NCBI RefSeq assembly: GCF_000004825.1
Contig: NW_008805069.1
Coordinates: forward strand, 364,972 to 428,971
Source: Heterostelium album PN500
Lineage: Eukaryota; Evosea; Eumycetozoa; Acytosteliales; Acytosteliaceae
DNA length: 64,000 nt
Direction of reading: 5' to 3'
Below, piece by piece: positions 1 through 64,000 of this stretch. A program made the position numbers and the translations under genes. The notes under the pieces were generated by a model. The model saw only the letters and a program-made list of their open reading frames with translations. It did not search any database and was not told the origin of the DNA. Numbering within the stretch: the stretch's first letter is position 1; every line of letters starts with the position of its first letter.

Positions 1-3000
1 TGTAGAGGAGCAACATGTTATTTGAATAGTTTAATTCAATTGATGTATATGACACCTGAATTAAAGAACAATCTATATAGCCTGAATCTCAAGGATTTAG
101 ATTTAGAACAACTAACAAACAACAACAACAACAATGACACTACACAACCAACAAATGTCACTGCCAATACAACTGCTACCACTGCCACTACCACCTCCAT
201 TAGTTCAGCAACATCAACAACAACTACTCAAAATGTATCAACTAATAATAACATAACTACTTCAAATACATCATCTAAAAACAACAACAACAATAATAAT
301 AGTAGTTATATAAATAATGATTTAGTATCATTTATGAATGAAGATATGGACGATGATATTATGAATAATGTTGAATGGGAAGAGATTGGTACTGGTGTAT
401 ATCCACCGAGATCAACCAATGATGATATTAACGATATAAATATAATTGATAATATACATATTAATAATAGTAATGATGGTGATAAGATGATTGTAGATAA
501 TAGTAATGGTAATAATAATGGTAATGATAAGAGTGGTAGTAATCAACAAGTACAGATACAAGAACAACAACAACAACAACAACAATTACAAGATAGTAAA
601 AAGTTAAATGAAGACGTTGTATTCGAGGATTTCAATAATAATAGTGATCCTTTTGCACAGTACGATCAGGATTATGTACAGTCGGTGTTGGCTTTTGGCT
701 TTGATGAATCGAGGGTGTTGGAAGGTTTGAAGAAATTCCCACATGTCTATCAACAGGAGCGTCTTATCAATTGGATACTCTCGGACGACGTCGTAGATGC
801 ACAGAACTTTGACTTTCCCGACTTGGTTCCACTCGGAACTTTCGACGATAGCAGTCATCAACTCGCTACCAACACCGACGACTACGCTGCATTCTCAATG
901 GATTTCAACACTGATGATAATATTGCAAAACAATCAAACAATAACAACAACAATGATAACAACAACAATAATAATAGTAGTTCAAAAGCAATTGTTTTAT
1001 ATGATGTAAATAATTTAAATGTAACATTAAATAATCATAATAATAATAATAATAATAGTAATAGTAATAGTAATAATAATAATGGTGGTGATGGAATAGT
1101 AATAGATTCAGATGAGATTGGTAAAGAGAAGAGTAATGTTAATGGTGATGGTGATACTACTAGTTTTATACCTTTGTTGGCAGCTGCATTCGAACAACAA
1201 CAACAATCTATACCAGGACCAGTAACATTACCACAACCAGCACAACCACAACCAAAGAAGAGAAGAGGTAGAGTTTTAGCATATGAATTGCAACGTTTGT
1301 TTTCATTCTTGCAGGTCGGAGAGGTGCGTGCTATCAGTACTGAAGATCTTACCAAGAGTTTCGGTTGGTATGGAAGTGAAGCGTCGGAGCAACAAGACAT
1401 TCACGAACTCAATCGTATTCTCTTTGACGCCGTAGAACACTCGATTAAACTCACCGCAATCGAGAAGATCATAGTACAACTCTACAGAGGTGTATTAATT
1501 AATAGAATTGAATGTACAAAATGCGGAAGTAAGTAATTAATAATAATATTAGTTAGTTAGTTTATTAGTTTGTTAGTTTGTCTTAGTTATTAATATATCT
1601 TTTAATATATATTTATAGAAATCAAAGATAGAGAAGAGTTTTATCAAGATATTCCTATTCCTATTAAAGGATTCAAGACGTTGGAAGACAGTCTAAAGGC
1701 ATTCGTCACTCCAGAGGTGTTGGACGGCGACAATAAATATAGTTGTGACGATTGCAATGAGAAGGTGAAAGCAAACTTTGGTGCTAAACTAGGTCAACTA
1801 CCACCGATTTTAGTATTACCATTGAGAAGATTCGATTTCGATTATCAAAGAGTAAGTAAGAAACAAAGAACAAGTGTGTGTTTAAGTAATACTGACATCT
1901 ATGATTATTATTATTATTATTACTAGGGATCAAGAGTAAAGATTACATCACAATTTGAATTCCCAATGGAGTTGGATATGACTCCGTATACATCGGATTA
2001 CTCGCTGCACGAGAAGAATCCAGATACCGTACCGAAACCAGATGAACAATTGTATGAACTATTCGCAGTGTTAATTCATAGTGGTGGTGCATACGGTGGT
2101 CATTATCATGCTTATATCAAAGATATAACTAAACAAGGTGTAATTGAAATTAATCAACCAACAACTGAATCAACAACAGTAACAACAACTACACCTGTTA
2201 ATTCAGAAACAACAACTACTACAACTTCTACAACAAATGCAACTGAAACATCAGAATCAGCTGCACCACAACAAACTACTAATAGTTTAGAAACAGGTGC
2301 AGAGAGTCAACTACCAGTGGAAGTTAAATCCAATGGTCAGAATCATCATGCACAAAAGAATAACAAGTCAAAGAAGAATAAGATTGATGTTCCACATGTA
2401 TACTCTGGTTGGTTCGATTTCAACGATAGTACTGTCACTCCAATTCCAGATTCATACATTGCCAAACAATTTGGTAACAAAACAGAGAGTGCTTGTATGT
2501 TATATATGTTTAACAAATTCAATCAGATCTGATAAACATATTTATTTACTTATTCTTTTTTTTTTAGATATGTTAATTTATAGAAGCAAAGATTTAAAGA
2601 CAGATAAAAGTAGTGATATTCCTTTGCATTTGGTCGATGAAATGAATCGTTTCAATACCAGTTTGGAGGAGCAGAGAATGTCCTACGATTTGACTATGAA
2701 TACAATGTTTGTGAATCCAAGATTCTTTAATGAATTTGATATCGTTGACAATGCTCTGGTGGAGAAGAACAACTTGCAACCGTCGGAATTGTCATTGGCA
2801 TTGGATGTCGGTTTCTCGGTGCAGGATCTCTACAGTCATATTCGCAAGACCTACGAAGATCGTATCGATCACACCTCCAAGCTTGTCATACAAGAGATCA
2901 TTGTGAAGGAAGGACGTGTCACACTGTTACCACCACTCAGCTCAGTATCCTCGACCAACATCAAAAAGACTGGTTTGAGAGAGGGTTGTTCACTGTTGAT

Positions 3001-5137
3001 ATGGCGAGGTGCCAATGCCGAGGGCATAACTACTCCACCCATTAATTTCACTGTTGACTATTATCCTGCGGTTAGAGTTGATGTCAGTGATGCAAGCAGT
3101 TCCGTCACCGGACACAAACAACAATTCAATCTCTCCATTGAGAGAGATGCTACTTTCGCAGAGTTGTTGAAACTCGTTGCTCAGAGTTGCCAGCTTCCAG
3201 TGGCTAGTTTGGCAGTCTATCGTAATTCCGCCAATCAATTGTTGCTGTTGGAAGACGATATGCCAAATGTCCCATTAATCGACAGAGTCTACAACGGTAT
3301 CGGTTTGCTCGTGGAGGACAACTCGCTGAAATTCGAGGAGTCTGCGCTTCGTCAGGAGTTTGAGATGAATCGATTCAAAATACAGTTGTATGTGAGCGAT
3401 CGTATCGATAACATTGATAACGACAACGATTCATTCACAACCAACAAGCCGATTACCATTCACTGCGATCCAAAGTCGACTATCCACCAGGTGAAGGAAA
3501 TCATTCTCGATATGACAAGACCCGCGGACAAAGCATATCTGCTACGCTCCACCGTCATTAGAAAGACACAACGTGGAGGTTCACCAGGTTCCACCATCTC
3601 TGACGATTCTCTCACGCTGAAGGAAGTGGATATCACCGACAGCTCGTTGATTCTCATTGAGAAGGGCACCCCGACGCAGCAGACTATCACCATCCGATTC
3701 ATCTACTTGAAGGACAAGAGCATAAGAACACTCTACTTCCCAAAGAAAGATACCATTGTCAATTTGAAAAAGACAATGTTGGATCGGTTGGATATCGATG
3801 TTGAACAGCTGCCAAACTTTGTTCTAAAGACAACGGATTCATTCGATATGCCACTTAATATCATCTCTGAGGAGGACATGACACTTGAGGAATCGGGATT
3901 GCGCTCAGAAGATCTACTGGTAATAACAGAGGGAATCATTCCATCGAAGGACGAAATCATCTTGAAGTTTGGATTGTATCAAGTGGAGAATGCCTACAAA
4001 CAATATCCTTCACCATCGTCACCGGTCCTCCATTTGAATCCACAGTACAGTCCACTGACATGTGACTTGTTCACAGTGAAAACGGTCGGTGATCTCTCGC
4101 TCAACAAGAAGCTCACTATCAATGAGTTGAAAGCAGAGTTGTTGTTATGGCCAAAACTAACAGAGCTATACCCACAGTATGACGCATCGCAAGACGACAT
4201 TCGTCTGTGGCTGGAGGAGAAGTTGCTCTCTGGACATGGATGTGGAAATAAACAGTTGGCTAAACTACACATTCAACAAGAGGCATCGATCACCATTGAA
4301 TTCTTCAAGAAGGAGACACTCCCAGTTGTTGAATCCACCAATCCACCACCCATTCTCCTATATCTCCACAAGAGAATACCAGAATCTCAGTGTTTCTCTC
4401 ATCCACCAAGACAGATCTATTTCACTGGCAAGCTAATCTCTGAACTTCTCACACAAATATCAAGCATTTGTGAAGTTGAAGAGGAACATCTTAAAATCTA
4501 TAAATATGTCACACATCAACACAACAATCCGTGGCGTATTATTGAAGAGCGTGCAATCAACAACAACAACAATAACAAACAAAATAATAATAATCAGTTA
4601 TCAATTAATATTCATGATGATTCAACTGAACAATCACCTTCAACATCAGCACAACAAGAAGATAACAACAACAATATGATTTTGGATGGTGATTACAATT
4701 CCAATTCAACTGTAAATATTAATGCAGAGAATGAACTACCTATTGATTCTGTAGTTGACGAACCAACAAACAATATCATAAAGACCAATGAGAGTGTTGA
4801 TGATTCTAGCACCAGTGGTAATAGCTCTAGTACTCTATCGACTGGCAACATTCCACCACCACCTCCACCACGTCCAGAAAAGAAAAAGAAACCCAATACC
4901 AGCAATCCAAATGAGCTCCGAGGTAAACCATGGATGCTCAAAGACGGTGACATGATTGCATTCTTGGATCAACGTGAAGATCCTGAACAAAACGATCGAT
5001 TCGCATTGATCATGGAGAAAAACAACTACAAATCAAACAACTACGGAGCTAACAACAGCAACTCTAGAAAACAAAATCAAACCACCAAATATAGAGCACC
5101 AGAAAGAGAATTAAAGATTCAACTTGATGAATATTAA
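1..5137 (+). CDS. usp40: USP40-type ubiquitin C-terminal hydrolase (5' end outside window)
   Basis: Cysteine protease that removes ubiquitin from proteins. Exons 1-1528, 1619-1851, 1927-2494 and 2568-5137 join in frame (1632 residues in the window). The window opens inside the Cys box (GATCYLNSLIQ, catalytic Cys codon at 16-18), so probably 50-60 N-terminal residues lie to the left. Next come a long Asn/Thr/Gln-rich insert, a UBA-like segment (about nt 655-790), the box QQDIHELNRILF typical of USP40, two CxxC pairs of a zinc ribbon (about 1513 and 1743), the His box GGAYGGHYHAYIKD (about 2095) and the WFDFND box. The exon 3/4 junction restores SAYMLIYRS. Exon 4 encodes the long C-terminal region, probably ubiquitin-like folds, with a poly-Pro patch (about 4852). 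USP40 rather than USP47/USP7 is inferred from the LNRILF and zinc-ribbon context. Confidence 0.9.
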
Positions 5138-5518
5138 TATTAATTAATAAAAATAATAAACTAACCAATTATTATTATTTATTTTTTTACAAATAATAAT
5201 AATTGAAAATAAACATTTATATGTTCAGCTTTTGCACACAAAAATTAAATTTAACACGTGTTATAAACTGACGACCTGAAAATAAAAAAAAAAAAAAACT
5301 TGACAATTCAACCAATTTTTTGGGATTGTGAATTTTCTAACGACATATATTCTATTGTCCTCATCTTTATTTAAGTGTATTATTATCTTTTTTTATCTTT
5401 TTTATTTAATTATTATTCTTTATTCAATCATTTATTTTAAACTTAAATATATAATTGCATACATATATATTTAAAATTAGATAAAGTTAAGAAAGATTAA
5501 TTAATGAACAAACGAACA

Positions 5519-5594
5519 ATAGATAGATAGATAGATAGATAGACAGATAAAATATTAAAGAGAATTAATATAGATATAGATATAGATAGATAGT
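5519..5594. repeat. GATA microsatellite in promoter region
   Basis: The 475-bp gap between the USP40 stop and the next ATG is AT-rich. It holds a (GATA)n tract at about 5520-5548 and a second shorter GATA/GATATA tract at 5571-5594, just upstream of the start at 5613. A short palindrome, AACACGTGTT, with an E-box-like CACGTG core lies near 5253. I see no gene in the gap. Confidence 0.8.
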
Positions 5595-5612
5595 AAATAG
5601 ATATATATTATA

Positions 5613-6968
5613 ATGAAAAGATTACATATACTATTTGCTATAGTATCTAGTTTTTGGTTATTAGGTATAGTCGTATACCTGGTGAATACCAAATCGGTGA
5701 CTGAGAATCTATCACTACCAGATAAACCAGTGTTTCAATGTGAACACATCGATATAGTTTATACTTGGGTCAATGGTAGTGATCCTGTACATATACAATC
5801 AAGAGTAGAGAGAACTGGAGGGTAAATATCGAATTAAACAAACTTTGTTACATAGCAACATAGATTATTAATATTAATACATTCATTAACTTAATATTAT
5901 ATAATAATATAACAGTGGTAGTAGATATTCATCACCAGGTAACAATAGATTCCGTGATTTGATGGGATTAAAGTATTCATTGAGAAGTCTGAAAAAGTAT
6001 GCACCTTGGATACGTAGAATCTTTGTAGTATCCGACAATCAATATCCATCATGGTTCGACAAATCATCAGATGAAGTTAGATTTGTATTCCATAAAGATT
6101 TCTTTTTAAACAAGTATGTAGATTGTTTATTATTATTATTATTTCGACAATCTATAGTTATAGTGCATGTATAAACTAATTACTTTTATCAAATTACCTT
6201 GTATTTATATAGAGAGGATTTACCAACATTCAATTCAAACTCGATTGAATCAAACTTTTTTAATTTACCAGATGAAGTATCTGATTGTTTTCTTTATTTT
6301 AATGACGATATTTTCGTTGGTTCTCCAAGTATGTATAGATATATAGATATATAGATAATCAATAGAGATTGATAGATTGGATATTAATAATAATAATTTG
6401 GTAATTATATATTATAGTTCAAATTAAAGATTTCTGGGATCCAACATATGGACAAGCGATATATAAATCATCATGGACAGCACCACAGCCAAAAGAGAAA
6501 ATGGGTAATATCTGGCACAGATGTATTGCATACACCAACGAGTTGTTGAACGGCATGTGGGGAGTCGATAATCACAGTCGTCACTATGCATCGCACGGTG
6601 CCAACTTTTTCAATAAACCGATTCTCAAGATGATGCAACAGGCGATGCCAGAGGCATTCGCCATAACATCGTCGAACCCGTTCCGTCGTGAGAACGATCT
6701 ACAGATTCCATTCCTCTACTTGCAGTTTGTTCAGCGATACTACGCCACGTTCGAGCCACGTTCGATCAACTACTACGCCCTGATATCGGAGGACTACGAC
6801 AAGGTCACTTCGGAGTTTTCGAAAATCAACAGTCTCCGTCCAAAGACAGTGTGTCTAAACGATGGTCTCAACGCCGACAATCCAAATCTAAGCGTCATAG
6901 AAGCGCTTAGTGTTTTCTTTGAAAACTACTTCCCAGAGAGAGGCTCTTGGGAAGTGAATCAAGATTAA
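5613..6968 (+). CDS. Stealth-family / GlcNAc-1-phosphotransferase-like type II membrane enzyme
   Basis: Exons 5613-5821, 5916-6113, 6213-6328 and 6418-6968 join to 357 aa. An N-terminal signal anchor (about residues 4-24, LHILFAIVSSFWLLGIVVYL) suggests a type II Golgi protein. The four Stealth conserved regions follow in order: CR1 IDIVYTWVNGSDP; CR2 around RFRDLMGLKYSLRSL and IRRIFVVSDNQYPSWF; CR3 with YFNDDIFVGSP before it and the H(x)nASHGANFF stretch; and a CR4-like end. GNPTAB, the enzyme that starts mannose-6-phosphate tagging of lysosomal enzymes, has this core. Dictyostelid lysosomal enzymes carry GlcNAc-1-P and Man-6-P modifications, which fits. It is a minimal version without the Notch/DMAP inserts of the animal enzyme. 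The exact acceptor is unknown. Confidence 0.88.
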
Positions 6969-7036
6969 TAGTAATAAAATAAAATAAAATAGTAATAATA
7001 ATAGTCGTGATAATAATAATAATAAGATGGTTTATT

Positions 7037-8562
7037 TTATTGCATTTGAAGTAACCATGAACGATATTTGGTAGAGCGTAAATTATCACGAATTTGATTG
7101 ATCAATTCCCATTGGTTGTTTGCTAGAGAAAAAGCAAAATTGTCTCCGTTTCCTTGGATTGAATAAATATAGCTCTGACCGTTTGTTGATTGATGATAAA
7201 TTAAATCTCGGCTAAAGATATTACCTTTTACTTGGCTTTTATCAAATATTTTCACCTCATAGCTTTCAATATTGATACGATACAAGCCATACACTGATAG
7301 AAGATATAGATTGCCTTTACCATCTGTGCATGCCGATCTTGGTGCAGGTGATATATGCATGAGTCTTCGAGGTTGATTGGCGTATGGGATTTCTATTGGT
7401 AAGTCTAATACTACTTTGGTGTTTGTGTCGATTCTAACAATCTTTGCCCATGCTGGCGTGAAGAGATAGATAGAATCTTTCAAGATGAATGAAAAAGTTG
7501 TAGAATTTGATTTCATATCGATTGTTGTGAATCTTTCGATCGTTGTTTTGTTGATGTTGTATCTGTAGATATCGGTTTTTTGATTATCTTGTCCGTCGAA
7601 CAAATAGATATGTTCTTTACCGTCAAAGCAAGCCGATACAACAACCTGAAGGTCGACTCCTTTAAAATCAATGAACACAAAAGTTTTGGTAGAGATTGTG
7701 TACTTTACTAACCGATTGGATGTCATAACCGAACCACCAAATATATAGATAAAGTCACCAAAATTGATAATCGAGTTCGATTGGTCAAACATATCGTTCG
7801 ATAGGATATTTTCGAAAATCTGAGCGCTAGAATGAATGTTGTTTCGATCTGTAATATTGACGATTGATGTTCTATGACCTTCAGTTGATAATATATATGA
7901 TTGGTTGTGTTGCACTGGTAGTAATGGAGCTGATATTATTTGATCTTGTGACATCTTTGATAATCTGAATGATGATTGAATCTGAATTGTGGCTGTATTG
8001 ATTTGATCATTATCGACAATCAATTGATATTGTTGTGATTTTGATTGTTGATTATCATCATTATCATTATTATTGATTTTAATTGTGTTATTGTGTTCAA
8101 GTAATAAATTTAAGAGTGAATGATCATCATTGTTGTTTACTTTGTTGTTTTGATTATCGAAATAGAACAATGTATTGTTGTTCGATGAAATGAATTCATT
8201 GTGATCTGAACATTGTGAAATCGATCGAATTATTGTTGTTATTTGATAGTTATCTGTTGTATCTGTTGATAATGATGAGCATGATGATTGTGATTGCGAA
8301 TCTGATCGATTGGTGATATGATTATTGATTGTGTTCAATGATTTCATGATTTTGATTTGTTTATCGATTTGTTGTTCTAATTGATCTTTGTTTACAATTA
8401 GTGGTTTCTTTAATCTATGTTCTTCAACAACAAGGAATTCATGTAATTCTTTGAATTTACTTTCAATCTCTTGTTCTGTTTGTTGTAATTGTTCATATTT
8501 CGCAACTTGTAATTTCAAAGAATCGAATGTTGTTTGAATACTGGTTTGAATATCTTTAATTC

Positions 8563-8599
<37 letters not shown>

Positions 8600-8746
8600 G
8601 ATATTTGCTTTAATATTATCGATATGATCGTATGAATGATGCGAGTGATTTGGTGAACATACAGTACACATCAAAACATTACAATCATAACAAATTAACT
8701 CTTGACTCCTGTTATGTATTCCACAGATATTATTTATATTATCCAT
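7037..8746 (-). CDS. B-box zinc finger, coiled-coil, beta-propeller protein (copy 1)
   Basis: Single-exon gene, 569 aa. The N-terminal B-box reads CGIHNRSQELICYDC then CTVC and closing histidines. A poly-Asn tract, a long coiled coil (YEQLQQTEQEIESKFKEL onward) and a conserved linker (SISQCSDHNEFISSNN) follow. The C-terminal half has five or six Kelch-like blades, such as NFGDFIYIFGG, ACFDGKEHIYLFDG and CTDGKGNLYLLS. The layout resembles TRIM proteins without the RING, so protein-protein scaffolding is likely; no catalytic function is visible. Five related genes and one relic occur at 31-57 kb. This copy has the most divergent propeller, yet its coiled coil is almost identical to theirs. It converges with the Stealth gene. 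Confidence 0.85.
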
Positions 8747-9273
8747 TTTATTATAACATTCAAAAAAAAAAAATCAATGAAGAATTTTTTAAAAAAAATT
8801 ACAAATGTAAAAAGTCAAATAAACCAAAATTGTGAAACAAAAATAAAAACCTGCTTTTGCGAAAAAAAGGTGACAGTGGAACAATTCAAAATTAACAAAT
8901 CAATTTATTATCTTTTCGAAATCGAGATCTCATCTAATAAACTTATAAAATTAATTTTAAAGTATTAAAACTGATATTTGGTCGATTGATCTTCCAACAT
9001 TTGATCAAAAATAACGTTAAATTTTCTTTGTCTAATCTTTCAATAAGCAAAACTTAAATTTGTAAAAAACACCATCGTTGAATAAAATTTAAAAAATAAA
9101 GTTTGTTTGTGCATCATAGTTGGACACAATTTTAAATATTGTTTGAAAAATAAAATTAAATGGGTGTCAAAATGAACCTAAATTTTCAAAGTTGTAAATG
9201 ATTTATTTTTTTAACATTTCCATTAACATATTAATAATATAGTTTTTTAAAACTATAATTATACTTATCAAAA
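8747..9273. other. AT-rich intergenic region
   Basis: 527 bp, the shared upstream region of the divergent B-box gene and the small plus-strand gene. Only short open frames that run through A/T tracts are present. I see no gene or RNA here. Confidence 0.6.
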
Positions 9274-9714
9274 ATGATTTCAAATTGTATTTTTAGAGTA
9301 ATAGTACCTATTCTTATTTTTTATTATCTTTTGTTCTTTAAAAAAGTAAAATTTGATGACTGTATGTTATATTCTATTACATCTTTGTGTGTCACGATTC
9401 CATTTAGAATAGGATTAGAAATTTTAATTTGTAAGGAAAAAAAACAAATAAATAATTTTATAAATTTACTAATTTCAAATGAATATATAGATTTTATTTC
9501 ATTAATATTCGAACCAACAGATGATATAGAAAATTTACAAAAGGAAGTAATGAAGTGGAAGTATGAGAATGAAAAGCTTAAATTTTCAAATCTGGAGTTG
9601 AAATTCAACAAATTTCATCAAGATACCATCAAAAATAGAAACTCTTGCGCAAATGAAAGGAAAGAGAATTTATCATTTATGTCCAGGTTAATAAAATTTT
9701 TGTTTAGACGATAG
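9274..9714 (+). CDS. small membrane-anchored coiled-coil protein, unknown function
   Basis: Single-exon, 146 aa, not recognised. Residues 8-22 (IVPILIFYYLLFF) form a hydrophobic anchor. A second moderately hydrophobic stretch spans about 32-52, and the C-terminal half has a coiled-coil pattern (DIENLQKEVMKWKYENEKL). It ends in basic residues (KFLFRR). The ATG lies in an AAAATG context usual for dictyostelids. The next small gene (10092-10383) shares the plan of a short hydrophobic N-terminus followed by a D(I/V)E(N/K)LQ coiled coil, so the two look like diverged tandem paralogs. Confidence 0.6.
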   Translation: MISNCIFRVIVPILIFYYLLFFKKVKFDDCMLYSITSLCVTIPFRIGLEILICKEKKQINNFINLLISNEYIDFISLIFEPTDDIENLQKEVMKWKYENEKLKFSNLELKFNKFHQDTIKNRNSCANERKENLSFMSRLIKFLFRR

Positions 9715-10091
9715 CTATTCATCAAGAAATATAAAGGATAAAATTGTTTATTTCTAAGAATATCCTTAAAATTATATCAAAATAAAATCAATAAATCTAA
9801 ATCAATATTGTATAGTTTAATATAGATAAACCTGAGTAACATTCTCTTCCCTATTAACTTTTTTTGTGGGAATGTAAGTTTTGAATATAAATTTAATTTT
9901 ATTACACTAAATAATTTTTAAATTAAAATTTTGCTTTTATCAAGATTGACATTTTTTTGGATTTTGTTTTAAAAATATTAATTATCTTTTTTTAAAAACT
10001 TATTTTTTAAAGTTTATTCAATTGTTTTATTTGATTGAAATTAAATTCAAACTTATTTTTTTTTTTTTCTAGTAGTTATTTTATATCATAA
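9715..10091. other. AT-rich intergenic region
   Basis: 377 bp between the two small coiled-coil genes. T-rich runs just before the ATG at 10092 look like a dictyostelid promoter. Nothing else is seen. Confidence 0.5.
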
Positions 10092-10383
10092 ATGACGGAT
10101 TTAGATTTAGTAATAGATAAAATTTTAAAAATATCAGAATATATATTATTCTTTTTTATAATAGTTGGATTGGTAGAATCTATCAAAGGTAAATTTGTTT
10201 CTAAAACATATTTAAAAAATTATATTCTAATATTTAGTTTACAAAGGAATACTTTTAAGAATGATAAAAGAATTTTTGATAAAACCCACCCATAAAGATG
10301 TGGAAAAACTACAAATTGAGATACTAGGTTTAAAATTAGAGAATACCAAATTAACTAAAGAGAAGAAAGAACTTGAAACTTAA
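10092..10383 (+). CDS. small membrane coiled-coil protein with one intron
   Basis: Exons 10092-10188 and 10238-10383 join across a 49-bp GTAAAT...TTTAG intron to give 80 aa. Without splicing, the frame closes early. The N-terminus holds one hydrophobic helix (about residues 17-29, EYILFFFIIVGLVES). The second exon adds a coiled coil, KDVEKLQIEILGLKLENTKL, matching the C-terminal part of the upstream gene. After the TAA at 10381 the same frame stays open for about 37 further codons, so the stop may be a recent nonsense mutation or the true end. Function unknown. Confidence 0.5.
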
Positions 10384-10824
10384 GAAATATCAAATGAACA
10401 TCATTTTTGTTTTTTAAATCTTTTTGACTCCTCATCTAATAATAAAAAATCTATAGATAGACAATCTTTAGGTTAGTCTATTGATACCTATATTATATAA
10501 TAAAATACACTTTTTTCTTATTTAATAGTAGATTTAAAATATGAAATGAGCTAAAACACAGCACTGAGAAAAGATTGATTAATTGTCTCCTTTCAAGGTT
10601 GCTGATGACTTTGCGGCTACATCGCCAAATTCGACCTCGAAGTTCTAACTGACTTTGTTTAAATCTGCCACTTAGAAAACAATCAAGATATAAGATTACT
10701 AGTTTATGATATTTAAATTATATAGAGCTGTACTACCAATCATTGCACCTGACATTTAGCTAATAAATCAAATTAAAATGATACTATTAAAACAAAGATT
10801 AGAAGATATTGATAAAGATTCTTT
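10384..10824. other. intergenic with coding-like remnants
   Basis: 441 bp. The first ~110 bp continue the frame of the preceding small gene after its stop. A GC-richer patch at about 10590-10680 is open on the minus strand for some 75 codons (roughly 10497-10726, containing LELRGRIWRCSRKVI) but has no ATG and no recognised relative. Likely decayed coding DNA. Confidence 0.3.
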
Positions 10825-11532
10825 TTAAGCATTCATTTGAGCTTTATTTTTTAATAGTGATTTTAAATCTTCTATTCCTTTACGATGTTTGATTTCTTCT
10901 TCTCTGCCACGTTCAAGAATGGATCTTGAAGCTTGCCATAAATCCGAACGGTTACAAATTCTTTCGTATGCTCGGTTGGTGTCATCTTCATTGGAATGCA
11001 TTGCTGAGAGTATGGCACTGTCGTTACCTCTCATCTCGTCGAGTACCACTTTTCCACGAGATAGAAATCGTTTCGACGATGGACCAGACGGTACACTCTC
11101 ACCATGCTGCCATAGTAACTCTGTAAGATCTCTGATGTGTCGTTGATGATCCAACATATACTCTTCCAACACCTCTTTACTTCGTTCGTCGGACATATGG
11201 TCAATCGATATCTTGTACGATTCGATTGCATCGTAATCACATTCCACCAACTTTTGTAAAGCACTTACAAACGATTCATTATTTGTATTTTTCTCTTTTG
11301 TATACATCATACTCATTTCTCTTTTTCCATAATTTGCAATATTATTATTATTTTTATTATTTACAAAAAGATAATTATTGGTATTTACATTTTTATCTTT
11401 ATTTTTATTATTATTAATATTTGATTTATTTATTAAAATTGAATATGATTTCAATTCCTTTGGAATTGATACTGGTTTAATAAATGATTGTTTAGAACAA
11501 CTATTTAAAACAGATAAAAGTGTTTTATTCAT
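10825..11532 (-). CDS. ferritin-like (DUF2383-type) four-helix protein, probably mitochondrial
   Basis: Single exon. I chose the ATG at 11532 (235 aa) over an in-frame ATG ten codons upstream, because it starts a presequence-like N-terminus (MNKTLLSVLNSCSKQSF). A low-complexity Asn/Lys linker follows. The last ~145 residues (from about FVSALQKLVECDYDAIESY) have the helical repeats of the ferritin-like DUF2383 family: DYDAIESY in helix 1, DHQRHIRDLTELL in helix 2, and later helices with EEEIKHRKGIEDL. Members are mainly bacterial and of uncertain role, possibly metal-binding or stress-related. A bacterial or endosymbiont origin is possible. Family assignment is from pattern memory only. Confidence 0.65.
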   Translation of the reverse strand: MNKTLLSVLNSCSKQSFIKPVSIPKELKSYSILINKSNINNNKNKDKNVNTNNYLFVNNKNNNNIANYGKREMSMMYTKEKNTNNESFVSALQKLVECDYDAIESYKISIDHMSDERSKEVLEEYMLDHQRHIRDLTELLWQHGESVPSGPSSKRFLSRGKVVLDEMRGNDSAILSAMHSNEDDTNRAYERICNRSDLWQASRSILERGREEEIKHRKGIEDLKSLLKNKAQMNA

Positions 11533-11852
11533 TTTTTTGTTTTTTAAAAAATTTATATACAAATTATATTTACATATATTTATTTTATTTATAATATTAA
11601 TTATTGAAAATACATGATAATATATATTTGTTTTATAATAATTAATTATATTTTTTTTTTTAGATTATTCCTTTTCCATAAATCTTAAATTCTAAAAAAA
11701 GAAAAGTTTTTATGGTGGGTGTGGTATTTTTTTTTCTTCGAAAAAAAAAGACAAATGTTTGTTGATTATTATCTATAAAATACAAAGATAGATAGATAAT
11801 TTTAACAATGTACAAGATGATTTAAATATAGTTATTTACAAAGGGTTGTTGA
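11533..11852. other. AT-rich intergenic region
   Basis: 320 bp between two minus-strand genes, with T- and A-tracts and a short GATA repeat near 11785. Nothing else recognisable. Confidence 0.5.
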
Positions 11853-12266
11853 TTATGTGAATATTTTCTGTTTGTTTGTTATTTCTACTCTGCATGTCGG
11901 ACATTTGATGAGTGTATTTGCGCACGTGTTGCAACAGTTGTAATGTAAACACGGTGAAAAGAGAGTGTTTCTCGAACGTTCTTGACAGACTATACAGAGA
12001 TTTCGTTCACTGATGATCTTTGTTATCTCTGAAGACTTCTTTGTGAGTACGGAGCTGAGATTCGTTAGTTCATCGGTGGTCATCTTTGCCAACTCCTCTT
12101 TGGAAACCTGCCAAAATGGTGGTTTATTCATATGATCCTGTATCATCTTTAAATGACCATTCTTCTCTTCGTTCATTTTAACTATCTCTTCGTTTAGCGT
12201 AGCCATCTCTAGTTTCAGTTTTGCAATCTCTTCCTCTTTTGTATTACTAAATAACTTTTTAAACAT
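11853..12266 (-). CDS. small coiled-coil RING finger protein (putative E3 ubiquitin ligase)
   Basis: 137 aa, single exon. Residues ~10-45 form a coiled coil (EEEIAKLKLEMATLNEEI). The C-terminal C3HC4 RING reads CIVC, then CLHYNCC, CANTL and CPTCR, in the compact form typical of IAP, MYLIP and similar E3 ligases in which the RING is the last domain. It presumably recruits an E2 enzyme; the substrate is unknown. The short length and lack of other domains resemble the many small RING proteins of dictyostelids. Confidence 0.85.
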   Translation of the reverse strand: MFKKLFSNTKEEEIAKLKLEMATLNEEIVKMNEEKNGHLKMIQDHMNKPPFWQVSKEELAKMTTDELTNLSSVLTKKSSEITKIISERNLCIVCQERSRNTLFSPCLHYNCCNTCANTLIKCPTCRVEITNKQKIFT

Positions 12267-13228
12267 ATCTTTGTCAAGTTGTTAAATATTAGTATCGATT
12301 ATTAATATTATTATCAGTTTTTAAACATTTCTAAAAACTTTTGTTTATCAATAAATACTTGAAAATACTATTAAAGTTAAAAAGACTATGATAATTGTGA
12401 TAAACACAGACATAGATGTATATCATTGATTTTGAATCATAAAAATATTTATTTTCTGAAGCATAAGTTGTGTGTGGTTTGTCATAATAAAAACTTAGAT
12501 GTTTAATTTTTTAATAAATACTTTTGTAAAAAAAAAAAAAAAGATAATTAATACTTTTATATTATATAATTACCATTATTATAAAAGAGATATCAAACAG
12601 TATGTGTTTAGAATAACGAACGAGATTAGTAAATAGATTACTTTATAAGTTCAATATTGTGCTAGTTTAAAGTTTATAGCAGAGTTTGTAAGTAATGTGC
12701 GTAGTGATGTAATATATTTAAAGTTTTGTCTTAATAGAATATCTTACTAACTGGTCTTGACGTACAGATGAGATGACAAGTAAAATACAATATACTATCT
12801 AGATATTTCGATATGATAGCAGCATAAGCACTATGATTATGATTGTTCATTCAGCTTTAATGTGAATGGTAGATTGTTAGTCGAGACATTGTATAGTCTA
12901 AGTTGTTTAAATTGGCAAAGCGAGTGAACATGGCTACCACAAAGTTTGGTTAGATTGACGTTGGAATGCAATTTATAGACTTGACCAATGCTATATTATA
13001 GCATGACGCTGCCGCTCAAGAATAGAAACATACAAGATCGTTCGAGTGTGACAGTACATTTAAAAAATAATCGATAATATTATAGAGATCGAAATAAAAC
13101 CTTTTATACAGATCTGGCATATTTATAGTTGTTTTTGAACCACTGGTTTTTTTTTTAGCGAAAGTTTTTTGATTACTGACTTTAAAATCATTTGTTTATC
13201 ACAAATTCTTCGGTTTTTTTCAAATATA
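12267..13228. other. intergenic with possible LRR/FNIP-like relic
   Basis: 962 bp. The first half is AT-rich. From about 12880 to 13050 the sequence is GC-richer and in one plus frame reads WLPQSLVRLTLECNL between stops, which resembles the repeats of dictyostelid FNIP/LRR proteins. Too short and too broken to call a gene. The last ~150 bp are the upstream region of the ankyrin-type gene. Confidence 0.3.
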
Positions 13229-15190
13229 ATGGAAAAAGATAAATTCTTAAAGATATTTAACAATTGTGTTTTAAATAGATTAATATTCAAACATGTTAAG
13301 AGTATACATGATGTTATTGGTGGTGTTAGATATAGATGGTCAGATCTAATTAAGAATCCACGAGTAATGGCTGGTTATTCATATTTAAATGAACTTAAAC
13401 TCTATTATGAAGATCATTCTATTGGTAGTTTACAAGCAAATGATATATTTAAAGCAGCAATAAAAACTGGAAACATCGAGATATTGAAATATTTGGTGGA
13501 TTTGGCAAAACCAATATCAGTATCGTCACCTTTCTTCCGAAGTATTTTCGATATGATACTATGTGATGCAGTCATATATGGAAGTTTAGAAATGGTCAAA
13601 CACATATGTACAGAGTTTGAAAAGAAGAGATTGAATTTCCATCCTGCATTCGTTAGATCACCACTCTCTGGAGATATCGAAATGATAAAGTATCTCAACG
13701 AAAAACTGGAGAATTGTGATTTCAACAACAAATCAAAGAGATATTTCATATTTGACTATGCTGCAGAGAAAGGTCGAATCGATATCATTGAATGGTTGTT
13801 CGAGAATAGATCAGAATATAGAGAAGGAAGTAACATGTATCTTAGTGCAATTAAAGGTGGACATCTCCATGTCGTTCAATATCTACTCGATATCAATGAA
13901 CCTATCAAACAAACTTCACATCCCGATCATAACACATTGTTTGACGAATCAATATTTTTCAATCAATTGGAAATTGCAAAACTATTACACCAACACAATA
14001 TCAGAGAATCACAATCGACACCAATTGATTATGCAGCATCACATGGAAATATTTCAATGTTGAAATGGTTGAATGAAAATACAACTGTCAAAGCAAGTGT
14101 GAATGCTATGAGCAATGCAGCAATGAACAACCATTTAGAAGCTCTCAAATGGTTACATCAACACAGAACTGAAGGTTGTAGTGATGATATATTTAGCGCT
14201 TTGTCTCGTAAAGGTCATATTGAAGTTATACAATGGTTATATGAGAATCAAAGTAATGTACTTCAATCTCAACTATCAATCTATGAAGCTATTAGCTATG
14301 GTCATTTAGAACTCGCCAAATGGTTGTTTGAAAATCGAAATGAGCCACCATCTCCATTTGCAGTAGGTTTACTAGCAATGAATGAATCAGAAACTCACAA
14401 TTTGGAAATGATCAAATGGTTGCATGAGAATCATCCAGTAGGATTTACAGAAAATACAATTTTATATACAATCGAAAATGGTCATTTCGAAACAATGAAA
14501 TGGTTGCGAGAAAACAGAACTGATATTTCAAGTTTGAAACAGTTGAACTTGAATAATATCTACACAGGAGATGAAGAAACAATCAATTGGTTATCAGAGA
14601 ACTTTAATATCGATTGGAATAAAATTATTAAAAATGAAGTTAGAAAAGATAATTCAGAAATGGTTGACATTATTATCAAAAAGAATCTCGTTACTATCGA
14701 TTCTATTGCAAATAATTATAGCTCATCATCATTTCATTTTTTAAGTCTCATGATGGTCAAATGGTTTCACAACAATAAAATCCAAAGTGTGTTCAATGAC
14801 AAGTCAATGGAGAATTCAATTAGAGCAATGAATTTCCCACTTGTAAAATGGCTCTATGAAAACAGAAGTGATTGTCAATGTTCTAGCATAGGTTTTCAAT
14901 CGGCCATCCAAACTGGACATATGGGAATGATTGAATACCTCTTGGCGAAACATCCAGAGTTTGGTCATCAAACATCTTTAACCAAATGCTTGGAAATGTA
15001 TTTTCGAAATGATGATATCGAAATGATTGAATTCCTTTTCGACAAGATCGACTTCCCATTGGATGAACTGAAGGCATTTCAAAAGAAGATAAAATCCTCA
15101 ACACTATCTGATAATTCAAAAACACTTTTGAATAACCATATTCAAAAGAAAATCAAATTCGAAATTCATTCCAGATCTGGCTTTCAGTAA
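13229..15190 (+). CDS. ankyrin-repeat-type protein, tandem copy A
   Basis: 653 aa, single exon. I start at the ATG at 13229 (MEKDKFLKIFNNCVLN), because the tandem paralog begins with the same residues. The open frame reaches back to 13169, but that extension has no match. The N-terminal ~60 residues form a dictyostelid-type cap (KHVKSIHDVIGG). The rest is a string of ~30-residue degenerate ankyrin repeats, each with a motif such as IEMIKWLHENHP, GHLEVVQYLLD or GHIEVIQWLYENQ. Ankyrin stacks bind other proteins; no enzymatic domain is present. This is a large lineage-specific family in social amoebae, often in clusters. Confidence 0.82.
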   Translation: MEKDKFLKIFNNCVLNRLIFKHVKSIHDVIGGVRYRWSDLIKNPRVMAGYSYLNELKLYYEDHSIGSLQANDIFKAAIKTGNIEILKYLVDLAKPISVSSPFFRSIFDMILCDAVIYGSLEMVKHICTEFEKKRLNFHPAFVRSPLSGDIEMIKYLNEKLENCDFNNKSKRYFIFDYAAEKGRIDIIEWLFENRSEYREGSNMYLSAIKGGHLHVVQYLLDINEPIKQTSHPDHNTLFDESIFFNQLEIAKLLHQHNIRESQSTPIDYAASHGNISMLKWLNENTTVKASVNAMSNAAMNNHLEALKWLHQHRTEGCSDDIFSALSRKGHIEVIQWLYENQSNVLQSQLSIYEAISYGHLELAKWLFENRNEPPSPFAVGLLAMNESETHNLEMIKWLHENHPVGFTENTILYTIENGHFETMKWLRENRTDISSLKQLNLNNIYTGDEETINWLSENFNIDWNKIIKNEVRKDNSEMVDIIIKKNLVTIDSIANNYSSSSFHFLSLMMVKWFHNNKIQSVFNDKSMENSIRAMNFPLVKWLYENRSDCQCSSIGFQSAIQTGHMGMIEYLLAKHPEFGHQTSLTKCLEMYFRNDDIEMIEFLFDKIDFPLDELKAFQKKIKSSTLSDNSKTLLNNHIQKKIKFEIHSRSGFQ

Positions 15191-15601
15191 GTTACCTATC
15201 ATCTGTTGGTGATAAATCAAGATCAGTTAGTAAGATAAGAATTGATTGTAGAATGACAACACTCTATACATCAATAAAAAGTACAAACACATTACATACA
15301 AGTGTATGCTATAAACTAACAAAATATCGAAATACCTCCCTATCACTTGTTACAATTTTTCTTTGCTATTCTACTAGTAATAAATCTATTTTATTGTTGA
15401 TCAATCATAACTAATATAATTTGATTAGAAACACGCTGCACTTTTAATAGGTATGATATGATGTATTAATAGAAAAAAAATTAAAACAAAAACCGAACTG
15501 TTGACGATCGGTTAAAAAAAATTCATGATAAAAAAACATATAACTTTTTTTTTTGTTAGTTTTGTTCTTTATTTCTATTTTTCTTTACTATTTCGAATAG
15601 A
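15191..15601. other. AT-rich spacer between tandem ankyrin-type genes
   Basis: 411 bp. It ends in T-rich stretches before the ATG at 15602, as does the region before the first copy. No gene seen. Confidence 0.5.
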
Positions 15602-17539
15602 ATGGAAAAAGATAAATTCTTAAAGATATTTAACAATTGTGTTTTAAATAAATTAATATTCAAACATGTTAAGAGTATACATAATGTTATTGGTGGTGAT
15701 AGATATGGATGGTCAGATGTTATTGAGAATCCACGAGTAATGGCTGGTAATTCATATTTAAATGAACTTAAACTCTATTATACAGATAATTCTATTGGTA
15801 GTAATGATGTTAATGATACATTTAGAGCAGCAATCAAAAGTGGAAACATCGAGATGCTAAAATATTTGGTGGAGTTGGTTAAACCTGTATCTGGTAACAT
15901 AATTAATTTCGATATAATCTTACGTGATGCAGCGAAACAAGGAAGTTTAGAAATGGTCAAACACATGTGTACAGAGTTTGAAAAGAAGAGTTTGGATTAC
16001 CGTTCTGCATTTAGCAAATCACCACTCTCTGGTGATATTGAAATGATCAAGTATCTCAACGAGAAACTGGCTATGTCTGATCATAAAGAATTTGACTACC
16101 TCTATGGTTATAAATCTATTTTTTATTATGCAGCAAAGATAGGTCGAATCGATATCATTGAATGGCTGTTCGAGAATATATCTGATGATAAAGCTGAACG
16201 ATATTTATATTATGGCGCAATTAAAGGTGGACATCTCCATGTCGTTCAATATCTCCTTGATATCAATGAACCTCTCGGTATCCAACAAACTCCACAACAT
16301 AATGGTACATTGTTTGACTATTCAATCGTTTACAATCAATTGGAAATTGCAAAGCTATTACACCAACACAATATCAGAGAATCACTATGGTCACCAATCG
16401 ATTATGCAGCATCAAAAGGAAATATCGAATGTTTGAAATGGTTGAATGAAAATACAACTGTCAAAGCAAGTGTGTATTCTATGAACAATGCAGCAATCAA
16501 CAACCATTTAGAAGTTCTCAAATGGTTACAACAACATCGAACTGAAGGTTGTAATACATCAGTAATTCGTGATGTGTCTCGTAAAGGTCATATTGAAGTT
16601 ATACAATGGTTATATGAGAATCAAAGTAATGTACTTCAATCTCAACAATCAATCAAAGAAGCTATTCGCTATGGTCATTTAGAACTCGCCAAATGGTTGT
16701 TTGAAAAACGAAATGAACAACCAAGTGAAGATGCAATAGATTATGGAGTAAAGAATAAATCAGAAACCCACAGTTTGGAAATGATTAAATGGTTGCATGA
16801 GAATCATCCAACTGTAAGATGTACAGAACAAGCTATTTTAAATGCCATCGAGAACGGTCATTTCGAAACAATGAAATGGTTGCGAGAAAACAGAACTGAG
16901 ATTTCAACTTTGAAAATACTTAGCTTGATAGTTATTAACAAAGGAGATGCAAAAACAATCAATTGGTTATCGAAGAACTTTATAATCGATTGGGATTTTG
17001 TAATTAGATATGCAGTTAGAAACGATAATTCAGAGTTGGTTGACATTATTATCAATCAGAATCTTTGTACTATCGATGATTTTGACAATGATTGTATCAC
17101 AACAGCATTTTACCATGGATATCTTAAGATGATCAAATGGTTCTACAACAACAATATTCAAGGTGTGTTCAATGAAGAGTCAATGGAGTATGCGATAAGA
17201 GGATTACAGTTCCAACTTGTAAAATGGCTCTATGAAAACAGAAGTGATTGTCAATGTTCATTCAATGCTTTTCAATCAGCAGCCATCAAATCTGGACATA
17301 TGGGAATGATTGAATACCTCTTGGAGAAACATCCAGAGTTTGGTCATCAAATATCTTTGGAGAAATCTCTTGAGAATTATTTAAAAGAAGATGATATCGA
17401 AATGATTGAATTCCTTTTGGACAAGTTCGACTTCCCATTGGTCGAACTAAAGGAATTTGAAAAGATCATAAATTCCAAAAAAGAATATTCTGATATTTCA
17501 AAAACACTGATGACCATATTCAAAAGAAAATCAATTTAA
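15602..17539 (+). CDS. ankyrin-repeat-type protein, tandem copy B
   Basis: 645 aa, single exon, beginning MEKDKFLKIFNNCVLNKLIF. It matches copy A over the full length, with blocks of near identity (GHLHVVQYLLDINEP, KGHIEVIQWLYENQSNVLQ) alternating with variable residues and small indels around positions 90-100 and 155-170. It is a recent tandem duplicate in the same orientation. The C-terminus is shorter and ends KRKSI. The function is as for copy A, protein binding through ankyrin repeats. Confidence 0.82.
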   Translation: MEKDKFLKIFNNCVLNKLIFKHVKSIHNVIGGDRYGWSDVIENPRVMAGNSYLNELKLYYTDNSIGSNDVNDTFRAAIKSGNIEMLKYLVELVKPVSGNIINFDIILRDAAKQGSLEMVKHMCTEFEKKSLDYRSAFSKSPLSGDIEMIKYLNEKLAMSDHKEFDYLYGYKSIFYYAAKIGRIDIIEWLFENISDDKAERYLYYGAIKGGHLHVVQYLLDINEPLGIQQTPQHNGTLFDYSIVYNQLEIAKLLHQHNIRESLWSPIDYAASKGNIECLKWLNENTTVKASVYSMNNAAINNHLEVLKWLQQHRTEGCNTSVIRDVSRKGHIEVIQWLYENQSNVLQSQQSIKEAIRYGHLELAKWLFEKRNEQPSEDAIDYGVKNKSETHSLEMIKWLHENHPTVRCTEQAILNAIENGHFETMKWLRENRTEISTLKILSLIVINKGDAKTINWLSKNFIIDWDFVIRYAVRNDNSELVDIIINQNLCTIDDFDNDCITTAFYHGYLKMIKWFYNNNIQGVFNEESMEYAIRGLQFQLVKWLYENRSDCQCSFNAFQSAAIKSGHMGMIEYLLEKHPEFGHQISLEKSLENYLKEDDIEMIEFLLDKFDFPLVELKEFEKIINSKKEYSDISKTLMTIFKRKSI

Positions 17540-18121
17540 CACCAGATTGTATTTTATTTTAAAATTAATAAATAAAAACAGAGATATTTAATCACATTTG
17601 TTTTAGTAGTATAGAAAACATCTCTTTTATCCATGGGTGTCGCGGAGAGCGGTACTTCAACAGTACAGATTGTGCATATTCCAAGCTTAAAGTGTTGTCG
17701 GTATGTGAAGATACGCAGAAGAATAAGGATTGTAAAATGGTATTTAAATTATTCACATATTTTATATGTTAATCGGTAGTATTTTTTGATTTGATTGATC
17801 AACGTAGATGTACGCTTTTATACTTTTTTTTATAAAATTATTTATATTTAAAATAATATACTTCTTTATCAAGAAAATCAAAGATTGAAATGATGGTTAT
17901 GATTTAAATCAAATTGAAATGAAGGTGGTTTTATTCAAAAAAAACACTTTGGTGAAAGTTCCCACAACCAAAAAAGGATATTCAGATTTTTTGATGATCA
18001 TCAATCATCTTTGAAGAAAAAACAAAATTTTTTTATTTAAATTATCTTTTTCTTTTTTTTTTTACTTTTACCTTAGATTATTATTTTTTTTATATATTTT
18101 ATTTATTTATAGTTTAAAAAT
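17540..18121. other. intergenic with a Cys-rich coding-like patch
   Basis: 582 bp before the DNA-PKcs start. At 17611-17772 a GC-richer frame reads HGCRGERYFNSTDCAYS and continues with two more cysteines, without ATG. It looks like part of a secreted-type Cys-rich protein that was lost, but I do not recognise the family. The last 200 bp are T/A-rich promoter-like DNA. Confidence 0.35.
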
Positions 18122-21100
18122 ATGAATAATGTTGATAGTATCTATCAAAGAATTGATGGATATCTAGTTAAATTACATCAGTCGGTTGGTGGTACTACTT
18201 CTACTTCTACTACTGCTACTACTGCCACTGCTGCTATAACCAGTGCTAGTGGTGGAAATAGTAATAACTTCTCGGCAATCGATAAAGATGGTATGTTGAT
18301 TGAACAACTCTCGAATGTCGTGCTGAAAGAGTTGGCAGAGGATGAAATCGGAGTGGCAGCGTCGCTCTTGTTCCACGGTGATCACAACCTCCTCAAATTC
18401 CTAGAGCGTTCGGTGCTAATAAACACCAAGGATATGATCAAGCTGAAAACCAGTATACTCAACCTCATCTCGAAACTGATCAAATCGTTCAAGTTGCAAG
18501 TGGCCGACTATGTCGTACCGATCAAGAGTATCTGCATCTCTCTATTCCGACGCGATCAATCACCCACCGTTCAGGCGGCGACATTCGAACCGATCCAAAA
18601 GATACTCCACATGAAACTGACAGACAATATCAATCCCGAAGTTTTCGGTGTAAGAGAGATGTCCGATTTGTAAGTATTATTATGCTTTGTTGAACAATAA
18701 CAAATATATATGAACTAACTAACCAACCAACATAATAATATTAATTAGATTGTTATTACAATTTACATGTGGAAAGTTAACACAAACAGTTAAAGCAGAG
18801 TTGCTGGAAACCGTTGGATTGTTCACAGAGTATTTCACTGGAATCATGTTTGATAAGAGTGCCCAGTTGATATCGATATTCATGGAGACACTCGGTAGTC
18901 AGCTAAAGTCAAAGACACCAGAGACTTTTCTCATCAAATCATCACTCCTCGGTTTAAATAGTTTATTATTAAACTTTTCATCTGATTTCATTTCTGGTAT
19001 GTTTGTTGTTTATTTGTCTAAAGTTATTCTAAAGTCGTTTATCAAATTTGAACTAATAATTATCTTTTTATATATAGGATCATCAAAGAATGTACAATTA
19101 TTATATCAATATCTTTATATATGTTTGGATCCAGTTTCATCGAGTCAGAGATTCGATATTCCTAGAGCGGCAATGATGGTTGTACAAAGACATACCTCGC
19201 TTTTCAAACAGTATCTAACGGAGCAGAGTGAGAAGTTCTTTGCTCGTCTCGAGGAATGGTGTAAACATATCAACAAGAAGAATCGTGATCTTGCATTCAA
19301 CACAATCGATTCATTCCTTCAGCAAATAGCAAACGAACTAACCGTCGGTAATCGTAGTATAGAAAGTGATCAAGCAACATTCAAAGTAAGTATAACTAAC
19401 AACTATATATAATAACAAACTTATAGATTATTATTATTAATATGTAAAACTATAGTATTTCATTAGAAAGTTTTATTCTATCTTTGAAAATAACAATAGT
19501 ACACCATTTGATATCTCGATTGCCATTCGTGGTTGTGGTAGATTCGCAGCACCCGTAAAAGCATTCATCGGAGAATGGGAATTGAAATCACTTCTCGGTT
19601 CACTATTCAAATTTTCAGAGAAATTAATGGTTGTGTAAGTAAATTTATATATAGATAGAAATGATGTATGTTAAAGTTACTAATAATGGTATAATTTTTA
19701 GTAAACTAGAGAATATAGATGAAATAGTTATGCATTTATCAAGTTTTATCAATGCTTTCTCAAATATTTTGTTTGAGATTAAAGATATAGAGTATTGGTA
19801 TATGGAGCATTTGGAACAGGCAGTTGCAACCTATTTCATTATATTCCCATACTTATTTACGGTGCAACGTGAGCGATACTATAGTGCTGTCAATAGGTTG
19901 TTATCATCGCTCTATCATAGACCAGAGTTTTTAAAGACGCTGCTCGGACGTATTGTAAGACAAGGTTTACTGATCACCTTCTCGAAACCACACGAAGCGT
20001 TACTCCCACATCTAAACACCGGTGACACACCTTGGTATGAAGTATACAAAGAGGTGTGGTATCATCTATTGCATCCGAAACCATCTGATATTTCACGTGG
20101 TATTCAAATGGAAGTGGAACAACATGTTGTACAACAAGTAAAACAAGAAGAAGGTGAAAAAGAAAAAGAGAAAGAGAAAGATAGTATTTCGATATCAACA
20201 TCCGAAGATATTATACAGTTACTTTATAATGAAATAGTTCAAACAATGATAACTTTCATTCGTAAATTGGACTTGAGTTATTCGACTAAAGAGGAGGAAG
20301 AAGAACGTCAGGAGAAAGAGAAAGAGTTAAAGAAACAACAGGTTAAAGATAAAGACAAAGGTGGAGAAGAGGAAAAGGAGGAGGAGGAACAACAAGAAGA
20401 AGAGGATGTTACTATGGAAGATCAACAACAGGATGGATTGTTTAATATTGGTGAGGATACGCTGAAACCATCAACACCCAAGGATATAGAGTTGTTCTTG
20501 AATCTTGTGGAATTCTCAAAGTTATTCCTTGCAAGACAACATACGAATTTGTTGACTCGTTGGATCTATATCTTTGGCAAAGAGATCATCTTTGGCTCGA
20601 GAAAGTATCCTCTTATCTCTGGATTCTACAAATTACTACATGTATTATTAAAGGTTGCCAAGAAAGTCAATTATTTCGGATTCATCGATGGATCAAACAA
20701 ATCATCTTCTTTAGATGCCAATGGTGGAGAGGATGATAGTATGGAGATTGACAGTGGTAAAAGTTCAATACCGGCAGACGAGTTAGAAAACAAGAGAAAT
20801 TGTTTCAAACTGTTTGCCAAGTTCTTGAAGGAGGTGGAAGCTGCCTCAACGCAATATAAAGATGAGCTGCTTGCTTCGGTGATCCAGTTGCTGCTCTCGG
20901 TGCCAAAGCAATTGGTGAATATTCCAGTGTTGATTCCGACGCTCTCCACTGCCTTCCGATTGGGTCTTTCCTATTTGAAACTCGGACACGTCGGTCTGAA
21001 TACCATTGAATATTGGCTGAGTGTATTGCCTGAGGAAGTGGATGCTCATCTTTATGCTATACTGCCGGCACTGTCCGACTACTTTTTAATCTCTACAACC

Positions 21101-24100
21101 AATACCTCCAGCTCCAACCAGGAATCGGCCAACTCGAAAACTGGCATGTTGATGGGACGTGGCGCTGCACCGAGGATGAATACTAAATCCATTGATTTCG
21201 TAGATCCTAAGCTGCTGGCACAGCGGACCGTTGTCGAGGAGATGCAAACTAGGGTGATAAGAATTCTCGGTAAGCTCGGTGGACAGAACTACCATTTGAT
21301 GGGTAGCGTCAACTTGATGGCGCCGGGCACAGAGAGTGGCGTCGCCTGGGATACAATCTCGCGTATTCAACTTCAGATTCCACTGGGTGATCTCAATGGT
21401 GTTTCAATCTATCTCGACAGTGTATTGCCTGTAATCGTTACGCTGGCAACACGTTCAACACATCGACAAACCAAGGTAGTTGCATGTGAGTTGCTTCACT
21501 CCATCGTTTTGTATATGGTTGGAACGAATAGCGGTGGATCTTTCCATAGGTTGTATCGTCGTGTCTTTCCAGCGTTGCTGAGATTGGCTGTCGACGTTGA
21601 GGTCGTAGCAAGACAGTTATTCTCACCGTTAATTATGCAACTGGTTCATTGGTTTACCAAGAATGTTCGTGCTGAGAACGATGAAACAATGGCATTGCTC
21701 AACTCGATTATCGACGCTGTCAACGGTGAGGACGGTGCACTTCGTGAGTTTGGTGCGCGTGCCCTCGGTGAATTCGCATCGTGGTCACTCAAGCATGCAC
21801 CAACAACGAAATCAACAGCCAACGAAGCAAGATCCGCTTTCAATTTCAAGTCATTACTGAAGCGTGTCTACTCACTTGCCGCACATCCTTCAGCACAGAC
21901 GAGAATGGGAGCAGCAGCGTCGTTACTCTCGCTGATTCGCGTGATGCGAGAAGACGACAATCTCATTAGTGTCTTCCTCTTTGAGATCGCACATCAAGTA
22001 CTGTTGTCAATGAGATTGTGTGGCGCTGTTGCAGATGAAGGAGACGACACCACTACTCTCGAAGTGGAAGTCGGTGAGAAACTGCAGGCGGTTATCGACG
22101 CCGTTGTCCGTGTCATAGAGAGACGAGCGGAGCTGTTGAATCGCACCAATAACAATCGTAGAGAGCACAAAGATCTCGCGGATTTCGTTGGTTGGGTATT
22201 CGGCGAGGTTGGACGTATGGAGCGTCGCGTTAGATTCACTTCGATCGCACTGTTTGGCAGAGTAGTTCAGCTGCTTCCCGGACAGAAGCGCGCCAACATT
22301 TGGATACAACATCAAGTGAAACAACATGGACTCGCTGCGCTGATAAAGATGGCAGAACCACCACAAACCGCAAGTGCTATGCCACCCAAGCTCGATGGCA
22401 ACAATCATCGACATGTTGAATTCTGGATGCGACGTCTACAGGCATCGTTGGCAGTGTACATATGGTATTTCGGTGAAGGATTTACCGATCCCGTTGCCAT
22501 CTCTAAAGACGGTTCGTCGCGAATCATAAGTAATGCATTCTATGTGTTTTTGAGTGAGTATGCATTGGTGGATCAGAGTCATCCGGCAATGGCATCGCTT
22601 ACTCCACGTGAGATAGACCAATTCATGACGCTAAAGTGTCAGACACTCGAACATGTCTATGCTCTCTTCTCAATGTTGCTAGAGAAGTATAACTACTCAC
22701 AGGTAATGGAAACCGGTGGTTTACAATTGCTACGAGTTGTCGGTGTTAGTCTATTGACACCTGCAGTTGTTGGCTATAGAACTATTGACAACAACAACAA
22801 CGCTAGCAACAGCGGTAACAACAAACAAGTTAATGAATTACCTTTGAACTTGATAGTGGATCGTGTTTGTCAATTGATTGTTAATCAAGGTGATAAATAT
22901 CGTGATACTTTAATAGGTTATCTAGGAGAGATGATTAGTAGCAGCAGTTGTAATCTAGGAGAGATAGGAGTGTTGATTACAACCGAAGGAACAGACCGTC
23001 TTGTTAGTTTGATAAATGGATATAATATACTTCAGAAACAATCGATACTCGATGTAACATTGAAGTTTGCCAAGCTATCGTTGCCGGCAATGACATCGAC
23101 ATTGTTTGACTACTTGAATGAGCATGTCGATAACATCACACCCGCTCATCTCATTGTCTACAAAGAGATATTGGTATTCATATTATCGACAGGTCATATT
23201 CAACCATCTAAATTACTAGAATATCTGTTACCACCAATTAAAGTATTAACTAAATCGACCACTACAACTACAACAACATCATCAACAATAACTGATAAAC
23301 AATTAGAAGAAGAAGAAAAGAGACAACAAAAACAAATTGAACATCAATCAAACTTTTACAAGACATATCATTCCGAGTTGATTGAATACATTTCAAAGAA
23401 CTTTGAATCGTTCTCACCGCTATTCATCGATAGAATCGTTCAAACCAATCATATCGATACTATACTCAATGACATCTGTATATACAAACAAACAATACAA
23501 TTTAATAACACAACTGATAAGCAATCAAAGAAGAATGATATGAAATCAATTGTAAGTATAATAAAAATAGATAGTTATTATAAATATTAATTACTAACTC
23601 CCTTATTTATATAGATGATACCATTCCTTATAAAGATATCATCACATCTTCTTAAAGATGTTGGAAAGACAACTGACAAAGAAAACATCATTGAATTCAC
23701 AAAGAATTTGATTAATATCGATACACCAACATTCTTTGAAACTAAAGAAGGTTATGACTTTGTATATCAACTATTAATCAACTATCTCAATAGATCCAAC
23801 TCTTTGGCATTTAAGAACAAAGCACTTGTATTATTACCCGATTTATTATTATTCCCAAAGCATCATAATTATAATTTAGTAAGTAAAAACAACAACAACA
23901 TCTACAACTACAACAACAATAATCATTCAATCAATCAATATATCTTAACAATCAAACATAACACGATATTAACTTTATTAATTAAACTTAATAGATTCAA
24001 GAGAAACTTAATGAGATTGTAGTATATGACTTCCCACTTTCATCTAAAGATTTAACAAAAGGATCACCAATGTAAGTATTAATGATGAGATAAGATAGAT

Positions 24101-27100
24101 TTAACTATGTTATTCTAACAAATCAATTATAGTTATAATGAATATATTACTACGATTGAAAGATTTTTAAATACTTTGGAGATTACTTGTAATCCAATGA
24201 TTATCGATACTTTGTTGCAGGTGTTGAAGGAACAAGATCACAGTCATATCACTCATATCAATCAGTCGATTGAGAGATTCATTGTTCGTACTAATGACAG
24301 TCAAGCCAAGGAAGTGTTCTCTCATTGCTTTGCTATGTTTATGAGTAACGACTATCAAGATGAACTAAAGATAACGTTGATCGACAAGTTCTGTGTTCCT
24401 CTCATCGGTCACATGAAACAACAGGTTCTCATTCAGTTGTTTGCTCAGCATCTTTCATCGTTGATGTCTATCATCCAACCGCTTGCACCCAAGTACCTAG
24501 CGACTGCAATCGAACGTAAATCATCGGTGGTAGAGAAGATCTGTTGTTTCAAACTGACCCAACAGTTCTACGAGTCGTTGCCAGCCACTGTCATACGTGA
24601 CCAAGTCAACCCTTACTTTACAGGCGACAAACACGATGCCAAAGGCACGGAATTGACAGCAGCCATTATGAAAGCAGCACATCTTGCTAAATCTGAGAAG
24701 TTGGCAACCGATGAACAACATGTAACACGTGTACTCGCCACCAAGTATCACGGTGCCGCCTACTCGGCGTTGGCGAGCGTCGTCGCCACCACACAAACCA
24801 AAGAAACATTCTTCCACGTATTCTTCTTCAAGGAGAACAAAGAGAAGAATGAATATCTCTGGGAGAACATCATCGATCTCGAACAACAATACAACTTTGA
24901 ACCGGAAACAAACTTCCAAATCTCCAGTCAACTCAGTAGCGCTGTCGCCAACAGTCAGTCACGCGACCTCAAATATCTATCTAGTCAATATCTTCAAGAT
25001 AGTAGTTTATCTCAATCTTTAGATGTAGATACTAGTTCATCAACAACTTCTACTTCTACTACAACAACTTCAAATAATAACAATCTAAAGATTGTTGCAA
25101 GTGCAATGAATATGCCGATTGAACTTGATAAGATCAATAGTAATCCTTCGATGCAACCGATGTTGAAGATTATCGATATCTATCAAGAGAGATTCAGAGA
25201 GTCGATAGATCAATCACCTAACGATATGCCGAAATGGATGAATGAGTTGTATCTCAAAGTAAAGAATGACACTAATCTTCATCCAAATATTCTTATCTTC
25301 ATATTGAAGGTGATAATCAACCGACAACAATACTTTTATCGCTATCACAAACAATGGACACCTATTCTCATTGAATACGTCATCTCTAACCAAACCGGTG
25401 GTCAAGGTATTCACTACTTCATTCGTGACATTGCAATGCTACTCCTAAGCTGGCCAAACATCTACCAAGATCAAAAACTAGATCAATTAGATACATTATC
25501 AAAATCAAATATATCTAAATTCATCGTATGTACAATACATCAATATTATACAAATATCAACTAATTACTAACTTGTTGGTTTAGAATTTCTTAATACAAA
25601 ACTCTTATTGTGCAGATAGACAAATCTTGAGAAACAATTTGAATATTCTAAAGTTGTTTGTTGAGAGATGGAAAGGTTTGTTTAGCGTAGAGAAGAAGTC
25701 GATTGTCGAAGCATTGGCGACACCCGTTACAAACTTTAAGAGTAAAGCAAGACAAGTTCGATCGACAGCACTCATTCAACTATCGATATTGTTGAGTAAC
25801 GGTTATGCTGCCTACGATAAAGAGAACGATAGTGAAATCTCTGAATTCAAATTCTATCAAATTCTAATCGATTGTCTGACAGAGTACAAAGAACTCTACG
25901 ATGCTGCCTCTGAAATCTGTGGTATGATATTACAATTCAATCATAAACATAACATTCAATCTGTATTTGAGAAATTATTAAAAGATAAGGTAAGTTATAT
26001 ATTTATATTTAATCATAACATATAACAATTGTTATTAATAGTTAATTATAACCAACTAATCATTCATTTTCTTTTATAACTACTACTACTATCTATAGAT
26101 ATCTTCTTTCCTTAGTCAAAGTGATTATCAAAGAGCATTGAATTGTCTATACTTTATTGGATTACATCATCCATCGTTCATTCTTCAATTCCAACTTAAA
26201 CTACTCAATATCCTACCGCAGTTGTCTAATGAGATTAGATTGGTTGCATTCAATGTCATATATTGGATTGCTGATGATATACCAGAGTTATTTATCAAAT
26301 TGAAATCTGCAAATCTAGATAGTCTTATTAGAATAAGGTAATGTTAAACAAAACTAAACATTACAAACATGTTTACTTTAACTTACTAACTAATCATTCA
26401 TACATCATCCATTTAATTAATTATTACAGAGAAGAACAAACACAAATTATCATTCTAAAGATTCTATTCAAATTGATAAAGAATAACTATACAACCGATC
26501 AAACACTTTTACAAATTATCAATCTTTTATTAGATTGTCGTTTCAATCAAAGTCCAAATGAAACATGTAGAGTAAGTGTTTATTTTATAATATATATTGA
26601 TAAATATAATATTTGCTAATGTATATGTTTTTGTTATTGTTTAGTTATTGTATTATGATATCTTTATGTGGATACATGATTATCTTGAGAAAGATGTAAT
26701 CGATCAGAATCAAATTAGATTGACTTTATTGATAGGTTTGTCAGATGATTCCGAAGCGGTAAAGAGAAAGCTGTTGGAATTCTGGGATACCAGTAAGGAG
26801 TTGTCGCTGTCCACTGTTCAACGATTGATGCAACTGTTTGAGAAGATGTATACCAAGGAAACGGAATCACAATGGCTCGGCTATTGTTGTAGTTTGCTAC
26901 TTCAGTTGTGTACGAGATCGTCGGATTTCACAAAGCTGCTGTTTGACAAACCACTCTCTGAATGTACGTTCCGTGAGTACAATCTAGACGCATCGTGGCA
27001 AAACCGTACATCCAATATGAATCCACTGTTCAGTTCATCGCAACTCGATGAAGAATCTTCACAGCTCCCTACGTTCGATGGCGACAACTTTGGACCGCGT

Positions 27101-30100
27101 GCAACTCAGCTGCCGATGTTCTCACTGACACAATCGTCATTCAGTCAGTTCTACCCGTCGGGATCTTCTTCTTCCTACTCGGAGCTATCATCTTCACAAG
27201 AACAATCTTCTTCGGCAACAACATCGACAACATTCAGTGTTGGCTCCGCTCCCGATTCTTCACAATCTGGTAAAGCTGGCAACAAGAGAACTGTAAACAA
27301 TAAGCCTGAGGATAAAGCTGGAACTTTCAAGGTACCGGCCAATATTGATCCACGTGTCATGGAGATGAGAAACCGATTCAAGAAGAAGGACAATCGAACT
27401 GACGGTGAGAGAAATGCTGCTTTCGCTAGGCTGGCCGTAAAGAAGAGTAAGGATCGGGATGAATTGATGTCGCGTGCCAAACAAGCTCGTGAGAATCAAG
27501 TGACAATGTTCCGTAAATATCGTTCCGGTGAACTTCCAGACATCCAGATTAAACTACAGGAAATTCTACGTCCACTTCAATCGTTGTGTCAAATGGATCA
27601 CCATGTCGGTACCTCTGTATTCTCACTGTTGTTCACAACTATCTATCAACATTGCCCACGTGACCAAGTCAACAAATTCAAGAGCAGCTGTAAGCAATCG
27701 ATTGAAAAGATTATCGATTCTAACGCTACCAACTCTGCACTCATTCTCAGTCTGTTGAAGATTGTGGAGAAGAATCTCGAGTTGACACCGTCACCCGCCA
27801 GTATCGCGAGTGCATCGAACGCCAGTGGAAATCATCCGATGGGTATCATTGTTATTGAATCAATCATCGAGTCATTGCTTCCAACTAAACCATCGTCGAA
27901 ACAATACGCACAGAACCAAGCGACTATCAGTGAATCTTGGGATCATCTTCGTGAGTTGTATCACGCGCTGAAAGAAGAGGATATCGTACTGGGACTGTTG
28001 GAACGACAAATGGGTGAGTTACCATATACCAAACGCGCGTTGGAAGCAGAACTTTCAAACGATTGGGTTGCCGTACTCAAAGCATACGACGACGGTATGG
28101 CAGCGTTGGAATCCGGTCAGCTTGCCATTACACCATCGGCACGCGAGACGTCGCTCTGGGAGAACGGACGTCTACAATGCTACGAGTCACTCAGAGAGTG
28201 GAGCAATTTGAAAGCAAACTTTATCGCCTATTATCCAGGTGGTCCGCAATCGGTATTCGAAGAACAAGATGAAGCAACTCGTCACGAGATGATGTCTCAC
28301 TTTTTGCAATACAGTTTGAAGGTGAAGGAAAACTGGCCCGATCTCTACCAGTTCATGGGCTCGCTGACACCGTCACAACACCAATATATGGAATCGTCAT
28401 TCCCAGGAGAATTGGCATTCCTTGAAATCACAAGATCCGATTTCAATCGTTCACAATACTATATCCAGAAATTCTACAGGCTGTTCCGTGACCAATGGGC
28501 ATCGACTCATCCTCTGGCACTGGCAAGTCGACACCGTATTCTACAACCCATTCAAAAGGTGGTGGAAGTCGAAGAATTCTTGGGATTAGTGACGAATGAT
28601 AAACGTGCAATTGAAGTTGATAAGATGGAGAAGTTGGTATCACTATGGAAAACAAGATATCCATCGTCATTCGATGATATTCTCGTGTGGGACGATCTCG
28701 TTAGTTTCAGAAGTGTCTTGCTCGAGAAGATCTATGAGAGATTCATCGGACAGAACAACAATGACGAAGCTAAAGAAGATGGCGTAAAGAATCTGCTGAT
28801 TCGCGAACGTGCAGAACTCTATCACCAGATGTCAAAAGGTGCAAGAAAACTTGGAAATATCATTGTCTCCGAGGCTTACTTCCGTCTCGCCGTCAAGAGC
28901 TATCCAAAGACCAGAGAGAATGATCTAGCATTCCCACTGGTTAGCTCACTCATCAAGATCTATTGTCTGAAAGCAAAAAACAGTACTACCCAAGTGGAAA
29001 CACTCGATCGTTTCATTAAGGCACTGAAATTCGTTGAGTCGAAATCCGATGAAGATTCCATCAAGAACAATCCCGATAATTTGCAGCGTTACAAACGTTT
29101 GCATGGTAACATTCAATGGGAGATCTACCAACTCGATCAAAAACTAGGTTCAAACCTTGTAATGGAGAATCTAAAGAAGAATGGATTGACCTCACTCTCC
29201 TCACTTCCAACCACCAGACTCTCAAGTGAGTTATTCTCATTGGCCTATCAATCATACAGTCAAAGTATTCAACTTTATGATTCCAACAGTAACAACAACA
29301 ATGATACTCATAAATCAAAGAGTGCTTACCTTCAATTCGGTAACTTTTGTGATACTGAATTACAAAGACGTGGTGATCAATCTGAAGATTCCAATAGATT
29401 GGCCGTGTCCGTTGTCAATTCCATTATGAATGCCATCAAACAAGAGATTCCAGGTGCAATTGAAAAGTTCCCAAGATTGTTGGAAATTATCAGTCAATAC
29501 GAAAAGGCAGCAAAGGAATTTGTCGAGAGAACCAAACAGATTCCATGTTGGATGTTTATCCGTTGGCAAAGTCAGATGTTCCCTTATCTCGATACACCAC
29601 AAGGTCCTTACATTCTCCCGATTCTCCAAGAGATCGCTAGTAACTACCCTCAAGCAATCTACTTCCCATTCAAGATTAGCAGTGAACAATTTGGTCCGAC
29701 CGCCAAAAAGTTGACAGCCAAACTCGAACAAACTCTAAAGAATCCACTTATCGATACGTTGATCAGTGAATTTGAAAGATTGACTCATCCTGAACACAGA
29801 TTCAAAGACTATATGGAAACAGTTAAAACAATGATGAAATCAACACCGATCAATACCTCGGAAATTCAAAAGTTGGGTGTTGAAATCTATAATGATTGTT
29901 TCAATCCACATACGGTCAGAGGTGACTACAATCTTAAATTTGCAAAGGAATGGGATCATCATTATAGTCAACATTTCAGTAAGGATGGATCGAAATTGGC
30001 TAAAATGGATGTAAAGAAACTGGTGGAACTAGTTGCTGACATGTCAGGAAAGATGGCCAAGACAATGAAACCATCGTCAACCGCAACAATGAAACTAAAG

Positions 30101-31462
30101 GATTTCAGTAATTGGCTTGTTGAATTCGATCGTTCCAATCAACTCACTGAAATAGAGCTACCCGGTCAATATCATGGAACCTCCAAACCACAACCGGAAA
30201 TTCACATCAAGATATCTTCGTTCGATCCGAATCTACTTGTGATGGGATCGCTTCGTAAACCCAAGAGAATCAAGATACACGGTAGTGACGAACAAGACTA
30301 TCCATTCTTGATTAAAGGTGGTGAAGATCTGCGTTTGGATCAGCGTATTCAACAGTTGTTCTTTGTAATGAATGAAATACTGAAGCGTGATCCTGCCACT
30401 TCCAAACGTGGTTTACATATCAAGACTTACCAGGTAGTTCCAATGACTGGTAAAGTCGGTATTATCGAGTGGCTAAACGACACGAAACCGCTCAAAGAGA
30501 TTATCGAGGATCAGATGGCTGTTCACCAGAATGTAGAGAGATCGAATGTCTCACTTTCAAGAATGGAAGCATACAAGATTCACAATGAATGGATCAACTC
30601 TTTTGGAAAGTATATCAAAATGGCAAATCCACCTGCTGGACCTCTGTACCAACAGATGTTTATGCACTCGGATCGTGCCGACGCCATAAAGAAGCAGGAG
30701 AAACAACACGACAAAGTACCAGCCAATCTGTTACAAAACGGTATTTGGGCGATCTCTTCATCACCGGAATCCTATTTATTCATCAGAAATTCATTTGCAC
30801 GTTCACTCGCCACCTTTAGCATTTGTTCTTACATCATCGGTATTGGAGATCGTCATCTTGAGAACTTCTTGATCAGTCAGAAAGACGGTATATTGATTGG
30901 TATCGATTTCGGACATGCTTTTGGTACGGCAACACAATTCCTTCCGATCCCCGAATTGATGCCATTCCGTCTGACTCGTCAGTTCACCAGCTTCTTGATG
31001 CCGTTGGACTCGGTTGGATTGTTGTCGCACAATATGACACATACTCTTACAGCTATCCAAAACAACAAGGACTTCCTCCTGAGCACTATGGACGTCTTTG
31101 TAAAGGAACCACTTATCGATTGGATAAAACTGGCATCACGTCTTGGAAAAGAACAAGGTAAAGGTCACAAATCGGTTGAATCTTGGTTCCCTAAAGAGAA
31201 AGTTGACATTGCCAGAAGAAAATTGGAGAGATGGAATCCAGCCTATATCACAAGTGAAGAACTTGCCAACTCTGTTCACAAAGGTCAAATCTACGAAAAG
31301 AGTATTCAAAACGTTGTCAAAGGTGATCCTAAACACAACATCAGAGCGAAAGCTTGTCAAATTTGTTCAACTGCAAAAGAACAAGTGGATTGTCTCATTG
31401 ATCAATCCACAGATCCAAACATCCTAGCCAGAGCATGGGCTGGTTGGTCTTCATGGATTTAA
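18122..31462 (+). CDS. dnapkcs: DNA-dependent protein kinase catalytic subunit (DNA-PKcs)
   Basis: Giant PI3K-like kinase of non-homologous end joining. It binds Ku at DNA ends and phosphorylates itself and partners in the nucleus. Twelve exons: 18122-18669, 18749-18996, 19078-19385, 19471-19634, 19702-23551, 23615-23878, 23995-24071, 24133-25525, 25585-25989, 26099-26337, 26430-26571, 26645-31462. They sum to 12456 nt, about 4151 aa, close to the human length. HEAT-type solenoid comes first, with a Glu/Lys-rich insert near residues 575-670. An SQ/TQ-rich stretch (about 2670-2740) precedes the conserved SGELPDIQIK segment. The FAT region follows, then the kinase with KGGEDLRLDQR, GIGDRHLENFL (about 3945) and GIDFGHAFG (about 3965). 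The FATC end reads LIDQSTDPNILARAWAGW and closes in W-x-x-W-I. ATPMELMPFRLTRQF-like spacing is of the DNA-PKcs type, not ATM, ATR or TOR. Confidence 0.95.
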
Positions 31463-31551
31463 AATTAAATAATAAATAAATATCAAAATTAAAATAACAC
31501 TAAGTATTCATATTTAAAAGTTCTTTTTTATTATTACATTTATTCATTTTA

Positions 31552-33279
31552 TTATTGGTCTTGATGATAAAATATGCTTGCACAATAGGTTCTGTAATAT
31601 TGATCATTTGGAAGAATAGATTCCCATTTGTTGTTTTCAAATGAGAACATAAAATTTTTATCTTTTCCTTCGATTGAATAAATATAGGCTTGACCATCAT
31701 CTGATTGATGATAAATTAAATTGTGATTACCATGAAAATTGATTTTACTCTTATCGAATAATTTGATTTCACTAATTTCTATATTGATTCTATGTAATCC
31801 TAAAGATGATTGAATATAGATATTACCATTACCATCTGTACATACTGCTCTTTCTGAAACGTTTTCTGGTATTTCAATTGGTAATTCAACAGTTGTTTTG
31901 TTTTGTATATCAAACTGAAAAATCTTATTAATCACTGGAGTGAAAGTATAGATATAACCTTTGAAGAGGAATGTAAGATGATGATAATCTGTGTTGATTT
32001 CGATTGTTGAGTATCTTTCAAATGTTGAATTGTTGATGTTGTATCTGTAAATATCGGTTTTTGTTTTACCATTTGCATCGAATATATAGATATGATCTTG
32101 ACCATCATAACAAGCTGATAAATAGCTGCATTTATCAACACCTTTCATTTCTTCGATAACTACTGTTTTGGTGTTGATTGAATACTTTAGATATTTATTG
32201 TGCTTATTATATCCACCACCAAATATATAGATAAAGTCACCAACTTTAACAATAGAGTTGAATGCTGGAAATGAATCATCCATTTTCATATCTATATCTT
32301 GTTGTTCGAAATGAATGTTGATTCGATCTGTAATATTGATGATTGATATTTTAATATTTCTATCAGCTGAGAATATATATGATTGTTTATGTTGGTTTGA
32401 TATTATTTTGTGCTGAATATGTGATTGATTTGGTATTACTTTGAATGATGATTGAATTTGATTTTTGATTTGATTAAATAGTTCATGATAAACAATAAAT
32501 CGATATTGTTGCGTTGTTGGTTGTTGATTGTCATGATGATTATTGATTTTAATTGATTTATTGTGTTCAAGTAATAAATTTAAAAGTGAATGATCATCAT
32601 TGTTGTTTACTTTGTTGTCAAGTTGATCATAATCGAAATAGAACAATGTATTGTTGTTCGATGAAATGAATTCATTGTGATCCGAACATTGTGAAATCGA
32701 TCGAATTATTGTTGTTATTTGGTAGTTATCTGTTGTATCTGCTGTTGATATGGCTGTTGATTGTATATCTGATCGATCATTGCTATTATTATTATTATTT
32801 TTATTAATATTAATATGATTATTAACAGTATTCAATGATTTCATGATTTTGATTTGTTTATCGATTTGTTGTTCTAATTGTTGTTTACTATCTACGATAG
32901 TTGTCTTTAGTTTATGTTCTTCAACAACAAGGAATTCATGTAACTCTTTGAATTTACTTTCAATCTCTTGTTCTGTTTGTTGTAATTGTTCATATTCCAC
33001 AACTTTTATTTTCAAAGAATCGAATGTTGTTTGAATACTTCTTTGAATATCTTTAATTCTATTATTATTATTATTATTTAATTGATTGCTATCTGTGTAA
33101 GTTTTTGAATCCTCCTCATTATTATTGATATTTGCTTTAATATTATCGATATGATCGAATGAATGACTTGCATGCTTTGGTGAACATACGGAACACATCA
33201 AAACATTACAATCATAACATATTAATTCAAAACTCTTTTTATGTATTCCACAAATATTATTATTACTATTACTATTCAT
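31552..33279 (-). CDS. B-box zinc finger, coiled-coil, beta-propeller protein (copy 2)
   Basis: 575 aa, single exon, tail-to-tail with DNA-PKcs (89 bp between stops). The B-box is CGIHKKSFELICYDC, CSVC and closing His. An Asn-rich linker is followed by the shared coiled coil, the SISQCSDHNEF segment, and propeller blades (KVGDFIYIFGGG, ACYDGQDHIYIFD, FKGYIYTFT, CTDGNGNIYIQS, AYIYSIEGKDKNFMFSFE). No stops or frameshifts. Intracellular scaffold or adaptor function is inferred from the domains only. Confidence 0.85.
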   Translation of the reverse strand: MNSNSNNNICGIHKKSFELICYDCNVLMCSVCSPKHASHSFDHIDNIKANINNNEEDSKTYTDSNQLNNNNNNRIKDIQRSIQTTFDSLKIKVVEYEQLQQTEQEIESKFKELHEFLVVEEHKLKTTIVDSKQQLEQQIDKQIKIMKSLNTVNNHININKNNNNNSNDRSDIQSTAISTADTTDNYQITTIIRSISQCSDHNEFISSNNNTLFYFDYDQLDNKVNNNDDHSLLNLLLEHNKSIKINNHHDNQQPTTQQYRFIVYHELFNQIKNQIQSSFKVIPNQSHIQHKIISNQHKQSYIFSADRNIKISIINITDRINIHFEQQDIDMKMDDSFPAFNSIVKVGDFIYIFGGGYNKHNKYLKYSINTKTVVIEEMKGVDKCSYLSACYDGQDHIYIFDANGKTKTDIYRYNINNSTFERYSTIEINTDYHHLTFLFKGYIYTFTPVINKIFQFDIQNKTTVELPIEIPENVSERAVCTDGNGNIYIQSSLGLHRINIEISEIKLFDKSKINFHGNHNLIYHQSDDGQAYIYSIEGKDKNFMFSFENNKWESILPNDQYYRTYCASIFYHQDQ

Positions 33280-33448
33280 TTTATTTTATAGTATTATTTA
33301 GGTTAAATCTAAGTAAAAAAAATTTTACATCTTTGAAAATATGATCGTCATATTGTGTTTTTAAAAATTACACACCAGAAAGCTTCAAATATAAAATAGC
33401 GTGATATATATATTGTTGAATGGTATTTCGACAATTCAGAATTTAAAT

Positions 33449-33486
33449 ATCTTTCTCAGTCACGCAGACGACCTTTTTGAAAAATT
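33449..33486. repeat. 38-bp dispersed repeat, copy a
   Basis: A 38-nt stretch containing CAGTCACGCAGACGACC recurs exactly, in reverse complement, at 56920-56957. Both copies lie next to B-box family sequences. The rest of 33280-33710 is A/T-rich with no gene. Confidence 0.9.
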
Positions 33487-33711
33487 TCAAAAAACGTGGT
33501 AAAAATGTTGCTGCCAACAGCATTCAGACAAATTTCACCCCAATTTTGAAATTTTTTTTTACGATCAAATTTAAGTGTGGTCATATAAATTTTTTGTCAT
33601 GTTTTGGTAATTAAATCATTGACTTTAATTTTTTTTTTACTCCCAATTGAAAAATTGCTGACTGGAAAGGATATGAATAAAAATTTTCGCTGGTATACAA
33701 GGTATTTTTAC

Positions 33712-33764
33712 TATATAAAGGGGGGTATCGACCTGATTTGCTATTATATGAGCGGGTCGGTATG
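33712..33764 (+). other. TATA-box-like element followed by an imperfect hairpin
   Basis: TATATAAAGGGGGG at 33712-33725 is followed at once by an 11-bp stem (33725-33735 with 33753-33763, three G-U pairs, 17-nt loop). No reading frame starts here. It could be a small RNA transcription unit or part of a mobile-element promoter. No known RNA family was recognised. Confidence 0.3.
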
Positions 33765-34119
33765 TTTTGTAAAAACATAACTTTATTATGTAACTTCTGA
33801 CACTTTCCTATATACTATGAATCACAACTTGAATCTCATTATTTGTTTATTAAAACTATAACTATTAATTAAAAAAGTTTGTTAATTTAAATTGGTTTTT
33901 CCAATATTGTTAAAATGTGGGTGTGAGTATAGGGGGAAAATTTTTTTCTTCATATTTCAAATCAAAAAAAAATTAAAAAAAAAAAAAAATTTTGAGAATT
34001 TTAATTTTAAGTGTCAAAAATTTACTATTAATCTTGACACGTGTAGTTTTTTTTGGATGTTTGCAAATAAATAACATAATAGTATAGTATAATAATGGAA
34101 TACTGGATCCATTGGTGAT

Positions 34120-34383
34120 TTGTTTTTGCAACATCGAAGATCTAGAAACACCAATAGTAATGCAGATCTTAGACACCCAAAGCATAATACATTTGTATGG
34201 ACAGAAGAAGAAGGCAATGAAGAAGATACAGAGGATGGGGAAGCCGAATATGAAACCAGCGCAGTAATTGGAAAAAAGAGGATACATTGGACATTGAATG
34301 AAATAACATGTATGATGATTAAAGCCAATCAGCTGGGTGGCTCGAAATCAGCAACTTTTTTCAAACAGCAACAATTTTTGTAA
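34120..34383 (+). pseudogene. coding-like fragment, possibly a transposon relic
   Basis: 87 open codons from an internal ATG. The frame is open slightly further upstream, to about 34096. It contains TFVWTEEEGNEEDTEDGEAE and HWTLNEITCMMIKANQ. After the stop at 34381, other frames stay coding-like for about 60 bp (FVKQANSEALYKL), which suggests a frameshifted gene. The family is not recognised. It lies 84 bp before a 38-bp perfect fold-back, the context expected of a decayed mobile element. Confidence 0.3.
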
Positions 34384-34466
34384 AACAAGCCAATTCCGAA
34401 GCATTATACAAACTAACAGCAAATTCAACAAACCATATGTGAACAAAGGAAAAATCAAACCCTCAT

Positions 34467-34558
34467 ATTGCAAAGATTTTTAATATAGTTTTATTATTTA
34501 AATGACACAAACCCAGAGTCCATTTAAATAATAAAACTATATTAAAAATCTTTGCAAT
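34467..34558. repeat. perfect 38-bp inverted repeat (fold-back hairpin)
   Basis: Arm 34467-34504 is an exact reverse complement of 34521-34558, separated by a 16-nt loop (ACACAAACCCAGAGTC). A transcript from either strand would form an uninterrupted 38-bp duplex. It may be a miniature fold-back element or a small-RNA precursor. I see no flanking target-site duplication. Confidence 0.9.
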
Positions 34559-35910
34559 TAAAATTAGTAATTTGATCTCCATTTGACAAAACATTCAAAA
34601 AAAAATAAATAAAATAAAATAAATGAAATGAACTAAAAGTTTAAAATTTATTATCTAAATGTATTAGAACTCTACGTACTTATTAAAATAGTAGCATTAC
34701 TAAATTACAAAAATAGTTTATTAATATGAGATTTTGTTTTAATGTACGTATTTGTTTGTTGTTGGTAGGTCAAGTTCGGATAGTGTTGTTCGATACTACA
34801 GAGTATCTTGGGTTTACGATCACATCTCCAGTAGATTTGGATAGAATGAAGATACCTTTATTTGTAGTGGTTTTCAATCTGTTGAATTCAACTATAAATA
34901 CTTAATCCTTTAGTTTCATTGTTTCAGACATTTCAGCAACCAGTTCAACCATTTGAAACTGGTTTGAGATCTCAAACTGGCACCGCGTCTGGGAAAATAA
35001 TTAGACACTCAAGAAAAATAGAAACTGATCGTAATTATACATTTATATTTACTTACAATGATAGAGTAGAAACATGAACTAAACAATGTCAAAAACATCC
35101 AAATACATGACAGACTAAAGTGAAATTATAGGTCCTGACTCCTCTCGTAGATCATGTCAGTCAGAACATTCATACGATACTGTTTGGATATCGTATACAA
35201 CGATGTAATACCAACAATCAATTTGAAGTTGAAATCCTAGGGTTTGGCCCATGCGGTGGAGCTGCTCAAAACCATTCCCTGGTATTCACTAATTAGTTTA
35301 TTCAAAAAAGTTAGTAATCTTTATTATACATAGAAAGTGATAATGTTATAAAGAATATCACACAAGATGAATATGGTGGATATGATTGTTATTAGTGATG
35401 AAAATAATGATAACAACAAGATATGACTATAATAATAACAACAACAAGATATGACTCATAGTATTAATAATGATAAATAGTAATAAATAAGTGTTATTAT
35501 CTTTATATTGATGGTTATTATTGGTAGTTTCATCCCAAAACAAAGTCGATGCTACATTGATAAACAATAAAACGACCCAAAAATAGAGCTACAATATTAG
35601 ATGGCACATATTAACAGTTACTTTTTTTGTTTACCCGTTGAATAGAAAGAATTAAAAATAAAAAATAAAAATATTTAATAAATCTTTTTTTACAATAGAA
35701 AAAAAAAAAAATAGGGTTTAAATATTTAAGTGATCACCATGTTTTGAAACAAATTTTTCTTTTTTTTTTTTATTGTAACTTAAATGATCAAGTTCATTTT
35801 TCACCTCTGTGGGTATCAAAATTAACCATTTCTATATATATATAATATTTATATAATTTTTTATTGATTTTTTTTAATAATTTTTTAAGATTTATCAAAG
35901 TTTAAATAAA
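34559..35910. other. intergenic region with palindrome and coding-like patch
   Basis: 1.35 kb. It contains a perfect 16-bp palindrome GTTTGAGATCTCAAAC (34962-34977), directly followed by TGGCACCGCGTCTGGGAA, which looks like a tRNA-primed primer-binding site of an LTR element. A coding-like patch at 35132-35296 is listed separately. The region from 35300 to 35910 is plain AT-rich DNA with ATA/AAC repeats. Confidence 0.35.
35132..35296 (+). other. orphan exon-like coding fragment
   Basis: 54 codons and a stop, preceded by TTATAG, which would serve as a splice acceptor. It reads VLTPLVDHVSQNIHTIL, then FEVEILGFGPCGGAAQNH and a terminal TN. It has normal codon texture, in contrast to its AT-rich surroundings. 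No ATG and no recognised family. It may be the last exon of a lost gene or part of a retroelement. Confidence 0.3.
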
Positions 35911-37585
35911 ATGAATAGTAATAGTAATAATAATATTTGTGGAATACATAACAAAAGTCTAAAGTTCATATGTTATGATTGTAATGTTTTGATGTGTTCT
36001 GTATGTTCACCAAAACACTCTGGTCATTCATACGATCATATTAATAACATTAAATCAAATATCAATATCCACAATAATGAGGATTCAACCTCTTTCGCAT
36101 CTAACAATCAATTAAATAATAATAATGCGATAGGAATGAAAGATATTCAAAGAAGTATTCAAACAACATTCGATTCTTTGAAATCAAAAGTTGTGGAATA
36201 TGAACAATTACAACAAACAGAACAAGAGATTGAAAGTAAATTCAAAGAGTTACATGAATTCCTTGTTGTTGAGGAACATAGATTAAAGAAACCAATCATC
36301 GATAATAAACAACAATTAGAACAACAAATCGATAAACAAATCAAAATCATGAAATCATTGAATACTGTTAATAATCATATTAATATTAATAAAAATAATG
36401 ATAATAATGATGATCGATCAGATATACAATCAACAACAACAGATACAACAGATAACTACCAAATAACAACAATAATTCGATCGATTTCACCAATGTTCCA
36501 GATCACAATGAATTCATTTCATCGAACAACAATACATTGTTCTATTTCGATAATCAAAACAACAAAGTAAACAACAATGATGATCATTCACTCTTAAATT
36601 TATTACTTGAACACAATAAATCAATTAAAATCAATAATCACCATGATAATCAACAACAAGCATACAACAATATAAGTTCATTGTCAATAATGAACCATTT
36701 AATCAAATCAAGAATCAAATTCAATCATCATTCAAATTACAGAATGTAATATCTATTCAAAATAAACAATCATATATATTCTCAACTGATAATAAAAATA
36801 AATTATCAATCATCAATATTACAGATCGAAACAATATTCACTTTGAACAACAAGGTATAGATATGATTTGTTCCTGCTCAGCATTCAACTCCATTACAAA
36901 AGTTGGTGACTTTATCTATATGTTTGGTGGTCATACAACGGGATACAACAAATTTATCAAGTATTCAATCAACACTAAAACTTTGGTTTCTGGAGACATG
37001 AAAGATATCACTCCAAGCAGCTATCTATCAGCTTGCTATGATGGTCAAGATCATATCTATATATTCGACGGATATTTTAAACCAAAAACCGATATTTACA
37101 GATACAACATCAACAATTCAACATTCGAAAGATACTCAACAATCGAATTCAATACAGATTACCATCATCTTACATTCCTCTTCAAAGGTTATATCTATAC
37201 TTTCACTAGCACAAAAAAGGTTTTAAAGTTTGACATACAAAACAAAACAACGGTTGAATTGTCAATTCCCAGTGCATATAACACTTCAGCAAGCGTAGCA
37301 TGTACAGATGGTAATGGTAATATATATCTTCTATCATCTTTAGGATTACAACGAATCAATATAGAAACCAATGAAATCAAATCGTATGATAACAGTAAAA
37401 TCAATACAAATCCCGACTACAATTTGATTTATCATCAATCAGATGGTGGTCAAAGTTATATTTACTCGATCCAAGGAAAAAATAGAAATTTTATGTTCTC
37501 ATTTGAAAACAACAAATGGGAATCTATTCTCCAAAATGACCAATCTGACAGAATGTTTTGTGCAAACATATTATATCAACAATAG
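35911..37585 (+). pseudogene. B-box/propeller gene, broken by frameshifts (copy 3)
   Basis: The full-length family plan is present from CGIHNKSLKFICYDC to the last blade, but in three frames: 35911 to about 36490, about 36510 to 36660, and 36660 to 37585. Compared with the paralogs, the SISQCSD segment carries a net 2-nt insertion near 36488-36500, and one A is missing near 36660 (GCATACAA instead of GCAATACAA). The net shift is not a multiple of three, and no splice sites would remove it. The rest is well preserved, so inactivation is recent or these are sequencing errors. Confidence 0.8.
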
Positions 37586-37673
37586 TTCTTTAAATAAATT
37601 GTATAAATTTTGTTCGATTTAAATAAAGATGAAATTTTTTTTTAGTTTTTGTTAAGATTTTTTTATATAATGG

Positions 37674-38404
37674 ATGTCACCACTCAGAGCCAAGAGGATG
37701 GTCCTTAATCGTAGTAAGCCGGCTGTAATCGGTTCGATTGTTGGTTTAGGGAATTCCGAAAATATGTTATTTTCCAGAGTGAACATTGCATTATCCAATT
37801 TCCACCATTGCTTTTTGATTATGATTGGATTAAATATATCAAATATGGTGAGTACCGATCGTATCATTCAACTATTCTCAAGAGTCGAAACGTTTCGTAT
37901 CAAATCCGACGAATTTGATAGCATGGTTAAAAATGGAATTGAATTAAGAGAGTATTTATGTGATGAATACTCCGATAGCGAAGAATTAGATTATACAGAA
38001 TCAATTGTTAAGGAGCAATACTTAGTACACCTTCCGCCGATGCCAAATCTAAAGAACATCACTGTCGATAGCTACAATGGATATAAATCAAACTATAGTT
38101 CATTTCTAACATCGATACTTACAAGCACACCGAATGGTGATGGTCATGGCATTTAATCATTCAAGATCGAAATTAACAATGATTTGGATTATGAACCAAT
38201 CTTCAGTTGCTTGGACTACTTGAAACCGCTCGTAAATTATCACTCGAACACTTTGAAATCAACCGAAATCAAGTATATCGATATTATAACTTCCAAGATG
38301 TGGAAAAGTTACTTCAGAAATTGAAGAAGTTGGTTCCAACATTGGAACAACATAATTACTCATTCATTTTGTATGCCGACTATAGAAAGTTAGAAAGAGC
38401 ATGA
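37674..38404 (+). pseudogene. decayed LRR/F-box-like dictyostelid gene
   Basis: The frame from 37674 reads DRIIQLFSRVETFRIKSDEF and LPPMPNLKNITVDSYNGYKS, then stops at 38154-38156 (TAA). The same frame continues after the stop (SFKIEINNDLDYEPIFSCLD) up to about 38290. After that, another frame carries the coding signal (NFQDVEKLLQKLKKLVPTLE) to the stop at 38404. The style is that of the large dictyostelid F-box/LRR families, but no F-box is visible. At least one nonsense mutation and one frameshift make it a pseudogene. Confidence 0.6.
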
Positions 38405-38848
38405 CAAGATCTAAAAGTATATCAATATTTATGTAATCAAAAGATCATATAGAATTTACCTGATGATATTTAAGAATTTGTAAACACGTATACGATGGTG
38501 AAGAGGAAGAATTCGATAACAATCATTTTAAAATAAAAAATCAAATAAACATAAGTTGCTATAACTTAGAAAAAAAAATCTGTGAAAAACAGGCCACCAC
38601 CACTATGATAATTTTGTTTTTAAAAAAATTTTTATGTATTTCAATACAAAGTTTATATATTCTTGCTTGTAACCAAAAATCGAATAAAATACTCTGATCA
38701 TATCAACCCCAATTTTTTTTTAAATTAATGAACAAGGGGAAGTGATTGGGAACCAGTTTCGTTTTGTTATCATTGAAAAAAATTTAACATTTGTTAAAAT
38801 TATTATTTTCATTCACCTTTATGTTGCCACAAACTTTAAAGAAATCAA
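38405..38848. other. AT-rich intergenic region
   Basis: 444 bp upstream of B-box copy 4. A motif CTTGCTTGTAACC followed by AAATCGAA at about 38663 recurs at about 41284, upstream of copy 5, so the tandem duplication includes part of the promoter. No gene seen. Confidence 0.5.
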
Positions 38849-40591
38849 ATGGATAGCAATAATAGTAATAATAAAAATATTTGTGGAACACATAAAAGAA
38901 GTTGCAAGTTCATATGTTATGATTGCAATGTTTTGATGTGTTCTGTTTGTTCACCAAAACACGCACGTCATTCATTCGATCATATCGATAATATTAAATC
39001 AAATTGCAACGGAGACGATACACCACACACAGCAACTACAGATAATGACAACAACATAAATAATAATAATAATAATGATGATAATAGTAATTATAGTTTT
39101 CAAGGTTTCAGAGATATTCAAAGAAGTATTCAAACAACATTCGATTCTTTGAAATTAAAAGTTGTGGAATATGAACAATTACAACAAACAGAACAAGAGA
39201 TTCAAAGTAAATTCAAAGAGTTACATGAATTCCTTGTTGTTGAAGAACATAGATTAAAGACAACTATCGTTGATAGTAAACAACAATTAGAACAACAAAT
39301 CGATAAACAAATCAAAATCATGAAATCATTGAATACTATTAATAATCATATCAGTATTAATACAATATATAGTAATAATAATGATGATGATCGATCATCT
39401 TCACAATCATCATGTTCATCACAATCAACAACAACCGTAGATACAACAGATAACTACCAAATAACAACAATAATTCGATCGATTTCACAATGTTCGGATC
39501 ACAATGAATTCATTTCATCGAACAACAATACATTGTTCTATTTCGATAATCAAAGCAACAAAGTAAACAACAGCAATGATCATTCACTCTTAAATGTATT
39601 ACTTGAACACAATAAATCAATTAAAATCAATCATCATCATGACAATAAACAACTAACATCACAACAATATCGGTTTATTGTTAATAATGAACGAATAAAT
39701 CAAGTCAAGAATCAAATTCAATCATCTTTCCGGTTAATATCAAACCAAGATAAACAATCATATATATTCTCAACTGATAACAATAATAGAATATCAATCA
39801 TCAATATTACAGATCGAAACAACATTCATTTTGAACAACAAGATATCAAAATGACAATGGAAATGACTGGCACTTTTCTTACATACAACTCTATAGTTAA
39901 AGTTGGTGACTTTATCTATATATTTGGTGGTAGTAATTTTGGCTACAACAAGTTTATCAAGTATTCAATCCACACCAAAACAGTAGTTATTGATGAAATG
40001 ATCGGTGTTGATAGGTGTCTTTTTTTATCAGCTTGCTATGATGGTCAAGATCATATCTATTTATTCGATGGACATGGAAAATCTAAAACCGATATTTACA
40101 GATACAACATCAACGATTCAACATTTGAAAGATACTCAACAATCGATATCAAAACAGATTATCATCATCTCACATTCCACTTCAAAGGTTATATCTATAC
40201 TTTCACTGGGTTAACAAGAAAGATTTTTAAGTTTGATGTGAAGAACAGAACAATATTTACATTACCAATTGAAATCCAAAAATACACTTCAGCAAAAGCA
40301 GTATGTACAGATGGCAATGGCAATATATATATTTTAACAGAATATGGATTAGCTCGAATCAACATTGAAACCAATGAAATCAAATTATTTGATAACAGTA
40401 AGGGCTGTATCAATAGTAATCACAATTTGATTTATCATCAATCAGATCATGATGGTCAAACTTATATTTATTCTATCCAAGGAAAATATGGAAACTTTAT
40501 GTTCTCATTTAACAGCAACAAATGGGAGTCTATTCTCCATAATGATCAATCTGACAGAGCTTATTGTGCAAACATATTCTATATAAACTGA
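38849..40591 (+). CDS. B-box zinc finger, coiled-coil, beta-propeller protein (copy 4)
   Basis: 580 aa, single exon, intact. It begins MDSNNSNNKNICGTHKRSC. The B-box (CGTH, CYDC, CSVC, H...H), the coiled coil with EYEQLQQTEQEIQSKFKEL, a Ser-rich spacer and the SISQCSDHNEF segment are followed by propeller blades (KVGDFIYIFGGSNFGYNKF, ACYDGQDHIYLFDG, FKGYIYTFTG, CTDGNGNIYILT). It converges on a short gmd relic. It is unit 1 of the B-box/gmd duplication. Confidence 0.85.
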   Translation: MDSNNSNNKNICGTHKRSCKFICYDCNVLMCSVCSPKHARHSFDHIDNIKSNCNGDDTPHTATTDNDNNINNNNNNDDNSNYSFQGFRDIQRSIQTTFDSLKLKVVEYEQLQQTEQEIQSKFKELHEFLVVEEHRLKTTIVDSKQQLEQQIDKQIKIMKSLNTINNHISINTIYSNNNDDDRSSSQSSCSSQSTTTVDTTDNYQITTIIRSISQCSDHNEFISSNNNTLFYFDNQSNKVNNSNDHSLLNVLLEHNKSIKINHHHDNKQLTSQQYRFIVNNERINQVKNQIQSSFRLISNQDKQSYIFSTDNNNRISIINITDRNNIHFEQQDIKMTMEMTGTFLTYNSIVKVGDFIYIFGGSNFGYNKFIKYSIHTKTVVIDEMIGVDRCLFLSACYDGQDHIYLFDGHGKSKTDIYRYNINDSTFERYSTIDIKTDYHHLTFHFKGYIYTFTGLTRKIFKFDVKNRTIFTLPIEIQKYTSAKAVCTDGNGNIYILTEYGLARINIETNEIKLFDNSKGCINSNHNLIYHQSDHDGQTYIYSIQGKYGNFMFSFNSNKWESILHNDQSDRAYCANIFYIN

Positions 40592-40814
40592 AGCAAATAG
40601 AACTTTAATAAAAACTTGTATTTTGTATAATTATTATTTTCAAAATATTCTTGGTTAGAATAGTTGATGTAAAACAATATTTAAACTATTTATAAACATC
40701 TGGGAATGTTTTATATTATTTATAATTATCATTATCATTAAATTGATGATGAAGGGTGGGTATCTTGTAATAGCCCTCATCGACCTTTACCACCTTACTA
40801 AAATAAAAGGTTAT

Positions 40815-40943
40815 TTCAGTTGGACGGAAATAACGCGGATTGATCTGTACCAATACATCACTGATGACTTCGTTGTAACCTACTTCATCGAGAACTTCAC
40901 CATGCTACTTGATGGTGATGTTGATTTCATGGAATGACTTTTG
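40815..40943 (-). pseudogene. old relic of the gmd 3' end (unit 1)
   Basis: The sequence from TTGGACGGAAATAACG to the end matches positions about 46438-46565 of the intact gmd gene with many substitutions (roughly four in five bases agree by eye). Parts of the catalytic-domain end coding for RPTEVD and the [16 protein letters not shown] region are recognisable only through the DNA. A shorter second match may lie at 40762-40799. It is non-functional and the oldest of the duplicate fragments. Confidence 0.75.
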
Positions 40944-41429
40944 TCATAAATCATAAAGATTGATCAATACTAATTTGATTGTCTCTTTCTCATTATTGGT
41001 ATGTTTTTTGTTGTTGATCGACAAAGATAAAATGAATATATAACATTCGGATAAATTAATTAAACTTACAGAAAGAGCAATATATTTGAGGTATAAGTGC
41101 AAAAATCTCTTTTCAAATACGGTGGTTTTAATCAAACAAATAATAAAAGATTATTATTCATGCTATCTTTAATCGAAATTTTTAAAGTATTCTTTTTAAA
41201 GTATATTATAAGATAACTAATAATCCCATTCGTGTTATAAAAATTTATTACACCAAATGATCGACACTCGATACAAAACTGCTCTTGCTTGTAACCCTAA
41301 ATCGAAAAAATAATGGCAAAACACTAATCATAAAAACCACTAATTTTTACTATTTTTTTCAATGTTTTAAAAAAGAAAAAATTAATCTTTAATTTAACAT
41401 TGTCATATTGTTAACTTTTTAAAAAAATA
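40944..41429. other. AT-rich intergenic region
   Basis: 486 bp upstream of B-box copy 5, with the CTTGCTTGTAACC motif at about 41284. No gene seen. Confidence 0.5.
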
Positions 41430-43178
41430 ATGAATAGAAATAATAATAATATTTGTGTAAGACATAAAAGAAGTATTGATCTCATTTGTTATGATTGTAA
41501 TGTTTTGATGTGTCCAGTATGTTCACCAAAACATGCACGTCATTTCTTCGATCATATCGATAATATTAAATCAAATAACAACGATCATGATGATACTGAT
41601 ACTTCAGACACTGAATCTACAGATAAAATCAATAACATAAAGAATAATAATAATAGATTTCAAGGCTTCAGAGATATTAAAACCAGTATGCAATCCACAT
41701 TCGATTCTTTGAAATTAAAAGTTGCGGAATATGAACAATTACAACAAACAGAACAAGAGATTGAAAGTAAATTCAAAGAGTTACATGAATTCCTTGTTGT
41801 TGAAGAACATAGATTAAAGACACCAATCATCAATAATAAACAACAACTAGAACGACAAATCGATAAACAAATCAAAATCATGAAATCATTGAATACCGTT
41901 AATAATCATATCAGTATTAATAATAACATTAATAACAGTAGTAATAATGATGATCGATCATCTTCACAATCGTCATGTTCTTCAAAATCAACATCAACAA
42001 TAACAACAGCAGATACAATAGATAGATACCAAATATCAGCAATCATAACATCGATTTCACAATGTTCGGATCACAATGAATTCATTTCATCGAACAACAA
42101 TACATTATTCCATTTCGATTATGATCAACTTGGCAACAAAGTAAACAACAATGATGATCATTCATTCTTAAATTTATTACTTGAACACAATAAATCAATT
42201 AAAATCAATAATCATCATGACAATCAACAACAAGCAATACAACAATATAAGTTCATTGTCAATAATGAACCATTTAATCAAATCAAGAATAATATTCAAT
42301 CATCTTTTGGATTGGTACCAAAACAAGACAAATTGATATCTATTCAAGACAAACAATCATATATATTCTCAACTGATAAAAATAATAAAATATCAATCAT
42401 CAATATTACAGATCGAAACAATATTCATTTCGAACAACAAGATATAGATATAGCAATGTACAATTCATTTACAGCTTACAACTCGATTGTCAAAGTTGGT
42501 GACTTTATCTATATATTTGGTGGTGGCGAGAATAAGAAGCACAATAAATATCTAAAGTATTCAATCAACACCAAAACAGTAATTATTAATGAAATGAAAG
42601 GTGTTAATCAGTGCGACTTTATATCAGCTTGTTATGATGGTCAAGATCATATCTATTTATTCGATGGCTTTAATAAACCAAAAACCGATATTTACAGATA
42701 CAACATCAACAATTCAACATTCGAAAGATACTCAACAATCGATATCAAAACAGATTACCATCATCTTACCTTCCTCTTCAAAGGTTTTATCTATACTTTC
42801 ACTGGGAATACAAGAAAGATTTTCCTGTTTATGAAGAATAAAACAACTGTTGAATTCCAAATTGATATTCCACGATACTCTTTATCAAAAGCAGCATGTA
42901 CAGATGGCAATGGCAATATATATCTTCTATCAACTTTAGGATTACATCGAATTAACATTGAAGCCAATGAAATCAAATTATTTGATAACAGTAAAATCGA
43001 TTTTAATACAAATCATAATTTAATTTATCATCAATCAAATGATGGTCAAACTTATATTTACTCGATCGAAGGAAAAAATAGAAATTTTATGTTCTCTTTT
43101 GAAAACAACAAATGGGAATCTATTCTCCAAAATGATCAATCAGATAGAACATATTGTGCAAACATATTCTATCAATAA
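41430..43178 (+). CDS. B-box zinc finger, coiled-coil, beta-propeller protein (copy 5)
   Basis: 582 aa, single exon, intact. The N-terminus MNRNNNNICVRHKRSIDL has CVRH as its first zinc pair. The coiled coil has a small change to QQLERQIDKQIKIMK. The linker reads AIITSISQCSDHNEF and the blades follow (FIYIFGGGENKKHNKY, ACYDGQDHIYLFDG, FKGFIYTFTGNTRK, CTDGNGNIYLLS). It converges on the second gmd fragment, as unit 2 of the duplication. Confidence 0.85.
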   Translation: MNRNNNNICVRHKRSIDLICYDCNVLMCPVCSPKHARHFFDHIDNIKSNNNDHDDTDTSDTESTDKINNIKNNNNRFQGFRDIKTSMQSTFDSLKLKVAEYEQLQQTEQEIESKFKELHEFLVVEEHRLKTPIINNKQQLERQIDKQIKIMKSLNTVNNHISINNNINNSSNNDDRSSSQSSCSSKSTSTITTADTIDRYQISAIITSISQCSDHNEFISSNNNTLFHFDYDQLGNKVNNNDDHSFLNLLLEHNKSIKINNHHDNQQQAIQQYKFIVNNEPFNQIKNNIQSSFGLVPKQDKLISIQDKQSYIFSTDKNNKISIINITDRNNIHFEQQDIDIAMYNSFTAYNSIVKVGDFIYIFGGGENKKHNKYLKYSINTKTVIINEMKGVNQCDFISACYDGQDHIYLFDGFNKPKTDIYRYNINNSTFERYSTIDIKTDYHHLTFLFKGFIYTFTGNTRKIFLFMKNKTTVEFQIDIPRYSLSKAACTDGNGNIYLLSTLGLHRINIEANEIKLFDNSKIDFNTNHNLIYHQSNDGQTYIYSIEGKNRNFMFSFENNKWESILQNDQSDRTYCANIFYQ

Positions 43179-43364
43179 ATAGATCTTTTTAAAAAATATA
43201 TTATTCCTAATATCAATCAATCACAGTATTGTTTAGAATATACGAAAAATAAAAATAATAAGTTTATTAAAACAACTTATTTGTGAGAATGTTTTATTAT
43301 ATTATTTATTATTCTTATTATTAAAAATTTTAAGATGTTTTAATAGGTTTTTTATCAGATTAAT

Positions 43365-43837
<473 letters not shown>

Positions 43838-44017
43838 TCATTTCATTCTATCGACAACAACAACAAACAAAGCCAAACTACCAATAGTGAAAAGAGACAA
43901 TCAAGCAGTCTGGTTTATTACTTGATGGATTGGTATCGAGTGCTTTTGCTAATGCTATCACTACTGACTATTGTCGATCGATTTCTATTACTTTATGAAA
44001 CGGTACCACCAACATAA
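43838..44017 (+). other. orphan coding-like fragment with hydrophobic segment
   Basis: 59 open codons and a stop without a good ATG. It reads SFHSIDNNNKQSQTTNSEKR, then a hydrophobic stretch (VLLLMLSLLTIVDRFLLLY). It sits exactly where the gmd homology of unit 2 ends, so it may be foreign sequence joined there. Not recognised. It could be chance. Confidence 0.25.
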
Positions 44018-44194
44018 ATAAAATGTTCATGGCATAATAAAATAGTACTATTCAACTAAATAACGTAATAATAATATGAGGGTGTAATGTTAATACTTAA
44101 CTTTTTTTTGGCCAGCGAACCACCACAAATTATGACCAATTTTAGTGATTTTTTATTTTGTTTTTTTTTTTGTATTTATTTTAATTTAATTTAA

Positions 44195-44352
44195 TTTCAG
44201 TAAAATAAATAAATGAACTGAATAATAATTTAATTATATTATTAATTATATTATAATATTATTTATTAAAACTTAAATACAAAAAAAAATTAATTATATT
44301 ATTAATTATATTATTTCAGTTCAGTAAATTAAAATAAATAAATGAACTGAAA
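44195..44352. repeat. short direct repeats upstream of B-box copy 6
   Basis: A 25-bp AT block (44230-44254) is repeated exactly at 44290-44314. A motif AAATAAATAAATGAACTGA occurs both before the first and after the second block. This is a small local duplication in the promoter region. The remainder of 44018-44387 is AT-rich. Confidence 0.85.
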
Positions 44353-44387
44353 TCAGTAAATTGATTTATATAATATCAAAAAAAAAA

Positions 44388-46109
44388 ATGAATAAAAATA
44401 ATAAGTGTTTAAGACATAAAAGGAGTCAAGAGTTCATATGTTATGATTGTAATGTTTTGATGTGTTCTGTATGTTCACCAAAACACTCACGTCATTCATA
44501 CGATCATATCGATAATATTAAATCAAATAACAATAATAATGAGGAGGATTCAACAACTTACACAGATGACAATGAAATTAATAATAATAACACTAATAAT
44601 ATTAATGAGATAGGATTTAAAGATATTCAAAGAAGTATTCAAACAACATTCGATTCTTTGAAATTAAAAGTTGTGGAATATGAACAATTACAACAAACAG
44701 AACATGAAATCGAAAGTAAATTCAAAGAGTTACATGAATTCCTTGTTGTTGAAGAACATAGATTAAAGACACCAATCATCGATAATAAACAACAATTAGA
44801 ACAACAAATCGATAAACAAATCAAAATCATGAAATCATTGAATACTGTTAATAATCATATTAATATTAATAATAATAATAATAATGATAATATTAATAGT
44901 GGTGATCTACCAGACTCACATTCATTATCTTCTTCACTATCGACAACAACATTATCAGCAGATACAACAGATAGATACCAAATAACAACAATAATTCGAT
45001 CGATTTCACAATGTTCAGATCACAATGAATTCATTTCATCGAACAACAATACATTATTCTATTTCGATTATGATCAACTTGACAACAAAGTAAACAACAA
45101 TGATGATCATTCACTTTTAAATGTATTACTTGAACACAATAAATCAATTAAAATCAATAATCATCATGACAATCAACAATCGAAATCACAACAATATCGA
45201 TTAATTGTTAATAATGAACAAATCAATCAAATCAAGAATCAAATTCAAACATCATTCAAATTGTCATCAAATCAAGACAAACAATCATATATATTCTCAA
45301 CTGATATGGATAATAAAATATCAATCCTCAATATTACAGATCGAAACAACATTCATTTTCAACAACACGATATCGATATGAAAATGTATGATTCATTTAC
45401 AGCTTACAACTCGATTGTCAAAGTTGGTGACTTTATCTATATATTTGGTGGTGGACAGAATAAGAAGCACAATCAATTTCTAAAGTATTCAATCAACACC
45501 CAAGAAGTAGTTATCAATGAAATGAAAGGTATTGATGCATGCCAATACTTATCAGCTTGTTATGATGGTCAAGATCATATCTATTTATTCGATGGATATA
45601 ATAAACCAAAAACCGATATTTACAGATACAACATCAATAATTCATCATTCAAAAGATACTCGACAATCGAAATCAATTCAAATTACCATCAATTCACATT
45701 CCTCTTCAAAGGTTATATCTATACTTTCACTCCAGAATTAAAAAAGATTTTTAAGTTTGATTTTAAGAGAAAAGAAATCGTTAAATTACCAATCACCATT
45801 CCACAAAACAATTCAGCAAGAGCAGTATGTACAGATGGCAATGGCAATATTTACACTCAATCGGATTTAGGACTACATCGAATCAATATTGAAACCAATC
45901 AAATCAATTTAATTAATATCACTCGAATCAAATTTTATAATAATCACAATATGATTTATCATCAATCAGATGATGGTCAAAATTATATTTACTCGATCGA
46001 AGGTGACGATCGAAATTTTATTTTCTCATTTGAAAACAACAAATGGGAATCTATTCTCTATGATGAATCAGACAGAACATTATGTGCAAACATATTATAT
46101 CAACAATAG
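44388..46109 (+). CDS. B-box zinc finger, coiled-coil, beta-propeller protein (copy 6)
   Basis: 573 aa from the ATG at 44388 (MNKNNKCLRHKRSQEF), in an A-rich context. The frame is open upstream to 44361 but without an ATG, and the paralogs start at the equivalent point. The B-box here begins CLRH. The coiled coil, linker and blades follow as in the other copies (KVGDFIYIFGGGQNKKHNQF, ACYDGQDHIYLFDG, CTDGNGNIYTQS). It converges on the intact gmd gene with 185 bp between stops, as unit 3 and probably the ancestral arrangement. Confidence 0.85.
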   Translation: MNKNNKCLRHKRSQEFICYDCNVLMCSVCSPKHSRHSYDHIDNIKSNNNNNEEDSTTYTDDNEINNNNTNNINEIGFKDIQRSIQTTFDSLKLKVVEYEQLQQTEHEIESKFKELHEFLVVEEHRLKTPIIDNKQQLEQQIDKQIKIMKSLNTVNNHININNNNNNDNINSGDLPDSHSLSSSLSTTTLSADTTDRYQITTIIRSISQCSDHNEFISSNNNTLFYFDYDQLDNKVNNNDDHSLLNVLLEHNKSIKINNHHDNQQSKSQQYRLIVNNEQINQIKNQIQTSFKLSSNQDKQSYIFSTDMDNKISILNITDRNNIHFQQHDIDMKMYDSFTAYNSIVKVGDFIYIFGGGQNKKHNQFLKYSINTQEVVINEMKGIDACQYLSACYDGQDHIYLFDGYNKPKTDIYRYNINNSSFKRYSTIEINSNYHQFTFLFKGYIYTFTPELKKIFKFDFKRKEIVKLPITIPQNNSARAVCTDGNGNIYTQSDLGLHRINIETNQINLINITRIKFYNNHNMIYHQSDDGQNYIYSIEGDDRNFIFSFENNKWESILYDESDRTLCANILYQQ

Positions 46110-46294
46110 ATCTTCAATAAAAAAATAGGGCTCTAACCTATCATCAACACTCTCGAAATCTTAATTGGTTATTAATACAAAATTAATAAAAAATAAAAAT
46201 AAATGGTTGATTATCAAAACTATTTTTATATCTGGAATGTTTTTATTATATTAAAAGTTTTAAGATATTTTAATAGATTTTTTATCAGATTAAT

Positions 46295-47652
46295 TTAATT
46301 AAATTGATCATGACCTTTAGAAAGATATTCAACATCTTTGGCAACCATTTCCTTGACCAAATCATCGAAAGATGTCTTGATTTCCCATTTGAGTTCTCTC
46401 TTTGCTTTGGCTGGATTACCAAGGAGTAAATCTACTTCGGTTGGACGGAAATAACGTGGATCGATCTTCACCAATACATCACCGGTGCCTTCGTTGTAAC
46501 CTTCTTCATCGAGACCTTCACCGCGCCACTTGATGGTGATGTTGATCTCACGGAATGATTTTTCGACAAACTCACGTACCGAATGTGTCTCTCCAGTGGC
46601 AATAACGAAATCGTCGGCCTTCTCTTGTTGGAGCATCAACCACATTGCTTCTACGTAGTCACGGGCATGTCCCCAATCACGTTTGGCATTGATATTTCCA
46701 AGAGTGAGAACCTCTTTGTGTCCCTGAGCAATACGTGCAACGAATCTAGTGATCTTTCTGGTTACAAAGGTACCACCTCTTCTTGGTGATTCGTGATTGA
46801 ACAAGATACCATTGCAAGCATACATATTATAAGCCTCACGATAATTAACACAAATCCAAAATGCAAATTGTTTGGCAACAGCTGTTAAATTATAATAATA
46901 AAATATATTAATATTGATTGATAAACTAACTAATGTTTTAATAGTTGATAATTACCATATGGTGAACGTGGATAGAATGGAGTCAATTCTGTTTGTGGAA
47001 TTTCACGTACTTTACCATACAACTCACTAGTTGATGCCTATAATAATAATAATAATAATAATATTGTTGTGCAAAATTAAGAATGTTAAAATTAAAACTA
47101 AAAAAAATGGAGATAACCATATATATTTATAAATGTTTACTAACATACTTGATAGAATCTAATGACATTTTCCATTCCACATGATCTAATGGCATCGAGA
47201 ATACGAAGACAACCAACACCATCGACATCGGCAGTGTACTCTGACATTTCAAACGATACCTTTACATGTGATTGTGCACCTAGATTATAGATTTCAGTTG
47301 GCTTTACTCTATGAATGATTGAAACCAAATTGGTTGAATCTGTAAGATCACCATGATGTAAATGTAATTCTATAATAATAATAATAGATTGGTAATTATG
47401 TTTTAAATTGAAAATATTAATAAAAATAAACTTTAATTAATACTATATTTGTCTGATGACTGATGACTGATACTCACTTGCAGTTGGACCAGTGAAATTG
47501 AGATGTTCAATTCTGCTGGTGTTGAATGAAGACGATCTACGAATGATACCATGTACTTCATAGCCTTTCTCCAACAAGAACTCTGTCAAGTATGAACCAT
47601 CTTGACCGGTGATACCTGAAATCAATGCAACTTTTCTTCTTTCGGTTGTCAT
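46295..47652 (-). CDS. gmd: GDP-mannose 4,6-dehydratase
   Basis: Converts GDP-mannose to GDP-4-keto-6-deoxymannose, the first step of GDP-fucose synthesis in the cytosol. Exons on the minus strand: 47652-47478, 47369-47149, 47037-46956, 46881-46295, giving 354 aa (the human enzyme has about 372). The N-terminal Rossmann motif [19 protein letters not shown] binds [19 protein letters not shown], the ASTSELYGK loop with catalytic Ser/Thr and Glu, and the Y-x3-K pair (SPYAVAK, split by the third intron) follow. [26 protein letters not shown] and [10 protein letters not shown] complete the SDR fold. It has all expected active-site residues. Its 3' end has been copied twice upstream. Confidence 0.96.
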
Positions 47653-49713
47653 CTTCTCTTTATAAAATATATAACAATTATTACTATTAATTAATCAAAC
47701 AAATAAACCAAATGAAAAACACAATGAATCAAAAAAATAAAAATAAAAAATTGAACTTTAGTTTGTTTTAGTGTTGGGATGATGATCATCATCCCCATCA
47801 TCACGAACCACACAATAAATTATGTTTACTTTATTTGACTAATTGTTTTTCACATAAAATTAATTTTGGATATTATGAAAAATAAAAGTAAAGAATGACT
47901 TGCCCAATATCAATATAATCCTTTCGATATTTGCAAAATAAAATTTATTTTTTATTTATTTTTATTTTTATTTTTTTATTTCATTTTTAAAAAATGCACT
48001 GCATTGTTTGTCTGTGATTTTAAATTAAAACTTTAAAGTTTCAATCCAATAAGTCTAATTTAAACTATTTAATGTAGAGTTTCGAATTAATCAATTAATT
48101 GTTTGATTTACTAATACTTTGATTTCAAATTCAAATGGATGATTCAATAATTCACCATCAACAATCATCTTATGAAGTACACCAGGTGTCATCATAAACA
48201 ATTGCAGACATAAATACTTGACAATAACGTTTTTTTTGTTTTTTGTTTTTTTTTTTTTTTAGGCAGTGGTTTGCAGAAGGTCTAAGGGTGGTGAGTCCAT
48301 AGGGTTACAATGAGTTTTTGTTCAAATTCAAAAAAAAAAAATTAAAAAATTAAAAAATTAATAAAATTGTTTTACAAAGAAGCACGCACTCATTGAGTTA
48401 CCACTTGCAACATAATAAAAAAAAAAGTAATTTAAATTTGAATTTTTTTTAAAAAACAAAAACATCATTAATTAATTGGTTGTAATCTATTATTCCTCTC
48501 ACAATCTTTCTATCTATAAAATATAAAGGTAAAAAAAGTTCTAATTATTATTATTTTAAAGATTCTTTTATTTTCAGAATTATTTGTAAATATAAACAAA
48601 ATAGTAAAAAAATAAAATAAAAAAAGAACTTAAGGAATCAAAGTAATCTTTTTTTTGTTTTTGTTTTTTAAGTTACAATTTAAAAGTATTTTTTTTTTTC
48701 TTGTATAAGTTTTGATATTTATTTTCACAAAGGTTAGGTTGTTTGTAAGTTAGGTAACAAAAAAAAAAAAAAAACAAATTAAAAAAAAAAAAAAAACAAA
48801 TCAAGTGGTTTGTTGAAAAGAATTAAAAAATATTAAATTCTTTTGTTGTTGCTCAACTCATAAATCAAATATAACCTATAATTAATCAAGCGTAAATACA
48901 ATAGAATACAATTATCACATTACACTCTGACTCACTCACACAACCATACTACACTACAATTCTATATTCTCTAAATTAGTTCAATTTGCAAACTGAAAAA
49001 CAAAAATAAATAATTAATTGTTAAATAAATACAACAACCATTCATTCTTTGCAAATTAAATTAAATTAAATTAAAAATTATATATAAAAAAAAAAAAAAA
49101 AGAAAAAAAGACACAAACCCACTTTACAACTTAATAAATTAATAACCACAAAAAAAAACCACAATCATTAATTTCAAGTAAGGATAAATATAACAACAAA
49201 ATAATCAGATAAATAACAAAATCCTACTCACCACTCACTGATAATAGATACATAGATAATTTATCGTTTATTCCCATTTGTCTCCTCATCTATTATTAAA
49301 AATAATAATAATAAAATAATATTTTTTTTTTTGTTCTCTTGTTAATTTTAAATTATCAATACCAAGTTTTTTTTTCTTTTTTACTTTTTTTTTGATCTTT
49401 TATAAAATTATTTGTATAATTATTAAAACTATTCAATCTTATCTATAAAATAAAAAACATTCTACTATTGGATTTAATATTAATATTAAAAGTTTATTCT
49501 CTCTTTTTAATAAATACAATTAATTAGTTTTTTGTAATACCAAAAAGTACCATTTGAATTCATTCAATTTTATATAAAATATAACAACAACAAAAAGGTA
49601 GAACCAAATCGTATTCAATCAATACTCAACCAAATCAAATCAAATCAATCTATATATATATATCATTAAAAGTTTAGACTAGTTTATTATAAACAAAAAA
49701 AGACAGCAACAAC
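47653..49713. other. long AT-rich intergenic region with A/T homopolymers
   Basis: 2.06 kb between the divergent gmd and oxysterol-binding genes. Many A or T runs of 10-20 occur (for example 48240-48260, 48760-48800, 49085-49110). A coding-like minus-strand patch at 48091-48231 is listed separately. Next to it, on the minus strand, the segment ending CTGCAAACCACTGCC is followed by a run of about 20 A, like the tail of a retrotransposed sequence. No tRNA found. Confidence 0.5.
48091..48231 (-). other. orphan coding-like fragment (minus)
   Basis: 46 codons and a stop read VIVKYLCLQLFMMTPGVLHK, then MIVDGELLNHPFEFEIKVLV and a short end. Residue composition and codon texture are those of a conserved globular protein's C-terminus. 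It is cut at its 5' side by poly-A runs without a clear splice acceptor. I do not recognise the family. It is most likely a 3' gene relic. Confidence 0.35.
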
Positions 49714-51030
49714 ATGTGGAATTATATGAAGAGTCTTGTTGGTGGTGACAGCAATTTGCAAGTCGAAGAGAATGGTGACAACAAAGGACAAACACCAGAC
49801 GACCAAGAACAAAGAAAAGGTTTATTCAAACAATTGTCATCCTATGTTGGTAAGGATATCACTTCTATGATCTCACTTCCAGTATGGATCTTCGAGCCAG
49901 TTTCTTTCCTTCAGGTCATGTCTGAGCCACTCCAATACAGTGCTCTCTTGGACAAAGCTGTCGCATCAACCAGCCCATACCACCGTCTTGCCTATCTCGC
50001 TGCATTCAACTGTGGTCTCTATTCAACTGCCATCAGAACCAGTAAGTAAAAATTTTTCTTTAGTTGTATTATTAACGAACAATTGTTTATACTAATCTTT
50101 ATTTATTCTTACTTTTCTTTTTATTAATATATTATAGAGAAACCATTCAATCCAATTTTAGGTGAAACTTTTGAAGTTGTACAAGATGGAGACAATGGAT
50201 TCAAGTTCATTGCTGAGCAAGTCAGCCATCATCCACCCATTGGTGTCTCTGAGACTACCACCTCTGAGTACACTCTCCAATTGGAGACAGAGTTAAAGTC
50301 AAAGTTCTATGGTAACTCATCGGAAGTCGAGATTGCTGGTACCAATCACTTTATCCTTAACAAGACTGGTGAGCACTACACCTGGGGACATTTAGTCACA
50401 TCGTGTCACAACATTATCATTGGTTACATGTGGTTGGATCACTACGGAGATCTCGTCATCGAGAACCACACCACCGGTGACAAGTGTGTCCTCAAGTTTG
50501 CCAAGTCCGGTTGGTTAGGTGCCGGTCGTTACACTGTCTCTGGTGAGATCATGGACAGCGAAGAGCAAGTCAGATACAGATTGGTTGGAAAGTGGAACGA
50601 AAACCTCGTTCTCTACGAAGTCATGTCCAACGGTCAAAACTCACCAAATGGTACCACCATCTGGGAGGCCTCAAAGGAGCAGATCACCAGCAAATTCAAC
50701 TTCCCCAAGTGGTTGGAAGACAACGTCATCGCTTTGACACCAGAGTATGAAAAGATTTTACCAGCAACCGACAGCAGAATGAGAACTGACAGAAGAGCTT
50801 TGGAAGCCGGTGATTTGGATACTGCAGGCAAACAAAAACACATTTTGGAAGAGAAGCAGAGAGAAGACAAGAAGGCAAGAGTCGCCGCCAACCAAGAGTA
50901 TGAAACTAAATATTTCAACAAGGTTGACGATGCCGATCACAAATACAGATGGAAGTTTAACGGAAAATACTGGGAGGAAAGAGAAGAGAGAATCAAAGCT
51001 GCCTCATCGAATTTAAATTTAAAAATATAG
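49714..51030 (+). CDS. oxysterol-binding protein-related lipid transfer protein
   Basis: Exons 49714-50041 and 50138-51030 join to 406 aa. It is a short ORP with only the lipid-binding (ORD) domain: KPFNPILGETFEV, the family fingerprint EQVSHHPP (about residue 145), and the conserved FHLNKTGE-type and GKWNENL elements. No PH domain and no FFAT motif are seen. Such proteins extract sterols or PI4P and exchange them at membrane contact sites. An N-terminal ~45-residue region is charged and probably flexible. D. discoideum has a family (osb genes) of the same short type; I cannot say which is the ortholog. Confidence 0.93.
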
Positions 51031-51466
51031 AAAACAAAAAAAAAAAAAAACCAAGATATCATAATAATTTTTCTAGAAAATGTAAATCAACATTTTTTGT
51101 TTCGTTTTTTTTATTATTATCGCCATTTTATTTTTTTTTTAATCAACTTTCTCGTTTTGTGTAACATAAACATAAATATACATATAGAATAATTTATATA
51201 TTTTTAAACATTTCTCATTTTTCTCAGAATCTCATTCTTTTTTGTTTTTATCATTTTTCAAATAAAAGATACTATTTTAATGTACATTACAATAAATAAA
51301 ATGTTTTTTTTGTTATTTTTTATTTTTTTTTTAAGAAAAAAAAAGATAAAACACTTTTATTCTTTTTACTTTTTTTTTTATAATTTTATATTATTATTTG
51401 TTTTTTTTTTTTTGTTTTTCTTTTCGGTTGCATAAATATTAAAAAATTTTGATTATATGATAGAAA
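51031..51466. other. AT-rich convergent 3' region
   Basis: 436 bp between the stops of the oxysterol-binding gene and the MYND gene. Long T runs and AATAAA-like signals (near 51260 and 51293) suggest polyadenylation. No gene seen. Confidence 0.5.
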
Positions 51467-51908
51467 TTAAAGTGATTTTCTCTTTAATTTGATGACCATT
51501 CCTAAATCTCTACAATTTTTCTTGTGGAAGCTCCAGTGAGCGTATTGGCATTCATTCGAACAATATGTACCTTTTCCACATCTGTCACATGGGGTTTCGT
51601 TTGAACAATGTCTTTTACAATTTTGACATGGATTATTCTTTGGTAAAGATTTCGATCTTGGTTTTGAAACTAACTTTGGGGGCTAAAAGAATAAAAAACA
51701 AAAATTTAGTTAGAAATTATTTGTTTTTATTTAATCTATATAATTATTTTTTTTTACTTACATCATTTTCAATTACATAGTCAACAGTTGAGGCTCTATG
51801 TTTATCCATAATATATCCAATTTTTGGCATTCCAGATGATTCAATGGAACTGATATATTCCTTTGGAGTCATCGAGTGTGATGGTTGTTGGTCTAAGATT
51901 GGTGGCAT
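51467..51908 (-). CDS. small MYND zinc-finger protein
   Basis: Found by joining two exons on the minus strand, 51908-51762 (49 codons, ATG in a normal context) and 51682-51467 (72 codons), across a GTAAGT...TTTTAG intron: 120 aa. The N-terminal exon (MPPILDQQPSHSMTPKEYIS) is unrecognised. The second exon encodes a complete MYND finger: CQNC, nine residues later CDRC, then YCSNEC, and the H-x3-C close, followed by a basic tail. MYND domains bind proline-rich peptides and often act in chromatin or chaperone complexes. There is no SET domain. A standalone MYND protein of this size is unusual but not unknown. Confidence 0.8.
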
Positions 51909-54614
51909 TCTTGTTTTTTATTTTATTATATATAAATAAATAGCTTTTAAAATATTATATAGATACTATTATTTAAAAGAATAGTTTAAAGTAAAGAGTA
52001 AATATTAAAAAGTTTATTTAATAATTTTGAAAAGATTGTTAAAACAATAAAATTATTATTATTACTATTATGAGTTATTGTATAAATATATTAAAGATCT
52101 GGATTAGATACGAAAAAAGTAATTTATATATTTATATTTTTAATACAAAATTTATTTTATGAATAAAATTGGGTAAATGTGAGGTTGTATGTTTGAAGGT
52201 ATATTATACTTGTTGTAGTAGTATTATAGTTTAGAAGAAATTAACAATATAATAAATAGATGGGTCAAAAAGTTTGAATTTTAAGTTAATGTATGACTGA
52301 TTACGAATGAATGACTAATATATAAATGTTTTTAATATTTTGAAATCATTAGGCAAAGAAATAAAAAAAGCTTTAAATATTTAATTAAAAGATACTGGTT
52401 ATTCTGTTGATGTTGTTCAGTTTAAATTGGTTGTGGTTGATTGATATAAATCAATGGAACTTTAATTGTCTGTCGACCAGTCCAAATTGGAAATTGAGAA
52501 TATTAATATGTGGTTCTGGTTCGTGTGTAATTGTTATTTTATTGTACACAGATGTGGTTAACAACTTTTCATAAAATTAAATAAACTCTGTTCCTTTTGG
52601 TTAGTGTATATTGTGTGTGTGTTTGTGTCTCTATTCTATACAAGAAAAATAACAACCTATTGTACAGGTATTCATAATTATTTATATAATATGATGCATT
52701 TGTCTTTTGATTATGTAATAGTTAAAATGAACTGAATCATATATGGTATACTAGTATATTTAATGACGTTGGATAGTGTTAAATTGTGTGATGTATTAAA
52801 AATTTATATTTTTGTTTGTTTTTTTTTTGGTGTGTGAATGTGTGAGTTTTGTTATTGTATTGAGTGTTGTGTTGTGTTGTTTTGTATTAATTTAACATAT
52901 ATGTGTGGGTTAGTTATTGGTTTTTATATGTATTGTGTTTCTTGAATTTATTTTAATGTTTCAATATATTTAACAAGTGATTATGTGATCTAATAAACTT
53001 CTATTACTACTTCCAGTTAAGTAATAAATACACATCAGTTTATATAGGTATGGTTTAGGGTGGTGAAGTGGTGAAGTGGTGTTATCAAGATGATATTCAG
53101 TACACCTACTCAACTATGGTATTTTTTTCAAATGGTTTAATACTTTAAAATGGTAACTTGATGTTGTTGTTAAAGTATTTAATAGGTCTTATCTATCTTA
53201 ACACATACACAATTTAATCTATTCTAGAATCAATTAATTTAATGTCTGATGATTTCAAAAGTACTCGATGGTGTACGATTAGATTATGAGCCAAAGTAAT
53301 CACACTTTTCTTTTTATACTATTTTTTTAGTTGTTTAATTTATTTAAATATTTTATTAAATGATGATGATTATGATTATGATGATGTTGATAAGGTATTA
53401 TTTTTAGTATTATTGTTAACAACATTACTTTACAATAGAATTGTTGTTGTTGTTGTTGTTGTGATAATAAAAATAACATCCAATAAGATTTAGTATTTAA
53501 AAACTTGTATTTTATAAATTGTTATTAAAGATGTTTATTTCATTGTATTTATTTTGTTATTAACAATTTTAATTTATTGTTGTTGTGCTGTGTTGTATCA
53601 ATATTTTATTAGATAGTTACACATTGATGACATGAAATGACATTATTCTTGGTAATGTCTAAAAATAACCATAACATAATATGTTGTCAATTTCCCAGGA
53701 CTATGTTGTTTTTTTATTAGTTTTTTCTCCAAATTAATGTCATGTAACATCAATATGATTGTAGGTTATAAAATTCTGTTTCCTTTATAATATATATTTA
53801 GAAAATATGTAATGTATGCAATTACATTTCATTTAAACCAACCACAGTTCAATTATTAAGATGGATTTAATAGTATCCCTTATTTAAACTTATTATTTCT
53901 AGATGAATATGTATTTATAGATATATATCGAAAAATAAAAGTGGGGTTATTTGTTATATATTTAAAACAAATAAATGTGAAGATATTTTTATACACACAC
54001 AAAAAACAAATTTTAACAAAACGAAAATAGGAATGTGATTTTATTTTTAGTTTACGAATTACTAAAATATATATTTAGAAAAAAAAAAAAAAAAAATAAT
54101 CATTTTTGTAATAAATGGCGATTCTTATTAAACAATGATCATATTTTATATCATGATTAAGTTTTTTAATTTATTCTCCAGAGTAAAAAAAGATAGAAAA
54201 TCCTTCACAAAAAAGATAAAAATGAAGTAAATTACTTTCAATCACTAATTTGAATTTTTAGGTTCTCTATATGCAGGGACAGTTGGTAAACATTAATTTA
54301 TATATTGAGCCTCTTCGTATTAGTTTTTGATAGATATAAATGAAATAATTTTTCAATAAAAATTTTAAAATTTATTTTCCAATAATTAAAATTAAAAAAC
54401 CAACTAACACAAATCATACACAATCCTTCAACCATTTACTACTTTACTCCAGTTATCTGTACATTCTTTATCTGTTACTCCTTTCTATTTGTACATATCA
54501 ATTTAATTTCCTAAAAAAGTCACCAACGTTCAATCCTCATCAACTTCAAATACTATCTTTATCTGTTACTCCTTTTCTATTTATTTCACATCTATTTACA
54601 TTATCAAAAACATA
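51909..54614. other. 2.7-kb AT-rich intergenic region
   Basis: No supported gene. It holds TG-rich patches (about 52600-52930), a (TTG)n tract at 53441-53461, a GTGAAGTG direct repeat at 53060-53080 and an A run at 54080-54098. The C/T-rich stretch at 54410-54600 is the leader of the next gene and differs from the rest of the window. Confidence 0.5.
54465..54582 (+). repeat. 26-27 bp direct repeat in the SAM-gene leader
   Basis: TCTTTATCTGTTACTCC plus a pyrimidine tail occurs at 54465-54490 and again at 54556-54582, differing by a single inserted T. It lies within 150 bp upstream of the SAM gene ATG and may be a promoter element or a local duplication. Confidence 0.85.
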
Positions 54615-55821
54615 ATGACTTCAACCACAAACACGGTGTTGTCTTCTTTGCCAAGTATTTAAATTTGCTTACTTATTCTCAATGCATAGTTCTAACAATT
54701 CACCATTCAGATGATGTCAAAGATTGGACAGCAGAACAAGTCAAGACATGGGCAATTACTCAACCAGATGGAGAATCCTATGCTAATATTCTTTGTGCCA
54801 AGGAAGTCAGAGGAAAGGATCTCAACTCATTGACCAAAAATGACTTGCTCAATCCTCCTTTTTCCATTGGCTACTCAGCTCAATCACTTTTACAAGCAAT
54901 TTCTTCTTTGGTTGGAGCTCGTAAGTACAAACAATATCTTGGCAATGTCTTCATTCAATACTAACCTACCTTCTCAACTCTTTTCTTCTCATGCAGCATC
55001 ACCTCAGCAACAAGGTATGTATCATCACAAACACCTTAGCCATCACTATTCTTAAGGATGTTTACTAGCCTATTTCACTTTCTTTTCTAACTACGCGTTC
55101 ACTAGGTAAACAGTTGGCAGATATTCAACAAAATTATCCATTAGCAATGGCACTAGACGAGGTGATACGTGAGTTTGGAGGCTCAAATGATCTAGGAATA
55201 GTCACTATGTACCGCACCAACGTTGTGCAGCTCCACTGCACATTGTCAATGATCTATAACTACTACCAATACTTCTCCCAACACTCAATCCAAACTACGA
55301 TGACTCAATCGATCATTGACCAAACGACCCAGTTCGTTACAATACTGCTTGATCTCAATCAGAAGCAAGTCCAAAGTCATCAGCAAGTTGTAGATGTCAT
55401 CAATGGTTTAACAGGTATGTATTGAATTGCAATTCAAAGGACACAATAACTTACATTTGCAAAAGACAACAAACATAACAAAATTCGCTGCACATTTACC
55501 TTGTCAGTTCCTTTCCTGAAGCTGGAGGTGGATTTGGCAGAATTGTTCAGACAATTGTTGGATTCACTCTTTAGACGAGACACTGACAAGATCAAAGAGA
55601 TCATTGGCCAGATTGTTGAGACATTTGGAATGTATGATGACAAGATCTTCATTATCAACACAGGAACAACAAAAGATCTGATCACTATCAGGACACAACT
55701 CCTCAAAAGTGACAATGAGGAGGAAACTTTGAAGCTGATCAATAATATGCTGACTTCTATCTGTGAATCCCTCCAAGTTCTTAGAGATCAATTTCTTGGA
55801 ATGGGTATCCCCTCTCTTTGA
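54615..55821 (+). CDS. SAM-domain protein with five exons
   Basis: Exons 54615-54654, 54711-54920, 54997-55014 (an 18-bp micro-exon), 55106-55414 and 55508-55821 give 296 aa. Residues ~14-80 form a SAM domain (DVKDWTAEQVKTWAITQPDG, then SIGYSAQSLLQAISSL). A helical region follows (AMALDEVIREFGG, VPFLKLEVDLAELFRQLLDS, ICESLQVLRDQFLGMGIP). SAM domains mediate protein oligomerisation; the rest is unrecognised. The gene is unlike its neighbours: short exons, pyrimidine-rich introns with CTAAC branch-like motifs, a C/T-rich leader, and a less AT-biased coding sequence. The second half may be a separate helical domain. Confidence 0.75.
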
Positions 55822-56020
55822 CACTCCAAATGCTACAACTCAAACAAAGATATATATATGGTCTGACTTTTGTCGACCTACTCAATCCTGAATCTAGGAC
55901 AACATCCAACTTGTATATATAACAATAGACAATATGACCAACATCAAAAAAATCAAAACTTCCTCTCTCCTTTCTTGAAATAAATAACCATTAAAGAGAT
56001 TGAGATACACATTTCCAGTT

Positions 56021-56467
56021 TTAACTTTGTAAATCGATCCTTGATTCATTTAGATTAAACTCTACATCAACAAAGTTTCTTTCATTGTTGAAAAACCAAT
56101 CACCTGCACTAAACTTGGGTGCTTTGTTCCTTGTTAAATATTTTGATTTGATGTCTGTTGTCTTGATAGAAATGACTGCCTCTTTGTCATGATTCCACAT
56201 GTAAACAATATCTTCAGATGAAGATTTAATAAAATATTGCAATATATATTCCTTTGCTTTGTTAGTATCATTATGTATGTATTTATCCAATACTTTGCAA
56301 TCAAAATCTTTGGAAGATTGTGAGAAGTAATCAATAGGATCATATTCTTTGTTCTTTTCAGATTGAAGTTGTTCCTCTTGTTTCTCTATTTGTTCCTGTT
56401 GCTTTGCTAATTGTTGCTTTTCTTTTCTAACTTCCGTACTTTTTTTGTTGTTAACAGACTTTATCAT
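56021..56467 (-). CDS. hypothetical protein with N-terminal coiled coil
   Basis: 148 aa, single exon, not recognised. Residues 10-40 are Lys/Glu/Gln-rich and coiled-coil-like (EVRKEKQQLAKQQEQIEKQE). The rest (DPIDYFSQSSKDF, EYILQYFIKSSSEDIVYMW, FSAGDWFFNNERNFVDVEF) looks globular with a mixed alpha/beta pattern. It converges with the SAM gene (199 bp between stops). The codon texture supports a real gene. Confidence 0.6.
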   Translation of the reverse strand: MIKSVNNKKSTEVRKEKQQLAKQQEQIEKQEEQLQSEKNKEYDPIDYFSQSSKDFDCKVLDKYIHNDTNKAKEYILQYFIKSSSEDIVYMWNHDKEAVISIKTTDIKSKYLTRNKAPKFSAGDWFFNNERNFVDVEFNLNESRIDLQS

Positions 56468-56760
56468 TCTATACTCTATACTTATAAAATATTTTTATAT
56501 TTTTTATATTGTTTTTATTCAATAATAAATATAAAAATATATTTTGAAATAAAACTCTTATCTTTATCAAATTATTTATTAAAAGATTATTTCTATTTTT
56601 GGATTAAAAAAAAAAAAAAAAAAGAGTAAATCAACCCTGACCATTATTCGAGTAATTTTTTTTAAATATATTCAAAATCATTACGATTCGTACTTAATTT
56701 ATTTTTTTTTTTTTTCTATTTTTTAATTAAAATATTATCTGTTATTGTATTCTTGTAATA
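56468..56760. other. AT-rich intergenic region
   Basis: 293 bp with long A and T runs (56608-56624, 56701-56715). Nothing else seen. Confidence 0.5.
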
Positions 56761-56802
56761 TTTATTATATTGGCAATATATTGTTATTGCCAATATAATA
56801 AA
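56761..56802. repeat. perfect hairpin 1 (18-bp stem)
   Basis: Arm 56761-56778 is the exact reverse complement of 56785-56802, around a 6-nt loop. Confidence 0.9.
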
Positions 56803-56816
56803 CAATCAGTTTTTTT

Positions 56817-56860
56817 TAGAACAAGACAATCATAATATTGGTCAATATTGTCTTGTTCTA
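56817..56860. repeat. perfect hairpin 2 (14-bp stem)
   Basis: Arm 56817-56830 (TAGAACAAGACAAT) pairs exactly with 56847-56860, around a 16-nt loop. It lies 14 bp after hairpin 1. Confidence 0.9.
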
Positions 56861-56919
56861 TTGTGTGCGGAGTTTTAATAGATATATACCCTTCTGGATC
56901 AGAATTTATCATTATTTAG

Positions 56920-56957
56920 AATTTTTCAAAAAGGTCGTCTGCGTGACTGAGAAAGAT
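56920..56957. repeat. 38-bp dispersed repeat, copy b (inverted)
   Basis: Exact reverse complement of 33449-33486. It directly abuts a truncated B-box gene fragment. Confidence 0.9.
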
Positions 56958-56959
56958 TA

Positions 56960-57043
56960 TATACAGAACACTTCAATACATTACAATCATAACATATGAA
57001 CTCACGACTTCTTTTATGCTTTCTTATTATTACTATTATCCAT
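56960..57043 (-). pseudogene. truncated B-box family fragment
   Basis: On the minus strand an ATG (57043) is followed by MDNSNNKK and a stop. After a one-base shift the family sequence HKRSREFICYDCNVLKCSV appears. Homology ends at 56960, where the 38-bp repeat begins. Only the first ~28 codons of a B-box gene survive, so this is a relic. Confidence 0.8.
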
Positions 57044-57207
57044 TATTTAAACTATGAAGGAAGTTAATTTTAAGAGGAATATGATTATTTTGTTTTTTTT
57101 TTTCCAACTTTATTTTTCAAATAATAAGAAACGTTATCCCTCTGAATATTTTTTGACCAAAAAGTAATTGAAATAAATTCTACTGTTGTACATTTATGAT
57201 ATAAATA

Positions 57208-58752
57208 TTATTGTTTGGTTTGGAAATTCTTAAATAATTCATTTGGAATTAGATAAGATGTAGATTTTCCAGATTTACCGAATCTTGAATGTATCATATG
57301 TTGATTAATGGTGACATATTCTGAATCTTTCTTACCGGTACTTTGATTTAGATAGTGTTTGGTAAAGTGAATCTCCATCAAAAGGTGAGGTAAGTGGAGT
57401 GAATCCTTCAGACACTTGAGCATCTGTTCCCATAAGATGTTGGAACAAGGATGGTTGAATCTTAGAATGACCAGTTGCAAACTAACACAATTCGTAATTG
57501 CTTTGAGTAGCGCGGAAAAAGGTGCAGTCCACTTCTTTTCGAAACGAGGATCCTCCAATGACATCGATTCCAAATGAAGCTCTGTCAACATCTTGCATTG
57601 GCCGAGTAGAGTTGCTATCTGTTGGAGTTGTTGCGGTGTGCCAATGCTTGCACCCAGCACTATCTTTCTCAGTTGGCTGCTGGATGTAGAAATCTCGAGA
57701 TTTCCAATGCCGACATCCCTGCACGTTCTCAGCACTTGATGACAGTCACTAAGCTTGAAGTTGTTGGCACTCGAAGTGTAGTCGTAACCAATCACCAACT
57801 TCCTAGTCGCTAATCCCTCAAACCATAGATATGGTTCATCCGATGGCACCGGTATCTTCAAGCAGTCGAGTGACGGCTTTTGGAGAACCTCTTTTATCCA
57901 TGGTGCGTGATGGTAATCCTCGATATTAAGAGGTTTCAAGAGATTGAGACTCCTGAGAGCAACAAGATTGTTGATAGCAGAGAGACTCTGAGTGTGTTGA
58001 TAATTAACGGACAGCTTTTCAAGGGTGGTAGTAAGTGGTGAGTCGACACCAAAGATTACGTTTAAAGCGCTCTTTGTATCGGTAAAGGTGGATGGTATTT
58101 CCAATGTCAGTTTTCTCAGTGGATTCTCTTTGAAGACGTTCCAGGCACCGAAAAACTTGAGAATATCAGGTATCGATTGATTGTTACCCAAATGATATTC
58201 CAGTGACTGAATTCTGATTTTATCGATTCCAATAATCACGCCGTGAAACCTGGTTTTACGTGATGTGTCTTTTTGCGGATTGTTATCGAGTACTTTTACA
58301 GTGAATTGCAGTTGCTGTTTGGGTTTGATGTATTTTTTTATCAAGCTGACAATTCGAACCGAGCTGAAAGTGTTGCCAATCACAATGTTCTGTAGGGTGT
58401 CGCCGATGTTCAACGGTGCATAGTTTGACACCAGAATATTCCAACCCTTCAGAGTGTTACAAAACGTAGAGATATCGAGATTGACTACGTTACGCCACTG
58501 GCAATACGGATTGGCAAAGTGCGTTCTGAACGATTGGTTGTGCTCTAGAATAGAACTAGCATGCCTGCATGTCAAATCACCATTCAGAGGTAGTACCAAC
58601 TTCATAACAAAACTATTATCTACATAGGGTGAGTTATCTTTAAACCAACTTTTAGACACCAAACCAAGTTCTAACAGTTGAGCCTTACTGATCTGTTTAT
58701 CACTCCAACATTTATCAATAATTATTCTATGTACTACAACACTTGTTAACAT
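57208..58752 (-). CDS. LRR/F-box-like dictyostelid protein
   Basis: 514 aa, single exon. The N-terminal part (LLELGLVSKSWFKDNSPYV) resembles the end of an F-box, and VVVHRIIIDKCWSD could be its start. The remainder has irregular leucine-rich repeats (TTTLEKLSVNYQHTQSLSA, NNLVALRSLNLLKPLNI, CKMLTELHLESMSLEDP, CVSLQLVILRFNHPCSN). Such proteins may select substrates for SCF ubiquitin ligases, but the F-box assignment is weak. It belongs to a large lineage-specific class. It is intact, with good coding texture. Confidence 0.7.
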   Translation of the reverse strand: MLTSVVVHRIIIDKCWSDKQISKAQLLELGLVSKSWFKDNSPYVDNSFVMKLVLPLNGDLTCRHASSILEHNQSFRTHFANPYCQWRNVVNLDISTFCNTLKGWNILVSNYAPLNIGDTLQNIVIGNTFSSVRIVSLIKKYIKPKQQLQFTVKVLDNNPQKDTSRKTRFHGVIIGIDKIRIQSLEYHLGNNQSIPDILKFFGAWNVFKENPLRKLTLEIPSTFTDTKSALNVIFGVDSPLTTTLEKLSVNYQHTQSLSAINNLVALRSLNLLKPLNIEDYHHAPWIKEVLQKPSLDCLKIPVPSDEPYLWFEGLATRKLVIGYDYTSSANNFKLSDCHQVLRTCRDVGIGNLEISTSSSQLRKIVLGASIGTPQQLQQIATLLGQCKMLTELHLESMSLEDPRFEKKWTAPFSALLKAITNCVSLQLVILRFNHPCSNILWEQMLKCLKDSLHLPHLLMEIHFTKHYLNQSTGKKDSEYVTINQHMIHSRFGKSGKSTSYLIPNELFKNFQTKQ

Positions 58753-60239
58753 TATATATATATATTATTATTATTTTTAAATAAATATTATTATTATTAA
58801 TACAAAAAAAAAGATATTACAAAAAAAAGATATAAATCAAAGTAAAATTAAATCAATTTTATTAAAATTAATTTCCTTTTTGGAAATTTTAGTGAAAAAA
58901 AAAGATTTTTGTTTTTTTTATTGATGATCTTTGCAAAGACCACATACAGAGCTGTGCACATTTTATTTGATTATTATTGTATTGGTGTAGAAGTACATTT
59001 GTAAAAGATTTATATAGATTTATTTGTCTTTTGTCAAATGTTGTTTTATACATTTGTATTTTGATTTGACTTTAGACTATATGAATTTACACAGTTGGTA
59101 ATGTTATTGGCCAATTCGAAAGGTAATCATTGTTTTATGATTATGTGTGGTCATTCTTAATGCAGTTGACTGCCAGTCTACTTAGCTATCTATAATATAT
59201 AAACAAGAATTGATAAAAAGTTAATTAGTTAGTTATTAGTTATAATATAAAGTTAATAATAGTTTTATTATCATACCAATTATAAGTTTAAATGAAAAAA
59301 AAAAAAAGAAAATAACATATCACTATCATTTATTTTGTTTAATATTAAAATATAATATTTTCTATATATATGTATATAATAATAGAAATATATGTATTTA
59401 TATAGTAATAATTAAACTGATAGTTTATTGATATGGATAATGTTTCTAGATATTAAATAAACCAAATTTATGAACTATATTAAAAAGTTTATTCAACAGT
59501 TTGATTATAACATAGAGTTGGAAAGATATTATATTATTCAGATCTACTGGTGAAATCGAATTGATTATCCAATCGTTGTTTCAATAGTTTTATAGATAAC
59601 TAAAGTGTACGCAGATTTATAGAGATAACAATCGAAATCATTTTATTATCCTTAAGAAATAATACAAGTATCGACCAATCTATTTATAATACAGATAAAC
59701 ATTGTTTAATATTTGTTTGTTCTAAATTTATTTGTTTGTTTATTTATTTGTTGTTTGTTTATCTAAAACTAAATAACTATATCTCTTTGGAAATCAAAAT
59801 TGCACTCCTTAAATAAGAATAGGAGCATCCACTAAAATGCATCGTTGCCTGGTGTTCTCAAAACCGTCCTGGAATTCTCACTTCCCAACTTAAACCAAAA
59901 AGCTAAAATTTTTGGTTTTTTGGGTTGAGATTAAACCAGGAACAGTCAAGATAGATTGATTTTCAGCAAATTTGCCTGTAATCGTTCAAATGTTTGTTTA
60001 TTTTTATTTTTTTGGGAACAATCAAAAACCAATGAGATTTCAAAATGATTAAAATTAAATTAAATTAAATAATAATCATAATTTAAAAATAAATCAAGAT
60101 TTTGATGTCCAAGACAATACAACAACAACAACAATGTTTGATATTTTTTTAATTTAAAACAACAATTGTTTATTAGATTTTATTTTATTTTATTTTTTTC
60201 AATTAATTTTTATTTTATTTTATTTTATTTTATTTTATT
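58753..60239. other. AT-rich intergenic region
   Basis: 1.49 kb. Mostly A/T. A GC-richer island at about 59815-59990 contains a broken inverted repeat (AAACCAAAAA with TTTTTGGTTT) and a short minus-strand coding-like stretch (NSRTVLRTPGNDAF). No gene or tRNA recognised. The 3' part is the gene tail of the FYVE protein. Confidence 0.45.
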
Positions 60240-60244
60240 TTATT
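60207..60244. repeat. (TTTTA)n microsatellite at a stop codon
   Basis: A pentanucleotide tract of about seven units ends within the stop codon (60240-60242) of the minus-strand RhoGEF gene. Directly inside that gene, a GCA/GCT tract encodes a poly-Ala end. Confidence 0.9.
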
Positions 60245-63150
60245 TGGCAGCAGCAGCAGCAGCAACAGGTGGATTGGCAGTCAGTTTATCATAACAAATA
60301 ATACAAACTCTTGCTGGCTTGAAATCGGTTACTGGCAACCTGAACTTCTTATCTGAACATTTACCACAAACCAATTCTCCACAGTTTCTGCAGTGATGCT
60401 ATAATTATAATTGATATTGAATATAAATATTAATATTATGTTTTGATTTAATTGATTGATTTGATTTGAAAGGTTAACAAACTTACTCTTCTATTTAATA
60501 ATGTAAATCCTTCTGTACAGAATCTACATTCGGTGGTTGTTTCGTCCGGTACCCAAACAGGTGCTTCGGCACGTGCACCACCGGTCTCTGATTTCAAGGT
60601 GGAACGCTTCGATTGCAGCGACTCGATGGTCTCCGTTAGCTTGAGCATCCATTGCATCTTCATATCGGCGTTATCGGCGAAAACGACAAACGATTTCTTG
60701 GCACTGCAGATTTGGAATGCATTGACAATGATGGCACCGTTGTTGAGAGAGAGCGCACGACTTCCACCACTGTCGCCATCGGGAATATCTTCGATTCTAC
60801 AGTGTTCCAGCATGATCTTCTCGTGCAACAATAACTTTGGTGGTATCGACGATCCGTATATCAACATATCGGAGAACAAAAACACATGTCTCTTCTTACA
60901 TGCTTTTCTACATACTTTTGTTAGTATACCTTCGAATACATATGATCTATGTGCAGCGACAATCTAGATAAAGTTAATTATATAGAAAGTTATCATTGAT
61001 TATTAATATATACAACAATTTGTTGTTTTAAATATAATAGTTTAACATACATCAGCATCACCAACAAACATGCTTTGAATTGCCAATACTTTTGCTCTGT
61101 TTTCACTACGTTTGATAGCTTCGTTCGCTTCAGATGTAACCTTTTTCATTTCGGCCAATGATTTGGCTAGATCTGTATAGTCTGGATGATCTGGTTCAGT
61201 ATGTTTCAACACTTCATCCAACAACATATGATATCTTGTAATACGTTGAACAGGTTGAATTAAATATGATCTTAAATCTAACTTTCTTGTTCTTGGATCT
61301 TCTGTACATCTCTGTATTATATATATATAAATTATGTTAATGAATGAATGAATGAATACAATATCAAATATTATTTATCATACCTGAATAAATTGACTGA
61401 ATGAAGAATTCTTTTCACATTCAGTTACAATGTTCATTACGTTATCGTAACCAACGGTGTAGTTTGTATACATCTTTAGGAATGGAATGAGTGTGAGGAA
61501 TACATCACCGATACGCTGAGTGTTTGACCATTCTGCAAGTTTAGCCTCCAGTCTGTTGAGTAGTTCGATCGATACCAAAAGAATATCAGAGAGATTCGAA
61601 CAGAGAATGGTTGCGCTGTCCTTGGAGATACCACCCTCACCTGCTTTCAGTGGATCGATAAACACCTCGACCAAGATCTTCATGTTATCACAGTAGGTAC
61701 GTTCTGTCGTCAGAATCTCTTTGGCCTTGAGGTCACGCAGCGCTGTGAATGCGGCGAGATGCTCAAGCGATGGATGAACAAATTGCTCTTGAACGTTCGA
61801 TTCATTAGGGATCAATGTTACACTAATTGAATCACGTGGTTCAGCTGCTGTAATACTGATATTCGCTTGTTGTGATCCTTGTGATTGTTGTTGTTGTTGT
61901 TGTTGTTGATGTGATGCTGTTGTTGATAAGTTGGGTGTTGATTTTTGTGATTGTAGAGTTGTTGGTGGCATGGGTGGTGCTTGTCTTGTCGGTGTTTGAT
62001 GGTTGACAAGTGAGAGAGTCGATCCTGATTTAGGTGGGAGTTGGTGTGCCGGTGCTGTTGCCTGTGTTTTCAAAGACAACCTGGAAATGTCGGCTGGTGT
62101 ATCTGGTAGTGGTTTTCGATAGGTTTGATGTTTGTTTTGTACATTTGATTGATTGGTTGTGTTGCTATTACTGCTGTTATTGCTGTTGCTGTTGTTGCTA
62201 TGTGGTTGTAGTGTCGCTGACTTTGGATTTGACATTGTATTTGGACGTGGTACTTGTGAAAGGAAATCACTATTACTATTTGATTTAACAATTGTTGATG
62301 ATGATCCTCCTTGTTGTTGTTGTTGTTGATGTTGATGACTATTTGAAATTGGTGAGTGGTGAGAATTTGGTGAATTTGGATGAAGTTGATTATGATTATG
62401 ATTCTGTTGTTGTTGTTGTTGATTATTGTGAATATTTAAATTACTACTACTTGAGTTGTGTGGACGTGGTGGAAGTGGAGGTGTATGAGTGGTGTGTGAG
62501 GGAGAGGCTGTTGTTGTTGTTGTTGGTTGTTGAGAGTGTAATTCAGGTGAACGAGTATCTGGTGATCTTGGTGGTATTTGAGGCTGATGTAAATGACTCA
62601 AGTGGTGTAGTGGAGCTGCTTGATTAGGTGAAATATCTGGCGATCTTGGTGGAATCGGTGGAATGTGTGCTGCTTGATTATGATTATGGTTATGATTATG
62701 ATTGGTAGTTGTTACCACTGGTGCTGCTGCTGTTACTGTTGCTGTACTCGACAGAGGAACTGGTGCAGTCGATGTTGGAGGTGGTGGTAATATTCTTCCA
62801 CTACTGCTATTTGCACCTGAATTATTTAAATTTAAATTGGACTGGAAAAACAAAATATATAAAAAGATATTATTTATTAATATATAATGCAAGTAAATAA
62901 AAATATTGAATTTGTTTATATTTTAAAAGAGTAAATATTGAATACAAAGTAAAGAAAAGTAAAGAAATATAGAAAAGTAGTTGTAGTAGTAAATAATAAA
63001 GTAAATGGAAAATTGAAATGAAAAAGATAGTTTAAAGAAAAGTGCAAATGGAAATATCGATGGATGGATGGATGGGTGTTTGGTTAGAATACTTACAAGA
63101 CTTGGTGCAGCCTTCTTTGGTTTTGGAGGTGGAGGTTGTGGTGTTGCCAT
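60240..63150 (-). CDS. RhoGEF-PH-FYVE protein (FGD-like)
   Basis: Five exons on the minus strand: 63150-63097, 62841-61384, 61311-61051, 60963-60487, 60398-60240; 802 aa. It starts MATPQPPPPKPKK. About 330 residues of Pro/Ser/Asn/Gln/His-rich sequence with PPIPPRSPD-type SH3-ligand motifs follow. The DH (RhoGEF) domain spans about 370-600 (LKAKEILTTERTYCDNM, then LRSYLIQPVQRITRYHMLL). A PH domain follows (VFLFSDMLIYGS, IQMQWMLKL-like end), then a FYVE finger (about 740-795: CRFC, RRHHCRNCG, CGKCSDKK, RVCIICYD). DH domains load GTP on Rho-family GTPases and FYVE binds PI3P on endosomes, so the protein should link Rac/Cdc42 signalling to endocytic membranes. The order matches animal FGD proteins minus the second PH. 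The poly-Ala tail is encoded by a GCT/GCA repeat. Confidence 0.92.
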
Positions 63151-64000
63151 GGCTGTTTAAAAATGTGTTTTCTTCTTTTTTTACTATACTAGTATATTAC
63201 AACTGTTGTTTTTATTTTTAATGTATGTATAAATTATTTATTATTTAATGGGATCGGAATTAAAACAAATCAAAACAAATTTTGACTATTGTTTGTTGAT
63301 TGGGGGTTGGATTTGCTTTGATTCTATTGTTATTCAAAAAATTTTAAGATTGTTTGTGCAAATATTAAAAATAAATAAAAATTAACAAAACAACAACAAA
63401 ATTAATGTTTATCTAAAATAACTAATTAAAAATACTGTTTGAATTTAAGATTCTTGAAAAATTGATATTATTTTAATTGTGTGTTGTTGTTGTTGCTTTA
63501 TTTCAAAAAACACACACACACACACACAACGACAGATATTGAATATTTATCTTTTAAAAGAGAGATCAATTTAATTGTTGTTGTTGTTGATGTGTGTATA
63601 TTATATATTTAATTGTTGTTATTTTGTTGTTGTGGTGAAAAACAAACAAATAACTCAATGAAATATGTTGGGTGATGGACTGACTGATTCGATCTGAGCA
63701 AATATTGAATTTTGTTATCTTCTATCTATTCTTTTTTTTTTTTTATTCAAATACTTTTGTTGATCTAAGAAAACTATACAAAAGATTGATTCTAATATAT
63801 TCTTAACTTCTAGAGTTTTTTTTTTAAAAATATTTAAAAATTGAAAAATAAAGAACTGTTATTGTATTGTTGTTATTTTATTTTAAAAATATTACAAAGT
63901 ATGATTTATTTGATATTTTTGCAACAAAAATATTGTGATATTTTTTTTTATTCAAAAAAAGAAAGAATAAGAGAGGTCAAATCAATCACAAAGCTCAACA
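63151..64000. other. AT-rich upstream region with CA repeat
   Basis: 850 bp upstream of the RhoGEF gene. It contains (CA)n at 63511-63528, (TTG)n runs (63483-63495, 63576-63590) and T runs near 63732. No gene seen; the right edge is open. Confidence 0.5.

Follow-up and report, generated by a model that had tools for sequence, protein, structure and literature searches.

Organisation of the three units

The window analysed here, the terminal 64 kb of contig C8 in a genome of 32.9 Mb and 39 contigs whose style of genes points to a social amoeba (a dictyostelid), carries three consecutive B-box/Kelch genes on the plus strand (U2, U3 and U4), each of which lies tail-to-tail with gmd sequence on the minus strand (Table 1). 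In U4 this sequence is the intact gmd gene, which is full length and has four exons separated by GT-AG introns; in U2 it is a relic (g2) and in U3 a 3' fragment (g3). The intact gene matches the Pfam family GDP_Man_Dehyd, with four matches covering positions 1-332 of the PF16363 profile in order within one gene, as befits a GDP-mannose 4,6-dehydratase, and its exon-4 ORF matches solved chains of this enzyme (6q94, 1t2a and others) at E ~1e-64. The U4 B-box ORF as listed opens with TTG at 44361; the ATG homologous to that of its relatives is at 44388. Two further B-box copies lie in the window: U1 (35911-37585), which is split into two ORFs by a frameshift placed by eye near 36490, and M31 (31561-33288), an inverted copy upstream of U2 that has no gmd sequence.

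Table 1. Features of the three units, with positions in the window
Feature	Position	Strand	Remarks
B-box/Kelch gene U2, 580 aa	38849..40591	+	ORF; Kelch_6 above cut-off, zf-B_box below (21.4 vs 24.1 bits)
U2 spacer	40592..40740	.	related to U3 (z 4.8) and U4 (z 4.4) spacers; stretch compared runs to 40760
gmd relic g2	40812..40942	-	114/131 identical to gmd; 87%, 131 bp, E 2e-37
DHHC acyltransferase gene piece behind g2	40974..41016	-	alignment to DHHC gene on C10, z 7.8
Upstream element of U3, common to U2 (38661-38717)	41283..41348	.	z 5.4; first 30 bases E 1.7e-6
B-box/Kelch gene U3, 582 aa	41430..43178	+	ORF; zf-B_box and Kelch_6 exceed Pfam cut-offs
U3 spacer	43179..43324	.	related to U2 (z 4.8) and U4 (z 5.4) spacers
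gmd 3' fragment g3	43325..43826	-	10 substitutions in 501 aligned bases, plus 13-bp and 9-bp deletions
Identical stretch in g3, inferred conversion tract	43348..43668	-	321 bp, equal to gmd 46278-46598
DHHC-gene relic piece, inverted relative to next	43828..43904	+	z 10.5; 43843-43904 E 9e-8
DHHC-gene relic pieces, collinear with gene on C10	43923..44047	-	87% over 47 bp, E 2e-9; 44017-44047 alone E 6e-4
B-box/Kelch gene U4	44388..46109	+	ORF; zf-B_box and Kelch_6 above cut-offs (scan from 44391)
U4 spacer	46110..46255	.	related to U2 (z 4.4) and U3 (z 5.4) spacers
Intact gmd, 354 aa	46295..47652	-	exons 47652-47478, 47369-47149, 47037-46956, 46881-46295

The first-pass annotation had described three consecutive units of a B-box gene with antiparallel gmd sequence and proposed a self-dot-plot as the check. 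Comparison of the window with itself bears this out: the B-box end and the gmd end recur as a collinear repeat, with a B-box DNA identity among U2, U3 and U4 of about 83-85% and a match of gmd at 43309-43826 of 93.7% over 540 columns. When positions 46295-46860 were used as a DNA query against the 32.9-Mb assembly, only three places were returned, namely the gene itself, g3 and g2; this query comprises most of exon 4, with exons 1-3 outside it, and it revealed no other exon-4 piece in the genome, including behind the B-box copy U1.

The repeat extends into non-coding DNA. Five units (U1-U4 and M31) were compared over the 166-172-bp stretches past the B-box stop, each pair against 100 dinucleotide shuffles, and the three pairs among U2, U3 and U4 are related (z in Table 1); the other seven, all involving U1 or M31, reach a z of at most 1.8 and are unrelated. 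Global alignment gives 100/126 identical bases for U2/U3 (79%), 91/121 for U2/U4 (75%) and 99/117 for U3/U4 (85%), the last in a gap-rich alignment of 175 columns. These values are less clear against mononucleotide shuffles (about 0.74, 0.74 and 0.76, respectively), and U2/U4 is hardly above them. B-box gene, spacer and gmd tail thus recur in the same order and orientation in three units, as in a tandem segmental duplication, and by their sequence U2, U3 and U4 look like collinear duplicates. The earlier proposal that the breakpoint lies within gmd and that the gmd 3' flank is included also stands, as the local duplicates carry the gmd 3' end together with the spacer. Retroposition, which would have left processed copies of gmd, was considered and set aside, since beyond gmd the units U2, U3 and U4 have related genomic spacers. 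Upstream of the B-box genes, U2 and U3 have an element in common, and the U4 upstream flank has no similarity to theirs (z -0.1 and -1.6).

DHHC-gene pieces behind the gmd fragments

Behind both g2 and g3 lie pieces resembling a DHHC acyltransferase gene, an intact relative of which is found on contig C10 (domain at 1180943-1181392, PF01529 E 5.9e-32). The relic in U3 (43828-44047) follows g3 directly and contains a small internal inversion. In U2 the match is short, spanning about 45 bp, and partly CAA-rich; a 30-base word from it, picked from the C10 alignment after that alignment had been made, has 3 mismatches at this place and 8 at the next best ungapped place on either strand of the 64-kb window. 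When the complete tails of U2 and U3 are compared with each other, their common piece scores 55 (z 3.9), with the best of 300 shuffles at 64. Restricting the tails post hoc to their initial 120 and 150 bases lowers the shuffle maximum to 27, against which the same alignment is clear, and blastn of the two 3' regions gives E 1.7e-6.

Elsewhere the search for DHHC pieces was negative. None lies upstream of intact gmd in 47651-49700 (z 2.6 and 1.5), and to the left of U2 none is found among the matches listed, nor by a scan of words that left out those of low complexity and also missed the known piece in U2. Among the matches listed for 12 close B-box paralog loci (of 30), no DHHC relic is convincing, the three weak matches having E values of 4e-5, 5e-4 and 0.002.

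Since in U2 as in U3 the gmd piece is followed by a DHHC piece, it appears that gmd was truncated once and that the truncated unit was then multiplied; one event would probably have joined gmd to the DHHC gene. It is possible that the two junctions are independent, given the short DHHC match in U2 and the different points at which the gmd sequence ends (gmd 46563 in g2 and 46778 in g3). As in tandem segmental duplications with partial gene copies, an entire gene has been copied along with a piece of its neighbour cut at the breakpoint. The present case differs in that the convergent neighbour is kept in two extra pieces and that the relic of a second gene appears to mark the junction.

Two ages within the third unit

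The first-pass annotation had read g2 as an old relic and g3 as a recent fragment, and so as dates of serial duplications. This dating is not supported when the adjoining B-box genes and relic g2 are taken as yardsticks. Whereas g2 has 17 differences from gmd in 131 bases, g3 has none at the same 131 sites (P 9e-6), and the 321-bp core of g3 is free of differences altogether; about 27 would be expected there had only g3 changed since the B-box split, at a rate of half the four-fold divergence. At four-fold codons the core shows 0/42 differences and the B-box genes of U3 and U4, with a dS of 0.28, show 16/95 (P 0.003). The parts of the third unit are therefore not of one age, which speaks against g3 as a plain, untouched part of that unit and not against the duplication itself. 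As divergence is much the same among the B-box genes U2, U3, U4 and M31 (dS 0.23-0.36) and DHHC pieces stand behind both gmd fragments, the youth of g3 is local.

Within g3 the differences cluster at the ends, more strongly than uniform divergence would produce. A gap as long as the one observed has P 2e-5 when 13 events, including an end gap of 1 base, are taken as independent, and P 0.015 when neighbouring events are merged to 6; both values are given, as changes that lie close together may have arisen jointly. Coding constraint is a poor reason for the identity, as the 13-bp deletion breaks the reading frame of g3. Most likely, then, g3 has recently been overwritten by intact gmd through gene conversion, and we take gmd as the donor, since gmd retains the coding sequence of a complete enzyme and g3 is broken. 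In PMC3924818, conversion tracts range from 50 to several hundred bp, and 321 bp fits the range given there for interlocus gene conversion. The pattern likewise resembles conversion between genes and pseudogenes, in which a fully identical, sharp-edged stretch lies inside an otherwise diverged copy. Unlike in the usual case, sequence would have passed from the functional gene into a 3' fragment, one that sits inside the array of another family.

Outside the core, 10 of 180 bases of g3 depart from gmd, which is less than the 17/131 of g2 (P 0.025). This low divergence may reflect an earlier, longer conversion, or the fragment may be younger than g2. The latter would suit serial tandem duplication with separate breakpoints in gmd and without any conversion, g2 being old and g3 recent. 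That history would account for the different gmd end points, for the lower divergence of g3 over its whole length (10/501 against 17/131) and for a U4 upstream flank unlike those of U2 and U3. It also predicts, however, that the B-box genes of U3 and U4 should match each other roughly as well as g3 matches gmd, which their four-fold differences contradict; many gaps are needed to align the U3 spacer with that of U4, and DHHC pieces stand behind both gmd fragments. We regard serial duplication of this kind as unlikely.

Still less probable is an artefact of assembly or consensus, in which the g3 consensus would have taken in reads that belong to intact gmd. In its favour, the shift from 0/321 to 10/180 differences is sharp, and the sequence comes from one assembly. 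However, the assembler kept the distal differences and deletions of g3 distinct, and the identical stretch is short, with unique flanks close by on both sides.

A role for the identity itself seems very improbable. Selection would here keep g3 identical as a putative source of antisense or small RNA against gmd, supplied by transcription running on from the U3 B-box gene, and over 321 bases a plus-strand read-through transcript would be an exact antisense match to the 3' part of gmd. Against this, the identity stops within g3, near where the deletions start, and one AATAAA (43248) precedes g3, though one is about what chance provides: U2 and U3 each have one between the B-box stop and the gmd piece, with shuffle means of 0.57 and 0.85, so that the count says little. 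Just as improbable is a version in which repeated conversion would keep g3 matched and a putative plus-strand read-through RNA would tune gmd, and hence fucose metabolism. Both g2 and g3 are probably decaying relics with no function.

On balance we favour a history of a single truncation, multiplication of the truncated unit by crossing-over and later conversion of g3 by gmd. The ancestral segment would have held the DHHC gene (minus strand), a B-box gene (plus strand) and gmd (minus strand) in this order. A tandem duplication with its ends inside gmd and inside the DHHC gene would have fused the gmd tail to a DHHC piece and placed this fusion ahead of the next B-box gene. The truncated unit could then have multiplied through crossing-over among the repeats, so that U2 and U3 came to precede the original end with U4 and gmd. 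From there both gmd relics would have decayed, g2 diverging until only 131 bp were still recognisable and g3 acquiring its frameshifting deletion. Later, a non-reciprocal gene conversion from intact gmd, 2.6 kb away, would have overwritten a tract of about 321 bp in g3, which now looks recent. Several observations sit less comfortably with this history of single truncation and conversion: the shortness of the DHHC match in U2, the different gmd end points, the dissimilarity of the U4 upstream flank to those of U2 and U3, the lack of a DHHC piece to the left of U2 in the scans described above, the U2/U4 spacer identity close to that of shuffles, a B-box tree that gives no order, and the lower divergence of g3 than of g2 outside the core, which calls for more than one conversion or a younger fragment.

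The locus is thus an ordinary local duplication history of a gene array combined with a neat candidate case of conversion, and would form a compact record of truncation, multiplication and later overwriting within one array. It also carries a warning, in that the age of a duplication may not be readable from how closely the resulting pseudogene fragment matches its source. If confirmed with reads, it would be an ordinary but clean instance of conversion from a functional gene to a fragment over 2.6 kb. No literature on this locus was found at the level of titles and abstract openings, together with passages of PMC3924818 and PMC4931340.

The wider B-box family and neighbouring sequence

The units had further been taken as a record of how the B-box family expanded. 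The U4 protein has at least 77 matches in the genome (E <=1e-20, split genes being counted in pieces), and gmd exon 4 accompanies only three units; the arrangement is therefore not the mechanism of family growth, and the locus leaves the wider family unexplained. A tree of 15 rows chosen from the family is an unresolved star, in which 4 of 12 inner branches are starred and none orders U1-U4, and a duplication order based on it was accordingly dropped. Conversion among the B-box genes themselves is not claimed either. A mosaic test gave P <=0.006 in 19 of 20 triples when unthinned, and this signal vanished once neighbouring changes were thinned to a spacing of 12 columns (0/20 triples with a median P <0.05), although thinning also costs power.

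Two other features were noted in the part of the window that precedes U2. Behind U1, positions 37674-38466 hold a relic of an unnamed gene family with 20 DNA matches in the genome, itself included, 9 of the others lying on the same contig at 249-324 kb; the ORF in the window and two relatives had no Pfam family above cut-off. Finally, 34468-34558 is an inverted repeat whose arms, each about 38 bases long, look perfectly complementary by eye.
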